Shown here piece after piece: positions 1 to 64,000 of a stretch of DNA of 64,000 nt. The notes beneath the pieces were generated by a model. That model did not search any database, was not told where the DNA came from, and saw nothing but the letters and a program-made list of their open reading frames with translations. How positions within the stretch are numbered: the stretch's first letter is position 1; the number at the start of each line of letters is the position of its first letter. This DNA is from Nitrosopumilaceae archaeon. GTDB lineage: Archaea > Thermoproteota > Nitrososphaeria > Nitrososphaerales > Nitrosopumilaceae. The position numbers and the translations under genes are program-made. The DNA lies in the NCBI GenBank assembly GCA_028279545.1, contig JANQNN010000008.1:1-64000 (forward strand), written 5' to 3'.

Positions 1-1629
1 CCCTGATTGGGTGCTCATGACAGTATTATCTCTAATTTCTCTTAAGAACTGAACTTGTGGTGCAAGCTCTGTACCATATGCAGCAGTTGCAATAAGACAG
101 CCACCGCCAGTTGCTTCTGGAATGGAAGTTTCTTCCTCAGTTTCTTTTTCAGTTACTACTTCTTGATAACCTATATCTTCAGCCTCTAAATCAACTGCAA
201 CAAGGGTTCCTTCTGAGATTATGGTTGCAAATAATTTTTGAGTATCAGAATTAATGGCTATTATGAATGGATTATCCTCAATTTCAAAGCTAGTAATTAT
301 TTGATTAGTGTTAGTATTGATAAAGTCGATTTTTCCCTCAGCCCCAAGACCAGTAAGTACACTATCAGGCATGTAGGTAACATGTAAAATGTCATCTTTG
401 CTATTGAGTGCTAAAGCATGGGTTGGTCCATCCATTGAAATTTTTTCTTTGATTTCTTGTGTTTCCAAGTCGATAACAGTTACGTGTGGTGATGCATGGT
501 GGGTAACATACAATTGTCTATTTTTATCATCAATTTCCATTTGGTCGGGTACAAATCCTGTGTTTAGTGTTTTTATTATCTCATTAGTTTCCAAATCAAT
601 TACTGATACGTTGTTTGTTTCCACATTTGTAACATAACCAGTATGTGTTGCAACATCGATTTCAATTAGTAATGGAGTTTTTCCAACTGTAATTGAATCT
701 GTAACTTGGTTAGTTTTAACATCAATTACTTTGATACTATTAATTTCCGTATGGGCAGCATAGAGTTTTTGATTTACAGGATCATAATCTAACCCAATAC
801 CATTAGTGGCAAAGTAAGAATATTCACGTTGTCCATATGGTGTATCTGCTTTTGAAAACATTATAATTTCTGGATCTCCTAGGTCAATTTCGGTAACAAG
901 GGAATTTGTTGCCAAATCATAAACGAGAACTACATTTTTAGATTCAACAGTTGCATAGATACTATTTGTTTCAGGTACAACTTCAAGTACAAGTACGCCT
1001 ACTTCCGAATCAATTATGTTTACAACCTCATGTGAATTAGCATCAATTACAAGAATTTTTCCATCATGTGGATTGGAAACGTAAGCATTTTCTCCTGATA
1101 CTTCAACCCACAATGCAGAGTTTCCAACATCAATAAACTCTCTGCTCCCATCAACAATAGTAGCTTCTAATTCAAATTTTTCTTCCATTGGTTCTTTCTC
1201 TTCATGAATTTCTTCTTCCTCATGAACCTCCTCCTCAGCTTCGGCCTCTTGAACAATTACGATTCCTTCCATCCATGGATGAACCATGCAAAAGTATGGA
1301 TAAGTTCCAGCTTCTTCGAATTTATGAGAAAAAGTGGCTCCCGCCATAAACAAACTACTATCAAATTCTCCAGAAGGTCCATCAACTGCACCTCCGCCAG
1401 TAACGGTATGAGCTGCTGTGTCATCATTTGTCCAAGTTACTTCTCCACCAACATCAACTGTCACCTCATAAGGAATGTAACATTCGTTTGTGGCCTCACA
1501 TCCTGGAACAGCGGTTCCCTCAGGAACACTTACACTTGCAGTTGGATGATCTGCAAATGCTGGTGAAATGATTAAACCAGAAGCAATTACGAAAAGAGAT
1601 AAAATTGAAAATATTGTTAAAGTTCTCAC
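1..1629 (-). CDS. Secreted cupredoxin / YVTN-type beta-propeller protein with CFI-box tail (3' end outside window)
   Basis: The frame is open from a GTG at 1629 to the window edge (543 codons, C-terminus missing). Residues 1-26 form a Sec signal ending in SPAFA. Residues 27-127 are a plastocyanin-like domain with a complete type-1 copper set: H74, C114, H117 and M120 in FCMVHPWM. A Glu-rich linker follows. From about residue 155 come repeated blades of the kind VIDxxTNxxxxxI, as in YVTN beta-propellers. The last visible residues (from 508) read GGGCLIATAAYGTELAPQ, a CFI-box-type C-terminal domain. A TTTTTAT box around 1656 fits a leaderless GTG start. It probably acts outside the membrane in electron transfer or metal handling; the substrate is unknown. 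Confidence 0.8.
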   Translation of the reverse strand, partial: MRTLTIFSILSLFVIASGLIISPAFADHPTASVSVPEGTAVPGCEATNECYIPYEVTVDVGGEVTWTNDDTAAHTVTGGGAVDGPSGEFDSSLFMAGATFSHKFEEAGTYPYFCMVHPWMEGIVIVQEAEAEEEVHEEEEIHEEKEPMEEKFELEATIVDGSREFIDVGNSALWVEVSGENAYVSNPHDGKILVIDANSHEVVNIIDSEVGVLVLEVVPETNSIYATVESKNVVLVYDLATNSLVTEIDLGDPEIIMFSKADTPYGQREYSYFATNGIGLDYDPVNQKLYAAHTEINSIKVIDVKTNQVTDSITVGKTPLLIEIDVATHTGYVTNVETNNVSVIDLETNEIIKTLNTGFVPDQMEIDDKNRQLYVTHHASPHVTVIDLETQEIKEKISMDGPTHALALNSKDDILHVTYMPDSVLTGLGAEGKIDFINTNTNQIITSFEIEDNPFIIAINSDTQKLFATIISEGTLVAVDLEAEDIGYQEVVTEKETEEETSIPEATGGGCLIATAAYGTELAPQVQFLREIRDNTVMSTQSG

Positions 1630-1794
1630 AGACTCGGCTGATGATTAATAACATAAAAACTTACTTTAAATTTTCAGTATTTTAAAGATAATTTCCTTTG
1701 TTGAATATGATTAATTTTTAGAAGAAAAACCATAGTTCAAATGTAATTTTATTTTTGTGTAAAGTTAGGAACTATTGGAGGCCGTAAAATAGAA

Positions 1795-1868
1795 TGGGAA
1801 CGGCAGGATTTGAACCTGCGACCACTAGCCCCCCAGACTAGTATCATACCAAGCTAGACGACGTTCCC
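1795..1868 (-). tRNA. tRNA-Pro (anticodon GGG)
   Basis: The minus strand folds into a full cloverleaf of 74 nt. The 7-bp acceptor stem is GGGAACG/CGTTCCC with discriminator A, and CCA is not encoded. The anticodon stem is CTAGT/GCTAG with the 7-nt loop CTGGGGG, giving anticodon GGG. The T arm is GCAGG-TTCAAAT-CCTGC. The D stem is weak (G-T, T-A, C-G). No intron is seen. Confidence 0.95.
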
Positions 1869-1923
1869 TTGTGAGGTAGGCATAAAATGAAATTATTAAA
1901 TCGTATGATCTCTAAAATAATTT

Positions 1924-2127
1924 GTGAAGATTTGCAGTATTTGTAAAAAAATTTCTGGCTCTGATTCAGATCACCTTGATTGCATCCAAAAAAGAAGAGT
2001 TGAACTTGAAGATGAAGATTTTAAAAATAAAATTGGTGAAAAATTAGAACTAGCTAAAGATAATCAAGATTTGGGTGTTGAAGTAAAAGCTATCCTTGAG
2101 CACTTGGCAAAAGAAAAAGAAGACTAG
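1924..2127 (+). CDS. Small protein with N-terminal CxxC
   Basis: 67 residues from a GTG start. The N-terminus reads MKICSICKK, with a further Cys at residue 20, so a small metal-binding knuckle is possible. The remainder is charged and helical with heptad-like leucines. It lies between tRNA-Pro and the convergent flavoprotein gene, whose stop codon begins one base after this one. I do not recognise a characterised family. Confidence 0.6.
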   Translation: MKICSICKKISGSDSDHLDCIQKRRVELEDEDFKNKIGEKLELAKDNQDLGVEVKAILEHLAKEKED

Positions 2128-3279
2128 TTAAAGCCACTTTGAGAGTCGGTCTTTTTCAAACTGTAGTTTTTCTTCAAGGTGCTCTGCAGTTGATTCAGTC
2201 AAGTTGGTCTTAGGATTTGGTCCTGAAAACATGTCAACTTCAATTAGTGAGGCAGTGTCTCTTCCTGATTCAATAAAGCATCCACCTTTTCCATCAAATA
2301 ATGCAGAGTCTTCTTTTGATTGAATCTTTGAGATTATGTTTTTGGCAACTGCAATCCCTTCTCCTTCTGCAAAAACTCCAGCCTTTGGAACTGCCAGTTT
2401 ATCTGTAACTTTTAGACTTGTAACGTCTCCAATTGCATATACATTCTCATGTGGAGTTTTACAATCTCGATTAATGGGAATAAAATTATTTTTTTCAGCC
2501 AAACCAGATTCATAAATTACATCAGGTGCCACATGTGGAGGAACAGCTAAAAGCAAATCAAAATCAGCTTCGCTGTTTTCAAAGATGAGTTTGTTTGGTT
2601 CAACTGTTTTAATCTTACAAGAATCATGAAAAACAATTTTCTCAGAGCTAATCAAATCAAGTATTTTTTTGCTGACTTCAGGACCAGCTGCAGGTAATGT
2701 AATTGGTGCGGGACTATAGAAATGAATTTGCACAGATTCTCTAGTGTTTGTTTCACGTAACATAGAATCAATTATCAAACTTGCCTCAAAAGGAGCAGGG
2801 GGACACTTGTAAGGCATTCCCATTATTGATATTGCAATGATTCCTGATTTCAAATTCTTTATTTTTTCATGAATTTCTTCTGATTGCTTGTAGTCATAAA
2901 GATTCAACCCATTTTCAGTTAGTCCAGGAATTTTTTGGGGAGCAAGTACTGCACCCATTGCAATTATCAAAAAGTCATATGAAAATTCATTTGTTGAAGT
3001 TGTGATGTTTTTGTTTTTTAGATCAATTTGAAGAATCTCCTCATTTACAAAGTCAATGTCTTTTTTTTCAAGTCCATTTAGTAACGCAGTTGAATTCTCA
3101 AAGTTTCTTGTTCCTTTAATTATCCAAAGTTTTGCAAATCCAACCATAAACCAATTTCTTTTGTCTATAACAGTAATCCTCACTTGCGAAGCAGAAAGAT
3201 TCTTTCTAATCTCATTTGCAGCTGATAGGCCTCCAAAGCCTCCTCCAAGAATTAACACATGAGGAATGGTTTCAGACAA
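2128..3279 (-). CDS. SQR/FCSD-like NAD(P)/FAD-dependent oxidoreductase
   Basis: 383 residues. The N-terminal GGGFGGLSAANEI is the FAD dinucleotide-binding motif and YAIGDV near residue 290 is the second FAD-contacting motif. A YKCPPAPFE segment near residue 160 is typical of sulfide:quinone oxidoreductase and flavocytochrome-c sulfide dehydrogenase relatives. A second Cys occurs at GGCFIE near residue 333, so a redox Cys pair is possible. Likely a membrane-associated quinone-reducing flavoprotein; the sulfide specificity is not proven. It ends two bases after the upstream SDR stop region and is probably cotranscribed with it. Confidence 0.8.
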   Translation of the reverse strand: MSETIPHVLILGGGFGGLSAANEIRKNLSASQVRITVIDKRNWFMVGFAKLWIIKGTRNFENSTALLNGLEKKDIDFVNEEILQIDLKNKNITTSTNEFSYDFLIIAMGAVLAPQKIPGLTENGLNLYDYKQSEEIHEKIKNLKSGIIAISIMGMPYKCPPAPFEASLIIDSMLRETNTRESVQIHFYSPAPITLPAAGPEVSKKILDLISSEKIVFHDSCKIKTVEPNKLIFENSEADFDLLLAVPPHVAPDVIYESGLAEKNNFIPINRDCKTPHENVYAIGDVTSLKVTDKLAVPKAGVFAEGEGIAVAKNIISKIQSKEDSALFDGKGGCFIESGRDTASLIEVDMFSGPNPKTNLTESTAEHLEEKLQFEKDRLSKWL

Positions 3280-3280
3280 T

Positions 3281-4024
3281 TTATCGGTCTTGTGTAGTTG
3301 GCCTAATCAAAATTTCATTTACATTTACATGACTAGGTGACTCTACGGCATAAAGAATTGCGTTTGCAATATCTTCTGCTTGTAATGCTTCCATTTTCTT
3401 TGCTCCTTCTACGAATGATTGTAGTGATTCATCAGTAATGGTATTTGTCAATTCGGTTGCAACTACTCCAGGTTCTATACATGTGACTCTGATATTTTTC
3501 CTGACACTTAGCTCTTCTCTTAGGCCTTCACTAAATGCAGTAATTGCGTGTTTTGTAGCACAATAAACGCTTCCTGCTGGAAAAACGATTCTTCCTGCAA
3601 CTGAGGAAATATTTACAATATGGCCTGATTTTTTTTCTAGCATATGACTTACAACTGCTCCAGTGCAGTATAGTACTCCTTTGATGTTTACATCTACCAT
3701 TTGATCCCATTCATCAATTTTCAGATTTTTAACAAAACTAAGAGGCATTAGACCTGCATTGTTTACTAGAATATCAACAGAGCCCCATTTTTCTAAAACA
3801 TTATTTACAAATGATTTGCATTCTTCATTTTTTGTGACATCAAGTTTTTGAGAATATACTTCTCCATTGTTTTCTTTAATTTTATTTTCCAAGTCTTCAA
3901 GTCTATCAGTTCGCCTAGCACCAATGGCAACTTTGGCACCTGCCTTTGATAGAGCAAGGGCTGTGGCATAACCAATCCCACTACTTGCACCTGTAATTAT
4001 GGCTACTTTGTCTTTAATCATCAA
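3281..4024 (-). CDS. Short-chain dehydrogenase/reductase (SDR)
   Basis: 247 residues with the classical SDR plan: TGASSGIG for NAD(P) binding, NNAG, a catalytic Ser in NISSV, and YCATK with catalytic Tyr and Lys. An Arg-Arg pair after the second strand (GARRTD) favours NADP. The substrate cannot be inferred. The gene lies immediately upstream of the flavoprotein gene (one-base gap), which suggests a two-gene operon. Confidence 0.85.
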   Translation of the reverse strand: MMIKDKVAIITGASSGIGYATALALSKAGAKVAIGARRTDRLEDLENKIKENNGEVYSQKLDVTKNEECKSFVNNVLEKWGSVDILVNNAGLMPLSFVKNLKIDEWDQMVDVNIKGVLYCTGAVVSHMLEKKSGHIVNISSVAGRIVFPAGSVYCATKHAITAFSEGLREELSVRKNIRVTCIEPGVVATELTNTITDESLQSFVEGAKKMEALQAEDIANAILYAVESPSHVNVNEILIRPTTQDR

Positions 4025-4141
4025 AATTCACTAAATGAAGTTCTATAGGTATGGTGTAAAAATGTTATTGTAACCTTTGAACCAATTGATGGCCCCAAAA
4101 AAAGTAACAGGTTTATTAGAATTAAAATATCAAGATAATTT

Positions 4142-4369
4142 ATGAAGGCCGAAAATTGTGCATATTGTGGCGATTTAACGGACATGCCTTTTCATTGTAA
4201 TTATTGCAAGGACCCATTTTGTTCTGAACACAGACTTCCAGAAGAACACCGATGTGTAAAACTCACTCAAATAAGAGCAAAGAAGTTTGGAGAAAGAAAA
4301 GTGATTAGAGATCAAGGGATTGGAAAACAAAGTGGTTTCAAAAAGTTTTTTCGTAGATTCAAGAGCTAA
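4142..4369 (+). CDS. AN1-type zinc finger protein
   Basis: 75 residues. Residues 7-40 hold the AN1 pattern CxxC...CxxC...CSEH...HRC, with the typical HRLPEEHRC end. The C-terminal tail is rich in Lys and Arg (KKFFRRFK) and may bind nucleic acid or membrane. Archaeal AN1 proteins are short stand-alone versions of the eukaryotic ubiquitin/stress-linked finger; the function here is unknown. Confidence 0.85.
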   Translation: MKAENCAYCGDLTDMPFHCNYCKDPFCSEHRLPEEHRCVKLTQIRAKKFGERKVIRDQGIGKQSGFKKFFRRFKS

Positions 4370-4371
4370 TT

Positions 4372-4656
4372 TTAGTAGGGACTATTATCAGGTGAAATTT
4401 TTGCTCGCTTTCCTTGGTAGATCAACGCAACTGCCAAAGCAAACATTACCAGAGCAGTTAAAGGGAAATTTTGTGGGGCTGGCAAAATAAACCAATAATA
4501 AATTCCAAATCCAATAGCGGTAGCTGCCTGAACCCAAAGTTTTATCCATTTTGGTGCCTTTATTGCTCTGCTAATTAATTCAACGATGAAAATTCCAATT
4601 ACAGGATAAATTGTATAGAATAGGAAATCAATTACATCTACACCAGTATGAGACAT
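4372..4656 (-). CDS. Small membrane protein, about 3 TM segments
   Basis: 94 residues with hydrophobic spans at about 10-27, 39-57 and 62-82, and a charged C-terminus (KRAKISPDN). No family recognised. It is convergent with the AN1 gene and lies between it and the GINS subunit, read in the same direction as GINS. Confidence 0.6.
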   Translation of the reverse strand: MSHTGVDVIDFLFYTIYPVIGIFIVELISRAIKAPKWIKLWVQAATAIGFGIYYWFILPAPQNFPLTALVMFALAVALIYQGKRAKISPDNSPY

Positions 4657-4688
4657 TACTCTAAATTATTCCAAGAGGTAATTTTTAC

Positions 4689-5243
4689 CTAATCTTCCCA
4701 TTGAATTTTTGTTGCGGCTTTTTTTGCTATTAGTGCCTGGGCATTCTCATATGGAATGGTAGCTATATCTTCTGGATGAAATGGGCCATATTTTTCCAAA
4801 TCAGCTCCCACAATTTCATCTACATCTTTCAAAAATCTAAGAGAAACGGTTTTGGTTTTGTGGTTTTTTGACAATGATTCTAAGAATTTTGATTTTCCAT
4901 TAACCGTAGCAGACAAGATTGTCTCTGTCCTTTCTCTTTTTTGTTCCTCAGCATCCAAGATGAATTTTTCTTCATCTAGGAGATTTGTAAAATTTACATC
5001 AAGCCCAGCAGCTTTTTCAAGTCTACTATTGAGCAAAAGCGAGGCCAGCTCTGAGGCCATGTCAATTAAGGACTGTTTAATTTTATTTTCAATTCCCTCA
5101 AATTCTTGTTTTTTCAGATCCCCGATAAATTCTGAAAGATTCCTATAGAAATTAGGATCAATTTCTTGAATCGTTTCACTTTCTGTTTCTCTTAGGACCA
5201 TTGAATGAAGTAAGTTAATATCAATTTCAGCTGGTTCAGACAT
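4689..5243 (-). CDS. GINS complex subunit (Gins15/51-like)
   Basis: 184 residues. The helical N-terminal A domain is followed by a small C-terminal B domain ending with KYGPFHPEDIATIPYENA then LIAKKAA, the signature of the archaeal Gins51/Psf5-Sld5 branch. GINS links MCM helicase, RecJ/Cdc45 and polymerase at the fork. The domain order A-then-B is that of Gins51 rather than Gins23. PolD and Orc1/Cdc6 lie within 15 kb, which agrees with a replication role. Confidence 0.8.
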   Translation of the reverse strand: MSEPAEIDINLLHSMVLRETESETIQEIDPNFYRNLSEFIGDLKKQEFEGIENKIKQSLIDMASELASLLLNSRLEKAAGLDVNFTNLLDEEKFILDAEEQKRERTETILSATVNGKSKFLESLSKNHKTKTVSLRFLKDVDEIVGADLEKYGPFHPEDIATIPYENAQALIAKKAATKIQWED

Positions 5244-5297
5244 TTCTACCTAATCCTTAAATGATGGATGTATTTGTGTTAGCTTGAAGTTTAAAAA

Positions 5298-6758
5298 TTG
5301 CCCTATAAAGTAAGCCATGGAAAAGCACTCCAGGTAACATATTCACCAGATGAAGTCTTTTCAAGAATTCAACACGAAGATATTCAATTTATTGACCTCC
5401 AGTTTACAGGTTTAACTGGGAGATATCACCATACAACCATTTCAGCAAATACCTTTACTCCAGAACAAATGAGAGATGGATTACCAAAACTAGATGGTTC
5501 ATCAATTATTGGTTTTACAAGTATTGATGATTCAGATTTATTACTAAAACCAGACCCAAACACGTTTGCAATTATTCCTTGGATGACCGAAAATAAAACT
5601 GCAAGGCTATTATGTGACGTTTACTGGGGAGGGAACAAAGGAAGACTCTCTCGAGACCCTAGAGCAATTTCCCAAAAAGCAGAGGAGTACATTAAATCTC
5701 AGGGTTATGATTACAGTGCTTGGGGTCCAGAAGTAGAATTTTTTGTATTTGATAAAATTCACTGGGATGTTCTTACACCCTACAAAGGTCAATCATATTC
5801 AATAGAATCAAAAGAAGCTCCTTGGAGTCAAGAGGGTTCGGGATATCCAATGGGTCTTCAAGAGGGATATTATCCCAGTACACCTTCTGATACTTTAACT
5901 CCATTTAGAAATGAATGTGTAAATATCTTAAACAAAAATTTTGGAATCTTGTGTGATAACCATCACCATGAAGTAGCTACTGCAGGCCAGTGTGAAATTG
6001 ATATCAAGTATGATTACATGACAAATGCAGCTGATGCCGCTCAGACATACAAGTACGTAATTAGAAACATCGCAGCAAAATATGGCAAAGTGGCAACCAT
6101 GATGCCAAAACCCATTGCAATGGATTCGGGATCAGGAATGCATGTTAATGTTAGTTTATGGAAAGGAAAGAACAATGTCTTTTATGATTCATCTGATCCT
6201 GATGAGTTAAGCCAAACTGCAAGATATTTCTGTGGTGGAATAATTAATCATGCAAAGGCACTTTCTGCCATTTGTAATCCAACTACAAACTCTTATCATA
6301 GACTTGTTCCAGGATACGAAGCACCAGCATACATTGCATGGAGTGCAGGAAATAGATCTGCAATCGTTAGAGTTCCAAAACATCTTACAGGAAAAAGTTA
6401 CTCTCATCTAAAAAGACTTGAATTTAGAGCTCCTGATCCATCATCAAACCCATATCTTGTTTTTGCAGCTGTAACTGCAGCAGGGATGGATGGGATTAAG
6501 AAAAAGACTGATCCAGGTGAACAAGTACTAGATGATATCTTCAAGATGACAAAGTCAGATAGGTCAAAACGAGGAATAGGCGTCTTGCCAAAAAGTCTCG
6601 GAGAAGCATTAGATGCGCTAGAAAGTGATAGAAAGTTCCTAACACCAATTTACACAAACGATGTAATTGACAAAATTATAGAATTAGAAAGAAGAGACCA
6701 AAGAGAAATTGCAATCAGGCCTCATCCTCACGAGTTCTATCTTTATTTTGATGTTTAG
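5298..6758 (+). CDS. glnA: Glutamine synthetase, type I
   Basis: 486 residues as read from TTG at 5298. It makes glutamine from glutamate, ammonia and ATP, the main ammonia-assimilation step. GS motifs are present: DGSSI near residue 66, EVEFFVF, HHHEVATAGQCE, GSGMHVN and NRSA..R. The start is odd. TTG 5298 sits directly in a TTTAAAAA box, while an ATG at 5317, well placed for a leaderless transcript from that box, is one base out of frame; adding one A to the following AAAA run would give MEKALQVTYSP. Either TTG is used or the sequence has a one-base indel here. Confidence 0.95.
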   Translation: MPYKVSHGKALQVTYSPDEVFSRIQHEDIQFIDLQFTGLTGRYHHTTISANTFTPEQMRDGLPKLDGSSIIGFTSIDDSDLLLKPDPNTFAIIPWMTENKTARLLCDVYWGGNKGRLSRDPRAISQKAEEYIKSQGYDYSAWGPEVEFFVFDKIHWDVLTPYKGQSYSIESKEAPWSQEGSGYPMGLQEGYYPSTPSDTLTPFRNECVNILNKNFGILCDNHHHEVATAGQCEIDIKYDYMTNAADAAQTYKYVIRNIAAKYGKVATMMPKPIAMDSGSGMHVNVSLWKGKNNVFYDSSDPDELSQTARYFCGGIINHAKALSAICNPTTNSYHRLVPGYEAPAYIAWSAGNRSAIVRVPKHLTGKSYSHLKRLEFRAPDPSSNPYLVFAAVTAAGMDGIKKKTDPGEQVLDDIFKMTKSDRSKRGIGVLPKSLGEALDALESDRKFLTPIYTNDVIDKIIELERRDQREIAIRPHPHEFYLYFDV

Positions 6759-6761
6759 TAC

Positions 6762-7037
6762 TTAGACTCGTCCAGTCATCTGAAAGATCAAAAATAACGA
6801 AAAGAAAATTAGAGCTATCCCTCCAGCAAAGTAAATTGTTTGTCTTGTTTCTGAATTGGTAGATTTGTATACAAGCACTCCGCCAGCGAGTCCCATAAAC
6901 AGTACCAAAACTCCAAAAATTACACTAACAAAAGAATCACCTGAAATGAAAGGAGAGAAAAATCCTGCAAGTAAAGCAAAAAATGCTGCAAGATATACGT
7001 ATCTGAAACTGTTACTAGCTTTGGATAAAATATTCAA
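6762..7037 (-). CDS. Small membrane protein, 3 TM segments
   Basis: 91 residues with three hydrophobic spans (about 13-31, 35-56 and 68-88) and short loops. It is convergent with glnA and lies downstream of the thermosome gene on the same strand. Family not recognised. Confidence 0.6.
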   Translation of the reverse strand: MNILSKASNSFRYVYLAAFFALLAGFFSPFISGDSFVSVIFGVLVLFMGLAGGVLVYKSTNSETRQTIYFAGGIALIFFSLFLIFQMTGRV

Positions 7038-7091
7038 TACAGTTTTTCGAATTAATTATAAAATAAACTTTTGAAATAAAATTTGAATAAT

Positions 7092-8798
7092 CTACATCAT
7101 ACCTGGCATGCCGCCCATTCCGGGCATACCACCCATTCCACCCATGTCTGGCATTCCGCCCATCCCTGGTGGCATACCACCTTCAGCTCCGGGAGGTGGT
7201 CCAGCAGACTTTTGTGTTGCAATCACATCATCAATTCTTAAAATCATGCAAGCTACTTCAGTTGCTGAAGAAACAATCTGAAGCTTTACTGCTAATGGTT
7301 CAATAATATCACTTGATTGCATGTTTGCAATCTTTGTTTTCATAACGTCAATTCCAGTCCATTTTTCACCTTTCATTTGTTTTGATCGTAAAACTGTCAA
7401 GGTATCAATTGGATCCATTCCGGCATTTTCTGAAAGGGCTAAAGGAATTGTTTCTAATGCATCTGCAAATTTTTCAGCAGCAAGTTGTTCTCTTCCCTCA
7501 AGAGTTTTAGCCCAGCTTCTTAATTTGGTTGCAGCGTATGTTTCAGGTGCGCCCCCTCCTGCAACTATTTGTGGTTTTTCGATAACATCTTTTACAACCA
7601 TTAGTGCGTCATGAACAGAACGCTCTACTTCATCTACTACTCTTTGTGAGCCGCCTCTAAGAAGTAGTGTTACAGATTTTGGATGTTTGCATCCTTCAAT
7701 GAATACCCATTTGTCTTCCTCAATTTTTTTCTCTTCCACAAGGTCTGCAGTTCCAAGATCTTTTTCAAAGAGATCATCGAGGTTGGTTACTATTCTAGCA
7801 CCAGTTGCTTTTGCAAGTTTAGTAAGATCACTTTCTTTAATTCTTCTTACTGCCATTACTCCCGCCTTTGCAAGGAAGTGTTGAGCCATATCGTCAATAC
7901 CTTTCTGACATAGAATCACGTTTGCACCTGAACCAATAACTTTGTCAACCATAGTCTTTAACATTCTATTTTCTTCATCTAGAAATGATTTCATTTGTTG
8001 TGGATTTGAAATGTTAATTTTAGCATCAGTTTCAGTTTTGTTAATTTCTAGGGCAGTATTAATGAGAGCAATTTTTGCATCAGTAATTTTTTTTGGCATT
8101 CCGCCATGAACAATTTCTTTATCCAAAACAATTCCTTGAATAATAGCAGAATCCTTTATTGAGCCTCCTGCCTTTTTTTCTACTTTGATATCATCAACAT
8201 CAATTTCGTAATTCTCGCCTTCTTTTTCAGCGACAGAAAGAATTGATTTAACAATAATGTCAGCAAGTTGATCTGAATCTTTTCTAACCAACTTGGTTTG
8301 CATAGAAGTTTTTGCAATTTTGTTTAGTATGGATTTATCATTAGGAGAAACTTTGTCTGCTATATCTTGAAGGAATTGTTTTGCCTTTTTACCTGCCTTT
8401 CTGTATCCATCTACAATAATCGTTGGATGAACATCTTGATCAAGTAAGGACTCAGCATTCTCAAGAAGAGAACCTGCCAAAATCACTACAGAAGTAGTTC
8501 CATCACCTACTTCATTATCTGTTGTTTTTGATATTTCAACCAACATTTTTGCGGCTGGGTGCTGAACATCAATTTCTTTTAAGATGGTTGCGCCATCGTT
8601 TGTAATTGTAACATCGCCTAAAGAATCAACTAACATCTTATCCATACCTCTAGGTCCAAGGCTAGAGTGAACAATTTCTGCAATAATTTTTGATGCAGCT
8701 ATATTGTTTTTCTGAGCATCTTTTCCTTTGGTCTCAGAACCTCCTTCTTTAAGCAAAACCACAGGCATGGTTCCCTTAGAAGTTGCTTGCATACCCAT
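7092..8798 (-). CDS. thsA: Thermosome (group II chaperonin) subunit
   Basis: 568 residues, full length for the family. It forms an ATP-driven double-ring folding chamber in the cytoplasm. [11 protein letters not shown] and GDGTTSVV are the ATP-binding and hydrolysis motifs, and the Gly/Met-rich GGMPGM repeats form the usual C-terminal tail inside the cavity. The ATG at 8798 lies 28 bases after the centre of a TATAAAA box, so the mRNA is probably leaderless. Which paralog it represents cannot be told from this window. Confidence 0.97.
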
Positions 8799-8820
8799 CG
8801 AAAAAAAATTCTTAGATTCC

Positions 8821-8830
8821 CCTTTTATAC
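8821..8830 (-). promoter_or_regulatory. TATA box of the thermosome gene
   Basis: The minus strand reads GTATAAAAGG here. The box centre (about 8826) is 28 bases from the ATG at 8798, the spacing expected for transcription starting at or next to the start codon. Confidence 0.7.
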
Positions 8831-8868
8831 GTTGCAGATGCTAAAATTCCCAAGAAAAAAAATCGGTG

Positions 8869-8876
8869 TTTTTAAA
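8869..8876 (+). promoter_or_regulatory. TATA box of glyA
   Basis: TTTTTAAA centred near 8874 is 26 bases before the glyA ATG. Together with the oppositely directed thermosome box it makes a compact divergent promoter region of 101 bases. Confidence 0.6.
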
Positions 8877-8899
8877 TTGGGAAATCCAATCTGCAGTTT

Positions 8900-10222
8900 A
8901 TGGTAAAATCCAAAAACAAAGAATCGTATAATAAAATTTTTTCAAAATTAAAAGATCACCATAAATGGTTTGAAAATTCTATTCCCTTGATTGCTAGTGA
9001 AAATGTGCCCAGTCCAGCTGTTCGTGAGGCAATAATTTCTGATTTTGGAAACAGATATGCAGAAGGCTGGCCAGGAGAGAGAGTTTATGCTGGATGTATC
9101 TACATTGATGAGGTTGAAACTGAATGTATGAAACTTGCAAAAAAATTGTACAAAGCAAAGTTTGCTGATGTGCGACCCGTCTCAGGTGTAGTTGCAAACC
9201 TTGCAATTTATTCTGCCTTTTCTGATCCAGGTGACATTATGTTAGCTCCTTCAATTCCTGCAGGAGGTCATATTTCTCATGGTAAAAAAGAACATTCAGG
9301 AACTGCAGGTTTAGTTCATGGATTAGAAATTGAGTTTTATCCATTTGATGCAGAGGAAATGACAATAGATGTAGACAAATCAAAAGCTAAGATAAAAGAA
9401 CTTGAGAAAAGTGGTCGTCTTCCTAAATTGGCAATGTTTGGGGGTTCATTGTTTTTGTTTCCACATCCAGTAAAAGAATTGGCAGATTTTCTAAAGAGTT
9501 ATGATATCCACATAAACTATGATGCAGCCCACGTTGCAGGATTAATTGCAGGTGGTAAATTCCAAGACCCATTACGAGAAGGAGCTGATACTATGACAAT
9601 GAGTACTCACAAAACTTTGTTTGGTCCACAGGGAGGTCTTGTCTTAGGTTCAAAGGACCATGAAGAGCCAATTAAAAAAGCAATGTTTCCTGGTCTTACA
9701 AGTAGTCATCATATTCATCACATGGCAGGAAAAGCTATTGCATTTGCCGAAGCATTAGAGTTTGGTAAAGATTATGCAAATCAAATTTTAAAAAATGCAA
9801 AAGCATTGGGAGAAGAGCTAAATAATTTAGGCTTTAGAGTTTTAGGTGAAAGTAGAGGATTTACTAAATCACATCAAATAGCTGTTAATGTTCTTGATTA
9901 TTCAGATGGAGGAAAGGTAGAAGCTGAATTAGAAAAGGCCAACATTATTGTAAATAGGCAATTAATTCCTGGAGATATCAAAGCTGGACGTAACTATTTT
10001 CATCCGGGAGGAATTAGATTAGGAGTTTCTGAATTAACAAGACTTGGAATGAAAAAAGGCGAGATGAAACAAATTGCAAATTTCATTAAAGAAATTGTAA
10101 TTGAGAAAAAGGATCCCAAGAAACTACTTTCTAAAGTTAAGGCCTTCCGAAAAAATTATCAAAAAGTTCACTACTGTTTTGATAATAAATTAGGAGCCTA
10201 TGAATACGTAAAATTGAGATAG
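8900..10222 (+). CDS. glyA: Serine hydroxymethyltransferase
   Basis: 440 residues. A PLP enzyme interconverting serine and glycine with transfer of a one-carbon unit to a pterin. The PLP-lysine motif STHKTLFGPQGG, the DAAHVAGLIAGG strand with the PLP-contacting Asp, and the N-terminal SENVPSPAVR match the family. Length is normal for archaeal SHMT. The ATG at 8900 fits a leaderless start. Confidence 0.95.
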   Translation: MVKSKNKESYNKIFSKLKDHHKWFENSIPLIASENVPSPAVREAIISDFGNRYAEGWPGERVYAGCIYIDEVETECMKLAKKLYKAKFADVRPVSGVVANLAIYSAFSDPGDIMLAPSIPAGGHISHGKKEHSGTAGLVHGLEIEFYPFDAEEMTIDVDKSKAKIKELEKSGRLPKLAMFGGSLFLFPHPVKELADFLKSYDIHINYDAAHVAGLIAGGKFQDPLREGADTMTMSTHKTLFGPQGGLVLGSKDHEEPIKKAMFPGLTSSHHIHHMAGKAIAFAEALEFGKDYANQILKNAKALGEELNNLGFRVLGESRGFTKSHQIAVNVLDYSDGGKVEAELEKANIIVNRQLIPGDIKAGRNYFHPGGIRLGVSELTRLGMKKGEMKQIANFIKEIVIEKKDPKKLLSKVKAFRKNYQKVHYCFDNKLGAYEYVKLR

Positions 10223-10226
10223 AAAA

Positions 10227-13200
10227 TTAAGAAGCAAAATCCGTAAGAAGCGCTTGATCTCCCCTGTTCTTTCCAAAGACTAAGTCAATTTCATCAGACA
10301 ATGCATGAATTCGTCCTTTTTGATATTCACCAACGTTGTAATTACTTACTAGTCTTTTTGCCAGTTTAAGATATTTTTCTACAGAACCTCGAGTTATTGT
10401 TTGAATTAATTTATGACCGCAGACACAGGTCTGAATTAAAGGTGGTCTACGATAAGATCTTCCACATGCTGTACACCTAAAACCTTGTCTTGCATAAGCT
10501 CGAAGATTTCCCATGATATCTGGAACAAGATGTGTGGAAATTACATTGGAAACAATCTCGGAAGTGTTTACAGCATCAATCATGTCTGCATTACGGATTT
10601 GCATGTCAAGTTTGTCTAGCATTGAACCAAGTGTAGAATATGCACTGCGCGATTTTGAGGTAGTTATCGATGAAGTGTTGTGAGTAAAGTGATAATCGTA
10701 AAATTGTCTTTCAGTTTCTAACCGTGATTCAATAATTTCAACAGAATTTACTTCAGAGGCCTTTATTTGTTCAACTGTAGATTGAAAAAATTCAAGAGGA
10801 AGTGATTTTGTAACTTCCAAGTTATGAGCTTGAGGTTGAGATTCATGTGGTAAAACCAATGGTTGAACAAGTAGAGGTGCATCCATCAAACCCCCAATTC
10901 TATCTGACAAAAATTGTCTTGAAAAATTCAAAAGACTATCCATTAGAAGCATTATTGAATCAGCATCTCCATCTGCATCTCTCCTTTTTGCTGAATGCCA
11001 ATTTGGAGTTCCAAAACAAACGTGAGTATCTGTAAACCCAATTATTCTTCCCACAATACCTACAGAGGTATGTGGAGCTAATCCAATTATTAGATGACCA
11101 ATTAATTCCTCAGGATTTTTTACGTTGTAGAATGGAAGAGTTCCATAGAACTTTTCTAACAAGGTATCTAGATACTTACAAGTTGAAACAAGGTACTTAC
11201 TACTCTCAAATGGAATAATAACATCCTGCATACGAATTTCAATTATTTGACCTGAGTTTGTAATTGGGTTTCCTTCGATATCTTTTGTGTAACCCAATTC
11301 CTTGAGTTTTTCAATTGAAGTCCCAATCCATGATGGTTTAAAATGAGTAATTGGTGAATTGGTTGCATCAAATCTAACTGTTCCATCTTTGAAAGTAGAA
11401 AGTCCAAAGTTTTGACGGATCAGTCCTTTTTCTAGGGGCTCAGGAATTCTGTCTTGACTGATTAGTTCTTTTACTCCCTTGAATGGTTCTTGAGCACGTA
11501 TTCCCATTCGTTCTTGGGCGGATTGTAAATTATTCTTTAGAGGAAAGGACTTGTAAGAATGAGAGGGAGCTTTTCTTTTACACCTTTCACAAAAGGAGGT
11601 TTCTAGAATGTCTCTACAGTTTGAACATTGAAAAATTATTGACGTTTTTACTCCACATTTTGAGCATTTTATTCCAATTGATGGCTCACCACAATTATTG
11701 CATTTTCTATTGAAAGTATTTGAGAAAAAGTTTGGATATCTTGAAGCCTTTAGAAGATCTCTTGTTGGTCCTCCTTTTTCACCAACTGGGAATAAAACAT
11801 GTGTGGGAGGTTTCATATGTCTTGGTGATGCTTTTTCAGGCCTTCCTATTCTTACTCCAATTGACGTAGAAAATTTATTTCTAATAGAAATTTGTGAAGA
11901 ATTTGAAATTATTTTTGGAACAGATAAATCACTAATTTTTATTGGTTTATTGAAGAGTAAATTATAGAAAATTTTTGCCTCATTTTCTTCAAGAATAAGT
12001 GAATTTTTTTGTTTGTGTGGAACTCCTAATTTTTCAAGAATTTTTTTAACAGAAAGTGGATATTCAAATAATTTTTCATTGAAGGTTTTTGGATGTAAGA
12101 TTATTTCTAATTCAGTAGGGGAAATTTGGTCCCAAAAGTAAAGGAATTGTGGATAAAGGGAAAGCTGGTAGTCGTGTGAAATTTTTAATGCTTCATCAAA
12201 TGTAGGTTTTTCATAAAGAAATTTTCTTAGGAACTGATCTTTGGAATCTATTTTTTCGAGTTTTTCTTTTAATTCCTCAATCCAAAATTCCTCAACAAAT
12301 CCGCTTGGAACCAGTTGAGCATTATTTTCTAAAAAGTCTCCAAATGAGATTAAAATATCTCCCAAATGTAAAATTTTTTCAATCTCGTTTTTAATTTCAA
12401 TTCCATGTTTTACATCCTTAATCTTTACAACATCTCCGTTTTTTAGCCGAACAGTAGGTGTATCTATTGAATCCACGAAAGCTACTGTTGCACCTTTTCC
12501 TGGAATGTCAATTTTTATTTGAGTACCAACTGCTATTGTATGATCTAAAATTTCTGCTATTACAGGATGAATTCCAACTGAGGCAAAACCGGTGTTGCAT
12601 GCACGACCATATCTTAGTCTAAACCCTCCCAATTTTTTGGGAGAAGATAAGACGGAACGACCGGTAATTACTTCCCTCATTCTTTTTACTGCTGCATTTT
12701 CTTCCTTGTCGTCAGTTTGAACTGCTCCCTTCAAATCAGAAAGCCATTCCCAACCATCAAGGTTATAGAGTTCAATTCGGTTTAGAAGTTTTTTCGACCT
12801 TCCAATCAATCCATCATTTAAAACCCTTAATGCTCCGCCTCTAACTCTATCAGTTTTGATCCTTGTCATTCCCTTATGATTTACAACTTCAAAGGGATCC
12901 GTGTCAACACCATCAAGTTCAACTGGTAGATTTGAGATTACTCGAATGATGTCTTCATCTAAAATATGGAATTGAAAATTTCCTGCCTCACGTTCATAAA
13001 TTCGGAGTTCTTCAACAAATCTACCAGTCTCGTCATCAAAAGAATCTGCTTGGAATTTTGAAAGTCCTACAGCTTTGCGGACATGGTCTGCAATTAGCAT
13101 AGTAACTGCTGATTCCGTACCTCCAGCAGATCTCATAGGTCCTGCAATTGAGACTGAAAGATATTCTGACCCATCTTTGTTTTTCTTTATCTTCACTTCG

Positions 13201-13604
13201 CTTATTCCCTGAAGTGGTGCAATGGTAACGCCTTCGGTAACTATTGCCAGTCCTACCCTTACTGCTAAATCTAATTTTTCTTCCAAGGTAGATTCAGGAA
13301 GTGAATATTTTCCTAAAGCAATCTCTTTTGAGAGAATTAAAGCCGAAAGTTCCTTTCCATTTATTTTTAATATCTCACGAAGTGGGTCAGCAATGTCAAT
13401 GTCATGCATTTTTGCTACGCGGTCAGCTAAATCATATGCAATTTTTGGTTCGATTATTCCTGAAGAGTCTACTAAACTCGATTTTGCTTTTGCTGCTCCT
13501 TCAAAAATCTCATATGTTTTAGTTGATAGATCAGAATAATATTCTCGATAATATTCTGGCATTGTTATTCCGCTTAAACGGGAAATAGAGTTATTTTTTG
13601 ACAT
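10227..13604 (-). CDS. polC: DNA polymerase II (family D) large subunit DP2
   Basis: 1125 residues. The catalytic polymerase subunit of the archaeal PolD replicase. The AKRRDADGDADS motif carries the catalytic aspartates. A zinc-finger cluster (CNNC, CSKC, CSNC, CERC) occurs near residues 640-690, and a C-terminal finger (CTAC...CVCG) near 1045-1070 is followed by the tail that contacts DP1 and PCNA. No intein is present, although DP2 genes of other archaea sometimes carry one. It is followed in the operon direction by nothing close; GGGP synthase lies 11 bases upstream. Confidence 0.96.
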   Translation of the reverse strand: MSKNNSISRLSGITMPEYYREYYSDLSTKTYEIFEGAAKAKSSLVDSSGIIEPKIAYDLADRVAKMHDIDIADPLREILKINGKELSALILSKEIALGKYSLPESTLEEKLDLAVRVGLAIVTEGVTIAPLQGISEVKIKKNKDGSEYLSVSIAGPMRSAGGTESAVTMLIADHVRKAVGLSKFQADSFDDETGRFVEELRIYEREAGNFQFHILDEDIIRVISNLPVELDGVDTDPFEVVNHKGMTRIKTDRVRGGALRVLNDGLIGRSKKLLNRIELYNLDGWEWLSDLKGAVQTDDKEENAAVKRMREVITGRSVLSSPKKLGGFRLRYGRACNTGFASVGIHPVIAEILDHTIAVGTQIKIDIPGKGATVAFVDSIDTPTVRLKNGDVVKIKDVKHGIEIKNEIEKILHLGDILISFGDFLENNAQLVPSGFVEEFWIEELKEKLEKIDSKDQFLRKFLYEKPTFDEALKISHDYQLSLYPQFLYFWDQISPTELEIILHPKTFNEKLFEYPLSVKKILEKLGVPHKQKNSLILEENEAKIFYNLLFNKPIKISDLSVPKIISNSSQISIRNKFSTSIGVRIGRPEKASPRHMKPPTHVLFPVGEKGGPTRDLLKASRYPNFFSNTFNRKCNNCGEPSIGIKCSKCGVKTSIIFQCSNCRDILETSFCERCKRKAPSHSYKSFPLKNNLQSAQERMGIRAQEPFKGVKELISQDRIPEPLEKGLIRQNFGLSTFKDGTVRFDATNSPITHFKPSWIGTSIEKLKELGYTKDIEGNPITNSGQIIEIRMQDVIIPFESSKYLVSTCKYLDTLLEKFYGTLPFYNVKNPEELIGHLIIGLAPHTSVGIVGRIIGFTDTHVCFGTPNWHSAKRRDADGDADSIMLLMDSLLNFSRQFLSDRIGGLMDAPLLVQPLVLPHESQPQAHNLEVTKSLPLEFFQSTVEQIKASEVNSVEIIESRLETERQFYDYHFTHNTSSITTSKSRSAYSTLGSMLDKLDMQIRNADMIDAVNTSEIVSNVISTHLVPDIMGNLRAYARQGFRCTACGRSYRRPPLIQTCVCGHKLIQTITRGSVEKYLKLAKRLVSNYNVGEYQKGRIHALSDEIDLVFGKNRGDQALLTDFAS

Positions 13605-13615
13605 TTTCGAATTTG

Positions 13616-14368
13616 TTACTTTGCCTTTTGAATTGTCTTGGCAATTTCCGTTAGTTTTGTGATACTTCCACCTTTTTCCAAAAAGGTCCCAATTACAAGA
13701 GCGTCAGCTCCGGCTTTTACAATTTCCTTTGCAGTTTTCACGTCTTTTATTCCCCCCCCTACAATTAAAAATCCATCAAAGACCTTTCTCACAGTTTTTA
13801 CCATTTCTGGAGTAACAGTCATCTTTGCTCCAGAACCTGCCTCAAGATATACAAATCTCATTCCCAGAAATTGAGCAGCCAATGCATATGCAGCTGCAAT
13901 TTTTGGTTTTTCAAATGGAATCCCTCTAGCAGAGCCAACAAACCATGCAGAAGTTCCCTCCCCAATTACCAAGTATGCAGTTGGGAGAGGTTCCAAACCA
14001 AACTTTAGCACACTTGGTGCACCAAGAGCTTGCGCCTGAGTGATAAAGTAAGGGTTTTCGGAATTCATTAATGAACTAAAAAGTATAGCGTCAGCATCAG
14101 GCACAACACCTGTTACATTTCCTGGAAAAAGGATGATTGGTATCTTAATTCCTTCTTTGATACCTTTTACTACTTGGGCCATTTCAATTTGGTCAGTAGC
14201 TGAAGAGCCTCCTACAAGAATTGCAGAGGCCCCAATCTTTTCTACATCTTTTGCCAGTTTTTTTGAGGACTCTAGGTTTGAAACTTCAGAATCAATTAGT
14301 ACGAATAATAAGGCATTTTTCTTTTTTAATTCAGATTTTAAGAATGATTCAACTTTATTTCCAGCCAT
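13616..14368 (-). CDS. Geranylgeranylglyceryl phosphate synthase
   Basis: 250 residues, a PcrB/GGGPS-family TIM barrel. It joins sn-glycerol-1-phosphate to geranylgeranyl diphosphate, the first ether bond of archaeal lipids. Diagnostic segments are LIDSEV near the N-terminus, FVYLEAGSGA, VGGGIKD and GADALVIGTF. It lies 11 bases upstream of the PolD large subunit gene and is probably cotranscribed with it. Confidence 0.92.
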   Translation of the reverse strand: MAGNKVESFLKSELKKKNALLFVLIDSEVSNLESSKKLAKDVEKIGASAILVGGSSATDQIEMAQVVKGIKEGIKIPIILFPGNVTGVVPDADAILFSSLMNSENPYFITQAQALGAPSVLKFGLEPLPTAYLVIGEGTSAWFVGSARGIPFEKPKIAAAYALAAQFLGMRFVYLEAGSGAKMTVTPEMVKTVRKVFDGFLIVGGGIKDVKTAKEIVKAGADALVIGTFLEKGGSITKLTEIAKTIQKAK

Positions 14369-14432
14369 AAATGGAGTTTGTAGCTTGCTCTTTAAAGTTT
14401 AATTGGAATAAGGTATACAGATTTGTATAGCT

Positions 14433-14795
14433 ATGAGGAAGTCTGATCAATCAAATTTTAACAATATTATTGCAAAAATTATAAAAAAATCATTGTTTAC
14501 AGAGCGACAAATTGAAATTATTCTAAAACAAAAGGATCTTCTGGAAACTAACTTTAGCATATCAAAAGGTGCGTATTACAGGCAAGTTAGTCAGTCTAGG
14601 GAAAAAGTTATTGCTCTTTTTTATTCAATCGTCCTTTTACGTGGTCTAGGCATACTTCTTCCTGATGATATTGATGTGATATCAAAACTATCCGAACAGG
14701 TTAGTGTGATACACAATAGTGATGTTTTTCCAGAAAGGGAAGATGATGTGATGCAAGTGATTGATAGAGTAATTCGCCAAGCATGTAATTTGTGA
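14433..14795 (+). CDS. Conserved small helical protein, possible DNA-binding
   Basis: 120 residues with no membrane segment. The stretch FTERQIEIILKQKD followed by SISKGAYYRQVSQSREKV resembles a helix-turn-helix of the kind that scores successive helices in regulators, but no named domain is certain. It is divergent from the GGGP synthase gene and lies 1.9 kb from the origin boxes. Function not known. Confidence 0.5.
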   Translation: MRKSDQSNFNNIIAKIIKKSLFTERQIEIILKQKDLLETNFSISKGAYYRQVSQSREKVIALFYSIVLLRGLGILLPDDIDVISKLSEQVSVIHNSDVFPEREDDVMQVIDRVIRQACNL

Positions 14796-14875
14796 TTTTT
14801 AGGCAGAACTACCTCATTTGATGTCATTTTGGTTGTGATAATAGATGTGAGTAGGTTAATCTAAAGTGTGAAAAA

Positions 14876-15520
14876 ATGTTGGTCTATCACGATAAATCAC
14901 AACATGGGTATAATTTTGTGATGTTAATAGAAATTCCTGATCCTGAAGTAATAATAAGTGTGATTGCAGCCTTTTTCATTGGATTAGGTGGGCTCTATGC
15001 TTTTTACAAAATTCGTCCTATGGTTAAATCAAATGAATCAGTTAATACTTCACAAAATGAGCGTTTAGAGTACTACGAAAGACAGTTAATTGATATGAAA
15101 ATACGCCTAGATTCTTTGGATATTCAAAAAACCCAGGAAAAACAACCAGAACCAAGCCAAGAACTAACCCAATTTTTGGAAAAATTAACAAAAAATGAAA
15201 CTGTAAAAAACCCTCCTGAAAGCCCAGAAAAACCCAAGTTTGTTCCTGAGAATCCTCCAAATGCTCCTCGTATGCCTAATCTAGACCACAGTAATTCAGT
15301 AGACTATGTGTTGCAATTAATCACACACAAAGCTATGACATCACGTGACCTACAAATCACATTAAAAAGAAGTAGAGAGCACACTTCTAGATTAATGAAG
15401 AAATTATTTGAGGATGGATATGTAAATAGAAATACCGATTCAAAACCATACACCTATTCTATTTCTGAAAAAGGAAAGGAAAAGATTAGGTTGTTAGAAT
15501 CTAATCCAATCATTCAATAA
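14876..15520 (+). CDS. Membrane-tethered winged-helix regulator
   Basis: 214 residues. Layout: an N-terminal TM segment at about 24-42, a short coiled coil (about 60-85), a Pro/Glu-rich linker (about 88-140), then a winged helix (about 145-205) with SRDLQITLKRSREHTSRLMKKL as recognition region and an EKGKEKI wing end. This is the plan of a MarR/ArsR-like DNA-binding domain held at the membrane. An internal ATG at 14921 (MLIEIPDP) is an alternative start that keeps the TM segment. No sensory domain is visible. Confidence 0.6.
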   Translation: MLVYHDKSQHGYNFVMLIEIPDPEVIISVIAAFFIGLGGLYAFYKIRPMVKSNESVNTSQNERLEYYERQLIDMKIRLDSLDIQKTQEKQPEPSQELTQFLEKLTKNETVKNPPESPEKPKFVPENPPNAPRMPNLDHSNSVDYVLQLITHKAMTSRDLQITLKRSREHTSRLMKKLFEDGYVNRNTDSKPYTYSISEKGKEKIRLLESNPIIQ

Positions 15521-15646
15521 TTTAGTTTTTTTAAAATCCTATTGTATCCTTTCTTGTTTCTCAAGAAAAAAACGTGGTTTTAGGGTGATTTTTATTATTA
15601 ATTATAATTTATTAAATTTTAAATATTAATAATTTATAGATTTTAT

Positions 15647-15808
15647 ATGTCAGTCCAGGAAAACGAGGTATTGGTAAAAATTACTTCTGCAGGCACGATT
15701 TCCATCCCAAAGCAGTTTAGAAAGTATATGGATGTTCAAAAGGGAGAATATGTGAAATTAATTCTGGGGAAAGATCGGTTAATTGTTCGGAAAATAATAA
15801 TTTCCTAG
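15647..15808 (+). CDS. AbrB/SpoVT (MazE-like) swapped-hairpin DNA-binding protein
   Basis: 53 residues, too short for most ORF cut-offs. The sequence VKITSAGTISIPKQFRKYM followed by GEYVKLILGKDRLIVRK is the swapped-hairpin AbrB fold: a beta strand with S-A-G-T, I-P-K-x-F-R, then two strands. Such proteins dimerise and bind AT-rich promoters. It sits about 700 bp from the origin boxes, with an extremely AT-rich stretch (15590-15646) upstream, and ends one base before the convergent gene's stop codon. No toxin partner is adjacent. Confidence 0.75.
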   Translation: MSVQENEVLVKITSAGTISIPKQFRKYMDVQKGEYVKLILGKDRLIVRKIIIS

Positions 15809-15809
15809 T

Positions 15810-16196
15810 TTATACCTGTTTTTGGCTCAGTTTGATGGGTTGGTAAGTCCATTCACGGCCAGTTTTAATTCGGTTAATCTTACCCTTTAGAGAGAAACGC
15901 GACAAATAAGTGGAAATTACACTAAGTTTTACGGGTTCATTATACTCATCTTCGTATTTTTCGAGAATGTTAGTAGATGTGAATTTACCCATTGGGAAGA
16001 ATTTATCTACAATATGCCAAATTTTAGCCCCAGTCGAATCAATGTTTGTGACTTCTTGTTCCTCTTCAACATTCATCAAATCCATCATTTCAAAGATTTT
16101 TAGAACTTTTTCTCTAGTTACATTGCCATCTAATTTAATATCATATCGAGCTCCATCCGAATCCTCCATATCTATACGAATACGCTTTCTGGCCAT
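15810..16196 (-). CDS. Origin-adjacent protein, likely winged helix at C-terminus
   Basis: 128 residues. The N-terminal 35 residues are basic with strand character (MARKRIRIDMEDSDG). Residues 55-120 look like a winged helix (KFTSTNILEKYED...LSVISTYLSRFSLKGKINRIKTGREWTY). It faces away from the origin region, whose repeats begin about 100 bases upstream of its start. A role at the origin or in autoregulation is possible by position only. Confidence 0.5.
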   Translation of the reverse strand: MARKRIRIDMEDSDGARYDIKLDGNVTREKVLKIFEMMDLMNVEEEQEVTNIDSTGAKIWHIVDKFFPMGKFTSTNILEKYEDEYNEPVKLSVISTYLSRFSLKGKINRIKTGREWTYQPIKLSQKQV

Positions 16197-16328
16197 GAAG
16201 ATCTAAGAGAGGTCTATGTTAACAGTTCAATAGATCCCAGAACTTTTGTTAACTAGATGGTGTGTTAATATTGACTGCCTAGCCCACGCCTAGCCTATTT
16301 TTTGTTATTAACAAAATTAATAAAATTC

Positions 16329-16349
16329 TGTAAATAAAGGCCCTAAATT
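16329..16349 (+). repeat. Degenerate origin recognition box
   Basis: TGTAAATAAAGGCCCTAAATT aligns with the main boxes but lacks the GGGG string. It lies 32 bases upstream of the core of the first full box, roughly three helical turns. Confidence 0.45.
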
Positions 16350-16352
16350 CGT

Positions 16353-16381
16353 GCCTGGAATGGAAATAAAGGGGTAAAATT
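16353..16381 (+). repeat. Origin recognition box, copy 1
   Basis: A 29-base repeat beginning GCCTGGAATGGAAATAAAGG and ending with GGTAAAATT. The TGGAAA-AAAGGGG core is the ORB pattern bound by Orc1/Cdc6. Confidence 0.8.
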
Positions 16382-16414
16382 ATTGGTATTCACAGTGTTA
16401 ACATAATGATTAAC

Positions 16415-16443
16415 GCCTGGAATGGAAATAAAGGGGTAAAATT
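16415..16443 (+). repeat. Origin recognition box, copy 2
   Basis: Identical over 29 bases to copy 1, same orientation, offset exactly 62 bases (about six turns), so bound proteins would lie on the same DNA face. Confidence 0.8.
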
Positions 16444-16518
16444 GACCGATTTGGGAATTTCATTAACAAGAAATTAACAGATTGTTAACGGAAAATCATT
16501 ATACAACCCACACACCGA

Positions 16519-16528
16519 TATTTCCATT
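16519..16528 (-). repeat. Partial inverted origin box next to AT-rich block
   Basis: TATTTCCATT is the reverse complement of the AATGGAAATA part of the boxes. It stands at the edge of the poly-T/poly-A block starting at 16531. Confidence 0.35.
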
Positions 16529-16530
16529 GA

Positions 16531-16590
16531 TTTTTTTTAAAAAAATAAAAAAATTATTCTTAACTAAAAATAATTAATTACGAACTAAAT
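16531..16590. other. AT-rich block, candidate duplex-unwinding element
   Basis: Almost pure A/T for about 60 bases, including long T and A runs, between the boxes and orc1/cdc6. It could also contain the orc1/cdc6 promoter. Confidence 0.5.
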
Positions 16591-16664
16591 TAGAGTTAGT
16601 ACTATGTCCTATACTCTCTTAATTTAGATATGGGTATGTTGTTCTTTAGTAGAAACAAAGGTGT

Positions 16665-17873
16665 GTGAGTGTGTCAGATCCAATTGATAGATTACTTGAT
16701 GCAGCAGAATCTGGAAAATCCCTAATCAAAAACAGAGATATTCTTCATTTTACATATATTCCTGACAACATCCAACATAGGAACCTAGAACAAGAACAAG
16801 TAACTCAATCACTCCTTCCTATTCTTAAAAAATCCAGACCTTCTAATTTACTAGTCTATGGAAAGCCAGGAACTGGTAAAACCTTGGTTGTAAGGAAGGT
16901 AATTTCCAAAATTCAAGAAAGAGTTGAAAAATCCAATTTTCGTATACGGTTAGTTTATTCCAACTCCAAAGAGGAAACCACCCTTTATGGATTACTTGTA
17001 AGTTTTGGGAGACAATTAGGATTAACAGATAAAGAATTACCAACTACAGGTCTTGCCATAAGTGAGGTCTTCAAACGAATTTTGAATAATATCAACGAAA
17101 ATAAAATAAACGTAATTTTTGTCATTGATGAAATTGATTACCTCGCCCAATTAATCTCAAAAACTGGTAAGGATATCTTATACCAACTAACTCGCGCAAA
17201 TGAGCGACTAAATAATGGATCTCTTACTTTGGTTGGAATTTCAAATGACCTAACCTTTAAGGAAAAACTAGACCCAAGGGTAATTAGCACTCTTGGAGAA
17301 GAAGAGATTGTATTTACAAATTATAGTGTTGATCAAATCAAAAAAATCCTAAAAGAGAGGATTGAAGAGGCGTTCATTCCAAATTCAGTCTCTGAATCTG
17401 CCTTGAATTTATGCTCTGCTTTAGCTGGAGGAGAACATGGAGATGCTAGAAGGGCAATTGACTTGATTCGGGTGGCAGGAGAGATTGCCGAAAGGCAACA
17501 ATCAGAAAATATTTCAGAAGAGCATGTAAGAGAAGCCTCTCAGAAGATTGAGGAGAATAAAGAGGAGGCCTCACTCAAATCTTACCCCCTTCATGAAAAA
17601 TTGGTAATTTTAGCCATAATAAAGGCAGGAGGATCATCTACTGGAGAAATTTATTCATCTTACAAAACACTCTGTAAAACAGTAGGACGAGATGAGCTTA
17701 CCCAAAGGCGCGTAACTCAAATGTTAAGCGAGATTGAATTATCTGGAATCATTAATGGTCGATTAATTAATCAGGGAATCCATGGTAGGACAAAAAAATA
17801 CAAACTTACAATATCTCCTGAAATGATAAAAAAGGCCTTTAAAGATGACCTAACTTTGCAAGATATTATCTAG
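16665..17873 (+). CDS. cdc6: Orc1/Cdc6 replication initiator
   Basis: 402 residues from GTG. AAA+ ATPase that recognises origin boxes and loads the MCM helicase. Walker A is GKPGTGKT near residue 66, Walker B is VFVIDEID near 150, sensor-1 is VGISND and sensor-2 lies in GDARRAIDL. The C-terminal 90 residues form a winged helix (YSSYKTLCKTVGRDELTQRR). A second GTG at 16671 is an alternative start. Its 3' end overlaps the convergent PolD small-subunit gene by 24 bases. Confidence 0.96.
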   Translation: MSVSDPIDRLLDAAESGKSLIKNRDILHFTYIPDNIQHRNLEQEQVTQSLLPILKKSRPSNLLVYGKPGTGKTLVVRKVISKIQERVEKSNFRIRLVYSNSKEETTLYGLLVSFGRQLGLTDKELPTTGLAISEVFKRILNNINENKINVIFVIDEIDYLAQLISKTGKDILYQLTRANERLNNGSLTLVGISNDLTFKEKLDPRVISTLGEEEIVFTNYSVDQIKKILKERIEEAFIPNSVSESALNLCSALAGGEHGDARRAIDLIRVAGEIAERQQSENISEEHVREASQKIEENKEEASLKSYPLHEKLVILAIIKAGGSSTGEIYSSYKTLCKTVGRDELTQRRVTQMLSEIELSGIINGRLINQGIHGRTKKYKLTISPEMIKKAFKDDLTLQDII

Positions 17874-19301
17874 TCTAGGATTATAATTTTGGTGCAGAAC
17901 CTGAAAGGTTTTCAAATTAACCATTAAGGCAATTCCTGGATTTGGAACCATTCCCACACTTGCCTGAAAAGGGGTTTGATTTTGCCAAGAACCAGAGTTT
18001 ATCAACAAAATTCCTTTGTACATATCTAATTGGGCTCGATGAACATGTCCTACATGAAAGACATCTGGAATTTCCTCTATTACCATCAGATCCTCTACCT
18101 CGGGAGCAATGGGAGTCTGGCTACCATAAATTGGACTTAGGTGTCTGGCTTTTAGAAGATGCTTCATGACATTAGTGGGACTATCGTAACTCAAACCTGG
18201 TGTTGTTTTTACAATATCGTCAATGCTTTGCCCATGATACATCAAAACTTTAACTCCATTTAATGAGACTACGGCTGGATTTCCAACCATTACCACGTTA
18301 TCTTTTTCCCATAATCTAGAGTTGAATTTTTTTGGTATAGCAGGTTGTGGTAATGCTCGTCTTCCTGGATCATGATTTCCAGGCATTATGAAAATTTTGA
18401 TATAATCTGGAATTTTATCAATTAAACTAGCTAATTTTTCTAGTTGTTCATCGGTTGTTTTGCATACAAGCTCTTTGTCTTGATTTGGGTATATCCCAAC
18501 CCCATCTACTACGTCACCACAAATTAAAACAAATCGGACTTTTCGAGCAACTGAATCAGGACTAGATAACCAAGAAACCAACTCATTGAATTCCTCCTCC
18601 ATGAAATATTTACTTCCAATATGCAAGTCTGAAAGAAACAATGCAAATGTTTCAGATTCAGATCTATTGGAGCTCTGGTCTGGAATATCAGGAGAAATTA
18701 AATCCTTTATAATAAATCCAGAATTTTTTCCAACACCCAAGCGAGCCATTACAAATTGATCACTTAGTAACGAATCAGCAGTTTTCTGTAATTCATTATC
18801 AAAAATAATCCCATCTACCGTACCTGAGGGATCCTCCAAAACTAAATTCGTGACTTTTCTTTGGCTATTTCTTGAAGTGACCAGGCCACACACATACACA
18901 TCCTCATCTAATTTTGCGGTCTTTATTGACGCAATAGATTTTATCATTTTTGACTCTGGTCTATCTGAAATAATTTTTTTGAGTTTTTTAAAACGGCTAG
19001 AGAATAGTGAATTGTAACCACTTATCCCTTCAGCACTGGTAACCTTTGAGGTTGGGTCAAAAAGTACTTTATACTCACTTTGAAGATCTTTATCTTCTTT
19101 AATTCCAAAATAGTCTTCTAAATCATCTTGATTTATTTGAAACAGTTTTTGTTTTGTTTTTTCTCGTACAATTTCCTTTATTATTTTCTCAAGCTTTTTT
19201 GTATCAACGTTTTCCAAGAATTCAAATGCGTTTGGATGAATCTGAAATCCTTTATTCAACGCATAATCTAAAGCAAAGGTTAATTCTTTTTTCAACATCA
19301 T
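17850..19301 (-). CDS. polB: DNA polymerase II (family D) small subunit DP1
   Basis: 483 residues. The 3'-5' exonuclease and structural partner of DP2. An N-terminal helical domain and an OB fold (about 115-195) precede a calcineurin-like phosphoesterase domain. All Mre11-type metal motifs are intact: SDLHIGS, CGDVVDG, PGNHD, MYHGQS and VGHVHRA, so the nuclease should be active. Convergent with cdc6 and overlapping it by 24 bases. Confidence 0.95.
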   Translation of the reverse strand: MMLKKELTFALDYALNKGFQIHPNAFEFLENVDTKKLEKIIKEIVREKTKQKLFQINQDDLEDYFGIKEDKDLQSEYKVLFDPTSKVTSAEGISGYNSLFSSRFKKLKKIISDRPESKMIKSIASIKTAKLDEDVYVCGLVTSRNSQRKVTNLVLEDPSGTVDGIIFDNELQKTADSLLSDQFVMARLGVGKNSGFIIKDLISPDIPDQSSNRSESETFALFLSDLHIGSKYFMEEEFNELVSWLSSPDSVARKVRFVLICGDVVDGVGIYPNQDKELVCKTTDEQLEKLASLIDKIPDYIKIFIMPGNHDPGRRALPQPAIPKKFNSRLWEKDNVVMVGNPAVVSLNGVKVLMYHGQSIDDIVKTTPGLSYDSPTNVMKHLLKARHLSPIYGSQTPIAPEVEDLMVIEEIPDVFHVGHVHRAQLDMYKGILLINSGSWQNQTPFQASVGMVPNPGIALMVNLKTFQVLHQNYNPRLDNILQS

Positions 19302-19373
19302 AAAACATTTTTTGGTTTAATTAAATCTGCGCCTGCACCCAACCCTCAAATATCGTAAATAAAAAATTGAACC

Positions 19374-19910
19374 ATGTTAAATAATCGAATTTTTCTTTTT
19401 TTTGTATTTATGGGGTTGTTTACTGCAGCCTTTCAACTTGGTTCAATGTCAGAAGTAAGTGAAGAGGATGCAAATATCTTCATGGAGGAATTTGAAAAAC
19501 TAGTAGAAGGTATTGATGGAATGGGAATTTTTCTTCACAATTCTGGTATTGCATTGCCAATGTTTATTCCAGGCTTTGGGGTTGCATGGGGATTTTTTTC
19601 CGCCTGGTCAACTGGTTTTGCATTCGCAGCCATAGTTACCTTAACTCCAGAATTAGCTGAAATACCCCCAATTGCTATTCTTTACCTTTCTCCTTTTGGA
19701 ATAATGGAACTTACTGCCTACTCTTTAGCGACCTCTAGAAGTTTTATTTTAATAAAAAAAATTGTTAAAAAATCAAACCTCACTCCCTCCTTAAAACCAA
19801 CCTTAATTGAAATTGGAATTGTAGTTGGTCTTTTGCTGGCTGGTGGATTTTTAGAAGATTATATGATAAAACTTTCAATGGAGGAAGGTCTAGAACTTCC
19901 TGGTTTCTAG
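19374..19910 (+). CDS. SpoIIM/DUF95-like membrane protein
   Basis: 178 residues with TM segments at about 5-22, 65-100, 100-125 and 145-165. The pattern of a long loop after TM1, HNSGIALPMFIPGFGVAWG, then LSPFGIMELTAYSLA, resembles the stage II sporulation protein M family, which archaea carry without sporulation. Function in archaea unknown. Confidence 0.65.
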   Translation: MLNNRIFLFFVFMGLFTAAFQLGSMSEVSEEDANIFMEEFEKLVEGIDGMGIFLHNSGIALPMFIPGFGVAWGFFSAWSTGFAFAAIVTLTPELAEIPPIAILYLSPFGIMELTAYSLATSRSFILIKKIVKKSNLTPSLKPTLIEIGIVVGLLLAGGFLEDYMIKLSMEEGLELPGF

Positions 19911-19962
19911 TTTTAACTCCAAATTTATTAAAAAGTAATTTTTAAAATTTTTTCTCAAATAA

Positions 19963-19982
19963 TTTGAAATTATTATTTCAAA
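19963..19982. repeat. 8-bp inverted repeat
   Basis: TTTGAAAT-TATT-ATTTCAAA, a perfect palindromic pair with a 4-base spacer between the SpoIIM-like gene and the small zinc-ribbon gene. Could be an operator or part of a terminator. Confidence 0.35.
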
Positions 19983-20048
19983 TAGCGATCAAAAAACCAT
20001 AGTAACAATTCTGCGCATTCTTTAAATGAAAAAACCGTAATTTTGGTC

Positions 20049-20186
20049 ATGGGGGGAACGAATTCTATCCGATGTTCTAATTGCAATGAAGTTATTGATA
20101 CCCAATCGCAAGTAGAAGATTTGTTCGGCACTCAAAACAACAGTTACCTGATTCTGGTTAGGTCTTGGTGTAAAAAGTGCCGATAA
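20049..20186 (+). CDS. Small zinc-ribbon-like protein
   Basis: 45 residues from ATG at 20049. CSNC at residues 9-12 and CKKC at 41-44 would make a four-Cys zinc site separated by a 28-residue loop. Too short for usual ORF cut-offs. It lies alone between two plus-strand genes. The Cys spacing makes chance translation unlikely, but the family is not recognised. Confidence 0.6.
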   Translation: MGGTNSIRCSNCNEVIDTQSQVEDLFGTQNNSYLILVRSWCKKCR

Positions 20187-20283
20187 CGGTATTTTTTGTT
20201 CAGCTGTGTGTTTAGATATTCTATTTCTTACATCTAAAAAAATTTAGCATTAAATTATAAACCAAATTATAATAAAACCAAAT

Positions 20284-21210
20284 GTGAAATTAGCGATTTT
20301 AGGACTTTTATCTTTGCTTGTAGCATCCTCTGGATTGTTAATGAATAATGCATTTGGAGAGGTAAGTGAAAATTCCTCTTACCACCTGGAAGGTTCAGGT
20401 TTTGCTGCTACTGAAGAAATTATTCGACATTCAGCAATTGATATGGCTTTTACATCTCACCAAAAGTCCGGAAGTAGTATCGATATTTTGATTGAAGATG
20501 GATTTATCACATTGGATAATCAAGAATTTGAAATATCTGAACTTGAAGGAAAGTTTCTTCGTGAGGGGCGATATATTCGAATTAATGGAAATGTTGATGG
20601 CTCAGACGGATTTGAAACCAAAATTAGTTTTTTTGGACGCCTAGTTGAAGAAAGTAAGGAAGCTGCAATCTATGGTTTTACAGGTAGAATAACTACAACT
20701 GACAATTCCTACAAAATTATCTATACTGCAAAACTTTCCCAATTAGCCAAAATAACTGAAACAAACGAAATAAGTTTTGAAGACAAAACTATTTCAATTC
20801 GCATTCTTCCTGGAGCCTCAAATCAAGGAGTAGCAAGTAGTTATATCCCAAGTGGTGATACTAGAGAACCTAGAATTGGAGACAATCAGATAAGATTTAG
20901 CTATTTTTCTGAAGATAGGATTTCTATTGAACCTGGAGCAACGATTACTTTCGTAAATGAGGATGATGTTTCTCATAATATTATAAGTGGAAAAGAAAAT
21001 TATGGTGATCGTTACAACCCTTTTACTCCAGACGGTAGAGTCGCAACTGGAGAAATTTTGCCAGGAGAAACATCTAACATTACCTTTGATGAAATGGGTT
21101 TTTACAGATTATATGATCCTGCATATCCTTGGATGAAAATAATTGTTTACTCATTTCCAACTGTAGATAATGTTTATCTGGGTACAACCACCAATCAACA
21201 GGGAAATTAA
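20284..21210 (+). CDS. Secreted protein with degenerate cupredoxin domain
   Basis: 308 residues from GTG. A signal peptide covers about 1-25. Residues about 40-170 are a beta-rich domain of unknown family. Residues 200-290 align with plastocyanin-like domains, including a VSHN motif and a YPWM end. Compared with the cupredoxin at the window start (FCMVHPWM), the Cys ligand is Asp278 and the second His is Tyr281; only H231 and M284 remain. A type-1 copper site is therefore unlikely. The stop overlaps the convergent cbiE gene by 4 bases. Confidence 0.75.
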   Translation: MKLAILGLLSLLVASSGLLMNNAFGEVSENSSYHLEGSGFAATEEIIRHSAIDMAFTSHQKSGSSIDILIEDGFITLDNQEFEISELEGKFLREGRYIRINGNVDGSDGFETKISFFGRLVEESKEAAIYGFTGRITTTDNSYKIIYTAKLSQLAKITETNEISFEDKTISIRILPGASNQGVASSYIPSGDTREPRIGDNQIRFSYFSEDRISIEPGATITFVNEDDVSHNIISGKENYGDRYNPFTPDGRVATGEILPGETSNITFDEMGFYRLYDPAYPWMKIIVYSFPTVDNVYLGTTTNQQGN

Positions 21211-21923
21211 TTTTCCCACTGCCATCTATAATTCATGTAGGAATCTAATTTATTTTGATTGAAAACCATTACTGATAAATCAGAAAAATTCTTTCCTTCC
21301 AAGTCTTTTACTGTACCAATGAAGCTAGTTTCATTTTCAGTAGTTAACTCCTCATACACATGAACTTTTATTTTTTCTGTTTGAAAATTATTTTTTCTAA
21401 GATACCGTGCGATTTCAGAAGGCATAAAGTGCTTTTCAGGTTTATTGGGCCAAGGTCTTGGAATTAAAATTACACTATATCCATCAATCAAAGCTTTTTG
21501 TAATTCTAATTTTTTTTCTTCAATTGAACTTGTAACATGCATAGTGATTACCTTAGATTTATCCATAGGAACTTGCGCTTTTGAGGCTGCTACTTGAATT
21601 GAACTTATTCCTGGAATAATTTCTACCTCTCCAAAAATTTCAATTAATCTATCTACTACTTCGGACTCTGAAAAATTTACATCTCCTGTAAATGGAATTA
21701 CTAAAGAACGATCACCTAAAACCGGTATAATTTTTTGATAAACTTCTTCTTGATTACTCATTGTTATCTCATGAATTTCTTTACCCTCTAAGAGATTTTG
21801 AATAGTTTTTAATGTGAACTTGTATCCGACAACAATATCTGAATTTTGAATTATTTCACTTACAATTTTTGTAACAAAACGTGGTGAACCTGGTCCCACA
21901 CCAACAGCATAAACTTTAGCCAA
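21207..21923 (-). CDS. cbiE: Cobalt-precorrin-7 C5-methyltransferase
   Basis: 238 residues of the uroporphyrin-III/precorrin methylase fold. The N-terminal VGVGPGSPRFVT is the SAM-binding loop, IPGISSIQVAASK follows in the middle. Overall similarity is to CbiE/CobL-N. It acts in the corrin ring stage of cobalamin synthesis and lies apart from the cbiT-cbiL-cbiF cluster at 59559-61664. Confidence 0.82.
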   Translation of the reverse strand: MAKVYAVGVGPGSPRFVTKIVSEIIQNSDIVVGYKFTLKTIQNLLEGKEIHEITMSNQEEVYQKIIPVLGDRSLVIPFTGDVNFSESEVVDRLIEIFGEVEIIPGISSIQVAASKAQVPMDKSKVITMHVTSSIEEKKLELQKALIDGYSVILIPRPWPNKPEKHFMPSEIARYLRKNNFQTEKIKVHVYEELTTENETSFIGTVKDLEGKNFSDLSVMVFNQNKLDSYMNYRWQWEN

Positions 21924-21925
21924 TC

Positions 21926-22426
21926 TTATCTCGTAATTTTTTGTCTATTTTTAATATACTGCACAAAAGGCTCCCAATCCACTCGCATGTATTTCATAGG
22001 TTCCTTTGCTGGATATTTTACCCAATCTTGTGCGATTGAATACTGGTGTTTTTCGTGTTTTCCATTTTTTTCATATTCCATAAATAAAACACTTCCCCAA
22101 TCCTTTTCTTTGTGTGAAATATCCAAAATATCATCAAATCCTAATTCAACATTTTTTTCATTTTCCAAATCTTCCTTTAGTGAATTTTCATCATACCCAT
22201 CATGTGTCATCATAATACTTTTTGATTTTAGAAAATGGAGCGTTTGTCGTTGTCTTATTGCCTCCCACCATTTCTTTTTTGATTCAGTTTTATGGACGAA
22301 CATTAAATGTTTGTCAGTTAAAACAAGCATTCCTTCTCGTCCTCCAATTGAAAAGAATTTTTTTTGTTCTCTCCATACTGAAACAACATGTGCCTGAATC
22401 TTTTCCTCAGGGGTCATAACTATCAA
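21926..22426 (-). CDS. Hypothetical protein, PH/GRAM-like N-terminus
   Basis: 166 residues, soluble and charged. GGREGMLVLTDKHLMFVHK near residue 28 looks like the core strand pair of a PH/GRAM-like domain, but this is a weak inference. It starts just upstream of cbiE (3-base gap) and may be cotranscribed with it. Confidence 0.55.
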   Translation of the reverse strand: MIVMTPEEKIQAHVVSVWREQKKFFSIGGREGMLVLTDKHLMFVHKTESKKKWWEAIRQRQTLHFLKSKSIMMTHDGYDENSLKEDLENEKNVELGFDDILDISHKEKDWGSVLFMEYEKNGKHEKHQYSIAQDWVKYPAKEPMKYMRVDWEPFVQYIKNRQKITR

Positions 22427-22489
22427 TAAAACTAACTTTTTAAAAACTAATACAATTAGCTTTTAAGGAGGATAACTTACCAAATTTCG

Positions 22490-24022
22490 TTGAAAAGAGT
22501 TCTAATTTTCTTTACCCTTGCTATTATTTTAATTTCAATTCAAAATCAATCGTTTGCTCAATCTGAGGATAAGCTTGTAGTTTTGGAGACAAGTCAAGGA
22601 AAAATTGTAATTGAATTTTTTCCTGAAGATGCACCCAAACATGTTGCTAATTTTTTGAACTTAACTGAAAGTGGGTTTTATGATGGAGTGCTTTTTCATA
22701 GAATAATTCCTGGATTTATGATTCAAGGAGGAGATCCCAACACGAAAAATTCTGATAATAGCACTTGGGGATTAGGGGGCCCAGACACTTCAGTTGATGC
22801 AGAGTTTAATTCAATAAAACATAACCGTGGGATAGTCTCAATGGCAAGATCACAAGATCCTAACAGCGGAGGTTCACAATTCTTTATTGTTCATCAAAAT
22901 TCCAATTTCTTAGATCAGCAATATACTGTATTTGGAAGAATTGTAACTGATGAAAGTTTTGAAACACTTGATAAAATTGCATCATTAGAGACTGGTCAAA
23001 GAGATATTCCAGTAAATACCGATGAGGCAAAAATTACAAAAGCTATTTCTGTTAATCGTTCTGAAGTTGCAGATTTACTAACTTTAGACGAACCTGAAAG
23101 AGTAACAGAAACGATGGATGTTACAGAACAACCAATTGAAGAAATGGGAAGTCAAATGTTTGAAAATGAAGCCTTAGATGTTGCATTTAGCGCACCTGAG
23201 GGTTGGGCTTTACAACAACCACCTAAAACTGACGAAAACACACCCGATGTTGTTGCAGTAGGACCAAAAGTTGGCGATATCAACCCTGTAATTTCTCTTA
23301 GAGTTTTTGATAAGGAAGGAAAAACACTTGATGATTTTATTCAGGAAAAAAATGAATTATTACAGGAAGTGGTAGATGGCGGTACCCTTGAAATTATTTC
23401 TCAAGAAGAGACTATCATAAATGGAAAAAAGGCCTATGTTACTAATGCCAAGGGAGTTTTCCAAACAGGTGACCTAACATTAAATGTACAATTTAGGGAG
23501 ACTACAATTTCTGGACCTGAAAAATTTTACACTTTTGCATATAGTAATGGTATAGATGATTTTAACAGCCAACTTGCAAGATTTGATGATTCTCTTGAAT
23601 CTTTCAAAGTATTATCAGAGCCAACCCAACAGAGTGGGGATAATTTTATGGGTGAAGGGGGAGGTTGTCTAATTGCAACTGCCACCTTTGATTCAGAACT
23701 TGCACCTCAAGTACAACAATTAAGGGAATTAAGAGACAATACAATTCTCTCAACAAAATCAGGAACTGAATTTATGTCTGGGTTTAACGAGCTATACTAT
23801 TCATTCTCACCAACAATTGCAGATCTTGAACGTGAACATCCAATTTTTAAAGAAACAGTAAAACTCGCCATTACTCCAATGTTAACATCATTTTCTCTTC
23901 TAAATTATGTCAACATTGATACAGAAGAAGAAATGTTGGGATATGGAATTGGAATTATTATGATGAATGTGGGGATGTATTTTGTTGCACCAGCAATTCT
24001 AATTCAAAGATTTAGAAAATAA
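22490..24022 (+). CDS. Secreted cyclophilin-type peptidyl-prolyl isomerase with CFI-box tail
   Basis: 510 residues from TTG. A signal peptide covers 1-24. Residues 27-195 are a cyclophilin with FHRIIPGFMIQGGDP and GSQFFIVH, the catalytic Arg and Gln segments. Residues about 210-375 are a second globular domain resembling PsbP-like or lipoprotein folds. From residue 390 the tail reads GGGCLIATATFDSELAPQ, then helices and a TM segment near 488-505. This tail matches that of the cupredoxin-propeller protein at 1-1629. Likely an extracytoplasmic, membrane-anchored folding factor. The GGAGG at 22467 is 17 bases away, too far to serve as ribosome site. Confidence 0.85.
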   Translation: MKRVLIFFTLAIILISIQNQSFAQSEDKLVVLETSQGKIVIEFFPEDAPKHVANFLNLTESGFYDGVLFHRIIPGFMIQGGDPNTKNSDNSTWGLGGPDTSVDAEFNSIKHNRGIVSMARSQDPNSGGSQFFIVHQNSNFLDQQYTVFGRIVTDESFETLDKIASLETGQRDIPVNTDEAKITKAISVNRSEVADLLTLDEPERVTETMDVTEQPIEEMGSQMFENEALDVAFSAPEGWALQQPPKTDENTPDVVAVGPKVGDINPVISLRVFDKEGKTLDDFIQEKNELLQEVVDGGTLEIISQEETIINGKKAYVTNAKGVFQTGDLTLNVQFRETTISGPEKFYTFAYSNGIDDFNSQLARFDDSLESFKVLSEPTQQSGDNFMGEGGGCLIATATFDSELAPQVQQLRELRDNTILSTKSGTEFMSGFNELYYSFSPTIADLEREHPIFKETVKLAITPMLTSFSLLNYVNIDTEEEMLGYGIGIIMMNVGMYFVAPAILIQRFRK

Positions 24023-24033
24023 AATAAATTTTC

Positions 24034-25386
24034 TTACCAAACATCGTCTACTTCATCAAGAACCTTGTACTCCTTTGATGTTTCTTTATCTACAAACTTT
24101 AGTCGTGAAATGTCTCTATCAAAAAACAAATCGATTGTCCAATCTAATAAAACTCTTAGTCGTTTGTCCCACTTTGGGATTTTCGAAATGTATACATTTC
24201 TCCACAATGCCCAAGCCCAAATTCCACTAATATTCATTCCAAAAAAGGAAGCAACCCCATTTCTTTTTCCAATAATTGCCATTTGTCCCCTAGATTGATA
24301 TTCAAATTTCTTCTTGTCTTTGTTTCTTATTAGGGAGTACAAATTGTAAGAAGCAATTTTTGCTTGAGCTTCTGCTAGTTGTGCAGTAGGGGGAAATGGT
24401 TTTTGAGTTTCAGGATCTATAAAAAGAGCACAATCCCCAACTGCAAAAACTCCTGGAAAATCTTGCACTTCTAAAAAATCATTTATGATTATTTTTCCTC
24501 TTTCAGTTTTGAACATGGACCTCTTTATGGTATTTACAGGTGTTACCCCTGCAGTCCAAATCATAGTTTTAGTTTGAATTGCCTCTTCTTCAAAATCATC
24601 TTCATCTGAATTATTTTTTATTTTTTTCATCCTTATTTCATTTCCATCAAAACTAGTCACTGCTGTTTTCAATTTAATATCAATACCATTTCTTGTTAAC
24701 AAATTGTGGGCAAACTTTGCTAATTTTTCACTAAACCCAGGTAAAATATTTGGAAGGGCTTCAAGAACTGTTACTTTAATTTCGTCCTCTTTGATGTTAG
24801 GATAAAATTTCCTAGCATCTAACAAAAAATCCATAATCTCACCAGCAGTTTCAATACCAGCAAATCCTCCTCCAACAATTACCAAATTTAGCAAACTCTT
24901 TTTTAGAATAGGATTGGTTTCATTTTCTGCCTGCTCAAGGATATCAATAATCCGATTGCGAACCGTCATTGCATCATTTAGGTTCTTCATTGTGTAGGAA
25001 TGTTTTTCGACATCACTCATTCCAAAAAAGTTTGTTTCACTTCCTAGAGATACTACAAGAAAATCATAATGAAGGGAAATCCCTCTCTTTTCTTTTGTTC
25101 CCCATAAATTCACAATTTTTCCGTAAGGGTCGATATTTTTTACTCGTCCTTCATAAAATGTAGTTTTTTTGAGAATAGTTCTGATGGGCATTACAATATG
25201 TCTTGTTGCTAACATTCCTGCTGCTACTTGGGGAAGCATAGGGGTGAATAAGAGAAAGTTATCTTCACTTACAAGGACGATTTCGACTTCCTCATCGTTT
25301 TTGAAGTATTTTTCAAGTTTTCTTGTACATTCTACTCCTCCATAACCCCCGCCTAAAATTACAATTCTTTTCCTATTTTTTACCAA
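24034..25386 (-). CDS. Type II NADH:quinone oxidoreductase-like flavoprotein
   Basis: 450 residues from TTG at 25386. Two dinucleotide-binding motifs, GGGYGGVECTR (FAD) near residue 13 and GGGFAGIETAGE (NADH) near 172, plus AVGDCALF. A C-terminal hydrophobic segment (MNISGIWAWALWRNVYISK) would dock it on the membrane. It would pass electrons from NADH to quinone without pumping protons. A TATA-like ATATATCC box 28 bases before TTG supports this start. Confidence 0.85.
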   Translation of the reverse strand: MVKNRKRIVILGGGYGGVECTRKLEKYFKNDEEVEIVLVSEDNFLLFTPMLPQVAAGMLATRHIVMPIRTILKKTTFYEGRVKNIDPYGKIVNLWGTKEKRGISLHYDFLVVSLGSETNFFGMSDVEKHSYTMKNLNDAMTVRNRIIDILEQAENETNPILKKSLLNLVIVGGGFAGIETAGEIMDFLLDARKFYPNIKEDEIKVTVLEALPNILPGFSEKLAKFAHNLLTRNGIDIKLKTAVTSFDGNEIRMKKIKNNSDEDDFEEEAIQTKTMIWTAGVTPVNTIKRSMFKTERGKIIINDFLEVQDFPGVFAVGDCALFIDPETQKPFPPTAQLAEAQAKIASYNLYSLIRNKDKKKFEYQSRGQMAIIGKRNGVASFFGMNISGIWAWALWRNVYISKIPKWDKRLRVLLDWTIDLFFDRDISRLKFVDKETSKEYKVLDEVDDVW

Positions 25387-25396
25387 TAGAACATAC

Positions 25397-25411
25397 CTCC
25401 TAAAACAGGAG
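25397..25411 (-). promoter_or_regulatory. Inverted repeat between TATA box and start of the NDH-2 gene
   Basis: CTCCT-AAAAC-AGGAG lies between the gatatatt box (about 25411-25418) and the TTG at 25386. A repressor here would cover the transcription start. Confidence 0.35.
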
Positions 25412-25453
25412 AATATATCCTATAAGATTGGTTTGAAATTAGAAATTTGACTT

Positions 25454-26107
25454 CTAGGCTGTTCGAATAATATCTGAATGAAGAATATCATAGGCCCTAG
25501 AAGCGTCTTTTTCGTTTAAAATCAATATGATATTTTCTTGGCTGAAAAAGGCGTTTACAAGCTCAATTCCGTTATCATGTAGGACTTCTGCTACGTAGGA
25601 AACTACGTCGGATTTGTTCTGTTCGGCAGGTATTGAAATTCTTATTTTTGCAAGTCCGGTGTTAAAAATGTCCTCTTGATTTGGAAGAGAATCGAAGATT
25701 CGGCGGATTCCTTCAACATCTTCAATAAGGAATCTAAATGAATCAGATGACCTAAAAAAATCATAATTACTTGTAATTTTAGAAAATTTGTCTAAAATTG
25801 TTAAAGGATCAATTCTTTGAGAATCGGTTCGGGAGAATTTAATGTCAATAATACCATCTGTAAGTGCTAATCTTGCATTTTTTAGAACGGCTTTTTCTTC
25901 TACTTCGTCTTTAACTACAAAGGAATCTGCATATCTTTTGATTGCCACCACTATGGTATTCAGATTTACTGGATTTCCTAGTATTTTTTGTACATCAGGC
26001 TGAATCTTTACTGCTAATGCAGTATAATTTATCAAATCCATTTTCATACAGTCAAAAATTGATCGATTTCTAGTAATGATCTCTCTTACTACCTCCGGAA
26101 CTGACAT
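25454..26107 (-). CDS. ACT-domain regulatory protein
   Basis: 217 residues from ATG 26107 (MSVPEVVREI); the frame also stays open to TTG 26122. A helical N-terminal 80 residues (IITRNRSIFDCMKMDLINYTAL) is followed by two beta-alpha-beta units resembling ACT domains; the last one (AKIRISIPAE...IELVNAFFSQENIILILNE) is the clearer. Ligand unknown, amino acids being usual. A TATATAA box on the minus strand 28 bases before ATG 26107 decides the start. Divergent from hsp20. Confidence 0.7.
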   Translation of the reverse strand: MSVPEVVREIITRNRSIFDCMKMDLINYTALAVKIQPDVQKILGNPVNLNTIVVAIKRYADSFVVKDEVEEKAVLKNARLALTDGIIDIKFSRTDSQRIDPLTILDKFSKITSNYDFFRSSDSFRFLIEDVEGIRRIFDSLPNQEDIFNTGLAKIRISIPAEQNKSDVVSYVAEVLHDNGIELVNAFFSQENIILILNEKDASRAYDILHSDIIRTA

Positions 26108-26131
26108 GCTATTTAGCCTCAATAATTAATA

Positions 26132-26142
26132 TTATATAATGT
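26132..26142 (-). promoter_or_regulatory. TATA box of the ACT-protein gene; copy 1 of an 11-base repeat
   Basis: Plus strand TTATATAATGT. Read on the minus strand, its TATATAA is centred 28 bases from ATG 26107. The identical 11-mer recurs at 26190-26200. Confidence 0.55.
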
Positions 26143-26189
26143 CAAATATATTTGCATTATGTAAAAAATCATGATATTGTAAGTAATAT

Positions 26190-26200
26190 TTATATAATGT
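26190..26200 (+). promoter_or_regulatory. TATA box of hsp20; copy 2 of an 11-base repeat
   Basis: TTATATAATGT, same sequence and orientation as at 26132-26142, offset 58 bases. The box is about 33 bases before the hsp20 ATG, leaving a leader of a few bases. A GTATTACATATAC stretch between box and ATG could hold an operator. Confidence 0.5.
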
Positions 26201-26227
26201 AATAGGTATTACATATACTAGATAAAT

Positions 26228-26725
26228 ATGACAATATTTGATGATGAATTCAACAAACTTTTCCGAAAAATGTCAAGCTCTTTTTTTGACACAGATGACA
26301 TTTTTGAGGAATTCAAAACTAAAGGAGCAACTGCGGGACCATTTTACTATGGTTACACTATGACCGTCGGGCCAGATGGAAAACCAGTGGTTAAAGAATA
26401 TGGAAACGTAAAACCTGGAATACTTCCAGCTTCCAATTCAAGAGAACCAATAGTGGATACTATTGTTGATGAAAAAGAAAATCTAGTCAAACTAGTAGCG
26501 GAAATGCCGGGAGTTGAAAAAACAGATGTAAAAGTTTTGGTACAAGGAAACTCTGTTAATATTTCTGCAGAACACGGTGAAAAGAAGTATCAAACAAGCG
26601 TTCCAATTTCTCATGAAGTCGACAAAGACTCTGCAAAAGCTTCTTACAAGAATGGTATCCTTGAGCTAGTCTTTAAACTCGCAAAAAAGGAAGAACCAAA
26701 AGGTAAAACCGTGGAGGTTGAATAA
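26228..26725 (+). CDS. hsp20: Small heat-shock protein, Hsp20 family
   Basis: 165 residues. The alpha-crystallin domain occupies about 75-165 (LVAEMPGVEKTDVKVLVQGNSV...ASYKNGILELVFKL), with the A-x-x-x-N-G-I-L-E-L signature. A Phe-rich N-terminal arm (FRKMSSSFFDTDDIF) is typical of the oligomerising region. It holds unfolded proteins without ATP. Only 26 bases separate it from cdc48, suggesting an hsp20-cdc48 quality-control operon. Confidence 0.9.
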   Translation: MTIFDDEFNKLFRKMSSSFFDTDDIFEEFKTKGATAGPFYYGYTMTVGPDGKPVVKEYGNVKPGILPASNSREPIVDTIVDEKENLVKLVAEMPGVEKTDVKVLVQGNSVNISAEHGEKKYQTSVPISHEVDKDSAKASYKNGILELVFKLAKKEEPKGKTVEVE

Positions 26726-26751
26726 ACCTCTTTTAATTTTTAGGTGATTAT

Positions 26752-28893
26752 ATGAGTGAAATTGTTTTAAAAATTGATGAAATTCCACAGCAACATGTGG
26801 GAAGAGGAAGAGCCATTATTGATCCAAAGATTATCGAAGAAACAAAATGGAACACCGGACAAATTTTAGAGTTAACATATAACAAAAAAACACATGTAAA
26901 ACTCTGGCCAGGTTCTCCAGAAGATTATGGAACTGGTTTAATCAAAATTGATGGAATAACCCGACATAACATTGGTGGAGGTATTGGAGATAAAATTTCT
27001 GTAAAATCTGTTGAAGCGGTAAATGCAGAACAAATTGTTTTGTCCCCAACTGAAAAGATTTCAATAGATGGTTTACAAGAATACATGATTTACAATTATT
27101 TGAATCACGTATTTACAACTGGAGACACCATTTCATTAAGTACTCAAATGGGAGGAAAGGTCCAGTTTGTAATTACAAGTACCAAACCTGCAAAACCTGT
27201 AATTGTTGTAGAAAAAACTGTTTTCAAATTGGGTACAATGACAAAAGCCGTTGATTCATCAGTTCCAAGGGTTACCTATGATGAATTAGGTGGTTTGAAA
27301 AAAGAAGTAAGAAAAATTCGAGAGATGGTTGAATTGCCCATGCGACATCCTGAACTCTTTGAAAAGTTAGGAGTAGAAGCTCCTAAAGGTGTCTTATTAC
27401 ATGGACCACCTGGAACAGGAAAAACTCTGTTAGCAAAAGCAGTTGCAGGAGAAACAAATGCTCACTTTACTTCTCTAAGTGGCCCTGAAATCATGGGAAA
27501 ATATTATGGAGAAAGTGAAGAGAGAATTAGAGAAATTTTCAAACAAGCAGAAGAGAATTCACCTAGTATCATTTTCATTGATGAAATAGACTCTATTGCT
27601 CCAAAGCGAGATGAGGTTTCTGGCGAGGTCGAAAAAAGAATAGTTTCTCAACTTTTGACTTTAATGGATGGTATGAAAAGTAGAGGAAAAGTAGTAGTAA
27701 TTGCAGCTACTAACAGACCTGACTCTATTGATCCTGCCCTAAGACGTCCTGGTAGATTAGATAGAGAAATTGAGATTGGAATTCCTGATGCTGAAGAGAG
27801 AAGCGAAATACTTTCCATTCATACTAGGGGTATGCCAATAGATGAAAAAGTTGACCTAACAAAGATCTCAAATATTACACATGGTTTTGTGGGAGCCGAC
27901 TTGGAGGTTTTATGTAAAGAAGCTGCAATAAGGTCACTTAGGAGAATTTTACCTGAAATTGATTTAGATGAAGAAAAAATTTCAGCTGAAATTTTACAGA
28001 AAATTCAAATAACAAATGAAGATTTTATGGATGCTCTAAAAGAGGTTCGTCCTAGTGCATTAAGAGAAGTCCAAGTTCAGATTCCAAATGTTAGTTGGGA
28101 TGATGTAGGAGGACTTGCAGAATTAAAAGAAGAACTCCGTGAAGCAGTTGAATGGCCTATAAAACACAAAGAAGCTTTTGATTATGTCAATGTAGAAGCA
28201 CCTAAAGGTGTCTTATTACATGGACCACCTGGCACAGGAAAAACACTGATAGCAAAAGCTTTGGCAAAAATGACTGAATCTAATTTTATTAGTATCAAGG
28301 GTCCAGAACTACTTTCAAAATGGGTAGGTGAATCTGAAAAAGGTGTTAGAGAAGTTTTCCGAAAGGCAAGACAAGCAGCACCTTGCATTATTTTCCTTGA
28401 TGAAATAGATGCATTAGTACCAAGACGAGGAAGCGGTGGATCAGATTCCAATGTAACTGAAAATGTTGTTTCTCAAATTCTAACAGAAATTGATGGACTA
28501 GAAGAACTACAAGATGTATTGATAATTGGTGCTACAAATAGATTGGATATTGTTGATGAAGCATTACTCAGACCTGGAAGATTTGATAGAATAATTGAGG
28601 TCCCAAATCCTGATGCTTTAGGCAGAGAACAGATTTTCAAGATCCATACAAAAAAGAAACCCATTGCAGACGATGTTAAGCTCTCCAAATTAGTAGAATT
28701 AACCGAAGGGTTTAGTGGAGCTGAAATTGCATCTGTTGCAAATAGAGCTGCAACTGCAGCTTTGAAGAGGTACGTTGGAGGAAAGTCACAAAATATCAAA
28801 GAAATCAAAGTTACTCAGCAAGATCTTCTAGATGCTATCGATAAGGTAAAACCCAGAAAAACAGAATCGCCCATGACTCATTCAATAAAATAG
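26752..28893 (+). CDS. cdc48: Cdc48/VAT-type AAA+ ATPase
   Basis: 713 residues, the full p97/VAT plan: a double-psi barrel N domain (1-180) and two AAA+ modules. Each has an intact Walker A (HGPPGTGKT) and Walker B (IIFIDEID and IIFLDEID), and arginine fingers in RRPGRLDRE and LRPGRFDR. It unfolds proteins and feeds the proteasome. Located directly after hsp20. Confidence 0.96.
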
Positions 28894-28923
28894 TCTAAAT
28901 ACTAAGGAAGTTGACACTTAAGT

Positions 28924-29142
28924 ATGAAATTATATCTTGACTTTGACCCTTGTCAGGAATGCCATACATTGATGAAGGAATTGAGTAGTCCTGAAATGTT
29001 GTTCGCAGATGAAAAGACAAGATCTGATGGATCTGCAAAGTTTTTGCGTCACCTAACCTACAACCATAACGAAGTAGTTCAGGCCGTAATGGAAGACTTA
29101 CCAAAACAAAAAAAAGATCAAGAATTTGATTTCTTTAAATAA
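28924..29142 (+). CDS. Small conserved protein, unknown function
   Basis: 72 residues. A CQEC pair near residue 10 and HLTYNHNE near 44 give possible metal ligands (two Cys, two His). The rest is acidic and helical. It follows cdc48 by 30 bases and may be cotranscribed. No family recognised. Confidence 0.55.
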   Translation: MKLYLDFDPCQECHTLMKELSSPEMLFADEKTRSDGSAKFLRHLTYNHNEVVQAVMEDLPKQKKDQEFDFFK

Positions 29143-29232
29143 ATTTATTTTTTAATTTATTTCAATTATCATACATAGAAAACAATAATCATATTCATAT
29201 ACAAAAAAATAATTTACTATTATGGTGTAATA

Positions 29233-29619
29233 TTGATGAAAAAGGTTTTTGCTTTTGGAGTTACAATTGTTGTCATTTTTTCAATTTTTATTAATCCAGC
29301 TTTTTCTCAGGAACCTGGTCCTCCTGAAATACCTGAACCCTCTCCAGGACCAGACCCAATAAAAGCTCCTGACCCAGATCCTATTCAAGAACCATTCCCA
29401 GAAGAAAGTGATTCAAAAAAAATTCAACGATTAACTGAGGAGAACAATGAACTTAAAGAACAAAATTTGAAATTACAAGTTCAAATAAACGAATTAAATA
29501 AAATAATTGAAAATCTTCAATCAATAACTTTGGAACAAATCAAAGTAATAATGGAGTTAGTAAATCAACTCAATGAAGCTTTGTTTGGAAAATTATTTTC
29601 ACCAGAAATAAAATTTTAA
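29233..29619 (+). CDS. Secreted proline-rich coiled-coil protein
   Basis: 128 residues. A signal peptide (about 1-26, NPAFS cleavage) is followed by a Pro/Asp/Glu-rich linker with repeated PDP (27-58), then a leucine-zipper coiled coil of roughly seven heptads (62-115: LTEENNELKEQNLKLQ...). It may be a surface spacer or oligomerisation module. No catalytic domain and no membrane anchor are visible. Confidence 0.65.
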   Translation: MMKKVFAFGVTIVVIFSIFINPAFSQEPGPPEIPEPSPGPDPIKAPDPDPIQEPFPEESDSKKIQRLTEENNELKEQNLKLQVQINELNKIIENLQSITLEQIKVIMELVNQLNEALFGKLFSPEIKF

Positions 29620-29624
29620 TAAAC

Positions 29625-30545
29625 TTAATCTACTAACTTTAGAGTTTTTTTAATCAAAGTTGCTCTATTTCGAATTGTTACATCACTTACGCCAGATTCT
29701 TTTGAAAATTTCTTTTGACTAATTTTTTCTCCATTGATAATACATGCAATGTACAAAGAAGCAGCTGCTTGTGCAACAGGATGTTTTCCAGCAGTAATTT
29801 TAGAATCTTCACATTTTTGTAAAATTTTAAAGGCATCTCTTTTTGTTTTTTCGCTTAATTTCATGTTGTTTGAAATTTTTACAATAAAAGAGGCAGTATC
29901 ATATTGATTAAGATTCAAGTCTAGTTTTTTGAGAATAGTTCGGAGGTCTCTTGAGAGAATTCTTCGTTCCACATTTCCGGCCTTTGCGATATCATCCAGT
30001 GTTCTTGGAATATTATTTTGTCTGCAGGAGGCATATAGAGAGGCAGAAATTAAAGAAGCCATTGTTCTTCCTCTAGTTAGTTTTGCGTTTACCACTTTTC
30101 TGTAAATATAGGCTGCATTTTCAACAACATTATCAGGTACCCCCAACTTTGTCTTCATTCCATGCAATAAAGTAAAGGCCTTGCTTAGAGATGCTGTAGT
30201 TCTTGATTTGCTTCTCTGATCCCAAGTCCGTAGTCTGTTAAATTCAAATTTTGTTTTACTTGATAATTTATTTCCTGAAGAATCTTTATTTTTCCCAATC
30301 ATAGTTGAAAGACCTCTATCAAACATTGTAAGAGATGTTGCAGGACCTGTTCTGGAATTTTTCATAAAGTCTTCTGGAGTATAACTAATATTTTCATTTG
30401 AAGAATCTTGTAAGTTTTGCACTAAGACAAGACCGCAACCCCCGCAAAAAATTTCTCCACGATTAGAGTCTGTCAATACGGGGTAGGTTTTACAAGTATC
30501 AAGATGACACTTTTTATCATAATCCTTAGAATAATACGCTACCAC
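29625..30545 (-). CDS. tfb: Transcription initiation factor IIB (TFB)
   Basis: 306 residues. An N-terminal zinc ribbon (CHLDTC...CGGCG, wider spacing in the first pair than usual), a B-reader/linker segment (SLTMFDRGLSTMIG), and two cyclin-like repeats (about 110-200 and 205-300) with the closing ESGVSDVTIRNR helix-turn-helix. It bridges TBP-DNA and RNA polymerase. AOA genomes have several TFBs; which paralog this is cannot be decided. Confidence 0.93.
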   Translation of the reverse strand: MVAYYSKDYDKKCHLDTCKTYPVLTDSNRGEIFCGGCGLVLVQNLQDSSNENISYTPEDFMKNSRTGPATSLTMFDRGLSTMIGKNKDSSGNKLSSKTKFEFNRLRTWDQRSKSRTTASLSKAFTLLHGMKTKLGVPDNVVENAAYIYRKVVNAKLTRGRTMASLISASLYASCRQNNIPRTLDDIAKAGNVERRILSRDLRTILKKLDLNLNQYDTASFIVKISNNMKLSEKTKRDAFKILQKCEDSKITAGKHPVAQAAASLYIACIINGEKISQKKFSKESGVSDVTIRNRATLIKKTLKLVD

Positions 30546-30721
30546 TACAACTATTGTACGCGTTCATTACATAAAAGGAAAGTGAAACAGGTAATTTCTA
30601 ATGAAAAACAAAACTTTCTATACAAAAAATTCCTAAAAATTTTTTGTAAATCCTTAATTATTCTATATTTGATCATACATTCTAATAAAGTTTAAAAAAT
30701 AAATTAAAATTTTTAAAAAAT

Positions 30722-30910
30722 TTATTTCTTGATTGAATCAAGAGAGTGACCACGGTTTTGGATCATTTGAATTACTGCTTCTTTGGTGTAATCAATTCCG
30801 TGTTCTTCTTCCATGTGAGCTCTGAACTTTTCAATTACCTCCTCTGGTTCGCCGGTAATTACACAATCATCATCAAATCCATAATCGCTGACTTTGATTT
30901 TGAGGGTCAT
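30722..30910 (-). CDS. DUF1059 family small protein
   Basis: 62 residues. VSDYGFDDDCVITGEPEEVIEKFRAHMEEEHGIDYTKEAV matches the DUF1059 pattern, which has a conserved Cys and an HxxxxHG-type metal-like cluster. Function unknown. Confidence 0.75.
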   Translation of the reverse strand: MTLKIKVSDYGFDDDCVITGEPEEVIEKFRAHMEEEHGIDYTKEAVIQMIQNRGHSLDSIKK

Positions 30911-31072
30911 CTAGCTTGAACAAAAAAAATGAGCTATAAAAATCATGGGTACATTTTTCAATATTTTATGAATCAATTTTGTTCTTAAACATTCAAATTT
31001 TATCCCATTCCCCAAAACTCAATATTTAACTAGACTTTACTGTATCTTTAAAATCAAATTTGCCATCAAACC

Positions 31073-31489
31073 ATGTTAATATTATCAAAAAGAAAACCGG
31101 GATATAGAATGAAGGGGTTTGAATTTGTGTTTTTGGCGGTTGGCTCTGTATTTGGCGCTTTTATCAGGTATAAAATTACAGAATCACCTTTACTTTTCAA
31201 CACTTTACCGCTTAATGTTTTAATTGTTAATGTTATTGGAGCATTCATTTTAGGAATTTTTATTGTCCTTTCTGAACAATGGAATCTTGACGGGAAATAC
31301 TCTCTTCTAGCGGCGGTAGGATTTTGTGGCTCATTAACTACAATGTCCTCCTTTGCTTTGGATTCAAGTAATCTTTTAGACAATCAGCATTATGCTTCAT
31401 TAGCAGTAAATGTCGTGGCTAACATTGGTCTATCAATTGGCGCTTTACTAGCAGGGCGATCAATAATGACTACCATAATTAATGCCTAA
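31073..31489 (+). CDS. crcB: CrcB/Fluc fluoride channel
   Basis: 138 residues, four TM segments. Motifs GAFIRYKI, NVLIVNVIGAFILG and GFCGSLTTMSSF are those of the dual-topology Fluc dimer, including the Asn of the pore and the Phe/Ser rail. It lets fluoride leave the cell. An alternative start is ATG 31109; a TTTAAAA box at 31048 favours ATG 31073. Only one copy is seen, so a homodimer is expected. Confidence 0.9.
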   Translation: MLILSKRKPGYRMKGFEFVFLAVGSVFGAFIRYKITESPLLFNTLPLNVLIVNVIGAFILGIFIVLSEQWNLDGKYSLLAAVGFCGSLTTMSSFALDSSNLLDNQHYASLAVNVVANIGLSIGALLAGRSIMTTIINA

Positions 31490-31506
31490 ATTAAAACCTA
31501 ATTTGA

Positions 31507-31812
31507 TTATTTAAAAAATTGATCGATTTGATCTCTATATTTTACAGTGATTTTTCCAAATTCAGTAAAATCTTCTGCGGTAGGATACTTCAACCTCATA
31601 GCATATTGATTTACAAAAATCGAAACTGCACTTCCTACAATTAGATTGTAACATGCATCTGCCAAGTTTTTAGAATAAGGGTATGCAACTTTGATAAAAG
31701 GCAAATAGGCTTCGGTTTGTGAAATCATTAAAGTTATTTGTTTTTCAACAAACTCTTGAATATCCTCTGGTATTGGCAATATATCTAGTTCTTTGTCCTC
31801 ATAAATAAGCAC
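31507..31812 (-). CDS. Hypothetical protein
   Basis: 101 residues, soluble, mixed helix. A long amphipathic stretch covers SKNLADACYNLIVGSAVSIFVNQYAM. Lies 15 bases downstream of the Cys-rich protein gene on the same strand. No family recognised. Confidence 0.5.
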   Translation of the reverse strand: MLIYEDKELDILPIPEDIQEFVEKQITLMISQTEAYLPFIKVAYPYSKNLADACYNLIVGSAVSIFVNQYAMRLKYPTAEDFTEFGKITVKYRDQIDQFFK

Positions 31813-31827
31813 TTAATTTTTAGGAAT

Positions 31828-32067
31828 TTAAGAGAAAACCTGCTCTAGATATTTTTCCTTTCCTTTTCTACTTCTAGGAAGACATCTTAGTTGCCTATTA
31901 CAGCAAGGACAGGATGCTCCTTCATAATCCAAAAATATTTCACAGTGGTTACATCGTTTTTGTCCCGAAGCATATCTTCCAATCCTTGAAGGTTTTTGTG
32001 CTTTGTAATTTTTACATTTATTAATACAGTAAGTCACTCTATCACCAATATTCAATTTCTTATTCAA
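31828..32067 (-). CDS. Cys-rich zinc-ribbon protein
   Basis: 79 residues with nine cysteines, including CINKC near 13, CNHC near 38 and CPCC then C at 52-60, plus a basic C-terminus (LPRSRKGKEKY). It could bind one or two zinc ions and nucleic acid. Probably cotranscribed with the next small gene. Confidence 0.6.
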   Translation of the reverse strand: MNKKLNIGDRVTYCINKCKNYKAQKPSRIGRYASGQKRCNHCEIFLDYEGASCPCCNRQLRCLPRSRKGKEKYLEQVFS

Positions 32068-32211
32068 GCATATTATACTTTAATTTCTAAAACCAGAGTT
32101 GATAATTACCTTGTCAATTAAATAATAAAAATTTTCACGGGTGTTCTTGATTGAGATATTGAGGAGATTCATATCAAATTGAATTTATAATACCATTTAT
32201 GGGGAAAAACA

Positions 32212-32511
32212 ATGATAGATTTAGATAAAAAAATTTTTGGAAAAATCACAACCAAAGAGATCATAGGGGCTTTTCCTGTAGCTATTCCTGATACAAAAAA
32301 CCTTCTTGAAAATGAGTTACAAATTTTGATTAAAAATCTTGAATCAAAAAACAAAGAGAGTTTGAAAGAATTACTTGAGCAACAAAAAGTTGCAGAACGG
32401 CATGTCAATAGCAGACCAGGGGCTATGGCTCTGGCACAGGATAAAATTAAATTATTTTTAGAATATAATCAAAAATACATTCATACTTTGAACAAAAAGA
32501 TCCAATCTTAA
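32212..32511 (+). CDS. Hypothetical helical protein
   Basis: 99 residues, no Cys pairs, no membrane segment. Helical with the segment LLENELQILIKNLESKNKESLKELLEQQ, possibly a coiled coil. No family recognised. Confidence 0.5.
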   Translation: MIDLDKKIFGKITTKEIIGAFPVAIPDTKNLLENELQILIKNLESKNKESLKELLEQQKVAERHVNSRPGAMALAQDKIKLFLEYNQKYIHTLNKKIQS

Positions 32512-32540
32512 TAATACGTAAGAAGTTTAGTTAAAAATCA

Positions 32541-33920
32541 TTAATCTTTAGAATCTTCTGGAGGTTTTTGCACAAATCCTCCTTCTTTTGGTTCTGGAGG
32601 AGGAATTTTTTTTGATTGTCCTACACCAATTGTTGTAATAATTACTGATGCTAAAATAATAAAGAAAACAATTTGAGGATAGACTTCAGCATTTGGTAAA
32701 CCTAATGTTATAGGGATTGTGGCCAATACAGCTGCAGCTAAACCTCTAGGAATCATTGAATAGGTCACCCTTTTATCCAATAGCGAAAATCTTTTTGTTA
32801 AAGTAATTTTTGCTACTATTATTCTTCCAAAATAAATAACAATTGTCATTCCAACCCCAAGAACAATGTATTCAACTCTACCAAAACTTGCCATTAATCC
32901 TACGAAAACAAAAAAGAACGATCGTACCAAAAATGTCAATTGGTTGTGAGTTGGATCGTCAAGAGCTATTCTTGGTAATTTGAATCTTAGAGTTTTTGCC
33001 AGATTTTTTCTATTTCCTATCATTAACCCAAAGACCAAAGCTGTTAGAGCGCCGGATTCTCCAAACGAATTTGCCAAAAAGAATAGAACAAATAAAATTC
33101 CTAGTGTTAGCATGTATGCATGTTGTGCATTACTAAGTTTTGTAGAAACATACATCCAAGGGATTCCTACTCCAAAACCTAGAACTAGTCCCACAACAAC
33201 TGCTCTTCCTAATGTTTCTTGCAAAACCTGAAGATCAAATTGACCCACCAAAATTGCCTCAAAGAGAATAAATGCAATTATCGTAGCTAAAATATCAGTT
33301 AAGGCTGATTCAAAACTAAGCATGTTCTTTGTTTCATTTGAAATTTTTACATTCCTAACTAATCCAAACACAATGGCAGAACTACTTCCTCCAACAATTG
33401 ATCCCAGAAGTATACTCTCCAACCACGACCAATCCAGTATATAATGAACTGCCAAAGTTACGATAATAACTGATAAAATAAACCCAACAATTGCTAGCGT
33501 AAATGAAAAATGTGCTGTTCTAATAATCTGTTTTAAATCTAAATTTAATCCTCCATCAAACATGATTATTATCAGCGCCAATGCTGCAAAGTAGGGAACA
33601 ATTTGTATGACAGCTTCAGGTTGAATAATTCCAAAGACCGGACCAATTACAACTCCTAATATCATAAGAAAAGCGACATCTGGAATTCCAGTTTTTTTAA
33701 AAAAAGCTTCACCTGCTACTCCTGAGAAAATAACCACACCAGCTGCAAGCAATAAAACATGAGCAGATGCTATAGGCCCTTCCTGACTAAGCGCTCCGAT
33801 AAAATTTTGGAATTCGGTGATTTTTTCTAAAATAATACTAACATCAAAATTTTCAAGCGGAATAATATCTCCTATTTGTCCTCTAATTAGCTGCAATACA
33901 CCCAAAAAAATTGGAATCAT
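32541..33920 (-). CDS. Cation:proton antiporter (CPA family)
   Basis: 459 residues with about 12-13 TM segments. GGLNLDLKQI near residue 122 and the paired small-residue region GGSSSAIVFGLV with SALTDILATI resemble NhaP/Kef-type exchangers, where paired acidic residues carry the cation/proton. The C-terminus ends in a Pro/Glu-rich cytoplasmic tail with no TrkA domain. Likely exports Na+ (or K+) for protons at the cell membrane. Confidence 0.85.
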   Translation of the reverse strand: MIPIFLGVLQLIRGQIGDIIPLENFDVSIILEKITEFQNFIGALSQEGPIASAHVLLLAAGVVIFSGVAGEAFFKKTGIPDVAFLMILGVVIGPVFGIIQPEAVIQIVPYFAALALIIIMFDGGLNLDLKQIIRTAHFSFTLAIVGFILSVIIVTLAVHYILDWSWLESILLGSIVGGSSSAIVFGLVRNVKISNETKNMLSFESALTDILATIIAFILFEAILVGQFDLQVLQETLGRAVVVGLVLGFGVGIPWMYVSTKLSNAQHAYMLTLGILFVLFFLANSFGESGALTALVFGLMIGNRKNLAKTLRFKLPRIALDDPTHNQLTFLVRSFFFVFVGLMASFGRVEYIVLGVGMTIVIYFGRIIVAKITLTKRFSLLDKRVTYSMIPRGLAAAVLATIPITLGLPNAEVYPQIVFFIILASVIITTIGVGQSKKIPPPEPKEGGFVQKPPEDSKD

Positions 33921-34048
33921 ATATTAGTGAATTTGGGAAGATCTATTAAAATGCAAATCAGTCAAGCCTGATTAATTTATTATTAAGAACTGAAATTTGA
34001 ATGAAATTTTAGAACAAATTAAATTTTACCTTTGAACTCTATGCCGTA

Positions 34049-34591
34049 ATGAGTGCAACTGGAGAACTTCGAGCTGATCACGATCAGGTTCGGCGCTTAC
34101 AAAAAATAATTGAAATATGTTCTGAAAAGATATCAAAAGGATCCAATATCCCTTTTTCAGATATTGAAAAAATAACCGTAATAATTTACGAATTTGTTGA
34201 TGTTATACATCATTCTAGAGAAGAGAATTCATATTTTCCCTGCGTTGCAAGTTATGATACTTTAAAAGAAGAAATTCGAAAATTTATGATAGAACATGAA
34301 TTTGGAAGAAATATTGCAAGAGAAATCACCAAACATTTGCAACGATGGAAAAAAGGAGAGAATGCACGAGAACCCGTATCAAGGTTTTTGAGAACCTATT
34401 CAGTATATCTTGATGACCATTTAAACAAAGAAAACAAATTTTTTGATCAAGCCGAAGCCGAAGTTCTATCAAAAGAAGAAGAAACTGAGATGTATGAACA
34501 ATACAGATCGGTAAATGCTATTTTAAAAAAGAAAGAGGATATGATTAAAGAAATTGATTTTTTAGAAAGTCGCCCTTGGTTTCAGATTTAA
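34049..34591 (+). CDS. Hemerythrin HHE-domain protein
   Basis: 180 residues. The metal-ligand set of a four-helix hemerythrin is visible: RADHDQ near 8, HHSREEN near 55, HEFGRN near 88 and DDHLNKENKFF near 130. Such proteins bind di-iron with oxygen or NO. The C-terminal 40 residues are extra. Neighbours (antiporter, cysC) give no clear hint. Confidence 0.85.
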   Translation: MSATGELRADHDQVRRLQKIIEICSEKISKGSNIPFSDIEKITVIIYEFVDVIHHSREENSYFPCVASYDTLKEEIRKFMIEHEFGRNIAREITKHLQRWKKGENAREPVSRFLRTYSVYLDDHLNKENKFFDQAEAEVLSKEEETEMYEQYRSVNAILKKKEDMIKEIDFLESRPWFQI

Positions 34592-34627
34592 CGTAGACTT
34601 TTATGTCCTATATTGTAAAAACAAAGC

Positions 34628-35143
34628 ATGAAACCCTTTGTTCTTTGGATGACAGGTCTACCATGTTCTGGAAAGACAACCATCGTAAAAGATCTTCAAA
34701 AAGATATTCCCAATTTAGCCATGCTGGATGGGGATGAACTTAGAGAATGGTTTTCACCTAAAGATTTTTCAAAGGAAGGCAGAGACGAGCATAACAAAAA
34801 GGTGGCTCATTTAGCTAAACTTTTGTTAAAACACGGTGTACCCAGTGCTGTTTCGTTAGTCTCTCCCTATCTAGAAAACAGACAAAAAGCAAGGGAGATA
34901 ATTAATTCAGGTGACCAATTCGCCGAATGTTATGTAAAATGCTCTCTTGAAAAATGTGAAGAAAGAGATGTCAAAGGAATGTATGCAAAAGCAAGAAAGG
35001 GAGAGATTAAAGGATTCACAGGAATTGATGATCCTTATGAGGCTCCAGAAAAAGCTGACCTTGTTGTTGATACAGAAAATGAACCGCTTTCAGAAAGTGC
35101 TAATAAAGTAAAAAATTTCTTAAAAGGAAGGAATCTAATTTAA
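34628..35143 (+). CDS. cysC: Adenylylsulfate kinase
   Basis: 171 residues. Phosphorylates APS to PAPS. Walker A is GLPCSGKTT, the substrate loop is LDGDELREW, and the lid carries VKGMYAKARKGEIKGFTGIDDPYE. Shorter than CysN-C fusions and intact. It overlaps the convergent cysQ by 9 bases, and with sat and cysH (51179-53034) completes sulfate activation and reduction. Confidence 0.93.
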   Translation: MKPFVLWMTGLPCSGKTTIVKDLQKDIPNLAMLDGDELREWFSPKDFSKEGRDEHNKKVAHLAKLLLKHGVPSAVSLVSPYLENRQKAREIINSGDQFAECYVKCSLEKCEERDVKGMYAKARKGEIKGFTGIDDPYEAPEKADLVVDTENEPLSESANKVKNFLKGRNLI

Positions 35144-35950
35144 TTCCTTAAATTTTTCTAAAATTTCCATATGAATTAATCCATTAGTAACCAAAATCCC
35201 ATTTTGGTGATATACATTTTCATTATTGTAAGTTAAATCATTACCTAACATATCTGTCATTTTTCCACCAGCTTCTAATATTATACAATATGAAGCAGCA
35301 GAGTCCCACTCTTTCATTTTATTAGTTGTAGTGATATAGGCTTCTGCTTCTCCAGAACTTATCTTTCCTACCTTTAACGAACTTCCAATACTAGTGAATT
35401 TTTTAATTCCTAGTTTTTCAATAAACATTTTTTCTTTGTCGGAAAGATGGTGTCTTGAACCAACTGCTCTACATTTACTCAATTCGGAGGTATTTGTCAC
35501 GGCAATTTTTTGCCATTCATTATTTGAATATCTAAATGCCCCTTTCCCTTCTAGCCCTACAAAAACAACATTCTCGGTTGGCCAGCCTATTACTCCTAAA
35601 ATAGGTTTTTTGTTTTTAACTAAAGCAACCATCACGGTAAATTCTCCTGTTTTATCAATAAAATCAGAGGTTCCATCCAAAGGGTCAACAATCCAAATTG
35701 TTTCTTGAGATAATCTACTTTGATCATCTTTGTCCTCTTCAGATAAAATTTGATGTTCGGTTTTTGATAGATAGTTTTTAATTAATTCATTACTTTTTAG
35801 ATCCGCCTCAGTGATGGGAGAGTTGTCAGTTTTAACTGAAGTTTGATATTTTTCTCCATAAATTTCTAAAATTATTTCTCCAGCTTTGATTACTGCATCT
35901 AAAGCTACATCTAATTCTGGAATTTTATCATTAATTGGAATATTTTTCAA
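35135..35950 (-). CDS. cysQ: 3'(2'),5'-bisphosphate nucleotidase / inositol monophosphatase family
   Basis: 271 residues. Metal-site motifs DPLDGTSDFI and EWDSAASY are intact, with EEDKDD for the third metal. Removal of PAP is the likely role because it faces cysC, and PAP is the by-product of PAPS use; inositol or fructose phosphates are alternatives for the family. Confidence 0.82.
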   Translation of the reverse strand: MKNIPINDKIPELDVALDAVIKAGEIILEIYGEKYQTSVKTDNSPITEADLKSNELIKNYLSKTEHQILSEEDKDDQSRLSQETIWIVDPLDGTSDFIDKTGEFTVMVALVKNKKPILGVIGWPTENVVFVGLEGKGAFRYSNNEWQKIAVTNTSELSKCRAVGSRHHLSDKEKMFIEKLGIKKFTSIGSSLKVGKISSGEAEAYITTTNKMKEWDSAASYCIILEAGGKMTDMLGNDLTYNNENVYHQNGILVTNGLIHMEILEKFKELN

Positions 35951-35959
35951 AGTTTATAC

Positions 35960-36166
35960 CTACGTGGTTAATTCTGGCTTTAAAGTCCATGCAATTCCAA
36001 GCATTATGAATGGAATAGACATTACACCAACAATTGACAAAATAATATTGAACTGAGATTCTGAAACTTGAGGATTATTAATAATCCAAGGTAATGGAAG
36101 GGTAACTACTAACCAAATTATACCTAATAGAAGGAATAATTTTGCTTTCTTTTTTCTATCCGTCAT
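35960..36166 (-). CDS. Small membrane protein, 2 TM segments
   Basis: 68 residues with hydrophobic spans at about 9-28 and 40-60, preceded by TDRKKKAK. Lies 9 bases upstream of cysQ on the same strand. No family recognised. Confidence 0.6.
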   Translation of the reverse strand: MTDRKKKAKLFLLLGIIWLVVTLPLPWIINNPQVSESQFNIILSIVGVMSIPFIMLGIAWTLKPELTT

Positions 36167-36206
36167 ACCTAGAATACAATTTGAGCAGTATTAAACTCAT
36201 GTGAAT

Positions 36207-36950
36207 TCATTTAGTGGATTGTCCTCCATCAATAGCAAGGATTGCACCTGTAGTCCAAGAAGAATCCTTTGAAGCTAGAAACAAAATTGACTTTGCAATT
36301 TCCTCAGGTTGCCCAAACCTTCCCAATGGATGATCATTATTCATAAAATCTCTATCCTTTTTTGTTTTCAAAAAAGGCTTTGTCATATCTGTCTCTACTA
36401 CACCTGGGCATATGCAATTTACTCGAATCTTATCTTTGGCATATTCTAAAGACCAACACTTGGTTAGAACAACTAAAGCAGCCTTTGAGGCTGAATATGC
36501 ATCTGCATTAAAGTCTTCATAAGCTTTTAGCCCTGCATCAGATGAAACATTAATTATCGAACCAGAAGTTTTTTGTAAATAAGGAATTGCAAATTTTGTA
36601 AACCTAAAAGCTCCATTAAGATTTACATCTAAAACATCATTCCATTCTGATTCTGAAATTTTATGCAGCTTTTTTATTCTTGGAAAAATCCCGGCATTGT
36701 TTATTAAAATATCTAATTTACCAAACTTTTCAATTGTTTTTTTTATTACATTTTGCACCTCTTGTTCTTTTCTAATATCTGCAGTAATGGCAATGGTTTT
36801 AGAAAGTTTAGCAGCCGCATTCTTTAGTTGCTTGGAATTTTTTGAGGTAATTATTACGTTTGCTCCATTTTCAGAAAAAGCCTTCGCTGTTTCAAACCCA
36901 ATTCCCCTACTTCCACCAGTGATTATTACAACTTCTCCATCAAACGACAA
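36207..36950 (-). CDS. Short-chain dehydrogenase/reductase (SDR)
   Basis: 247 residues from TTG 36950 (MSFDGEVVIITGG). The frame stays open to ATG 36986, but a TATAAATTAC box at 36971-36980 would put the transcript start next to TTG 36950, and the shorter N-terminus fits the family. Motifs: TGGSRGIG, NNAG, NVSSDAG with catalytic Ser, YSASKAA with catalytic Tyr/Lys, and the C-terminal GAILAIDGG. FabG-like; substrate unknown. Confidence 0.85.
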   Translation of the reverse strand: MSFDGEVVIITGGSRGIGFETAKAFSENGANVIITSKNSKQLKNAAAKLSKTIAITADIRKEQEVQNVIKKTIEKFGKLDILINNAGIFPRIKKLHKISESEWNDVLDVNLNGAFRFTKFAIPYLQKTSGSIINVSSDAGLKAYEDFNADAYSASKAALVVLTKCWSLEYAKDKIRVNCICPGVVETDMTKPFLKTKKDRDFMNNDHPLGRFGQPEEIAKSILFLASKDSSWTTGAILAIDGGQSTK

Positions 36951-36970
36951 TATATTACAAAATAAAATTC

Positions 36971-36980
36971 GTAATTTATA
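36971..36980 (-). promoter_or_regulatory. TATA box of the SDR gene
   Basis: Minus-strand TATAAATTAC centred 27 bases before TTG 36950. It lies inside the longer ATG frame, arguing that ATG 36986 is not the start. Confidence 0.6.
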
Positions 36981-37024
36981 CTTCATTAAAGATTTTGAAA
37001 ATTTAATTAAAATTGTAATTTTAA

Positions 37025-37459
37025 TTAATTTGTTATAATATCCACAGAAACACTACCTCTTGTGTTTCCATTGGGATTAATTTTGATGGATACCTCTTGT
37101 TGATTTAGAATATGAATTGATTTTTTTCCATCATAATCCCATGTATAATATTCAGAAATACCTGTTTCATGTAGTGTGCCATTCAAAACGAAGTTCTCTG
37201 AAAACTCTATTTCATCTCCCATGATCGAAATGGTAAGATTTTGGGGGCTATCTCCATTAGGAACAAATCTAAAACTATACTCTCCTTCTTCAATAGTAAA
37301 TGTGTCAGAAAATATTCCATTTTTGTAAAGGCTTGGATCTGCTAAGGTAATATGAAAAATTACCTCATTTTTTTGGTCAGATGAATTTGATTGAGACCCA
37401 ATGATAACAATTGCAATTATAAAAATTACTATGGGAATAATAACAAGTTTTTTTTTCAT
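37025..37459 (-). CDS. Membrane-anchored beta-rich protein
   Basis: 144 residues. One N-terminal TM/signal anchor (about 4-22, IIGSQSN) followed by an extracytoplasmic beta-rich domain of about 115 residues. The segment FTIEEGEYSFRFVPNGDSPQ suggests a cupredoxin- or Ig-like sandwich, without copper ligands. Family not recognised. Confidence 0.55.
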   Translation of the reverse strand: MKKKLVIIPIVIFIIAIVIIGSQSNSSDQKNEVIFHITLADPSLYKNGIFSDTFTIEEGEYSFRFVPNGDSPQNLTISIMGDEIEFSENFVLNGTLHETGISEYYTWDYDGKKSIHILNQQEVSIKINPNGNTRGSVSVDIITN

Positions 37460-37560
37460 TCAGATAATGTATTTTTTCATTTTATAAAAATAAAATTCTA
37501 GCGATTCCTGGATTATTTTCTATTTCCTCCAATCGATTTAGTTAGTAAATTTTTATGCAC

Positions 37561-37578
37561 TGTAAAGGAATCTTTACA
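37561..37578. promoter_or_regulatory. Inverted repeat upstream of cdvB-like gene
   Basis: TGTAAAG-GAAT-CTTTACA, a perfect 7-bp pair ending 29 bases before the ATG at 37608, where the core promoter should lie. Candidate operator. Confidence 0.4.
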
Positions 37579-37607
37579 CCTGAAATTAAGTATTAACTTT
37601 AAGATTT

Positions 37608-38258
37608 ATGGTATTGACCCAATTACAAGATAAATGGAATAAACAAAACCAGCCTGGAATAGGTGAGAAAATTAGTGATGTAATTAAACCAAAAGGCGCA
37701 CTTAAACCTCGAGTACAAACTGCAATTAAAAAATTAAGATTACAAATATCCAAATTAGATAATATGTTGATCAAATTAAACGAAAGAGATGCCAAAATAT
37801 TCCAAAAAATTGTTGAGGCTACCCAGCAACATGATACCCAAACAAGTAGAGTTTTATCAAATGAATTAGCAGAGATTAGGAAAGTTACTAAAATTTTAGG
37901 GAGCGCAAGAATAGCGCTAGAACGAATTGAGCTAAGATTAACCACATTTAGTGATTTAGGAGACACTGTGGTTACCATTATGCCAACAATGGGACTTATG
38001 AAAAATCTAAAGTCCTCACTTGGAAAAGTAATGCCAGGTGCAGAACAAGAAATTGGTCAAATGGCAGACATGTTGGGTGGATTTATGACTGATAGTTTTA
38101 CTGGCGATGGTGCCTTTGGAATTGATGATTCAACAAATATGGAATCAGAAAAAATTCTACAAGAAGCAGCAGCGGTTGCAGAAAACTCTACAGGCGACTT
38201 GTTCCCATCAGTACCAACCTCAACAAAGTCGTCAGCAACCACTTCAAAATTTCTTTAA
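37608..38258 (+). CDS. cdvB: ESCRT-III-like CdvB-family protein
   Basis: 216 residues. The Snf7-type helical core spans about 30-150 (ALKPRVQTAIKKLRLQISKLD...LSNELAEIRKVTK), then a flexible Ser/Thr-rich tail. CdvB polymers constrict the neck during division in archaea with a Cdv system. The core is near-identical in plan to the paralog at 62528-63178. No winged-helix broken-tail or clear MIM motif is seen, so this may be an accessory CdvB. Convergent with a coiled-coil gene 21 bases away. Confidence 0.8.
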   Translation: MVLTQLQDKWNKQNQPGIGEKISDVIKPKGALKPRVQTAIKKLRLQISKLDNMLIKLNERDAKIFQKIVEATQQHDTQTSRVLSNELAEIRKVTKILGSARIALERIELRLTTFSDLGDTVVTIMPTMGLMKNLKSSLGKVMPGAEQEIGQMADMLGGFMTDSFTGDGAFGIDDSTNMESEKILQEAAAVAENSTGDLFPSVPTSTKSSATTSKFL

Positions 38259-38279
38259 TAATTCCTGTAAAATTTCAAT

Positions 38280-38780
38280 CTAAATTGTTTCTCTAGATTC
38301 TTTAATTCTCTTAATTCTATCGCCTTCATTGTCGACTATTTTGTCTATTCCTGACAATTTTTCTTTTAAACTGTTAACCAAAGTCCCTACTTCATCCGCC
38401 TCACTTTCTACTTCTTTTCGTTTTTGAGCTAACTCTTTTATTCCTTGATTTTCTTCATCAATGTAAGCACTAACTTTTTCTAGTTTTTCTTTCAAATTTT
38501 TTATATCAACGGATTCATCTTCAATATCTTTTTCTAAACCTGTTCTTTTATCCTTCAAATTTTTTATCATTAATCCTACATAATCAATTGCCTCGTCTAA
38601 CTTGGCACGTTTATTCATCAATTCTCCAATTCCTATTTCACTAGAACTCTCTGCAAGTGAAGATTCCACAATTGATTCCTCTGGTTCTCTGACTTCAGGT
38701 TCTACTTCCTCTGGTTCTCTGACTTCAGATTCTCGTTCTTTAACCTCTTCTCCACCCTTGTCCTTGAACCTGTCAAACAA
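38280..38780 (-). CDS. Acidic coiled-coil protein
   Basis: 166 residues. An acidic N-terminus holds a 10-residue tandem repeat (EVREPEE-type, DNA period 30 at 38676-38698 and 38706-38728). Residues 55-166 are a near-continuous coiled coil (RAKLDEAIDYVGLMIKNLKDKR...). No catalytic motif. Its position opposite the cdvB-like gene makes a role with ESCRT-III filaments possible, by context only. Confidence 0.55.
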   Translation of the reverse strand: MFDRFKDKGGEEVKERESEVREPEEVEPEVREPEESIVESSLAESSSEIGIGELMNKRAKLDEAIDYVGLMIKNLKDKRTGLEKDIEDESVDIKNLKEKLEKVSAYIDEENQGIKELAQKRKEVESEADEVGTLVNSLKEKLSGIDKIVDNEGDRIKRIKESRETI

Positions 38781-39264
38781 TTTACCTTATAATTAGAAAA
38801 TATGAATAAAAAGTTATTCAGTGTTCTCAAATCTGGTTTATTTCGGGAACTTCTTGAATTTCTTTAAATCAAACATGACCCTGAGGGAAAAAGAGGAAAT
38901 CAAAGACTAAGATATCTTCGCTAAATGATTTTTCTAGAGATATTTTCTTTAATTTTTCAATTTGGGAGGTTTTTTCTCAGTTTTTTAGGAAAAGAAAGTG
39001 AAACGGCCCGTTCCTTATATACAAAAAAGAACAAAAAAAGAAGAAAAAGTTGAACTTTTTCAAAAAATTCTTGTTTTGATTTTTTTTAAAAATTTTAGGA
39101 AATTTTAAAAAAAATTCTAGGCACAAAAAAATTAGGGAATCTAGTCTCCCGCAATGAAAATCCCAAGAATTTTGGGTTTTTTTGGATGAAATTGGTGTTC
39201 CGCTTTGCGTTCCGCTTTGGAGTTTCAGAAGATTCCTCATAAACAAACTGTTTCTATACTAAGC
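38781..39264. other. 484-base gene-free stretch
   Basis: No convincing gene. It is low-complexity A/T with a 9-bp perfect inverted repeat at 39043-39061 (GAAAAAGTT-G-AACTTTTTC) and a 12-base tandem repeat at 39197-39220. A minus-strand open frame (38977-39246) is rich in F and K and has no start signal, so I treat it as chance. Confidence 0.5.
39197..39220 (+). repeat. 12-base tandem repeat upstream of winged-helix gene
   Basis: GTTCCGCTTTGC followed directly by GTTCCGCTTTGG. It is GC-richer than its surroundings and ends 44 bases before the ATG at 39265, where an activator could bind upstream of a TATA-like CATAAAC at 39239. Confidence 0.45.
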
Positions 39265-39552
39265 ATGTCAAAACAACAATACAGGTCCGAAATGGGCATA
39301 ATGGGTGATATTCTTGACGTAACCGCAAATGGCGGACGTGAAGGAATCATTATATCTGCGATATCTCGCAAAGCCAACCTTTCTCACTATGCAGTCTTGG
39401 ATAAATGTGAGAAATTGGTAGAAGCTGGCTTAGTAGAGTCTGTCAAAAATGATAGAAATAGAGTCTTTTTAATTACTGAAAAAGGACTTGAATTTTTCCA
39501 GGAATTCAAAAGATTCCAGGGACTCGTAGAGAGCATGAATTTAAGGTATTAA
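39265..39552 (+). CDS. Winged-helix transcription regulator
   Basis: 95 residues from ATG 39265 (MSKQQYRSEMG); an upstream in-frame TTG (39205) lies in the tandem repeat and is less likely. Helix-turn-helix IISAISRKANLSHYAVLDKCEKLVEAGL and wing RNRVFLITEKGLEFF. This type of short archaeal wHTH controls adjacent genes. Followed by the membrane sensor gene after 3 bases. Confidence 0.75.
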   Translation: MSKQQYRSEMGIMGDILDVTANGGREGIIISAISRKANLSHYAVLDKCEKLVEAGLVESVKNDRNRVFLITEKGLEFFQEFKRFQGLVESMNLRY

Positions 39553-39555
39553 CCA

Positions 39556-40584
39556 TTGAACGCCACAATCGAGCCATTTCATAGGAAAGAAACTCTTGTA
39601 GACGATGGAATGCTTTTTGTAAGGACGGAAGGTATCCTCAATACAATGATTAAGGTCCCAATATTGCTTGCGGGTTTAGTCATTATTGCGATCGGATTAC
39701 CATTTCAAGCCTCAGCCAGCTCTACTAGAACTCTAGATTTAACAATGTATTCTGATGGGTCTACACACATATCCTCTCAGATAGATGTTGATCCACTATC
39801 TCCTGATTTTGAACTTGAACTATTTGGCCCATCAGTTGATAATTTTGTCACTGTAGGGGAAGATGGATTCTTACTTTCAAGTGAGATTAATGGAACCAAG
39901 GCTTTTATCGAAACTTTTGGCTCCTCAAGTATTACTGTAGATTATGATATTCATGATTTAATTTCTAAAGAGGGTCGGGTTTGGACTTTCTCATTTAATG
40001 CTACCTCGGATTATTCCGTTGTAATGCCTTCAAATTCAATTATTGTGGGAATGAGTACTATTCCAAAAAATATGGAACTAATTGAGGAACAAACCAAATT
40101 AGAATTATCCAGTGGTCCAGCCGAAATAAATTACATACTTGAGGCACCATCAAACCCAATTGATACTCCCCCAATAGACCCCAATAGACCAGGGGAAGAT
40201 TACACCATACCAATTATCTTAGGTGGCTTAATTGCTGCAGGAGCTGTAGGTGCGTCAATAATTTTTAAAAGAACAAAAACAAAATCCTCAATTTCTATTC
40301 AAGAGGAAACCACCAAAAACGTAATAAAAAAAGAGTTTGCTGATCCTCAAGAAATTTTTGATTTTGTTCCTGATATGCGTGAAGATGATAAAAAAATTGT
40401 TCAATTTATTTCTGAAAGTGGTGGGCAGGTATTTGAAAGTGAATTAAGAAAAAAATTTGTGCAGCCCCGCACAACTATGTGGAGAGCTGTAAAAAGATTA
40501 GAACGATTGGGAGTTATTGAAATTACTAAAAAAGACCTGCAAAATCTTGTAATTTTGAAGAAAGACTTGGAGGAGGAAGAATGA
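39556..40584 (+). CDS. Transmembrane one-component regulator (outside domain, TM, winged helix)
   Basis: 342 residues from TTG. A signal-like segment begins only at Met31 (ATG 39646: MIKVPILLAGLVIIAIG), so the true start may be 39646 or 39610. Then an extracytoplasmic beta-rich domain (about 55-200), a TM segment (about 217-236), and a cytoplasmic winged helix (about 275-340: FESELRKKFVQPRTTMWRAVKRLERLG). It would couple an outside signal directly to DNA. Part of a three-gene operon. Confidence 0.7.
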   Translation: MNATIEPFHRKETLVDDGMLFVRTEGILNTMIKVPILLAGLVIIAIGLPFQASASSTRTLDLTMYSDGSTHISSQIDVDPLSPDFELELFGPSVDNFVTVGEDGFLLSSEINGTKAFIETFGSSSITVDYDIHDLISKEGRVWTFSFNATSDYSVVMPSNSIIVGMSTIPKNMELIEEQTKLELSSGPAEINYILEAPSNPIDTPPIDPNRPGEDYTIPIILGGLIAAGAVGASIIFKRTKTKSSISIQEETTKNVIKKEFADPQEIFDFVPDMREDDKKIVQFISESGGQVFESELRKKFVQPRTTMWRAVKRLERLGVIEITKKDLQNLVILKKDLEEEE

Positions 40585-41576
40585 AACCAATAACAATATT
40601 TTCAATAATAATTTTATCAACTGCTTTAATTCTTGGAGCAACCACAAATACCGCATTTGCCCAAGATGACCCATCTATTTTAAGTAAAATAGCCAAACGC
40701 GCACAAGAAAAAATTCAAAACCAAATTACTAATTTTACATCTGATGAAACAAAAACGCTATTCGAAGATGGTAAGAAAGGAATACTAGCTCTGGAAACTG
40801 CTTTATCAAATGAAGATTTAGCCTTGGCAAAACAAGAATTTCTTTCTACAATGAAGATATTTGCCCAAGTCTCTCATCAATTAGCTTCAAATCAATCTTC
40901 ACAAATTGAACCAAGTACAAATCCAACCACTCTTGACCCATCAAATGATCTTCTTAGGATGAAAAGTTATGTTACTAGTTTAAAAGCAGTTGCAGAAAAT
41001 CACAATTCAACTGTAGAGTTTTCTCCTCTAGATAAATTATTTACAATTGCAAATGCCCAGATAAAAAGCCATCAGTATGCTAAAGCAACTAACACAATTC
41101 AAGAAATCAAAAACACGATAGTGCAACTAAATGAGGAGCTTCGAACTCAAACATCACAGCAAGAATCAAATCGTGCGCAGATTTTTGCCAATAAGTACCT
41201 TCAACAAATAGATAGAATACTTGACCATGGAAAGAAAACAGGGATGAGTGAGGAAATAGTATTGAAATTAGAAAACGCCAAAGAAAGTTTACTTTTGGCT
41301 CTGTCTCCTGCAGACATAATTAAAGAAGTGAGAAATATTCTTTTAATTCAAAATCAGTTTGGAATATCAGAAACTAATCTTTTAGATCTAAGAATTTCAA
41401 ATAGCGAACAAAAAATTCTTGAAATATCAAACTCAGGACAATTTACCCAAAACACCATACAGGGAATGAATAAGAATATTGAAACTATAAAAAACCATAT
41501 GGATAAACAAGAGTTTGAACAGGCAAGTGAATTACTAAAAGCCCTAGAAACAATTCTTGAAAAAATTAAAGTTTAG
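40581..41576 (+). CDS. Secreted helical protein
   Basis: 331 residues. Signal peptide 1-27 (NTAFAQ). The rest is almost all alpha-helix with coiled-coil character and several Gln/Asn-rich stretches. It overlaps the membrane-regulator gene by 4 bases (ATGA), so the two are translationally coupled; it could be the sensor's periplasmic partner. Family not recognised. Confidence 0.65.
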   Translation: MKPITIFSIIILSTALILGATTNTAFAQDDPSILSKIAKRAQEKIQNQITNFTSDETKTLFEDGKKGILALETALSNEDLALAKQEFLSTMKIFAQVSHQLASNQSSQIEPSTNPTTLDPSNDLLRMKSYVTSLKAVAENHNSTVEFSPLDKLFTIANAQIKSHQYAKATNTIQEIKNTIVQLNEELRTQTSQQESNRAQIFANKYLQQIDRILDHGKKTGMSEEIVLKLENAKESLLLALSPADIIKEVRNILLIQNQFGISETNLLDLRISNSEQKILEISNSGQFTQNTIQGMNKNIETIKNHMDKQEFEQASELLKALETILEKIKV

Positions 41577-41623
41577 TTAACAACTATCAATAACTTCATA
41601 TACATTTTCAAAACACCAAGGTC

Positions 41624-41818
41624 ATGGCTTCCAAAGCAATCAGTGTTGGGGTAGGTATTCCTATGATTATTGTTGGTGCATTAATGGCATGGTTGTGGGC
41701 ACCTATGGAGGTTGAACTCCAAAGTACAGTTGAATTTGTTGGAAGTTTAATAGGGATTTTAGGAGTAATATTTTTTATTGCTGGTTTGTTCTATGCCAAA
41801 GAACCCGTTATGCATTAA
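41624..41818 (+). CDS. Small membrane protein, 2 TM segments
   Basis: 64 residues, hydrophobic at about 5-25 and 35-57, with MEVELQ between. Follows the three-gene operon by 47 bases. No family recognised. Confidence 0.6.
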   Translation: MASKAISVGVGIPMIIVGALMAWLWAPMEVELQSTVEFVGSLIGILGVIFFIAGLFYAKEPVMH

Positions 41819-41858
41819 AGCCTATTGAATAAATAATGAAAAAAAATAGTACTATTAC

Positions 41859-42572
41859 TTGAAAGTAAGATTATTTGAAATATTTACATCCATTGAAGGG
41901 GAAGGTATTCTTTATGGCACAAAAACCCTTTTCGTAAGATTAGCAGGTTGCCCATTTTCTTGTTTTTATTGTGATACTATTGAATCATTACCACTTGATT
42001 CAGGAACAGAATATGAAATTCAAGAAGCATGTAAATTAATCAATTCAAATTTAAAAAAACAAACTTACAAAGTAAATTTTACTGGTGGAGATCCCTTAAT
42101 CCAACATGAAGCAGTTGCAAAATTAGCAGAATATGTTCAAAATAAAAAAATTCTAACTTACCTTGAATCTTCTTGTTTTGATTCAAATAGATTTAATCAT
42201 GTTTTGCCATTTTTTGATATTATTAAAATTGAATTTAAAACAAAAGATTCAAAATTTGTTGATTCTAAACATTACCAAACATTAATTGAAAATGCAATAG
42301 AGTGTCTAAGATCTGCAGTATCAACAAAAAAAACAACTTACATCAAGATTGTTGTAAGCTCAAAAACAGATGTAAAAGATTTTTCTAATTTGATTAGAAA
42401 TATTTTTGACTCCATTACAAAGGAGCAAATAGATGGTTTTATCATACAACCAACATATGGAATTAAAGAACCTTCGTTGGAACTTTTACTAGATCTCTAC
42501 GATATCGTGTATCCTTATTATGTTGATGTGAAAGTAGTTCCTCAGCTCCATAAGTTCATAGGGGCTCCATGA
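41859..42572 (+). CDS. queE: 7-carboxy-7-deazaguanine synthase
   Basis: 237 residues from TTG 41859, which stands 26 bases after an AATAAATAA box. Radical SAM motif is GCPFSCFYCDT (CxxxCxxC), with an FTGGDPL glycine motif. It converts 6-carboxytetrahydropterin to CDG on the route to archaeosine. folE follows, and queC lies 1.3 kb away on the other strand. Confidence 0.92.
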   Translation: MKVRLFEIFTSIEGEGILYGTKTLFVRLAGCPFSCFYCDTIESLPLDSGTEYEIQEACKLINSNLKKQTYKVNFTGGDPLIQHEAVAKLAEYVQNKKILTYLESSCFDSNRFNHVLPFFDIIKIEFKTKDSKFVDSKHYQTLIENAIECLRSAVSTKKTTYIKIVVSSKTDVKDFSNLIRNIFDSITKEQIDGFIIQPTYGIKEPSLELLLDLYDIVYPYYVDVKVVPQLHKFIGAP

Positions 42573-42636
42573 AATTATCACTAGTTAAGTAACTAGATTA
42601 GGTTCAAATACTAGAAAAAAGCCCTGAGAGTATAAA

Positions 42637-43194
42637 ATGGACAATGAACGGGTAAAAAAACTGGTAAGGGAATTAATTATAGAAATTGGGGAGGATCCCA
42701 CTCGCGAGGGACTTAAAGACACCCCAGAACGAATAGCGAATATGTATGGAGAAATATTTGGTGGATACGAATCTTCTTCAGAGTTATCAGTACAGTTTTC
42801 TGAAGATTCTGATACCGTTGTTGCAAGAGATATCCAATTTTATTCTATGTGTGAACACCATATGTTACCATTTTTTGGAAAGATCCATATTGCCTATTCT
42901 CCAAATGGGAGAGTTTTTGGAATTTCAAAATTAATAAGATTAGTAGAAAAATATTCAAAACGATTACAAATTCAAGAACGAGTAACAAAGAATATTGCTG
43001 ATGAATTATTTGCTCAAGGAGTAAAGGGAGTTGTGGTAGTAGCAGAAGCTGAACATCTATGTATGAAAATGAGAGGTGTCCGAAACGATGCAACCTTATC
43101 TTCTGTTGCTTATAGAGGAATATATGAAAATAAAGAGGAAAAAGAAAATATTATGGCCATGATACGAAAAAGTACCTCTAATTCTTTATTTTAA
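42637..43194 (+). CDS. folE: GTP cyclohydrolase I (FolE type)
   Basis: 185 residues. Zinc and catalytic motifs are intact: FYSMCEHHMLPFFG and EAEHLCMKMRGV. It makes dihydroneopterin triphosphate from GTP, the entry to 7-deazaguanine (and pterin) synthesis. A FolE1-type enzyme, unlike the MptA of many archaea. Lies 64 bases after queE. Confidence 0.95.
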   Translation: MDNERVKKLVRELIIEIGEDPTREGLKDTPERIANMYGEIFGGYESSSELSVQFSEDSDTVVARDIQFYSMCEHHMLPFFGKIHIAYSPNGRVFGISKLIRLVEKYSKRLQIQERVTKNIADELFAQGVKGVVVVAEAEHLCMKMRGVRNDATLSSVAYRGIYENKEEKENIMAMIRKSTSNSLF

Positions 43195-43234
43195 AACCTG
43201 AAAAATTAAATATTCAGAGTTTTGCACAAACCCT

Positions 43235-43486
43235 ATGGTTGCTCATGATAATATCCATATCCCTAAGGAATCATTTCCATCGTGGATATGGTATGTCATA
43301 GAAGTAAGTATAGTAATTGTAATTTCTTTTGCTATTTCGTTTAAGGTAGCTGAATCCTTTGAAGAAGTTACACCTGAAGTTGGAAATTGGATTTTAACTG
43401 GTACCTTTGGAGCATGCTTTTTGGTATGGTTTATTATTATTAGAGGCCTTATTCTCAAAAAGAAAATTCTTGGAAATCGATACTAA
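43235..43486 (+). CDS. Small membrane protein, 2 TM segments
   Basis: 83 residues. Hydrophobic spans at about 16-35 and 50-72, with the acidic loop SFEEVTPEVGN between them. Convergent with queC, 2 bases apart. Family not recognised. Confidence 0.6.
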   Translation: MVAHDNIHIPKESFPSWIWYVIEVSIVIVISFAISFKVAESFEEVTPEVGNWILTGTFGACFLVWFIIIRGLILKKKILGNRY

Positions 43487-43488
43487 AA

Positions 43489-44163
43489 TCAATGTAAATA
43501 TTTGGTTTTGTCTATTATAGATGATTTCAAAAAAGCTAATTTTCTATTATTACACGATTCACAAACACCACAATGAAATTTTCCATTAGAGTAACAACTC
43601 CAAGTTTTGAAAATAGAATCTCCAATAGTTTTAAAACCCATTTTCAACAAATCACTCTTGGAAAGTTCTTCCTTAAAGGGAGACCAAATTTCAATTCTTT
43701 TTCGTAATCCTGTTTTGATACCGTCAATTTCCCCTTGGTTTAATGAAGATTCTAGCTTTTTTGCAAAATTTGGTCTACAGTCGGGGTAATTTTTGTCACC
43801 TGTATGAGCACCATAAGCTACTAGTGTTGCATTTTGGGTAAATGCCCAAGCTGTTGCAATTGATAGAAAAACAGCGTTTCTAATTGGGACAACAATAGAA
43901 TAATCAAATTCACTTGGGATTTTTCTTTTTTTGCTAGTTAATACATTAGAATCTCCATACAATTCTTTCATAAAACCTATATCAACTACTTTATGTTTTT
44001 TAAAACCTAATTTTTTTGAAAAGGATTTAGCTGTTCTAATTTCTTTATCGGCCTTTTGGCCATAGGAAAATGAAATTCCATAGAGTTGATATTTTGATTT
44101 TAAATAACTTGCAGCACAAACTGAATCTACTCCACCACTAAAAACTACAACTGCTTTTTTCAT
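43489..44163 (-). CDS. queC: 7-cyano-7-deazaguanine synthase
   Basis: 224 residues. PP-loop SGGVDS at residue 10 and the zinc site CYSNGKFHCGVCESC near the C-terminus. It makes preQ0 from CDG with ATP and ammonia; preQ0 is the archaeosine base precursor. Confidence 0.94.
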   Translation of the reverse strand: MKKAVVVFSGGVDSVCAASYLKSKYQLYGISFSYGQKADKEIRTAKSFSKKLGFKKHKVVDIGFMKELYGDSNVLTSKKRKIPSEFDYSIVVPIRNAVFLSIATAWAFTQNATLVAYGAHTGDKNYPDCRPNFAKKLESSLNQGEIDGIKTGLRKRIEIWSPFKEELSKSDLLKMGFKTIGDSIFKTWSCYSNGKFHCGVCESCNNRKLAFLKSSIIDKTKYLH

Positions 44164-44177
44164 AAATTATCACCAAA

Positions 44178-45101
44178 TTATTTCTTAATTTTAGCTCCAA
44201 CACTTGGTTTACAAATAATGGTTTGACATTCTAATTTTGCAGATTCAAACCCTTTTGTCATAGCTTGACTGATTTTTTCAAGGTTTTTGGAATTTTTTGA
44301 AAATGCAATAACAGAAGGGCCAGCCCCACTAATGGTCACCCCAAAAGCTCCTGCTTTTAATGCATTTTTTTTAACTGCAGAAAATCCAGGTATCATATGT
44401 TTTCTGGCAGGTTCAATTATTACATCTTTTATTGATTTTCCAATTAATTCAGAATCCTTATTCATAAACCCGACCACAATTGTGGATGCATTTGAAAGGT
44501 TTGAAATACTAGATGATAGATCAATTTTTTTTGGAATTACACTTCGTGATACCTTTGTTTTCTTTTTTGGAACCTTTAGTTTTGGGACTGCTATACACAT
44601 TCTAAGGTCGCTCGGCGGTTTAATTTTGATAATTTCTAATGGGCTTGTTTTTACAATTACAAACCCGCCAAGAACCGAGGCAGCTACATTATCATAATGA
44701 ATTGATCCCGCACTGGCTTTTTCCCCTATTCCTGCAAATTCTACTAGTAAGTTTTCATTTAAACCCAAATTGTACAGTTTATCAAAAGCTACGGCCGAAG
44801 CTGCTGCTGAGGCAGCACTACTTCCTAATCCAAATCCAGCGGGAACATTTTTTTTAATTTTTATTTCAATTCCATCTTTTGTTTTAAATTTTTTAATCAT
44901 AGTTTTTACAACAAGCCCCGAGGTATTTTTATCAGGATTTTTTGGAATATCATCATCAGTTACTATTTTTACACCCTTTGTTTTTTTCTTAGTTAGAGTA
45001 ATTTCGTCATAAAAGGCGTTGACCGCTAAACCAAAAACATCAAAACCTGGACCTAAATTAGCAGTTGATGAAGGTGCTGCAACAGTAATTGTAGAAGTCA
45101 T
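44178..45101 (-). CDS. thrB: Homoserine kinase
   Basis: 307 residues, GHMP kinase. N-terminal SSTANLGPGFDVFGLA, ATP loop PAGFGLGSSAASAAA, and C-terminal GVTISGAGPSVIAF match ThrB. Feeds threonine synthesis. Stands 14 bases upstream of queC and one base after the GPN-loop gene, so a three-gene run is likely. Confidence 0.93.
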   Translation of the reverse strand: MTSTITVAAPSSTANLGPGFDVFGLAVNAFYDEITLTKKKTKGVKIVTDDDIPKNPDKNTSGLVVKTMIKKFKTKDGIEIKIKKNVPAGFGLGSSAASAAASAVAFDKLYNLGLNENLLVEFAGIGEKASAGSIHYDNVAASVLGGFVIVKTSPLEIIKIKPPSDLRMCIAVPKLKVPKKKTKVSRSVIPKKIDLSSSISNLSNASTIVVGFMNKDSELIGKSIKDVIIEPARKHMIPGFSAVKKNALKAGAFGVTISGAGPSVIAFSKNSKNLEKISQAMTKGFESAKLECQTIICKPSVGAKIKK

Positions 45102-45911
45102 TTAATCTTCTACCTCTTCGCCTAAATTAAGAATTCTGCTTAAAGCCCCTTCAAGATTTACTAACCCGGTTCCTGTGGTGTTTGATACAGGTATTAGTCC
45201 TTGTGCAAAACCACTAAGATTTAACCCTCGTAAAATATTAGAAATTAAAGAATAAGATTCCCCATCTGTATCCCTGGCAATAGCATTTTCCAACGTTTTG
45301 ATGTTACTTGACCACTCAATAATGTCTTTTAGTTTTGAACCAATAACATCAGTTTTGGAAATTATGTTTAATGTAGGTAAATGCATCCTTAACCTAATTG
45401 ATGTTGCCAAAAGAGCAATTGAAACAAAATTTATTGGAGTTGTAATTAGAGAACCATCAAACAAAAAAATACTCGTTTTTTCCTCACTTGAAAGATTTTC
45501 AATAATAAAACTGCCGCTAGACCTATAAGCAAATAATTCAATTTGGCCTGGTGTATCAACCAACAAATAATCTGGATTTACTCTTTCAGTCTCATTTCTT
45601 ATATCATCAATTTTTGATGCAATTAGATCATTTGCCATTATTAGGGCCCCATTTGGTCCCAAGTCATATTCCTTCATTATTGATACAATATCGATATAGT
45701 CTCTAACATCAACATCACAGGTATAGGGAAGGCTCTCCACACCAGGATCTAGGTTCAATACGGCAGCAAAGGCACCATTTTGTGTATAATATTCATACAA
45801 TTTTGAAGAAAGTAGAGATTTACCTGCCCCAGCAGTACCCGTTACAAAAATTGTTTTCAATATGGTCTCCATTTCTTTTTTTAGCTTATATTTCAAACTA
45901 GAAGTAGGCAC
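45102..45911 (-). CDS. GPN-loop GTPase
   Basis: 269 residues from GTG 45911, or about 256 from ATG 45872 (METILKTIFVTG). P-loop GTAGAGKS, the GPN motif in DLGPNGALI, DTPGQIE and SKTD are the G-motifs of the Npa3/Gpn family, which assemble RNA polymerase in eukaryotes. Dimerises on GTP binding. Adjacent to thrB. Confidence 0.9.
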   Translation of the reverse strand: MPTSSLKYKLKKEMETILKTIFVTGTAGAGKSLLSSKLYEYYTQNGAFAAVLNLDPGVESLPYTCDVDVRDYIDIVSIMKEYDLGPNGALIMANDLIASKIDDIRNETERVNPDYLLVDTPGQIELFAYRSSGSFIIENLSSEEKTSIFLFDGSLITTPINFVSIALLATSIRLRMHLPTLNIISKTDVIGSKLKDIIEWSSNIKTLENAIARDTDGESYSLISNILRGLNLSGFAQGLIPVSNTTGTGLVNLEGALSRILNLGEEVED

Positions 45912-45971
45912 AAAATTTTAGTCAGCAAATTGTATCAACTTTCATATTTGAATTCCTAAAATTTTTTTCAA

Positions 45972-46988
45972 ATGAATTGGAGAATTATCGTAATCCCAGT
46001 AACTCTTATCCCAATTCTGTATATAGCATTACAATTTGATATCAAAATAGAAGATGTTTTAGCAATTGGAATTTTTCCATTTTTAATGGCAGTAATTGCC
46101 ATGATGGTAAAGCTTGGACTTCAGGGGATAAAATTTGCATATATTGCTCAAAAGTATTTAGGAAAATTTGATTCGTTTTGGAAATTATCTGGAGTTCGAG
46201 TAGGAAGTGAATTTATTAAATTTACAACACCAATGTTTGTAGGAGCAGAATTCATCGTAATTTATTACCTCCACAAAAAAGGAGTTCCTCCCTCAAAATC
46301 TACCTGGATTGCAATCATGGATATTGTCACTGAAGTCTTTGCGGGAGGTTTATTGTCAATTATGGCAGGAATTCTTGCTATTATTAATGGAGCATATATT
46401 GTTGGAGTAATTATTTTAGGTACAAGTATTTTTGTTACAACCTTATGGATGGTTTTATTCTTTTTATCATCAAAAAGAATATTTCAAATTCCAAACGTTA
46501 TCTCCACCCTTGCTGAAAAGTTTGGAAAAGAAAAGGGAAAAAGATTTGTCAGTAAAACCAATTCTTGGATGGAGGAAGTATGTGTAATGAGTAAAAATAA
46601 TCTAAGAACTAGTGAATCGAAAAAAGTATTTGCAACTTCATTTTCTATATCTTTGGCCTCATGGTGTTTCTATGGAATTTCCTTTATGATAATTGCTTTT
46701 GGAACCGGATATGCTGTTGGAATATTTGATTCAATTATGGCCGTGATGGGTGCAAATGCCATTGGTAATTTACCAATTACCGTTGGAGGTTCTGGATTAG
46801 CTGAATTTGGAATTGTAGCGTATTTGAACAATCAAAATCCATTTGATTTACAAATCTTGGAAGGAAATGCGATATGGAATACCGTTATTGGATGGAGAAT
46901 TGCTACTTATTACATTCCTATTGCCATAACCTGGCTTTTGCTTGTAAAATTGGCCTTAAGTAGATACAATAAGGCTGACCCTACATAG
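45972..46988 (+). CDS. Flippase-like / lysylphosphatidylglycerol-synthase-type membrane protein
   Basis: 338 residues, 7-8 TM segments. GVRVGSEFIKFTTP near 75 and ANAIGNLPITVGGSGLAEFG near 260 are the conserved loops of the UPF0104/AglD-MprF TM family. Such proteins are linked to lipid or glycolipid transfer across membranes. Its partner is unknown; a glycosyltransferase lies 2 kb away. Confidence 0.75.
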   Translation: MNWRIIVIPVTLIPILYIALQFDIKIEDVLAIGIFPFLMAVIAMMVKLGLQGIKFAYIAQKYLGKFDSFWKLSGVRVGSEFIKFTTPMFVGAEFIVIYYLHKKGVPPSKSTWIAIMDIVTEVFAGGLLSIMAGILAIINGAYIVGVIILGTSIFVTTLWMVLFFLSSKRIFQIPNVISTLAEKFGKEKGKRFVSKTNSWMEEVCVMSKNNLRTSESKKVFATSFSISLASWCFYGISFMIIAFGTGYAVGIFDSIMAVMGANAIGNLPITVGGSGLAEFGIVAYLNNQNPFDLQILEGNAIWNTVIGWRIATYYIPIAITWLLLVKLALSRYNKADPT

Positions 46989-47022
46989 AAACCACTTTAT
47001 TTTTAAAAGGATTTTTTGAATT

Positions 47023-47823
47023 ATGAATTTTAAAGACAAAGTAGTATTGATTACTGGAGCATCATCTGGAATAGGACGTGCTACTGCGATTCAGTTTGCC
47101 AAGAGAGGTGCTAGAATAGTTTTAGTTGCAAGAAACAAAGAAAAATTAATTCAAATAGAACAGGAATTAAAAAAATTCAATATTTCCACTCTTGTTTGTG
47201 AATGTGATATTTCTAATAAATCTCAGGTCAAGAAAATATCTGAAAGAATATTTGAAAAATTTGAGTCCGTTGACATTCTTGTGAATAATGCAGGATTTGC
47301 CATTTATGGTTCAGTTTCTGATTTAACTATAGAAGACATTGAATCGCAGATGGCCACAAATTATTTTGGAATGGTATATTGTACGAAAATTTTTCTTCCT
47401 TCAATGATAAAAAAGAATTCTGGTCATATTGTAAACGTAGCCTCTGTTGCTGCCAGTTTTGGACTACCAGGAATTGCATCATACTGTGCATCCAAATTTG
47501 CAATGTTAGGATTTTCTGAGGGTCTAAAACATGAGCTCAAAGGAACTAGAGTTGGAGTAACAGTAGTTAGTCCCATAATGGTTCGAACAAACTTCTTTGA
47601 TCATCCATCCTTTGAAAAAATGCCAAAATATTCTCCAACTTCCCTCAGTGCAGAAACGGTTGCAAAAGCAGTTTTAAAAGCATCAAACTCACCTAGGTTA
47701 GAAATTATTGTTCCTCCAATAGTTCGAATTGCTGTTTGGTTAAAAAACACATTCCCATACATAATAAATCCAATTGTAGGGTCTGCATTTAAAAAACAAT
47801 TAGACACTAACAAACAAAATTAA
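47023..47823 (+). CDS. Short-chain dehydrogenase/reductase (SDR)
   Basis: 266 residues. TGASSGIG, NNAG, NVASVAA and YCASKFA (Tyr and Lys) are present. A C-terminal stretch AVWLKNTFPYIINPIVGSAF may sit on the membrane as in DHRS/11-beta-HSD-type SDRs acting on lipids. Substrate unknown. Starts 34 bases after the flippase-like gene. Confidence 0.85.
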   Translation: MNFKDKVVLITGASSGIGRATAIQFAKRGARIVLVARNKEKLIQIEQELKKFNISTLVCECDISNKSQVKKISERIFEKFESVDILVNNAGFAIYGSVSDLTIEDIESQMATNYFGMVYCTKIFLPSMIKKNSGHIVNVASVAASFGLPGIASYCASKFAMLGFSEGLKHELKGTRVGVTVVSPIMVRTNFFDHPSFEKMPKYSPTSLSAETVAKAVLKASNSPRLEIIVPPIVRIAVWLKNTFPYIINPIVGSAFKKQLDTNKQN

Positions 47824-47824
47824 T

Positions 47825-48220
47825 CTATTCTTCATCCGATTCTGTATTATTACCAGACCCTACATCTAGTAATTCTAAAGATTTAAGTTCAAATTGGTAG
47901 ATTGCCGCCATTTCCAATTCTTTTTCTTTTTGTAGATACTCTGTTACCTTTTTACTTAGTGGGGCTTTATGTTGGTCAAATGTAAATTCATAAACTACTC
48001 CTTTCTCCAAATTTGAAGGTTTAATCTTCTTTGTCAAATCCATAGTTACAATGTGTCTTCCATCTTCAACTGAATCATATAACTGAGTGTCAATTTTATT
48101 ATCTGAACCATAAATTTCTAAAATATATCCACTTCTTTTTAATTCCTCAGGTTTCTTAAATTTGGCATTTTTAATTTCATCTGAAACCCAGTCAGGAATT
48201 TCGTCTTTCTTTTTTACCAT
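47825..48220 (-). CDS. Hypothetical protein
   Basis: 131 residues, soluble, acidic tail (GSGNNTESDEE). N-terminus has an amphipathic KKKDEIPDWVSDEIKNAKF. Follows the zinc-knuckle gene by 11 bases on the minus strand. Family not recognised. Confidence 0.5.
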   Translation of the reverse strand: MVKKKDEIPDWVSDEIKNAKFKKPEELKRSGYILEIYGSDNKIDTQLYDSVEDGRHIVTMDLTKKIKPSNLEKGVVYEFTFDQHKAPLSKKVTEYLQKEKELEMAAIYQFELKSLELLDVGSGNNTESDEE

Positions 48221-48231
48221 AATTATCAGCT

Positions 48232-48540
48232 CTAGTTCAATTCTTTTTCTTTTTTACTTTTTTGCCACCATTCTAAATAATCATCTTGTTTATCTTCTCT
48301 AGTTCTCTCTCTTTGATTTAGCTTATATCGAATATCAGACACTTGTTCCCTTGTTGCATATAGCCCACATCTTTTACAGATGAAATGTTTTGTTGCAGAA
48401 TCCATTTTCATTGGAAAATCTATCTTATCAAATAGTTTGAACAAATCATCCCTACCTCTATCCTCCTCTGGGGTTTCTTCTTCGTATTTAGCTTGAATTT
48501 TCTTTTTCTCTCTGTTAGTACATTCTGGACAGTTAGGCAC
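48232..48540 (-). CDS. Zinc-binding protein, two CxxC knuckles
   Basis: 102 residues. CPEC near residue 4 and CKRCG near 55 would form a split zinc ribbon, bridged by an acidic linker; the basic C-terminal helix (RYKLNQRERTREDKQDD) may bind nucleic acid. Conserved-looking but not assigned to a named family. Confidence 0.6.
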   Translation of the reverse strand: MPNCPECTNREKKKIQAKYEEETPEEDRGRDDLFKLFDKIDFPMKMDSATKHFICKRCGLYATREQVSDIRYKLNQRERTREDKQDDYLEWWQKSKKEKELN

Positions 48541-48603
48541 TGTTGATATGACTTAATTTTTTCCATAAAAGCGTTCCCACATATCTTTTGATCGAATTTA
48601 GAA

Positions 48604-48673
48604 TATCTGACACGCAGATAATGTCTTCATCCCTTTCGGTCAGTTCGCCCATCGAAATCCTGCGTGCCAGATA
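48604..48673 (-). ncRNA. Candidate structured RNA with 14-bp terminal stem
   Basis: Arms 48604-48617 and 48660-48673 pair over 14 bp. On the minus strand the one non-Watson-Crick position is a G-U wobble, on the plus strand an A-C mismatch, so the RNA is probably minus-sense. An inner 5-bp stem (48634-48638 with 48653-48657) holds a 14-nt loop. The stretch is markedly GC-richer than its surroundings and no protein fits. The C/D, H/ACA and riboswitch classes I know do not match. Lies 25 bases after a glycosyltransferase stop on the same strand. Confidence 0.55.
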
Positions 48674-48697
48674 CTAAAAAATTCAAAAAATTATTGT

Positions 48698-49933
48698 TTA
48701 TCTCTTTTCTTCCAAGGCTTCAACTGCCAATTGAGCAGTATTTTCTGCTCCAGTGGAAATAAAATTCCTCGAAAATTCTAATAAATTCCCCTCAAATTCA
48801 TCATAATTTTCCTTTATTCTCTTTATTCCGTCGATCACATTTTTGGTTTTACTTGCTAAAACCCCCAATTGTTTTTTTTCCGCCCACTTGATATTGTTTG
48901 TGTGTTCATCGTATATGGGAAGACCAATTATTGGTTTTGCTTTTCCGCCTAGTATTTCTCCCATTACAGTATGCGAACCATTAACTACAGCATATTTACT
49001 CAATCCTAAAACCTCTTCTTTTTCTTGTTCAGAAAGAAAACCAACATCTATTTGTATCCAATCAATTTTTTTTTCAAAAGCATCTTCAATACTGTATTTT
49101 TTACCATCTTTCCCTATAACAGAATTAATGGAAGGATCTCTTTTTGCATGAGAAATTATTCTTTTCTCTCCTCTCATTTCAGGTTCATGAAAAATTTGTT
49201 CAAATCTTTCTCCTGTTCCATTATTTGTGGATTCGTTTCCAGTTCTCATCCAATATCCAAATTCACAATTTTGAATTATTTTTTCAAGATCTGATGGTGG
49301 AGTTTTATTAATTATTTTTTTATTCATAAAGTGACCTACATATTTGACTTTACTTGTTATCTCTTTTGAAAAATTTAGATTGAATTCACATAATGTAAAT
49401 GGAGGAGGAGAATCCGCCACAATAATTTTGGTTGCCTTAGCAATTTGCTTGGATATAAAATATAACGAAGGATAGAGATACGCTCTTGAATTATACAATT
49501 TGGGCCTAAATTGGTTAGTAATAAAAAAACATGTTATGTTTCGATTTTTAGCCAAAACATTTGAGCCCATATCACCATCATTAATTACCAAATCAAATTT
49601 TTCTTTATTGTACAATTTTCTTTCCTCTAACAAATAATCTTTAATTTGGGTAACTAGAGGTGGATTTTTTTTTATGGGTAATAAAAAATTCAACATTGAC
49701 AAACCAAGACTTGGACCAAATTTTCCATCAATAGGTGTTGGCATCATAATGTTATGAATTCTCTCTTTTTGATTTGGGTATTTTTCTAATAGTTTTTTGT
49801 AAACATGACCTTTGCTAGCAAAATGAGTTTCAAAGTTTTCTTTCAAACGCTCAGAGAATGCCTCATTTAGCCTTGTCATTCGAGAATAATGACCACTACC
49901 CCATGGGTAGATAAATTCCCCTATCTTTTTCAT
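48698..49933 (-). CDS. GT28-type (UDP-sugar) glycosyltransferase-like protein
   Basis: 411 residues, GT-B fold. The N-terminal GSGHYSRM is the sugar/phosphate loop seen in MurG-like and glycolipid glucosyltransferases, and the C-terminal VVNGSHTVMGEILGGKAKPIIGLPIYDEHTNNI resembles the donor-binding region. Acceptor unknown; a glycolipid or surface glycan is likely from the nearby flippase-like gene. Confidence 0.7.
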   Translation of the reverse strand: MKKIGEFIYPWGSGHYSRMTRLNEAFSERLKENFETHFASKGHVYKKLLEKYPNQKERIHNIMMPTPIDGKFGPSLGLSMLNFLLPIKKNPPLVTQIKDYLLEERKLYNKEKFDLVINDGDMGSNVLAKNRNITCFFITNQFRPKLYNSRAYLYPSLYFISKQIAKATKIIVADSPPPFTLCEFNLNFSKEITSKVKYVGHFMNKKIINKTPPSDLEKIIQNCEFGYWMRTGNESTNNGTGERFEQIFHEPEMRGEKRIISHAKRDPSINSVIGKDGKKYSIEDAFEKKIDWIQIDVGFLSEQEKEEVLGLSKYAVVNGSHTVMGEILGGKAKPIIGLPIYDEHTNNIKWAEKKQLGVLASKTKNVIDGIKRIKENYDEFEGNLLEFSRNFISTGAENTAQLAVEALEEKR

Positions 49934-49964
49934 GTAAAGAAATCTGTTAAAGCCGTTTAAATTC

Positions 49965-51092
49965 TCAATGATTTTCTTCCAAAGAATCTAAAATATCATG
50001 TAAATTATTAGGACCAATATGGACTTCCACTGTTTTTTTAGTACTTAAAACAGATTTTACATCCTTTTCTGAACTTTTAGCCATTTTGGATGGATTACTC
50101 AAAATCATTTTTTTTAATTTGGGAATTTGTTTTTCCAACCCTATTTCTTTGGCTTCTTCAAAAATCCTAACATCTACTCCGCAAAGTGGAATAATAGGAA
50201 ATTTATTTTTTTGATATACTTTTTTCATTGAATTTTTAATATATTCTTGTGAAAAAATTAATGGAGACAATGGAAGAGAAACATAATCAAACTTATTTTT
50301 AAGAGCTTCTTGAATCATTATTTCCATTACTAAATTAATAAAAATTTGGTGAGTTTTTACTCCAGAAGATTTCATTTTTATCTGAAAAAAATCAATGGAA
50401 ACTTTTTTCTTAACAAGTCTTGGAATTAACTGATTGATTATTTTTGCTAATTTTATTAATTCTGATTTTTTTCTATAGAAAACTAATATTTTTGGATCAT
50501 AACCTTGCTTAATAGTTTCAAAGCATGAAACTGCAGATAATTCATCATATACACAGCAAATGGTATTTTGGTTTTTTGAATCAAAAGTTATTCCTCCTTG
50601 TCCTTTATCTATAAAAATGCAAATATACGCATATTTTTTTGTCAAAAAAACATAAAGCAGTTTATCATAATCTTCCTCTGTTCCGGGCTTGGCTCCTAAG
50701 TTTGATTTTTTTTCTATGATAGATGATGTTGCCGCAATTTCAATATCTTTTGGAAAAAATCCTTTTGATGTACCTTCAACTTTTACCAAAAACTTTTCTC
50801 CTTTAAGCAAAAGGTTTCCTCCTAAAGAAGTGATTTCTGTTACAAGTGTTTTAAAATCATTATTTACCTGTCTAGCTATTGCAATTCTTTCGATTCCAAA
50901 TAATAGATTTATTGCAGATGAAGAAAATACCGGATCGTTTGAATCCACTAAAATAATATCACCATCTCGTTTTATTGATTTGAATTCTTGATTTCTATTT
51001 TTCAAAATTTTTTTAATATTCGAAACCAGTTGAGGAATTTTTCTTCTTGAGAAAATTGTTGGAAAAACCACAACATAGGAAATTTTATTCAT
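49965..51092 (-). CDS. ThiI-like THUMP protein with degenerate PP-loop
   Basis: 375 residues. A ferredoxin-like/THUMP region (about 75-180: LLKGEKFLVKVEG...FFPKDIEIAATSSI...GTEEDYDK) precedes a domain like the ATP-PPase of ThiI (from about 190). Where ThiI has an SGGFDS loop, this protein reads VYDELSA, so ATP binding by the normal PP-loop is unlikely. It may still bind tRNA or act as a partner. Divergent from cysH. Confidence 0.6.
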   Translation of the reverse strand: MNKISYVVVFPTIFSRRKIPQLVSNIKKILKNRNQEFKSIKRDGDIILVDSNDPVFSSSAINLLFGIERIAIARQVNNDFKTLVTEITSLGGNLLLKGEKFLVKVEGTSKGFFPKDIEIAATSSIIEKKSNLGAKPGTEEDYDKLLYVFLTKKYAYICIFIDKGQGGITFDSKNQNTICCVYDELSAVSCFETIKQGYDPKILVFYRKKSELIKLAKIINQLIPRLVKKKVSIDFFQIKMKSSGVKTHQIFINLVMEIMIQEALKNKFDYVSLPLSPLIFSQEYIKNSMKKVYQKNKFPIIPLCGVDVRIFEEAKEIGLEKQIPKLKKMILSNPSKMAKSSEKDVKSVLSTKKTVEVHIGPNNLHDILDSLEENH

Positions 51093-51150
51093 CTTTTTTA
51101 TTTTGAAAATTACTTGTTTATAATTTAGGATAAAATCATCGGGTAATCAA

Positions 51151-51157
51151 TATAAAA
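51151..51157 (+). promoter_or_regulatory. TATA box of the cysH-sat operon
   Basis: TATAAAA centred 25 bases before ATG 51179. Decides ATG 51179 over the GTG at 51173. Confidence 0.65.
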
Positions 51158-51178
51158 CAAATAACTTTAGGTGTGTTA

Positions 51179-51898
51179 ATGGTAAGGTTTACTCAAAAAG
51201 AACTTGATGAAATAAATCCCACCTTAAAAACCACAGAAGATGTCCTAAAGTGGGCATCAGATAATTTGCATCCCAAATTAGCCAAAGCATCAAGTTTCGG
51301 CGCAGAAGATTCCCTTTTGATAGATTTAATGACAAAAATTAATCCAAAATTTCGATTTTTCACCTTAGATACGGGTAGATTACCTCAAGAAACTTATGAT
51401 ATTATGGACAAACTTTCAAAAAAATATAACGTTACTTTTGAAGTTATGTTTCCTGATGCAGAAGAGGTAAAAGAAATGGTTCAGACCAGAGGAATTAACC
51501 TTTTTTACGATAGTGTTGAGAACAGGCAACTCTGTTGTGGAATTAGAAAAGTAAAACCTCTTCGAAAAATGCTTTCAAACCTTGATGGATGGATTACAGG
51601 AATAAGAAGAGATCAGACCTCTACTAGACAAAACTCCAAAATGCTGGAAATTGATGAAAAATATGATGGGATTGTAAAAGTTAATCCATTACTTGATTGG
51701 ACTTGGGATCAAGTTTGGAAGTATATTAAAGAAAATAATGTTCCCTATCATCCACTTATTGATAAAGGATATCCAAGTATTGGATGTGATCCCTGTACAA
51801 GAGCGGTAAAGAATGGTGAAGGTTTAAGAGCCGGTCGGTGGTGGTGGGAAAATGATGATACAAAAGAATGTGGTCTTCACATGCCAGAGGGAGTATAA
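51179..51898 (+). CDS. cysH: Adenylyl/phosphoadenylyl sulfate reductase, iron-sulfur type
   Basis: 239 residues. The CCG near 120 and CDPC...ECGLH near the C-terminus give the CC...CxxC [4Fe-4S] set typical of APS reductases and some Fe-S PAPS reductases; the [13 protein letters not shown] loop binds the nucleotide. Thioredoxin-linked reduction to sulfite. Overlaps sat by one base (TAATG). cysC elsewhere in the window leaves open whether APS or PAPS is used. Confidence 0.93.
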
Positions 51899-53034
51899 TG
51901 AGTGAGCAAATAAAGCCACATGGTGGCACTCTAGTAAACAGAATAAACAAAATTGATACTTCCGGTTTTTTTTCCATTTCAATTACAGAAGATTTAGCTA
52001 ATGATGTTGAAAACATTGCAGATGGAATTTTCAGCCCATTAGAGGGATTTTTAGGACAACAAGACTTTGAAAGTGTAGTTTCTAAAGGTCGATTAACAAA
52101 TGGTTTGGCATGGACCATTCCAATAGTTTTGGATGTAGATGAACCTACAGCAACACAAATGAAAGAGGCAGGTGATGTACTTCTAAAAAACCCTGCAGGA
52201 GTGGGAGTAGCAGTTCTTCATGTAGAGGAAACCTATTCTTTTGATAAAGAAAAAACCACTCAAGGAGTTTATGGTACCAATGATAATTCTCACCCCGGAG
52301 TTGCAAAAACGATGGGAATGAAAGATTTCCTTGTTGGTGGCAAAATAGACTATGTTCACAGACCAGAAGAAACAGAAATTAGAAAAAATAGATTAACTCC
52401 TTTACAAACTCGTGAAGCTTTTGCTCAAGCAGGATGGGAAACAATCTGTGCATTTCAAACTAGAAATCCTCCACACGTTGCCCATGAGATGCTTCAAAAA
52501 ACCTCAATTACAACTAGGGATGGAGTTTTTGTGAATCCAATTATTGGTAAGAAAAAATCTGGAGACTTTGCAGATGAGGTAATAATAAAATGCTATGAAA
52601 CCATGATTCAAAACTATTACCCTGAAAATAGGTGTAAGTTAGGAACTTTACATACTGAGATGAAATATGCTGGACCCAAAGAGGCCATTCATCATGCAAT
52701 TATGAGACAAAACTATGGGTGTACACATATCATTATTGGAAGGGATCATGCTGGCGTAGGAAACTTTTACGATCCTTTTGCAGCTCAAAAAATATTTGAT
52801 GATTATCCAGAATTAGAAATTTCACCTGTATTCTTCCCAGCATTTTTCTATTGCAAAAAATGTCTTACATACACAAATCCAAAAGCTTGCCCTTGCAGTG
52901 ATGAAAACAAAGAACAAATCAGTGGAACAAAACTAAGAGAACTTATTCAAAACGGTCAGGCACCTTCAAAATTTATTTTGAGACCGGAAGTAGCCAAAGT
53001 AATTCTTGATCACCCTCATCCTTTTGTTGATTAG
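51898..53034 (+). CDS. sat: Sulfate adenylyltransferase
   Basis: 378 residues from ATG 51898, which overlaps the cysH stop. [11 protein letters not shown] is the ATP-sulfurylase HxxH motif and [16 protein letters not shown] the second loop. The C-terminal [15 protein letters not shown] may bind zinc. Makes APS from sulfate and ATP, feeding cysC and cysH. Confidence 0.94.
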
Positions 53035-53064
53035 ATATTTATTCACTCAAAATTCATTTAGTTT

Positions 53065-53730
53065 ATGCGATATCTAATCCCATTAATTTTCTTTATAGGA
53101 CTTCTTTTCACACCTGCTTTTGCACAAGAACAAAAAAACCCTTCTCTTATTATTGACACAATTGAAATTCCTTTTGGTGAGTTTAACAAAGTTGCTAGAG
53201 ATTCAATTATTGTTGATTTAGAGGACGAGCATGCGATAAGCTGGCAAATAACTATTGATAATAATTTAGTATATGAACATCCAAATGGGAATGGGGTTTT
53301 CAAGTTTTATGATAAAAACTCTGAAAAATTTGTTGAAATAGGTATGGGAGCTCCTCCAAATGAAAAATTCTGGGTAGCAGTAAATACTGATAGGGAAGGT
53401 TATGTAGTTGTTCAAAGCGATACGGAAAGAGGTTGGTATCCCTCCACAAAAATAATAATATCTTATACTGAGAGAGGAGGATTGACTGTAAACAATGGAG
53501 CCAGAATTACAGTTTCTAGTCTAAATATTGGTTCATTTGTAATTGATTCTTATTCTGTTCATGGTATGGAAAGCTCAACGGATCCACCTGCTGCAAATTC
53601 TGGAAGCATGGTAGTTGAATTTCTTTCAGGTGACCCTTCAGAAAATGTGTTTGCTTTTTTCCCCTTTTATCTAGCTGCAGGGATTGGTATTATAGTGGGT
53701 ATTCTTTTTTTGACTAAAAAACGGTCTTAG
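53065..53730 (+). CDS. Secreted protein with C-terminal TM anchor
   Basis: 221 residues. Signal peptide 1-20 (TPAFAQ), a beta-rich outside domain (about 25-190), and a C-terminal TM segment (FFPFYLAAGIGIIVGILFL) followed by TKKRS. The plan is that of an archaeal surface-anchored protein. Its stop overlaps the convergent nth gene by 17 bases. Confidence 0.65.
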   Translation: MRYLIPLIFFIGLLFTPAFAQEQKNPSLIIDTIEIPFGEFNKVARDSIIVDLEDEHAISWQITIDNNLVYEHPNGNGVFKFYDKNSEKFVEIGMGAPPNEKFWVAVNTDREGYVVVQSDTERGWYPSTKIIISYTERGGLTVNNGARITVSSLNIGSFVIDSYSVHGMESSTDPPAANSGSMVVEFLSGDPSENVFAFFPFYLAAGIGIIVGILFLTKKRS

Positions 53731-54367
53731 ATTTGTAAAAATTACAACTTTTTTTTATTTTGCATACCTCACATAGAGGAGTTATTGGTTTGCAAATATT
53801 TTGGCCATACATTACAAAAGTATCATTTATTTCAAGCCAGAATTTTTTTGGGATTTTTTTCATCAACTCTATCTCGGTTTCTTCGGGAGTTTTGGTTTTA
53901 ACCAAACCTATTCTATTTGAGATTCTATGAACATGAATATCTACTGGTATTGCTGGTTTATCAAATGCGTACACTAAAACACAATTTGCTGTTTTTCTTC
54001 CAACTCCAGGAAGTTCTACAAGTTTTTCAAGGTTATCGGGGACAATCCCTTTATATTTTGAATCAATAATTTTTGCAACTTCGATAATTCTTTTAGCTTT
54101 CACATGGTAGAAACCAATGGGTTTGATAATTTTTTCAACCTCTTTAATTTTGGCGTTCGCTAGTTCTTTAGAATTTTTGTACTTTGAAAACAAAATCTTT
54201 ACAATTTTGGTCGTGCTTTCATCTTTGGTTCTAGCCGATAATATTGTTCCAATTAAAATGCTAAACGGGCCACCTGTTTCTGCCTCATGAAGTTCCCTTA
54301 GGGCAGTCATTCTTGGAGGTTTAACCTCATTCATCGTGTTTACCATTCCTTGAAGAATTTTTTTCAT
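53714..54367 (-). CDS. nth: Endonuclease III (DNA glycosylase/AP lyase)
   Basis: 217 residues from ATG 54367; TTG 54391 is an alternative. Helix-hairpin-helix LVELPGVGRKTANCVL carries the catalytic Lys, and VDIHVHR the catalytic Asp. The C-terminal CKPITPLCEVCKIKKSC holds the [4Fe-4S] cluster. Removes oxidised pyrimidines. Divergent from the aconitase-X operon with a shared AT core. Confidence 0.93.
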   Translation of the reverse strand: MKKILQGMVNTMNEVKPPRMTALRELHEAETGGPFSILIGTILSARTKDESTTKIVKILFSKYKNSKELANAKIKEVEKIIKPIGFYHVKAKRIIEVAKIIDSKYKGIVPDNLEKLVELPGVGRKTANCVLVYAFDKPAIPVDIHVHRISNRIGLVKTKTPEETEIELMKKIPKKFWLEINDTFVMYGQNICKPITPLCEVCKIKKSCNFYKSKTVF

Positions 54368-54390
54368 GGATGGTTGTTTTTTTACGTACA

Positions 54391-54401
54391 AGTATTATAT
54401 C
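54391..54401. promoter_or_regulatory. Bidirectional TATA core between nth and aconitase X
   Basis: AGTATTATATC. Its centre (about 54396) is 27 bases from TTG 54423 (plus) and 29 from ATG 54367 (minus), so one AT core could serve both leaderless transcripts. Confidence 0.5.
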
Positions 54402-54422
54402 TGTAATAGAAAACTAATACTA

Positions 54423-55577
54423 TTGGAGTTAACTAGAGAAGAAGAATCTGCATTAAAAGGGGAGCAAGGTGAAACCATGCAAACTGCCTATAGGATTTTA
54501 GTTGCTACAGGGGAAGCCACAGATGCTGAAAGATTGGTTCCTATAAAATGGGCTCACCTCTCTGGAGTTAACTATAATACAATTGGAGATGCAGGAGAAG
54601 AATTTCTCTCAAATATCAGTAAAGAAGCCCGTGTAAAGGTGAAAACTAGCCTTAATCCCATGGGATTTGATATTGATAATGTTGAAAACTATAACCTATC
54701 TGAAAATTTTATCTCAAAGCAGCTATCTATAAAAAAATCCTATGAAACAATGGGGGTTATGCCATCATTTTCCTGTATTCCCTATGAAATTTTTGAAAAC
54801 CCAGAGGAAGGAACCCAAGTATCCTTTGCGGAAAGTAATGCTGCAATTCACGCAAATTCCTTTGATAAATTAAAAACAAATAAAGAAAGTGCATTTAGTG
54901 CACTAGCTAGCGCTCTAACCGGTAAAAGTCCATATTCCTCATTACGAAAGGAATCTTCTTCCAAACTTACAATTCGAATGAAAGTTGAGAATCCAGATGA
55001 ATTAACGTATGGGATGCTGGGATTTTTTGCGGGTAAGGTGGGAAATGAATCAGTAAATGTTTCTGGAGTAGGAAAAATGGATCATCGTAGCTGTAAATCC
55101 CTTTGTGGTGGCATGGGTACATCTGGAACATGTGCAAAATTTGATTTTGATAAAGATAATCCAGAATCGGAAAAAATTGATTTTGATGAAAATGAAATGA
55201 ACAAGATTTACGATGAATTAAACACTTGTGAAAAAGGTGACTTGATTACACTAGGAAGCCCCCAATTAGGATTAGAAGAAATTTCTGATTTAGTTTATCG
55301 ACTCAAAGGACGTTCCTTTAAAAAAAAATGTATGATTTTTTGTCCTAGGGTGGTAAAAGAACAAGCAACAAAATTAGGACATGTAGATAAACTAACCAAC
55401 GCGGGCTGTGAAATTCTTTCTGATTGCTGCACATGTTTGACTCCACTTATTAAAAAGGATGAAGTAGATGGAGTAACTACCAACAGTATCAAAGGAGCTT
55501 ATTACTTACAAAATTCAAATGGAGTGGGTGTAAATCTCAAACCACTATCTAAAATTATTGAAGATGAAACTAAATGA
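54423..55577 (+). CDS. Aconitase X large subunit, probable phosphomevalonate dehydratase
   Basis: 384 residues from TTG 54423 (MELTREEE); the frame runs up to ATG 54366, but that lies upstream of the promoter. AcnX catalytic features: SCIPYE near 120, AESNAAIHANS, HRSCKSLCGGMGTSGTC and CEILSDCCTCLTPL, Cys-rich for an Fe-S cluster. In archaea AcnX dehydrates mevalonate 5-phosphate in the archaeal mevalonate route (established for Aeropyrum). Overlaps the small subunit by 4 bases. Confidence 0.88.
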   Translation: MELTREEESALKGEQGETMQTAYRILVATGEATDAERLVPIKWAHLSGVNYNTIGDAGEEFLSNISKEARVKVKTSLNPMGFDIDNVENYNLSENFISKQLSIKKSYETMGVMPSFSCIPYEIFENPEEGTQVSFAESNAAIHANSFDKLKTNKESAFSALASALTGKSPYSSLRKESSSKLTIRMKVENPDELTYGMLGFFAGKVGNESVNVSGVGKMDHRSCKSLCGGMGTSGTCAKFDFDKDNPESEKIDFDENEMNKIYDELNTCEKGDLITLGSPQLGLEEISDLVYRLKGRSFKKKCMIFCPRVVKEQATKLGHVDKLTNAGCEILSDCCTCLTPLIKKDEVDGVTTNSIKGAYYLQNSNGVGVNLKPLSKIIEDETK

Positions 55578-55966
55578 GGAAAATTTTAGTACACGGAAAA
55601 GTTAAAGGTACAATTCTAAAATCTCAAAATCCAATAAACTTTCTAGGAACAATGGATAAAAAAACAGGAATAATAAACGACAAATCTCATGATTTATTTC
55701 AAAAATCAGTAAAGGATAGAATTTTGGTATTTCCGTATGGAATTGGAAGTAGTGTGGGGGCATACACAATTTATTCAATAAAATCAAATAATTCTGCTCC
55801 TCTTGCAATGGTATGTGAAAAAGTTGATCTAACTGTCGCAACTGGATGCGCCTTAGCAAATATTCCCCTTATTACGGTGACTAAAGACGAATTTTCTTTA
55901 TTGGAGAATGGGAAGGAAGTTTCTTTAGATACTGATTTACCTAATCCAATAATTTTTCCTGGATAA
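55574..55966 (+). CDS. Aconitase X swivel (small) subunit
   Basis: 130 residues, DUF126 type. GKVKGTILKSQNPINFLGT near the N-terminus and FPYGIGSSVGAYTIY are the swivel-domain motifs. ATGA overlap with the large subunit suggests equimolar expression. Its 3' end overlaps the convergent AMMECR1 gene by 26 bases. Confidence 0.88.
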   Translation: MRKILVHGKVKGTILKSQNPINFLGTMDKKTGIINDKSHDLFQKSVKDRILVFPYGIGSSVGAYTIYSIKSNNSAPLAMVCEKVDLTVATGCALANIPLITVTKDEFSLLENGKEVSLDTDLPNPIIFPG

Positions 55967-56558
55967 TCTCTCCGTTTGGCTCTTTTTCTTTAAAAACAAT
56001 TCCTTCAAACTTGTAAATTTCAATTTCGTTGGTTTCCCAAATTTCTTTAGGTAATCCTGCTTTTTCACACGTATATTCAAGAAATTCTTGTTCATTCCAT
56101 CCATATTCTATCGGAACCTGGGGCAAAAGCAAGCCTGAACTATACCCAGATTTCACAATTAAACCGTCTCGACCAATTTTTATGTATGATAAGTATTCCT
56201 TTGGTTCTTTAACCTCAATCTTTGTGGGTGGAGTAAGAATTGTAACCTCAAATTTAATTGAATTTAATTCATTAAATTTTACTGGAGAAAATCTAGGATC
56301 TTGAGTAGCTGCTGCAATAGCAGCATCTTCTAGTGCCTCAAACAATTTTTTATCTGATAAAGGATGTCCAATACAACCACGTAACCCAGATTGGTTTTTT
56401 AGCGAAATAAAGATGCCAGAGTTAAAGGAAAAAGATTTTAGAAATTTTTCTCCTAATTCAATTTTTTTACCACTACTTAGATATTCAGTAACAATCTTTC
56501 TTGCAGTTTTTACAAGGATTTTTCCGTCTTCCGCTGAAATTGATATTTTATCAGCCAT
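55941..56558 (-). CDS. AMMECR1-domain protein
   Basis: 205 residues. LRGCIGHPLSD is the invariant AMMECR1 motif, and APRDPRFSPVK-like TQDPRFSPVKFNEL follows. In archaea often next to Memo-like or metal genes; molecular role unknown. It overlaps the Mut7-C gene upstream by 8 bases. Confidence 0.9.
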   Translation of the reverse strand: MADKISISAEDGKILVKTARKIVTEYLSSGKKIELGEKFLKSFSFNSGIFISLKNQSGLRGCIGHPLSDKKLFEALEDAAIAAATQDPRFSPVKFNELNSIKFEVTILTPPTKIEVKEPKEYLSYIKIGRDGLIVKSGYSSGLLLPQVPIEYGWNEQEFLEYTCEKAGLPKEIWETNEIEIYKFEGIVFKEKEPNGEIIQEKLLD

Positions 56559-57052
56559 TTATTTCCTCAACAATTTTTTGAAGATTTTTTATATGTGTAC
56601 CTTCCCAAAAAATTTTCTCGCAAAATTTACATTCCCAAAATTTTTCATTATTTTCAAAAATTTTGTTCGGAATTTTTTCTATGATTTTATGTTTTGATAT
56701 AGATTGAGTTTTAAGATTACATTTTGGACATCTTGCTATGTTTCCATCAATTTTTACATTTTTTATGTCAAAATTTTTAATTATTTCTCGTAATTGTTCA
56801 ATTTCTTTTTGACTATTTACAAACAAAGAATTTATTCCTATTTTCACACTTTTTTTGAATTAATTCTTTATCTTTAGAAATTATTATCCGCTCTTCATTT
56901 TTTGCTTTATTTATCAAATGATCATCTTTCACATCAGCCAAATATTCAACATCAAAACCCATTAACCTGAGTTTTTTTGCAACATTTCCTAACATTGCAT
57001 CTACAAAAAATTTTGGGTTGATTTTTTGCTTAATAGGCATCACCATATTCAA
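56551..57052 (-). pseudogene. Mut7-C RNase-domain protein, split by a one-base frameshift
   Basis: Two overlapping frames make one Mut7-C protein. The N-terminal frame (57052-56813; likely start ATG 57040) has FFVDAMLGNVAKKLRLMGFD and IIISKDKEL, the PIN-like acidic site. The C-terminal frame (56847-56551) has the zinc ribbon CPKC...CKFCEKIFWEGTH. They join at a run of seven T (56850-56856); with six, the protein would read ELIQKSVKIGINSLF without a break. Sequencing indel, true pseudogene or slippage are open. Confidence 0.75.
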
Positions 57053-58946
57053 CTTTTTTTATTTGACTTTGACCAGCAGGAAGAGCCCGAACAATATCAT
57101 CAATGCTTATTTGTTTAGAAATTTCTTCTGAGAGTTTGGTAAATTCTAGTTTTATTTTCTTTGCAACTTCAACCATTTCTAAACCGTGTGGCTCAATTAC
57201 GGCAAAACATATGGAATTTTTCTTTATGGTTTCTAAAGGCCCAGAGGTTAAAAGATAATTTTCATCTTGTGGAATTATACCCACTGCTAATCTAAGGGAA
57301 GGTATGTTTACGTAATTTCTTTTGCCTTCAATCGTAAAGGATCCTTTGGGGAGAAATTGTCCGCTTGGAGCTGATTTCTTTACTTGCTCAGGATTAACCC
57401 AGAATGCATTTAGTCCATGCATTCCCTCCCTCCAAGCCCGGCTAAAACAGACCGTAGCATGGGCAACCTCATTCATGCTGAGGATAGGGGGATTTTCAGC
57501 GTCTTTTAGAATGAAAAAAGGTGAACCAAAAATATCTCCATGAAAAACTTTATCATTTTTCCCAAGATGTTTTCTTATAATTGCTGAATTTGATGGAGCA
57601 TCCCTTCCACCTATGGCCAACATTTTATCTGAAGTAAAAAACCATCTGTACCTTTCATACCAATTTTTCTTTCTAACTTCTGAAACTAAAATTTCTTCCA
57701 TTTCCATTTCGGTTTTATTTTTTAATTTTTCCAGTTTTTTTACAGTTTTATTTTTTATTTGCTCAATTGATTTTATTGCGCCTGATTGCCGTTTTGCTTC
57801 ATTAAATAAAACAGATGCAATGGATTGTAAAGAGGTTTGTGGATTAATTTTTATTTTTTCTTCTCTTATGACTATCAAAGAAATGCCTTTTTCTTTTGAT
57901 AATTTAGCTTTGTGTTTATCTAAAATTTTTTGAGCTCTAACATCTTCTATTGAAATGATCCCTTGCGATACCATTTCATAAAGAGAATTTGCTAAATTGG
58001 TAATGTATTTTGATTTTTCCTTTACTGTATCTATTGCCTTTTCTTGTTCAGAAATTTGAGTTTCAAGATCTTTTATTTTTTTATTGGGTTCACTTGCTTG
58101 TTCAGTCTTTCCTTTTTTAACAATATTTTCTGTAAAGACAGTATCTAACGCTTCCATGAAACTATTTACAGAAATATAATTTTCATCTATATCTCCCAAT
58201 TTAATTGGAATCACTTCAGATTTATCGCTTTGAATTACAATTGTATCATGGTTTCCATTAATAACATCTGAAACAATTTTTTTTGTAACCAGGAAAATAT
58301 TTTTTATTTCTTCTTTTGAAAGGTCTTTTCCAATCTTTTTAGGATCTATTTTTGCAATTCTAAATATTCCTTCAACATATTTTTTCGGTAAACCTAAAGT
58401 TCGTCCAAACCACTTTCCAGCAGTTAATTCGGAAATTTTCAGATCATCAAAATCTGTTTCCTTTATCTGAAAAATATTTATTCCAGTTTGAGGTGGAGTT
58501 GCATACTTCATTCCCACTCCTAGTTTCCGATGTCTTACATCTATTGAATGCTGTAAGGCAAGAATTTTCATTTCTTTATTACAGAGTATGATATTTCCAT
58601 CACCAAAAAATTCACCAATAATTACAAACTCAGTATCAAAACCTTCAAAGGTAAAATAAGCAATTCTCTCTGAACCTATTTGCTCAATTTTTTTTATTTT
58701 AAACCTAAGAAGATCACTTCTTAACCTTTTCAATAACCTATTTGGCTCAATCTGGTTAATTTTTACCGAAGTTAACCAGACTCCAGAAGTTGAAATCATC
58801 ATAAAAATATCAGATTTATCTGGATGATGTAGTTTGAATAGAATACTGTCCCTAGTTATTCCCCAGATATTACTCACATAGTAACCTTGGACTTCATTAG
58901 AGATTTTATTAACAAGATAATTTAGCTCTATGCCTGCAAGAGTCAT
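57030..58946 (-). CDS. rqcH: NFACT-family ribosome rescue protein (RqcH)
   Basis: 638 residues. NFACT-N with GIELNYLVNKISNEV start, a helix-hairpin-helix/coiled-coil middle (about 290-430), and NFACT-R (DUF814; about 440-560: WYERYRWFFTSD...GGRDAPSN...HGDIFGSPFFILKD). Binds stalled 60S/50S-like subunits and recruits tRNA for tail addition. Its stop overlaps the start region of the Mut7-C gene. Confidence 0.88.
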   Translation of the reverse strand: MTLAGIELNYLVNKISNEVQGYYVSNIWGITRDSILFKLHHPDKSDIFMMISTSGVWLTSVKINQIEPNRLLKRLRSDLLRFKIKKIEQIGSERIAYFTFEGFDTEFVIIGEFFGDGNIILCNKEMKILALQHSIDVRHRKLGVGMKYATPPQTGINIFQIKETDFDDLKISELTAGKWFGRTLGLPKKYVEGIFRIAKIDPKKIGKDLSKEEIKNIFLVTKKIVSDVINGNHDTIVIQSDKSEVIPIKLGDIDENYISVNSFMEALDTVFTENIVKKGKTEQASEPNKKIKDLETQISEQEKAIDTVKEKSKYITNLANSLYEMVSQGIISIEDVRAQKILDKHKAKLSKEKGISLIVIREEKIKINPQTSLQSIASVLFNEAKRQSGAIKSIEQIKNKTVKKLEKLKNKTEMEMEEILVSEVRKKNWYERYRWFFTSDKMLAIGGRDAPSNSAIIRKHLGKNDKVFHGDIFGSPFFILKDAENPPILSMNEVAHATVCFSRAWREGMHGLNAFWVNPEQVKKSAPSGQFLPKGSFTIEGKRNYVNIPSLRLAVGIIPQDENYLLTSGPLETIKKNSICFAVIEPHGLEMVEVAKKIKLEFTKLSEEISKQISIDDIVRALPAGQSQIKKVEYGDAY

Positions 58947-59021
58947 ACCAAAATGTCTTGGATACGAAATTATATTGTTGTTGTTCTTTGTGCTTACCTT
59001 TTTACAAAAGATATTAAACGA

Positions 59022-59035
59022 GTCTCACTTGAGAC
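59022..59035. promoter_or_regulatory. Inverted repeat upstream of the cbi-linked membrane gene
   Basis: GTCTCA-CT-TGAGAC, a perfect 6-bp palindrome 16 bases before TTG 59051. Could be an operator or a transcription-start stem. Confidence 0.4.
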
Positions 59036-59050
59036 ACACTAGAAATTTAC

Positions 59051-59527
59051 TTGGCCAAACATAAAAAGAAAACATCAAAACCGACACCTGAGCCTGAAGA
59101 TTCCAAAAAAGAATCTATTGAGGACATTTCCGAAGAAACCCCCGCCATTGATTCAACCGAGGAGCCAAATATTCCTCCCACTGAACCTCCAGTAAATCCA
59201 GTAGAAGATAGCGAAAAAAACAGAAAACTAAACAAATTATTTTGGCTAAGAGTTGGTTTGGCAGTTATCGCAGGGACGATTGCTACTTTCATTTTTGAAG
59301 ACATTGAAGGAGAAGAAAGAAGATGGGCTTCAATAGCTTTCATGATTATCATTTTTGCAGGAACAATAGTAATTGCCAAAGGGATGAAAATGCAATTACC
59401 ATCTTCTGACAGGAAAAAAATTGTTACACAAGGGATTGGTAGTTACATTTTCTTATACTTGTTTACTTGGATTGTAACTTACACATTAGTTAACTCCGGA
59501 AGTGTTTCCAGTGGAATTAATATTTAG
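59051..59527 (+). CDS. Small membrane protein, three TM segments, acidic N-terminus
   Basis: 158 residues from TTG. Residues 1-60 are Glu/Pro-rich and polar; TM segments lie at about 64-82, 93-112 and 130-150. The topology resembles archaeal EMC6-like proteins (weak inference). It stands 31 bases before cbiT and may be cotranscribed with the cobalamin genes. Confidence 0.55.
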   Translation: MAKHKKKTSKPTPEPEDSKKESIEDISEETPAIDSTEEPNIPPTEPPVNPVEDSEKNRKLNKLFWLRVGLAVIAGTIATFIFEDIEGEERRWASIAFMIIIFAGTIVIAKGMKMQLPSSDRKKIVTQGIGSYIFLYLFTWIVTYTLVNSGSVSSGINI

Positions 59528-59558
59528 ATTTAAGCCATATAAAAAAGGAAGATAACAA

Positions 59559-60149
59559 ATGTGGAATTATAAAACTCCAGGAATTCCAGATAATTTTTTT
59601 GAAAGAACAGAAAAAGTCCCAATTACCAAAGAAGAAGTAAGAACTATCCAATTAAGTAAGGCTCGATTATCTCCTGGTCAAGTTGTTTTTGATATTGGAT
59701 GTGGAAGTGGTTCCATATCTATAGAAGCTGCGCTTCAAATTGAAAGCAATGGGAAGGTGATAGCCATTGATTATGATTTGGATGCTATTGAGTTAACAAA
59801 AAAAAATATTGAAAAGTTTGGTCTTTCTAACATTTCAGTAATTTTTGGAAATGCTAAGGAAAAAATTAAGGAATTGGAATTGGCAGATGTAATATTCATT
59901 GGTGGTACTGGGGGTGATACTAAAGAAATCATAGAATTATGTCAAGATAAATTGAAATCTGGAGGAAGGATTGTAATTGGAATCATCTTAATTGAGACTT
60001 TATTTTCAGTTTTAGATATTCTTGATAGGCTACAATTTGGTTCTATTGATATAACTCAAGTTACCATATCAAAGAGTAGGAAAACATCCAAAGGAACCAT
60101 GATGCTTGCTCGAAATCCAGTAACAATTATTTCAGCTACAAAAACTTAA
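59559..60149 (+). CDS. cbiT: Cobalt-precorrin-6B C15-methyltransferase (decarboxylating)
   Basis: 196 residues, Rossmann methyltransferase. VFDIGCGSGSISIEAAL is the SAM motif, and GIPDNFFERTEKVPITKEEVR is the CbiT/CobL-C start. Acts late in corrin ring synthesis, C15 methylation with decarboxylation. Confidence 0.88.
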   Translation: MWNYKTPGIPDNFFERTEKVPITKEEVRTIQLSKARLSPGQVVFDIGCGSGSISIEAALQIESNGKVIAIDYDLDAIELTKKNIEKFGLSNISVIFGNAKEKIKELELADVIFIGGTGGDTKEIIELCQDKLKSGGRIVIGIILIETLFSVLDILDRLQFGSIDITQVTISKSRKTSKGTMMLARNPVTIISATKT

Positions 60150-60184
60150 TCTAACTTTTTAATGGGAAGAAAATCATACTTTTC

Positions 60185-60907
60185 ATGCCAGAACTAATTG
60201 GAATAGGAGTAGGTCCAGGCGATCCCGAGTTACTTACCGTAAAGGCTGTAAATGCAATCCATAATGCCGATGTAATAATGTGCCCTGCCTCCAAAGAAGA
60301 TAGACCTAGCATTGCTCTTTCAGTGGTTTCTTCCCTGATTGATAAATCTAAGAATCAAGAAATTATTCGTTTAATTTTTCCGATGACCAAAAATAAAGAA
60401 TTACTTGAGAAAACTTGGAAAAAAAATGCAGAGATTATGGCATCAAAAGTTCTGTCTGGAAAAAATGTAGTGTATCTTACAGTTGGAGACCCCTACCTGT
60501 ATAGTACCTGGATGTATATGCATAAAGAAATTAAATTAAATCATCCAAATATGAAAATTAGTGCAATTCCGGGAATTGTTTCAATTTTTACATTTGCTTC
60601 AAAAGTTGGCGTAAGCATTGCAGAGGGTGCAGAAAAGGTATCAATAATTCCATCGTGTTATGATTTAACAACTGTAAAAGAGATTGCAAAAAATTCTGAA
60701 ACGATGATTTTTCTTAAAGATGGAAGGTATTTTGATCAAGTAATAGACCTACTCAAAGAATCAGGATTTCCTGAAAATTCTATTTTTGCTATTGGGCAAG
60801 ATTTGGGAACAGAAAATGAAATTATAAGAAAATTGACATTGGGTGAAGTAAATGATGGTACATTGACTTCAAAATATTTCTCAATATTGGTGGTAAAACG
60901 TGTCTGA
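60185..60907 (+). CDS. cbiL: Precorrin-2 C20-methyltransferase
   Basis: 240 residues of the precorrin methylase fold. IGVGPGDPELLTVKA is the SAM loop, TVGDPYLYSTWMYMH and IPGIVSIFTFASKVG follow the CobI/CbiL pattern. Methylates C20 early in the route. Overlaps cbiF by 8 bases. Confidence 0.88.
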   Translation: MPELIGIGVGPGDPELLTVKAVNAIHNADVIMCPASKEDRPSIALSVVSSLIDKSKNQEIIRLIFPMTKNKELLEKTWKKNAEIMASKVLSGKNVVYLTVGDPYLYSTWMYMHKEIKLNHPNMKISAIPGIVSIFTFASKVGVSIAEGAEKVSIIPSCYDLTTVKEIAKNSETMIFLKDGRYFDQVIDLLKESGFPENSIFAIGQDLGTENEIIRKLTLGEVNDGTLTSKYFSILVVKRV

Positions 60908-61664
60908 TGTTTTCTTTGTGGGATGTGGACCAGGCGACCCTGATCTAATAACAATTAAAGCAAAAAAATTAATTCAAAAAGCAGACATCGTTGTTTACTC
61001 GGGCTCGTTAATACCTCCACCAATCCTAAAACTATGTAAAAAGGGGAAACTCCATAATGCTGCTGGGTTAGTTAGAGAAGAAATTTTTGAGATATTATAT
61101 AAAAATGCAAAAAAAGAAAAATTAGTTGTTCGATTACATGATGGAGATCCCTCAATTTATGGTGCTATTAAAGAACAAATTGACAATTTAGAGGAAAAGG
61201 GAATTAATTCTATTGTTGTACCAGGTGTAACAGCATTTTTAGCCTCAGCTGCAGCATTAGAAACTCAACTTACTCTTCCTGGTATTACCCAAACAATAAT
61301 TTTGACAAGAGCAGAATCTAGAACAAAAGTACCAAAAAGAGAAAAGATTTCTGAATTAGCAAAACATAAAGCTACTATGGTTTTTTATCTGAGCGTTCAC
61401 TTGTTACCTAATATTGTGAAAGAAACTCTTGCAGGTGGTTTTAAAAAATCTACTCCCGTAGCTGTAGTTTACAGAGCAAGTTGGAAGGATCAAAAAATTG
61501 TAAAGGGAACACTTGAAGATATTGTAAAGAAAATAAGGGATGAAAAAATTACTAAAACAGCAATTGTAATTGTTAGTAATGTTATTGATTCAAAAACTTA
61601 TGAATATTCAAAGCTCTACGACAAAGATTTTAGTCATGGTTTTAGAAAATCAAAAACTAAATAG
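60900..61664 (+). CDS. cbiF: Precorrin-4 C11-methyltransferase
   Basis: 254 residues from GTG 60900. VGCGPGDPDLITIKA, VVYSGSLIPP, HDGDPSIYGAI and PGVTAFLASAAAL are the CobM/CbiF motifs. Translationally coupled to cbiL. Overlaps the convergent MurI-like gene by 8 bases. Confidence 0.9.
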   Translation: MSDVFFVGCGPGDPDLITIKAKKLIQKADIVVYSGSLIPPPILKLCKKGKLHNAAGLVREEIFEILYKNAKKEKLVVRLHDGDPSIYGAIKEQIDNLEEKGINSIVVPGVTAFLASAAALETQLTLPGITQTIILTRAESRTKVPKREKISELAKHKATMVFYLSVHLLPNIVKETLAGGFKKSTPVAVVYRASWKDQKIVKGTLEDIVKKIRDEKITKTAIVIVSNVIDSKTYEYSKLYDKDFSHGFRKSKTK

Positions 61665-62421
61665 ATAAAAATTGAATTTTATTTTTAATACCAATTCTAT
61701 TAAGATTTTTTGTTAGCTTTCCAGTTTGATCTGAAGAAAATATTTTCAATGAATTTTTTTTTGATTGTCTATTTTTAACAGTTTTTAATATTTTTTCTGC
61801 GACATTATCTGCAGGATCTATAAACTCAACTTTTGGGAATTCTGACTTTAAAATTGGTTTTAAAAAAGATAAATGTGTACTAGATAATGTTACTGTATCT
61901 ATATTATTTTTAGAGAAATTTTCCTTCAATGAACTTCTTATAATTTTTTTACAATACTTTTTATTTTCGATGAAATTTCCCGATTCTACCAATTGAACAA
62001 GGTTTGAAGCATTAATTTTATGTATTTTTATTTTTTTGGATATTTTGCATTTTTTTAAATAATGTGAAAGGGTTCTACTTTTTATAACAACTTCAGTTGC
62101 AAGTATGCCTATGTTATTTGTTTTAGAAATAAGGGAAGCTTTTTTGATAGGAGGATTCACTCCAATAATTTTCTTACTGGTAAGTTCAAGCATAATAGTT
62201 GGAGTATTCGAACCAATTACAATCAAGTCTGGATTAAACTCTGTTCTAAGTAAATCGATGGATTTTTCCATGATTCTCTTTAGCTGTTTTTTTGTTTTTT
62301 TTCCATAGGGAAAATTTTTTCGATCGGCAAAATAGATTATTTCCGTTTTGCAAATTTTTTGGATGGCTCTTATTATTGATAACGAGCCTAAGCCTGAGTC
62401 AAAAACGGCAATCCTTGTCAA
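61657..62421 (-). CDS. MurI/Asp-Glu racemase-like protein lacking both catalytic cysteines
   Basis: 254 residues, glutamate-racemase fold: FDSGLGSLS (D8, S9), FPYGKKT and paired T-H positions. The two catalytic Cys of MurI (ACNT and GCTH) are Ser here: GSNT with S71, and SSTH with S181. With no peptidoglycan expected in this lineage and both acid/base thiols gone, racemisation by the usual mechanism is unlikely. Convergent with cbiF, upstream of cdvB. Possibly a non-catalytic or novel lyase/isomerase. Confidence 0.75.
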   Translation of the reverse strand: MTRIAVFDSGLGSLSIIRAIQKICKTEIIYFADRKNFPYGKKTKKQLKRIMEKSIDLLRTEFNPDLIVIGSNTPTIMLELTSKKIIGVNPPIKKASLISKTNNIGILATEVVIKSRTLSHYLKKCKISKKIKIHKINASNLVQLVESGNFIENKKYCKKIIRSSLKENFSKNNIDTVTLSSTHLSFLKPILKSEFPKVEFIDPADNVAEKILKTVKNRQSKKNSLKIFSSDQTGKLTKNLNRIGIKNKIQFLSI

Positions 62422-62527
62422 TAGGGTTCATTTATTGAACGGTCATAATAGTTTGTTAGCTAAATTTAGTCTAAAGTTGATCTAAATACACACCTCTCAT
62501 TAAGAATCAATTTCTAAATCACTCAAC

Positions 62528-63178
62528 ATGCCAAATTTCGACAAAACTTGGGCTCGACAAGAGAGTCAAAGTGTAACTGGCAAAATAAAAGATGCAGTAC
62601 AACCTCAAGGTGCATTGAAACCACGAATTCAAACTGCAGTAAACAAACTTCAGGTCCAAATTAGCAAAATGGACTCGATGTTAGGAAAACTGCATGAAAG
62701 AGATGCGCAACTCTTTAAGCGAATTGTGACTGCAATGCAGCAACACGATACTAGCACAAGTAAGGTTTTGTCAAACGAATTAGCTGAAATTCGTAAAGTT
62801 ACAAAAATGCTCGGCAATGCAAGAATGTCATTGGAACAAGTTCAATTACGATTGACCACTATTCATGACTTAGGAGATGCAATGGTAGCAATAGGACCAG
62901 CGATGTCTACAATGAAGGGATTAAAGTCATCACTCGGAAGATTTATGCCTGAAGCAGATTCTGAATTGAATTCAATGACACAGACGCTCAATGGATTAAT
63001 GATGGACTCTTTGGCTGGAGACTCATTTAGTCTAGATACAGATTCTTCAAGCGAAGAAACTGATAAGATCCTACAAGAAGCTTCTGCAGTTGCTGAACAA
63101 CAGATTGGAGATAAATTTCCTTCTGTACCATCTCAAACTGGACTTTCGTCTCAATCTTCTTCCTCTACGTTTGAATAG
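62528..63178 (+). CDS. cdvB: ESCRT-III-like CdvB-family protein, second paralog
   Basis: 216 residues, the same length as the 37608 gene. Shared core: GALKPRIQTAVNKLQVQISKMD and LSNELAEIRKVTKML, with the same Ser/Thr-rich end (DKFPSVPSQTG). A duplication of one ancestor is likely. Which paralog polymerises at division and which is accessory cannot be told. Divergent from the MurI-like gene. Confidence 0.82.
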   Translation: MPNFDKTWARQESQSVTGKIKDAVQPQGALKPRIQTAVNKLQVQISKMDSMLGKLHERDAQLFKRIVTAMQQHDTSTSKVLSNELAEIRKVTKMLGNARMSLEQVQLRLTTIHDLGDAMVAIGPAMSTMKGLKSSLGRFMPEADSELNSMTQTLNGLMMDSLAGDSFSLDTDSSSEETDKILQEASAVAEQQIGDKFPSVPSQTGLSSQSSSSTFE

Positions 63179-63223
63179 AGGGTTTAGACGAAAAGTCATT
63201 CTTTTTGTTTTTCTTCTTTTAAT

Positions 63224-64000
63224 TTATCCCCAAACCTTCTCTTTGAATGTGAATTTTTTGTTGAGAATATAATTACCAAAGGCTGCAGAAAGCACAGCTA
63301 AAACTAGAGCAATGGGATATCCTAGTTGGTACTGATCAACTAGATAAAATACCATTCCTAATTGTACAAGAGCACCAAGAGAGCTAAATGTTACAAATTT
63401 TCCATACTGCTTTATGGTTTTTTTTGCAGCAAAGTCTCTATCATCAAATGTCCATGTTTTGTTTAATAGAAAATTAGTCGTAATTGATACAACTATGCCT
63501 ACTAAATTTGCATGTAAATACCACAGATCTGATATTCCCCCCGCTAATAGTAACGCAATGAAGTAATTAACAACAAATCCAGATAAGCCAACAGTATAAA
63601 ACCTGGCGGCCTTTGATAGAAATTTTACCGAACTACGTTTTTCTTCTTTTTCTTTGGATTTTCCAAATTTGTACAGCTTCCATGCTGATTTAAAATAATC
63701 AATAACTGTAGAAGAATCTAATTTACTTGAACCCAAATTCCTATTTTCAAATGTATAGGGGATTTCCTTTACAACAATTCCACTTTTTTTTACTAATATT
63801 TCTAGTAGAATTTTGTAACCAATGGCATCAAAATTAATTCCTTTTAAAATATTTTTTTTGAATGCGAAAAATCCAGACATCGGATCTTTTGTTTTTACAC
63901 CTAACCCTTTCTTGGCAATTAAAGTCGCAATTTTACTCATTATTTTTCTTTTTAGAGTCCAGCCGTTGATTTTACCTCCCTTTATGTATCGGGAGGCAAT
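63224..64000 (-). CDS. GT2 polyprenyl-phosphate mannosyltransferase fused to GtrA (5' end outside window)
   Basis: 259 residues visible; the N-terminus lies beyond 64000. SRYIKGGKINGW, KDPMSGFFAFKK and EIPYTFENRNLGSSKL are the C-terminal part of a dolichol-phosphate-mannose-synthase-type GT2. From about residue 135 of the visible part four TM segments form a GtrA domain (YTVGLSGFVVNYFIALLLAGG...NFLLNKTWTF...GNYILNKKFTF). Charges lipid carriers for N-glycosylation or surface glycans. Confidence 0.88.
   Translation of the reverse strand: MASRYIKGGKINGWTLKRKIMSKIATLIAKKGLGVKTKDPMSGFFAFKKNILKGINFDAIGYKILLEILVKKSGIVVKEIPYTFENRNLGSSKLDSSTVIDYFKSAWKLYKFGKSKEKEEKRSSVKFLSKAARFYTVGLSGFVVNYFIALLLAGGISDLWYLHANLVGIVVSITTNFLLNKTWTFDDRDFAAKKTIKQYGKFVTFSSLGALVQLGMVFYLVDQYQLGYPIALVLAVLSAAFGNYILNKKFTFKEKVWG

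Follow-up and report, generated by a model that had tools for sequence, protein, structure and literature searches.

Locus and gene

The window, by which we mean the whole 64,000-nucleotide stretch of Nitrosopumilaceae DNA that was analysed, encodes a MurI-like protein of 254 amino acids on its minus strand (61657–62421), with a TTG start and an in-frame stop just upstream. Three cobalamin genes lie on the plus strand: cbiT (59559–60149; TIGR02469, 125.6 bits), cbiL (60185–60907; TIGR01467, 205.5 bits) and cbiF (60900–61664; TIGR01465, 328.7 bits). All three score over their curated cut-offs, as expected from the preliminary description, which had named the neighbours as cobalamin ring methylases. 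cbiF is convergent with the MurI-like gene, and its 3′ end overlaps that gene by 8 bases. Directly upstream of the MurI-like gene, head-to-head with it, is a CdvB/Snf7-like (ESCRT-III) paralog (62528–63178, plus strand; PF03357, E = 2.6e-4, below the Pfam cut-off). Among published proteins, the nearest kin of this CdvB-like protein is probably Nmar_0029 or Nmar_0061; neither polymerised on expression in yeast (PMC3684127). The plus-strand gene at 59051–59527 encodes a small membrane protein that weakly resembles EMC6 (PF19094, 0.0054, below cut-off); of the Nitrosopumilaceae loci examined, nearly all have a gene of this type upstream of cbiT.

Four motifs had been read in the MurI-like frame: FDSGLGS, PYGKK, GSNT with Ser71 and SSTH with Ser181. 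All are as stated, the first two spanning residues 7–13 and 38–42, and the limits of the frame are exact. The Ser71 codon (TCG, 62209–62211, minus strand) corresponds to the first catalytic Cys of MurI and the Ser181 codon (AGT, 61879–61881, minus strand) to the second. Over residues 4–225 the protein matched the NCBIfam glutamate racemase model TIGR00067 with an E-value of 1e-34 and 120 bits, below the curated cut-off of 146.65 bits; some Nitrososphaera-like family members scored 153–166 bits, over that cut-off. Against PF01177, the Asp/Glu/hydantoin racemase superfamily, the score was 29.9 bits (residues 13–208, E = 6e-7) for a gathering score of 31. Glutamate racemase sequences from the PDB matched with E-values down to 1e-21 and placed Ser71 and Ser181 on both catalytic Cys. 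With these matches, the proposed likeness to MurI is beyond chance.

An AlphaFold2 model, computed from an alignment of 30 relatives without the two bacterial sequences described below, had a mean pLDDT of 92.4 and a pTM of 0.87. In a Foldseek search with this model, the top 48 PDB matches were all glutamate racemases (TM, query, 0.71–0.87). The predicted structure has the two-domain fold of MurI, with Ser71 and Ser181 each beginning a helix that comes after a strand, and it bears out the earlier statement that the fold is well kept. This match of the modelled fold settles the kinship of the protein with the Asp/Glu/hydantoin racemase superfamily. Membership in the proline racemase superfamily (DapF/ProR-like fold) was rejected: the PDB matches listed are MurI and Asp racemases, and the parallel is one of mechanistic analogy only.

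The serine pair across the family

Relatives were drawn from GTDB contigs and whole genomes and aligned to one profile. The 120 family rows that cover both sites come from four archaeal families, two bacteria and the window, some genomes being counted twice, and all 120 carry Ser at both 71 and 181. Canonical MurI rows, nearly all bacterial, are Cys/Cys in 43 of 43. Neither set contained a mixed Ser/Cys or Cys/Ser row, and partial or decayed rows of the family have Ser at whichever of the two sites remains. A single row, from Bacillota, has CGT as its first motif and appears as Gly/Cys when aligned to the profile. The preliminary description had reported Ser for both catalytic Cys in the one protein, asked whether thaumarchaeal homologs share the pair, and named Cys in close relatives as the finding that would speak against it. 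All alignable family rows, the bacterial members among them, proved to be Ser/Ser, and Cys was sought in the 120 rows and not found. Because every alignable row agrees, Ser/Ser is a fixed trait of the family and no isolated mutation or sequencing error. In some Nitrososphaera-like members (L045, L046, L166, L167 and L168) the second motif is CSTH; here a Cys arose one residue before Ser181, off the catalytic position.

Complete switches between MurI and the family occur at three positions only. Besides Cys71 and Cys181, Gly13 is replaced by Ser (62383–62385, minus strand; Ser in 119/119 family rows, Gly in 43/43 MurI rows), so that FDSGxGG becomes FDSGxGS. At two further positions the switch is near-complete, with Leu for Tyr/Phe184 and Pro for Ala74. 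Common to both groups are Asp8, Asp33, Tyr39, Gly40, Thr73, Glu146, Thr182 and His183. Asp8 (62398–62400) and the pair Thr182-His183 (61873–61878), all on the minus strand, are invariant in the family and in canonical MurI; Glu146 (61984–61986, minus strand) is found in 119/120 family rows and 42/43 MurI rows. Mutagenesis of MurI has placed Asp, Ser, Cys and Thr on one face of the active site and Glu, Cys, Thr and His on the other (PMC6927343), and the residues of this set beyond the Cys are all present in the window protein (D8, S9, T73, E146, T182 and H183). The protein thus resembles MurI/RacE (EC 5.1.1.3; TIGR00067) in fold (TM up to 0.87), in the FDSG and PYG motifs and in these helper residues, and differs from it in the substitutions at 13, 71, 74, 181 and 184, at about 20–30% identity.

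Some other positions close to the pocket have drifted. Position 72 is variable within the family, with Asn replaced by Ile, Met or Val in several families; in MurI, Asn72 presumably contacts the alpha-carboxylate of glutamate. Both bacterial members have Ala at 9 and at 73 (Ser9 and Thr73 elsewhere), and the position of MurI Thr112 is mostly Val or Ala. The drift at 72, 9 and 73 speaks against strict conservation of the glutamate site.

In a phylogenetic tree, the Ser/Ser (46 rows) and Cys/Cys (23 rows) sequences were split with support of 100/99, and the same split was recovered with columns 71 and 181 omitted (support 99). The codons are equally uniform: Ser71 is always TCN and Ser181 always AGY, in 120 of 120 rows, bacteria included. 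This pattern fits one double Cys-to-Ser replacement, followed by descent and transfer. Since the codon classes are uniform and a single step separates each of them from a Cys codon, they point to a single event, and the Ser/Ser pair is probably of single origin.

Bacterial sampling covered Bacillota genomes and plasmid and phage records. Two members came from the plasmid collection, one in Fusobacterium vincentii (NZ_CP084075; 43% identity, 2e-37, 146 bits) and one in Phyllobacterium zundukense (NZ_CP104972; 37% identity, 1e-35, 141 bits), the other records listed there scoring at most 83 bits. In F. vincentii the Ser/Ser paralog stands alongside a separate canonical MurI (219 bits, CNT and CTH motifs). 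We found no further Ser/Ser members among the 30 best matches in 399 Bacillota genomes, and none in IMG/VR; matches in phage records were at about 25–34% identity. The tree placed the bacterial pair among the archaea, with archaeal monophyly not rejected (p-AU 0.36). On the best reading, the family is a thiol-free sister subfamily of MurI that was already present in the ancestor of ammonia-oxidising archaea and that a few bacteria also carry. In Phyllobacterium, a PLP-dependent serine/threonine dehydratase-like gene, below family cut-offs, is convergent with the Ser/Ser gene (L090:9805-10866).

Distribution, loss and neighbours

Among 400 genomes of the order, 243 carry the MurI-like gene and 264 carry archaeal amoA; among the good genomes the counts are 149 and 163 of 209, respectively. 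Within the order, both genes are limited to families f1, f2, f3 and f67. This distribution agrees with a published report, which has the gene throughout ammonia-oxidising archaea and almost nowhere among their non-oxidising relatives (PMC12363236). One family match per genome is the rule, and whole-genome searches of the order found no second MurI in these archaea. Unlike the usual context of MurI, the window's genome lacks peptidoglycan Mur ligases: the Mur ligase middle domain PF08245 gave no match there, with positive controls.

The gene has also been deleted, or has decayed, in some complete genomes. At L192 and L193 the MurI-like locus is gone and cdvB and cbiT-cbiL-cbiF are still present, the L193 genome being, we believe, that of Cenarchaeum symbiosum A; at L194 and L195 the gene is a pseudogene beside intact cbi genes. 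The MurI-like gene is therefore dispensable in some ammonia-oxidising archaea. Pseudogenes in two complete genomes could be taken to mean that the gene is decaying or an assembly error, without function. For pairs with measurable dS, however, dN/dS was about 0.11–0.18, indicating purifying selection on the intact gene. Together with the invariance of Ser/Ser and the retention of the helper residues in 120 rows, and with the presence of the gene in 149 of 209 good genomes, this refutes the idea for the family as a whole, and we give it practically no chance.

The same losses bear on the cobalamin genes. The gene is convergent with cbiF-cbiL-cbiT in many genomes, and CbiJ was not detected in Thaumarchaeota (PMC4303638), so a role in cobalamin synthesis, such as the missing CbiJ step, might be imagined. 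Against this, cbiT, cbiL and cbiF are intact at all four loci where the MurI-like gene is deleted or a pseudogene (L192–L195), and the fold is not that of a reductase. The cbi block lies on one side of the gene in f1 and on the opposite side in f2, and the linkage is absent from the bacterial members and most Nitrososphaera-like loci. The genetic link to cobalamin hinted at earlier thus did not hold up; a cobalamin role is extremely unlikely, and we did not judge cbiT to be part of the function.

The divergent CdvB/Snf7-like gene is the most regular partner in Nitrosopumilaceae and f2, where the head-to-head pair is kept, as would suit a protein that works with the ESCRT-III cell-division system. 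Yet all of the 40 genomes tested have a homolog of the cdvB paralog, even where the MurI-like gene is missing. The two genes are unlinked in most Nitrososphaera-like genomes, and the bacterial members live in hosts without ESCRT-III of this kind. Such a partnership is very unlikely.

In Nitrososphaera-like genomes the MurI-like gene is usually followed by hydantoinase/oxoprolinase-like, PRPP synthetase-like and RNase Z-like genes, the last two labelled by eye. In four of six Nitrososphaera-like genomes the gene immediately following is hydantoinase/oxoprolinase A-like (for example L073:7212-9374), and a member of the same Pfam family occurs elsewhere in several Nitrosopumilaceae. This HyuA-like gene was rejected as a functional partner, its distribution not tracking that of the MurI-like gene. 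We found no operon partner conserved across all lineages. Because no tested neighbour tracks the presence and absence of the gene, we read the linkage as inherited gene order and not as a pathway.

Possible functions of the Ser/Ser site

These observations bear on a published claim. The Nitrosopumilus maritimus protein has been called a glutamate racemase with the necessary catalytic residues, and D-glutamate use was proposed in 2025 for ammonia-oxidising archaea (PMC12363236). That protein belongs to the archaeal family described here, and the MurI-like protein of a Nitrosopumilus genome reads ...VVASNTPS... and ...TLSSTHLP..., with Ser at both thiol sites. We take the genome encoding it to be that of N. 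maritimus SCM1; we found no literature on the locus tags Nmar_0060 or Nmar_0062. As judged from the aligned residues, the two residues that transfer protons contradict the statement of an intact catalytic site, although Ser/Ser by itself does not prove the N. maritimus protein inactive. The standard annotation as glutamate racemase, and with it the claim of D-glutamate use, is probably wrong.

Could the protein still be a working glutamate racemase, with Ser bases, that serves the uptake of D-glutamate as proposed (PMC12363236)? The helper residues of MurI are all kept. In MurI, Cys-to-Ala changes abolish activity and Cys-to-Ser changes lower it 1000-fold, and Lactobacillus Cys-to-Ser variants retain about 1/1000 of the activity (PMC6927343). 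Cofactor-independent enzymes with one non-Cys base, such as a Ser/Cys epimerase and Thr/Cys Asp/Glu racemases, are active. The latter, EcL-DER of E. coli and MMP0739 of Methanococcus maripaludis, belong by description to the same superfamily and have a hydroxyl residue in place of a thiol (PMC8142540), but they retain one Cys, whereas the Ser/Ser family retains none: both bases have changed, not one. The N. maritimus motifs (ASNTPS and LSSTHLP) also sit badly with the claimed catalytic residues. Fusobacterium retains a separate true MurI, and it also counts against this reading that the searches turned up neither a second MurI in these archaea nor, in the genome of the window, a Mur ligase domain. 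On balance, this explanation is unlikely.

It is rather unlikely, too, that the protein is a pseudoenzyme that uses the MurI pocket for ligand binding, sensing glutamate or a similar acid without converting it and passing on a signal, for instance within nitrogen assimilation. Both catalytic thiols have been lost while the fold and much of the pocket were kept, and the gene is closely associated with ammonia oxidisers, occurring with amoA in the same families only. However, an inert or structural site would be expected to drift to Ala, Gly or Thr in places, so Ser that never varies in 120 of 120 rows counts for chemistry, as do His183 and Glu146, which archaeal and bacterial members both retain. 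Nor did we find a fused or consistently linked regulator or effector. Since some positions on the ligand side drift but the serines and the acid/base residues that partner them do not, we prefer altered enzyme chemistry to a sensor role.

Our preferred reading, to which we assign a probability of roughly 45%, is that the protein is a catalytic member of a thiol-free MurI sister subfamily, with altered chemistry, and is something other than the cell's glutamate racemase. Both catalytic Cys would have been replaced by Ser once and have remained Ser ever since. The pocket is kept, along with most of its helper acid/base residues, with Asp8 and Thr73 beside Ser71, and Glu146, Thr182 and His183 beside Ser181, and the Ser hydroxyls could be polarised by Asp8 on one side and by Glu146/His183 on the other. 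One-base proton abstraction with these hydroxyls would then replace two-thiol racemisation of glutamate. Candidate substrates are small carboxylates or amino acids whose proton is more acidic or that carry a leaving group; these might undergo elimination or isomerisation. More specifically, and tentatively, the Ser/Ser pair may wholly replace Cys/Cys in an undescribed reaction. This would probably eliminate or isomerise a small amino or hydroxy acid, would be tied to ammonia-oxidiser metabolism, and would be common to a few bacteria. The preliminary description had suggested a changed reaction or a binding role, which appears to be the right frame, with both thiols gone, the fold kept and no Cys in 120 rows.

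There are precedents for such a change. MurI itself can eliminate N-hydroxyglutamate to give 2-oxoglutarate, and in the proline racemase superfamily a Cys-to-Thr change turns an epimerase into a dehydratase (PMC8142540). In that superfamily the Ser/Cys hydroxyproline epimerase 4HypE and the Ser/Thr hydroxyproline dehydratase t3HypD use Ser as a base, and t3HypD, with Ser90/Thr256, performs dehydration in a thiol-free site (PMC4113996). Their fold and substrates differ from those considered here; the precedent is one of how such a site works, and we claim no homology. Several points stand against the altered-chemistry enzyme. As a base, Ser falls far short of a thiolate, positions 72, 9, 73 and that of Thr112 vary, the gene has been lost in some lineages, and it has no universal operon partner. 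One might connect the reaction with hydroxylamine-derived adducts in ammonia oxidisers; the idea is attractive but speculative, and it is at odds with the members from Fusobacterium and Phyllobacterium.

Surveys of D-amino-acid cycling count the gene under K01776, as a glutamate racemase, and ammonia-oxidising archaea are very abundant. If both thiols are absent everywhere, the K01776 counts and the D-glutamate proposal need rechecking. The family is also a natural experiment, a cofactor-free racemase that lost both thiols and yet is still under selection, and the function of a Ser/Ser racemase site is directly testable with one 254-residue protein. One Nitrosarchaeum assembly (BD3), already represented by L010, carries on another contig a second, frame-broken copy of the gene (L032:8001-8749), possibly an assembly duplicate or the result of read errors.
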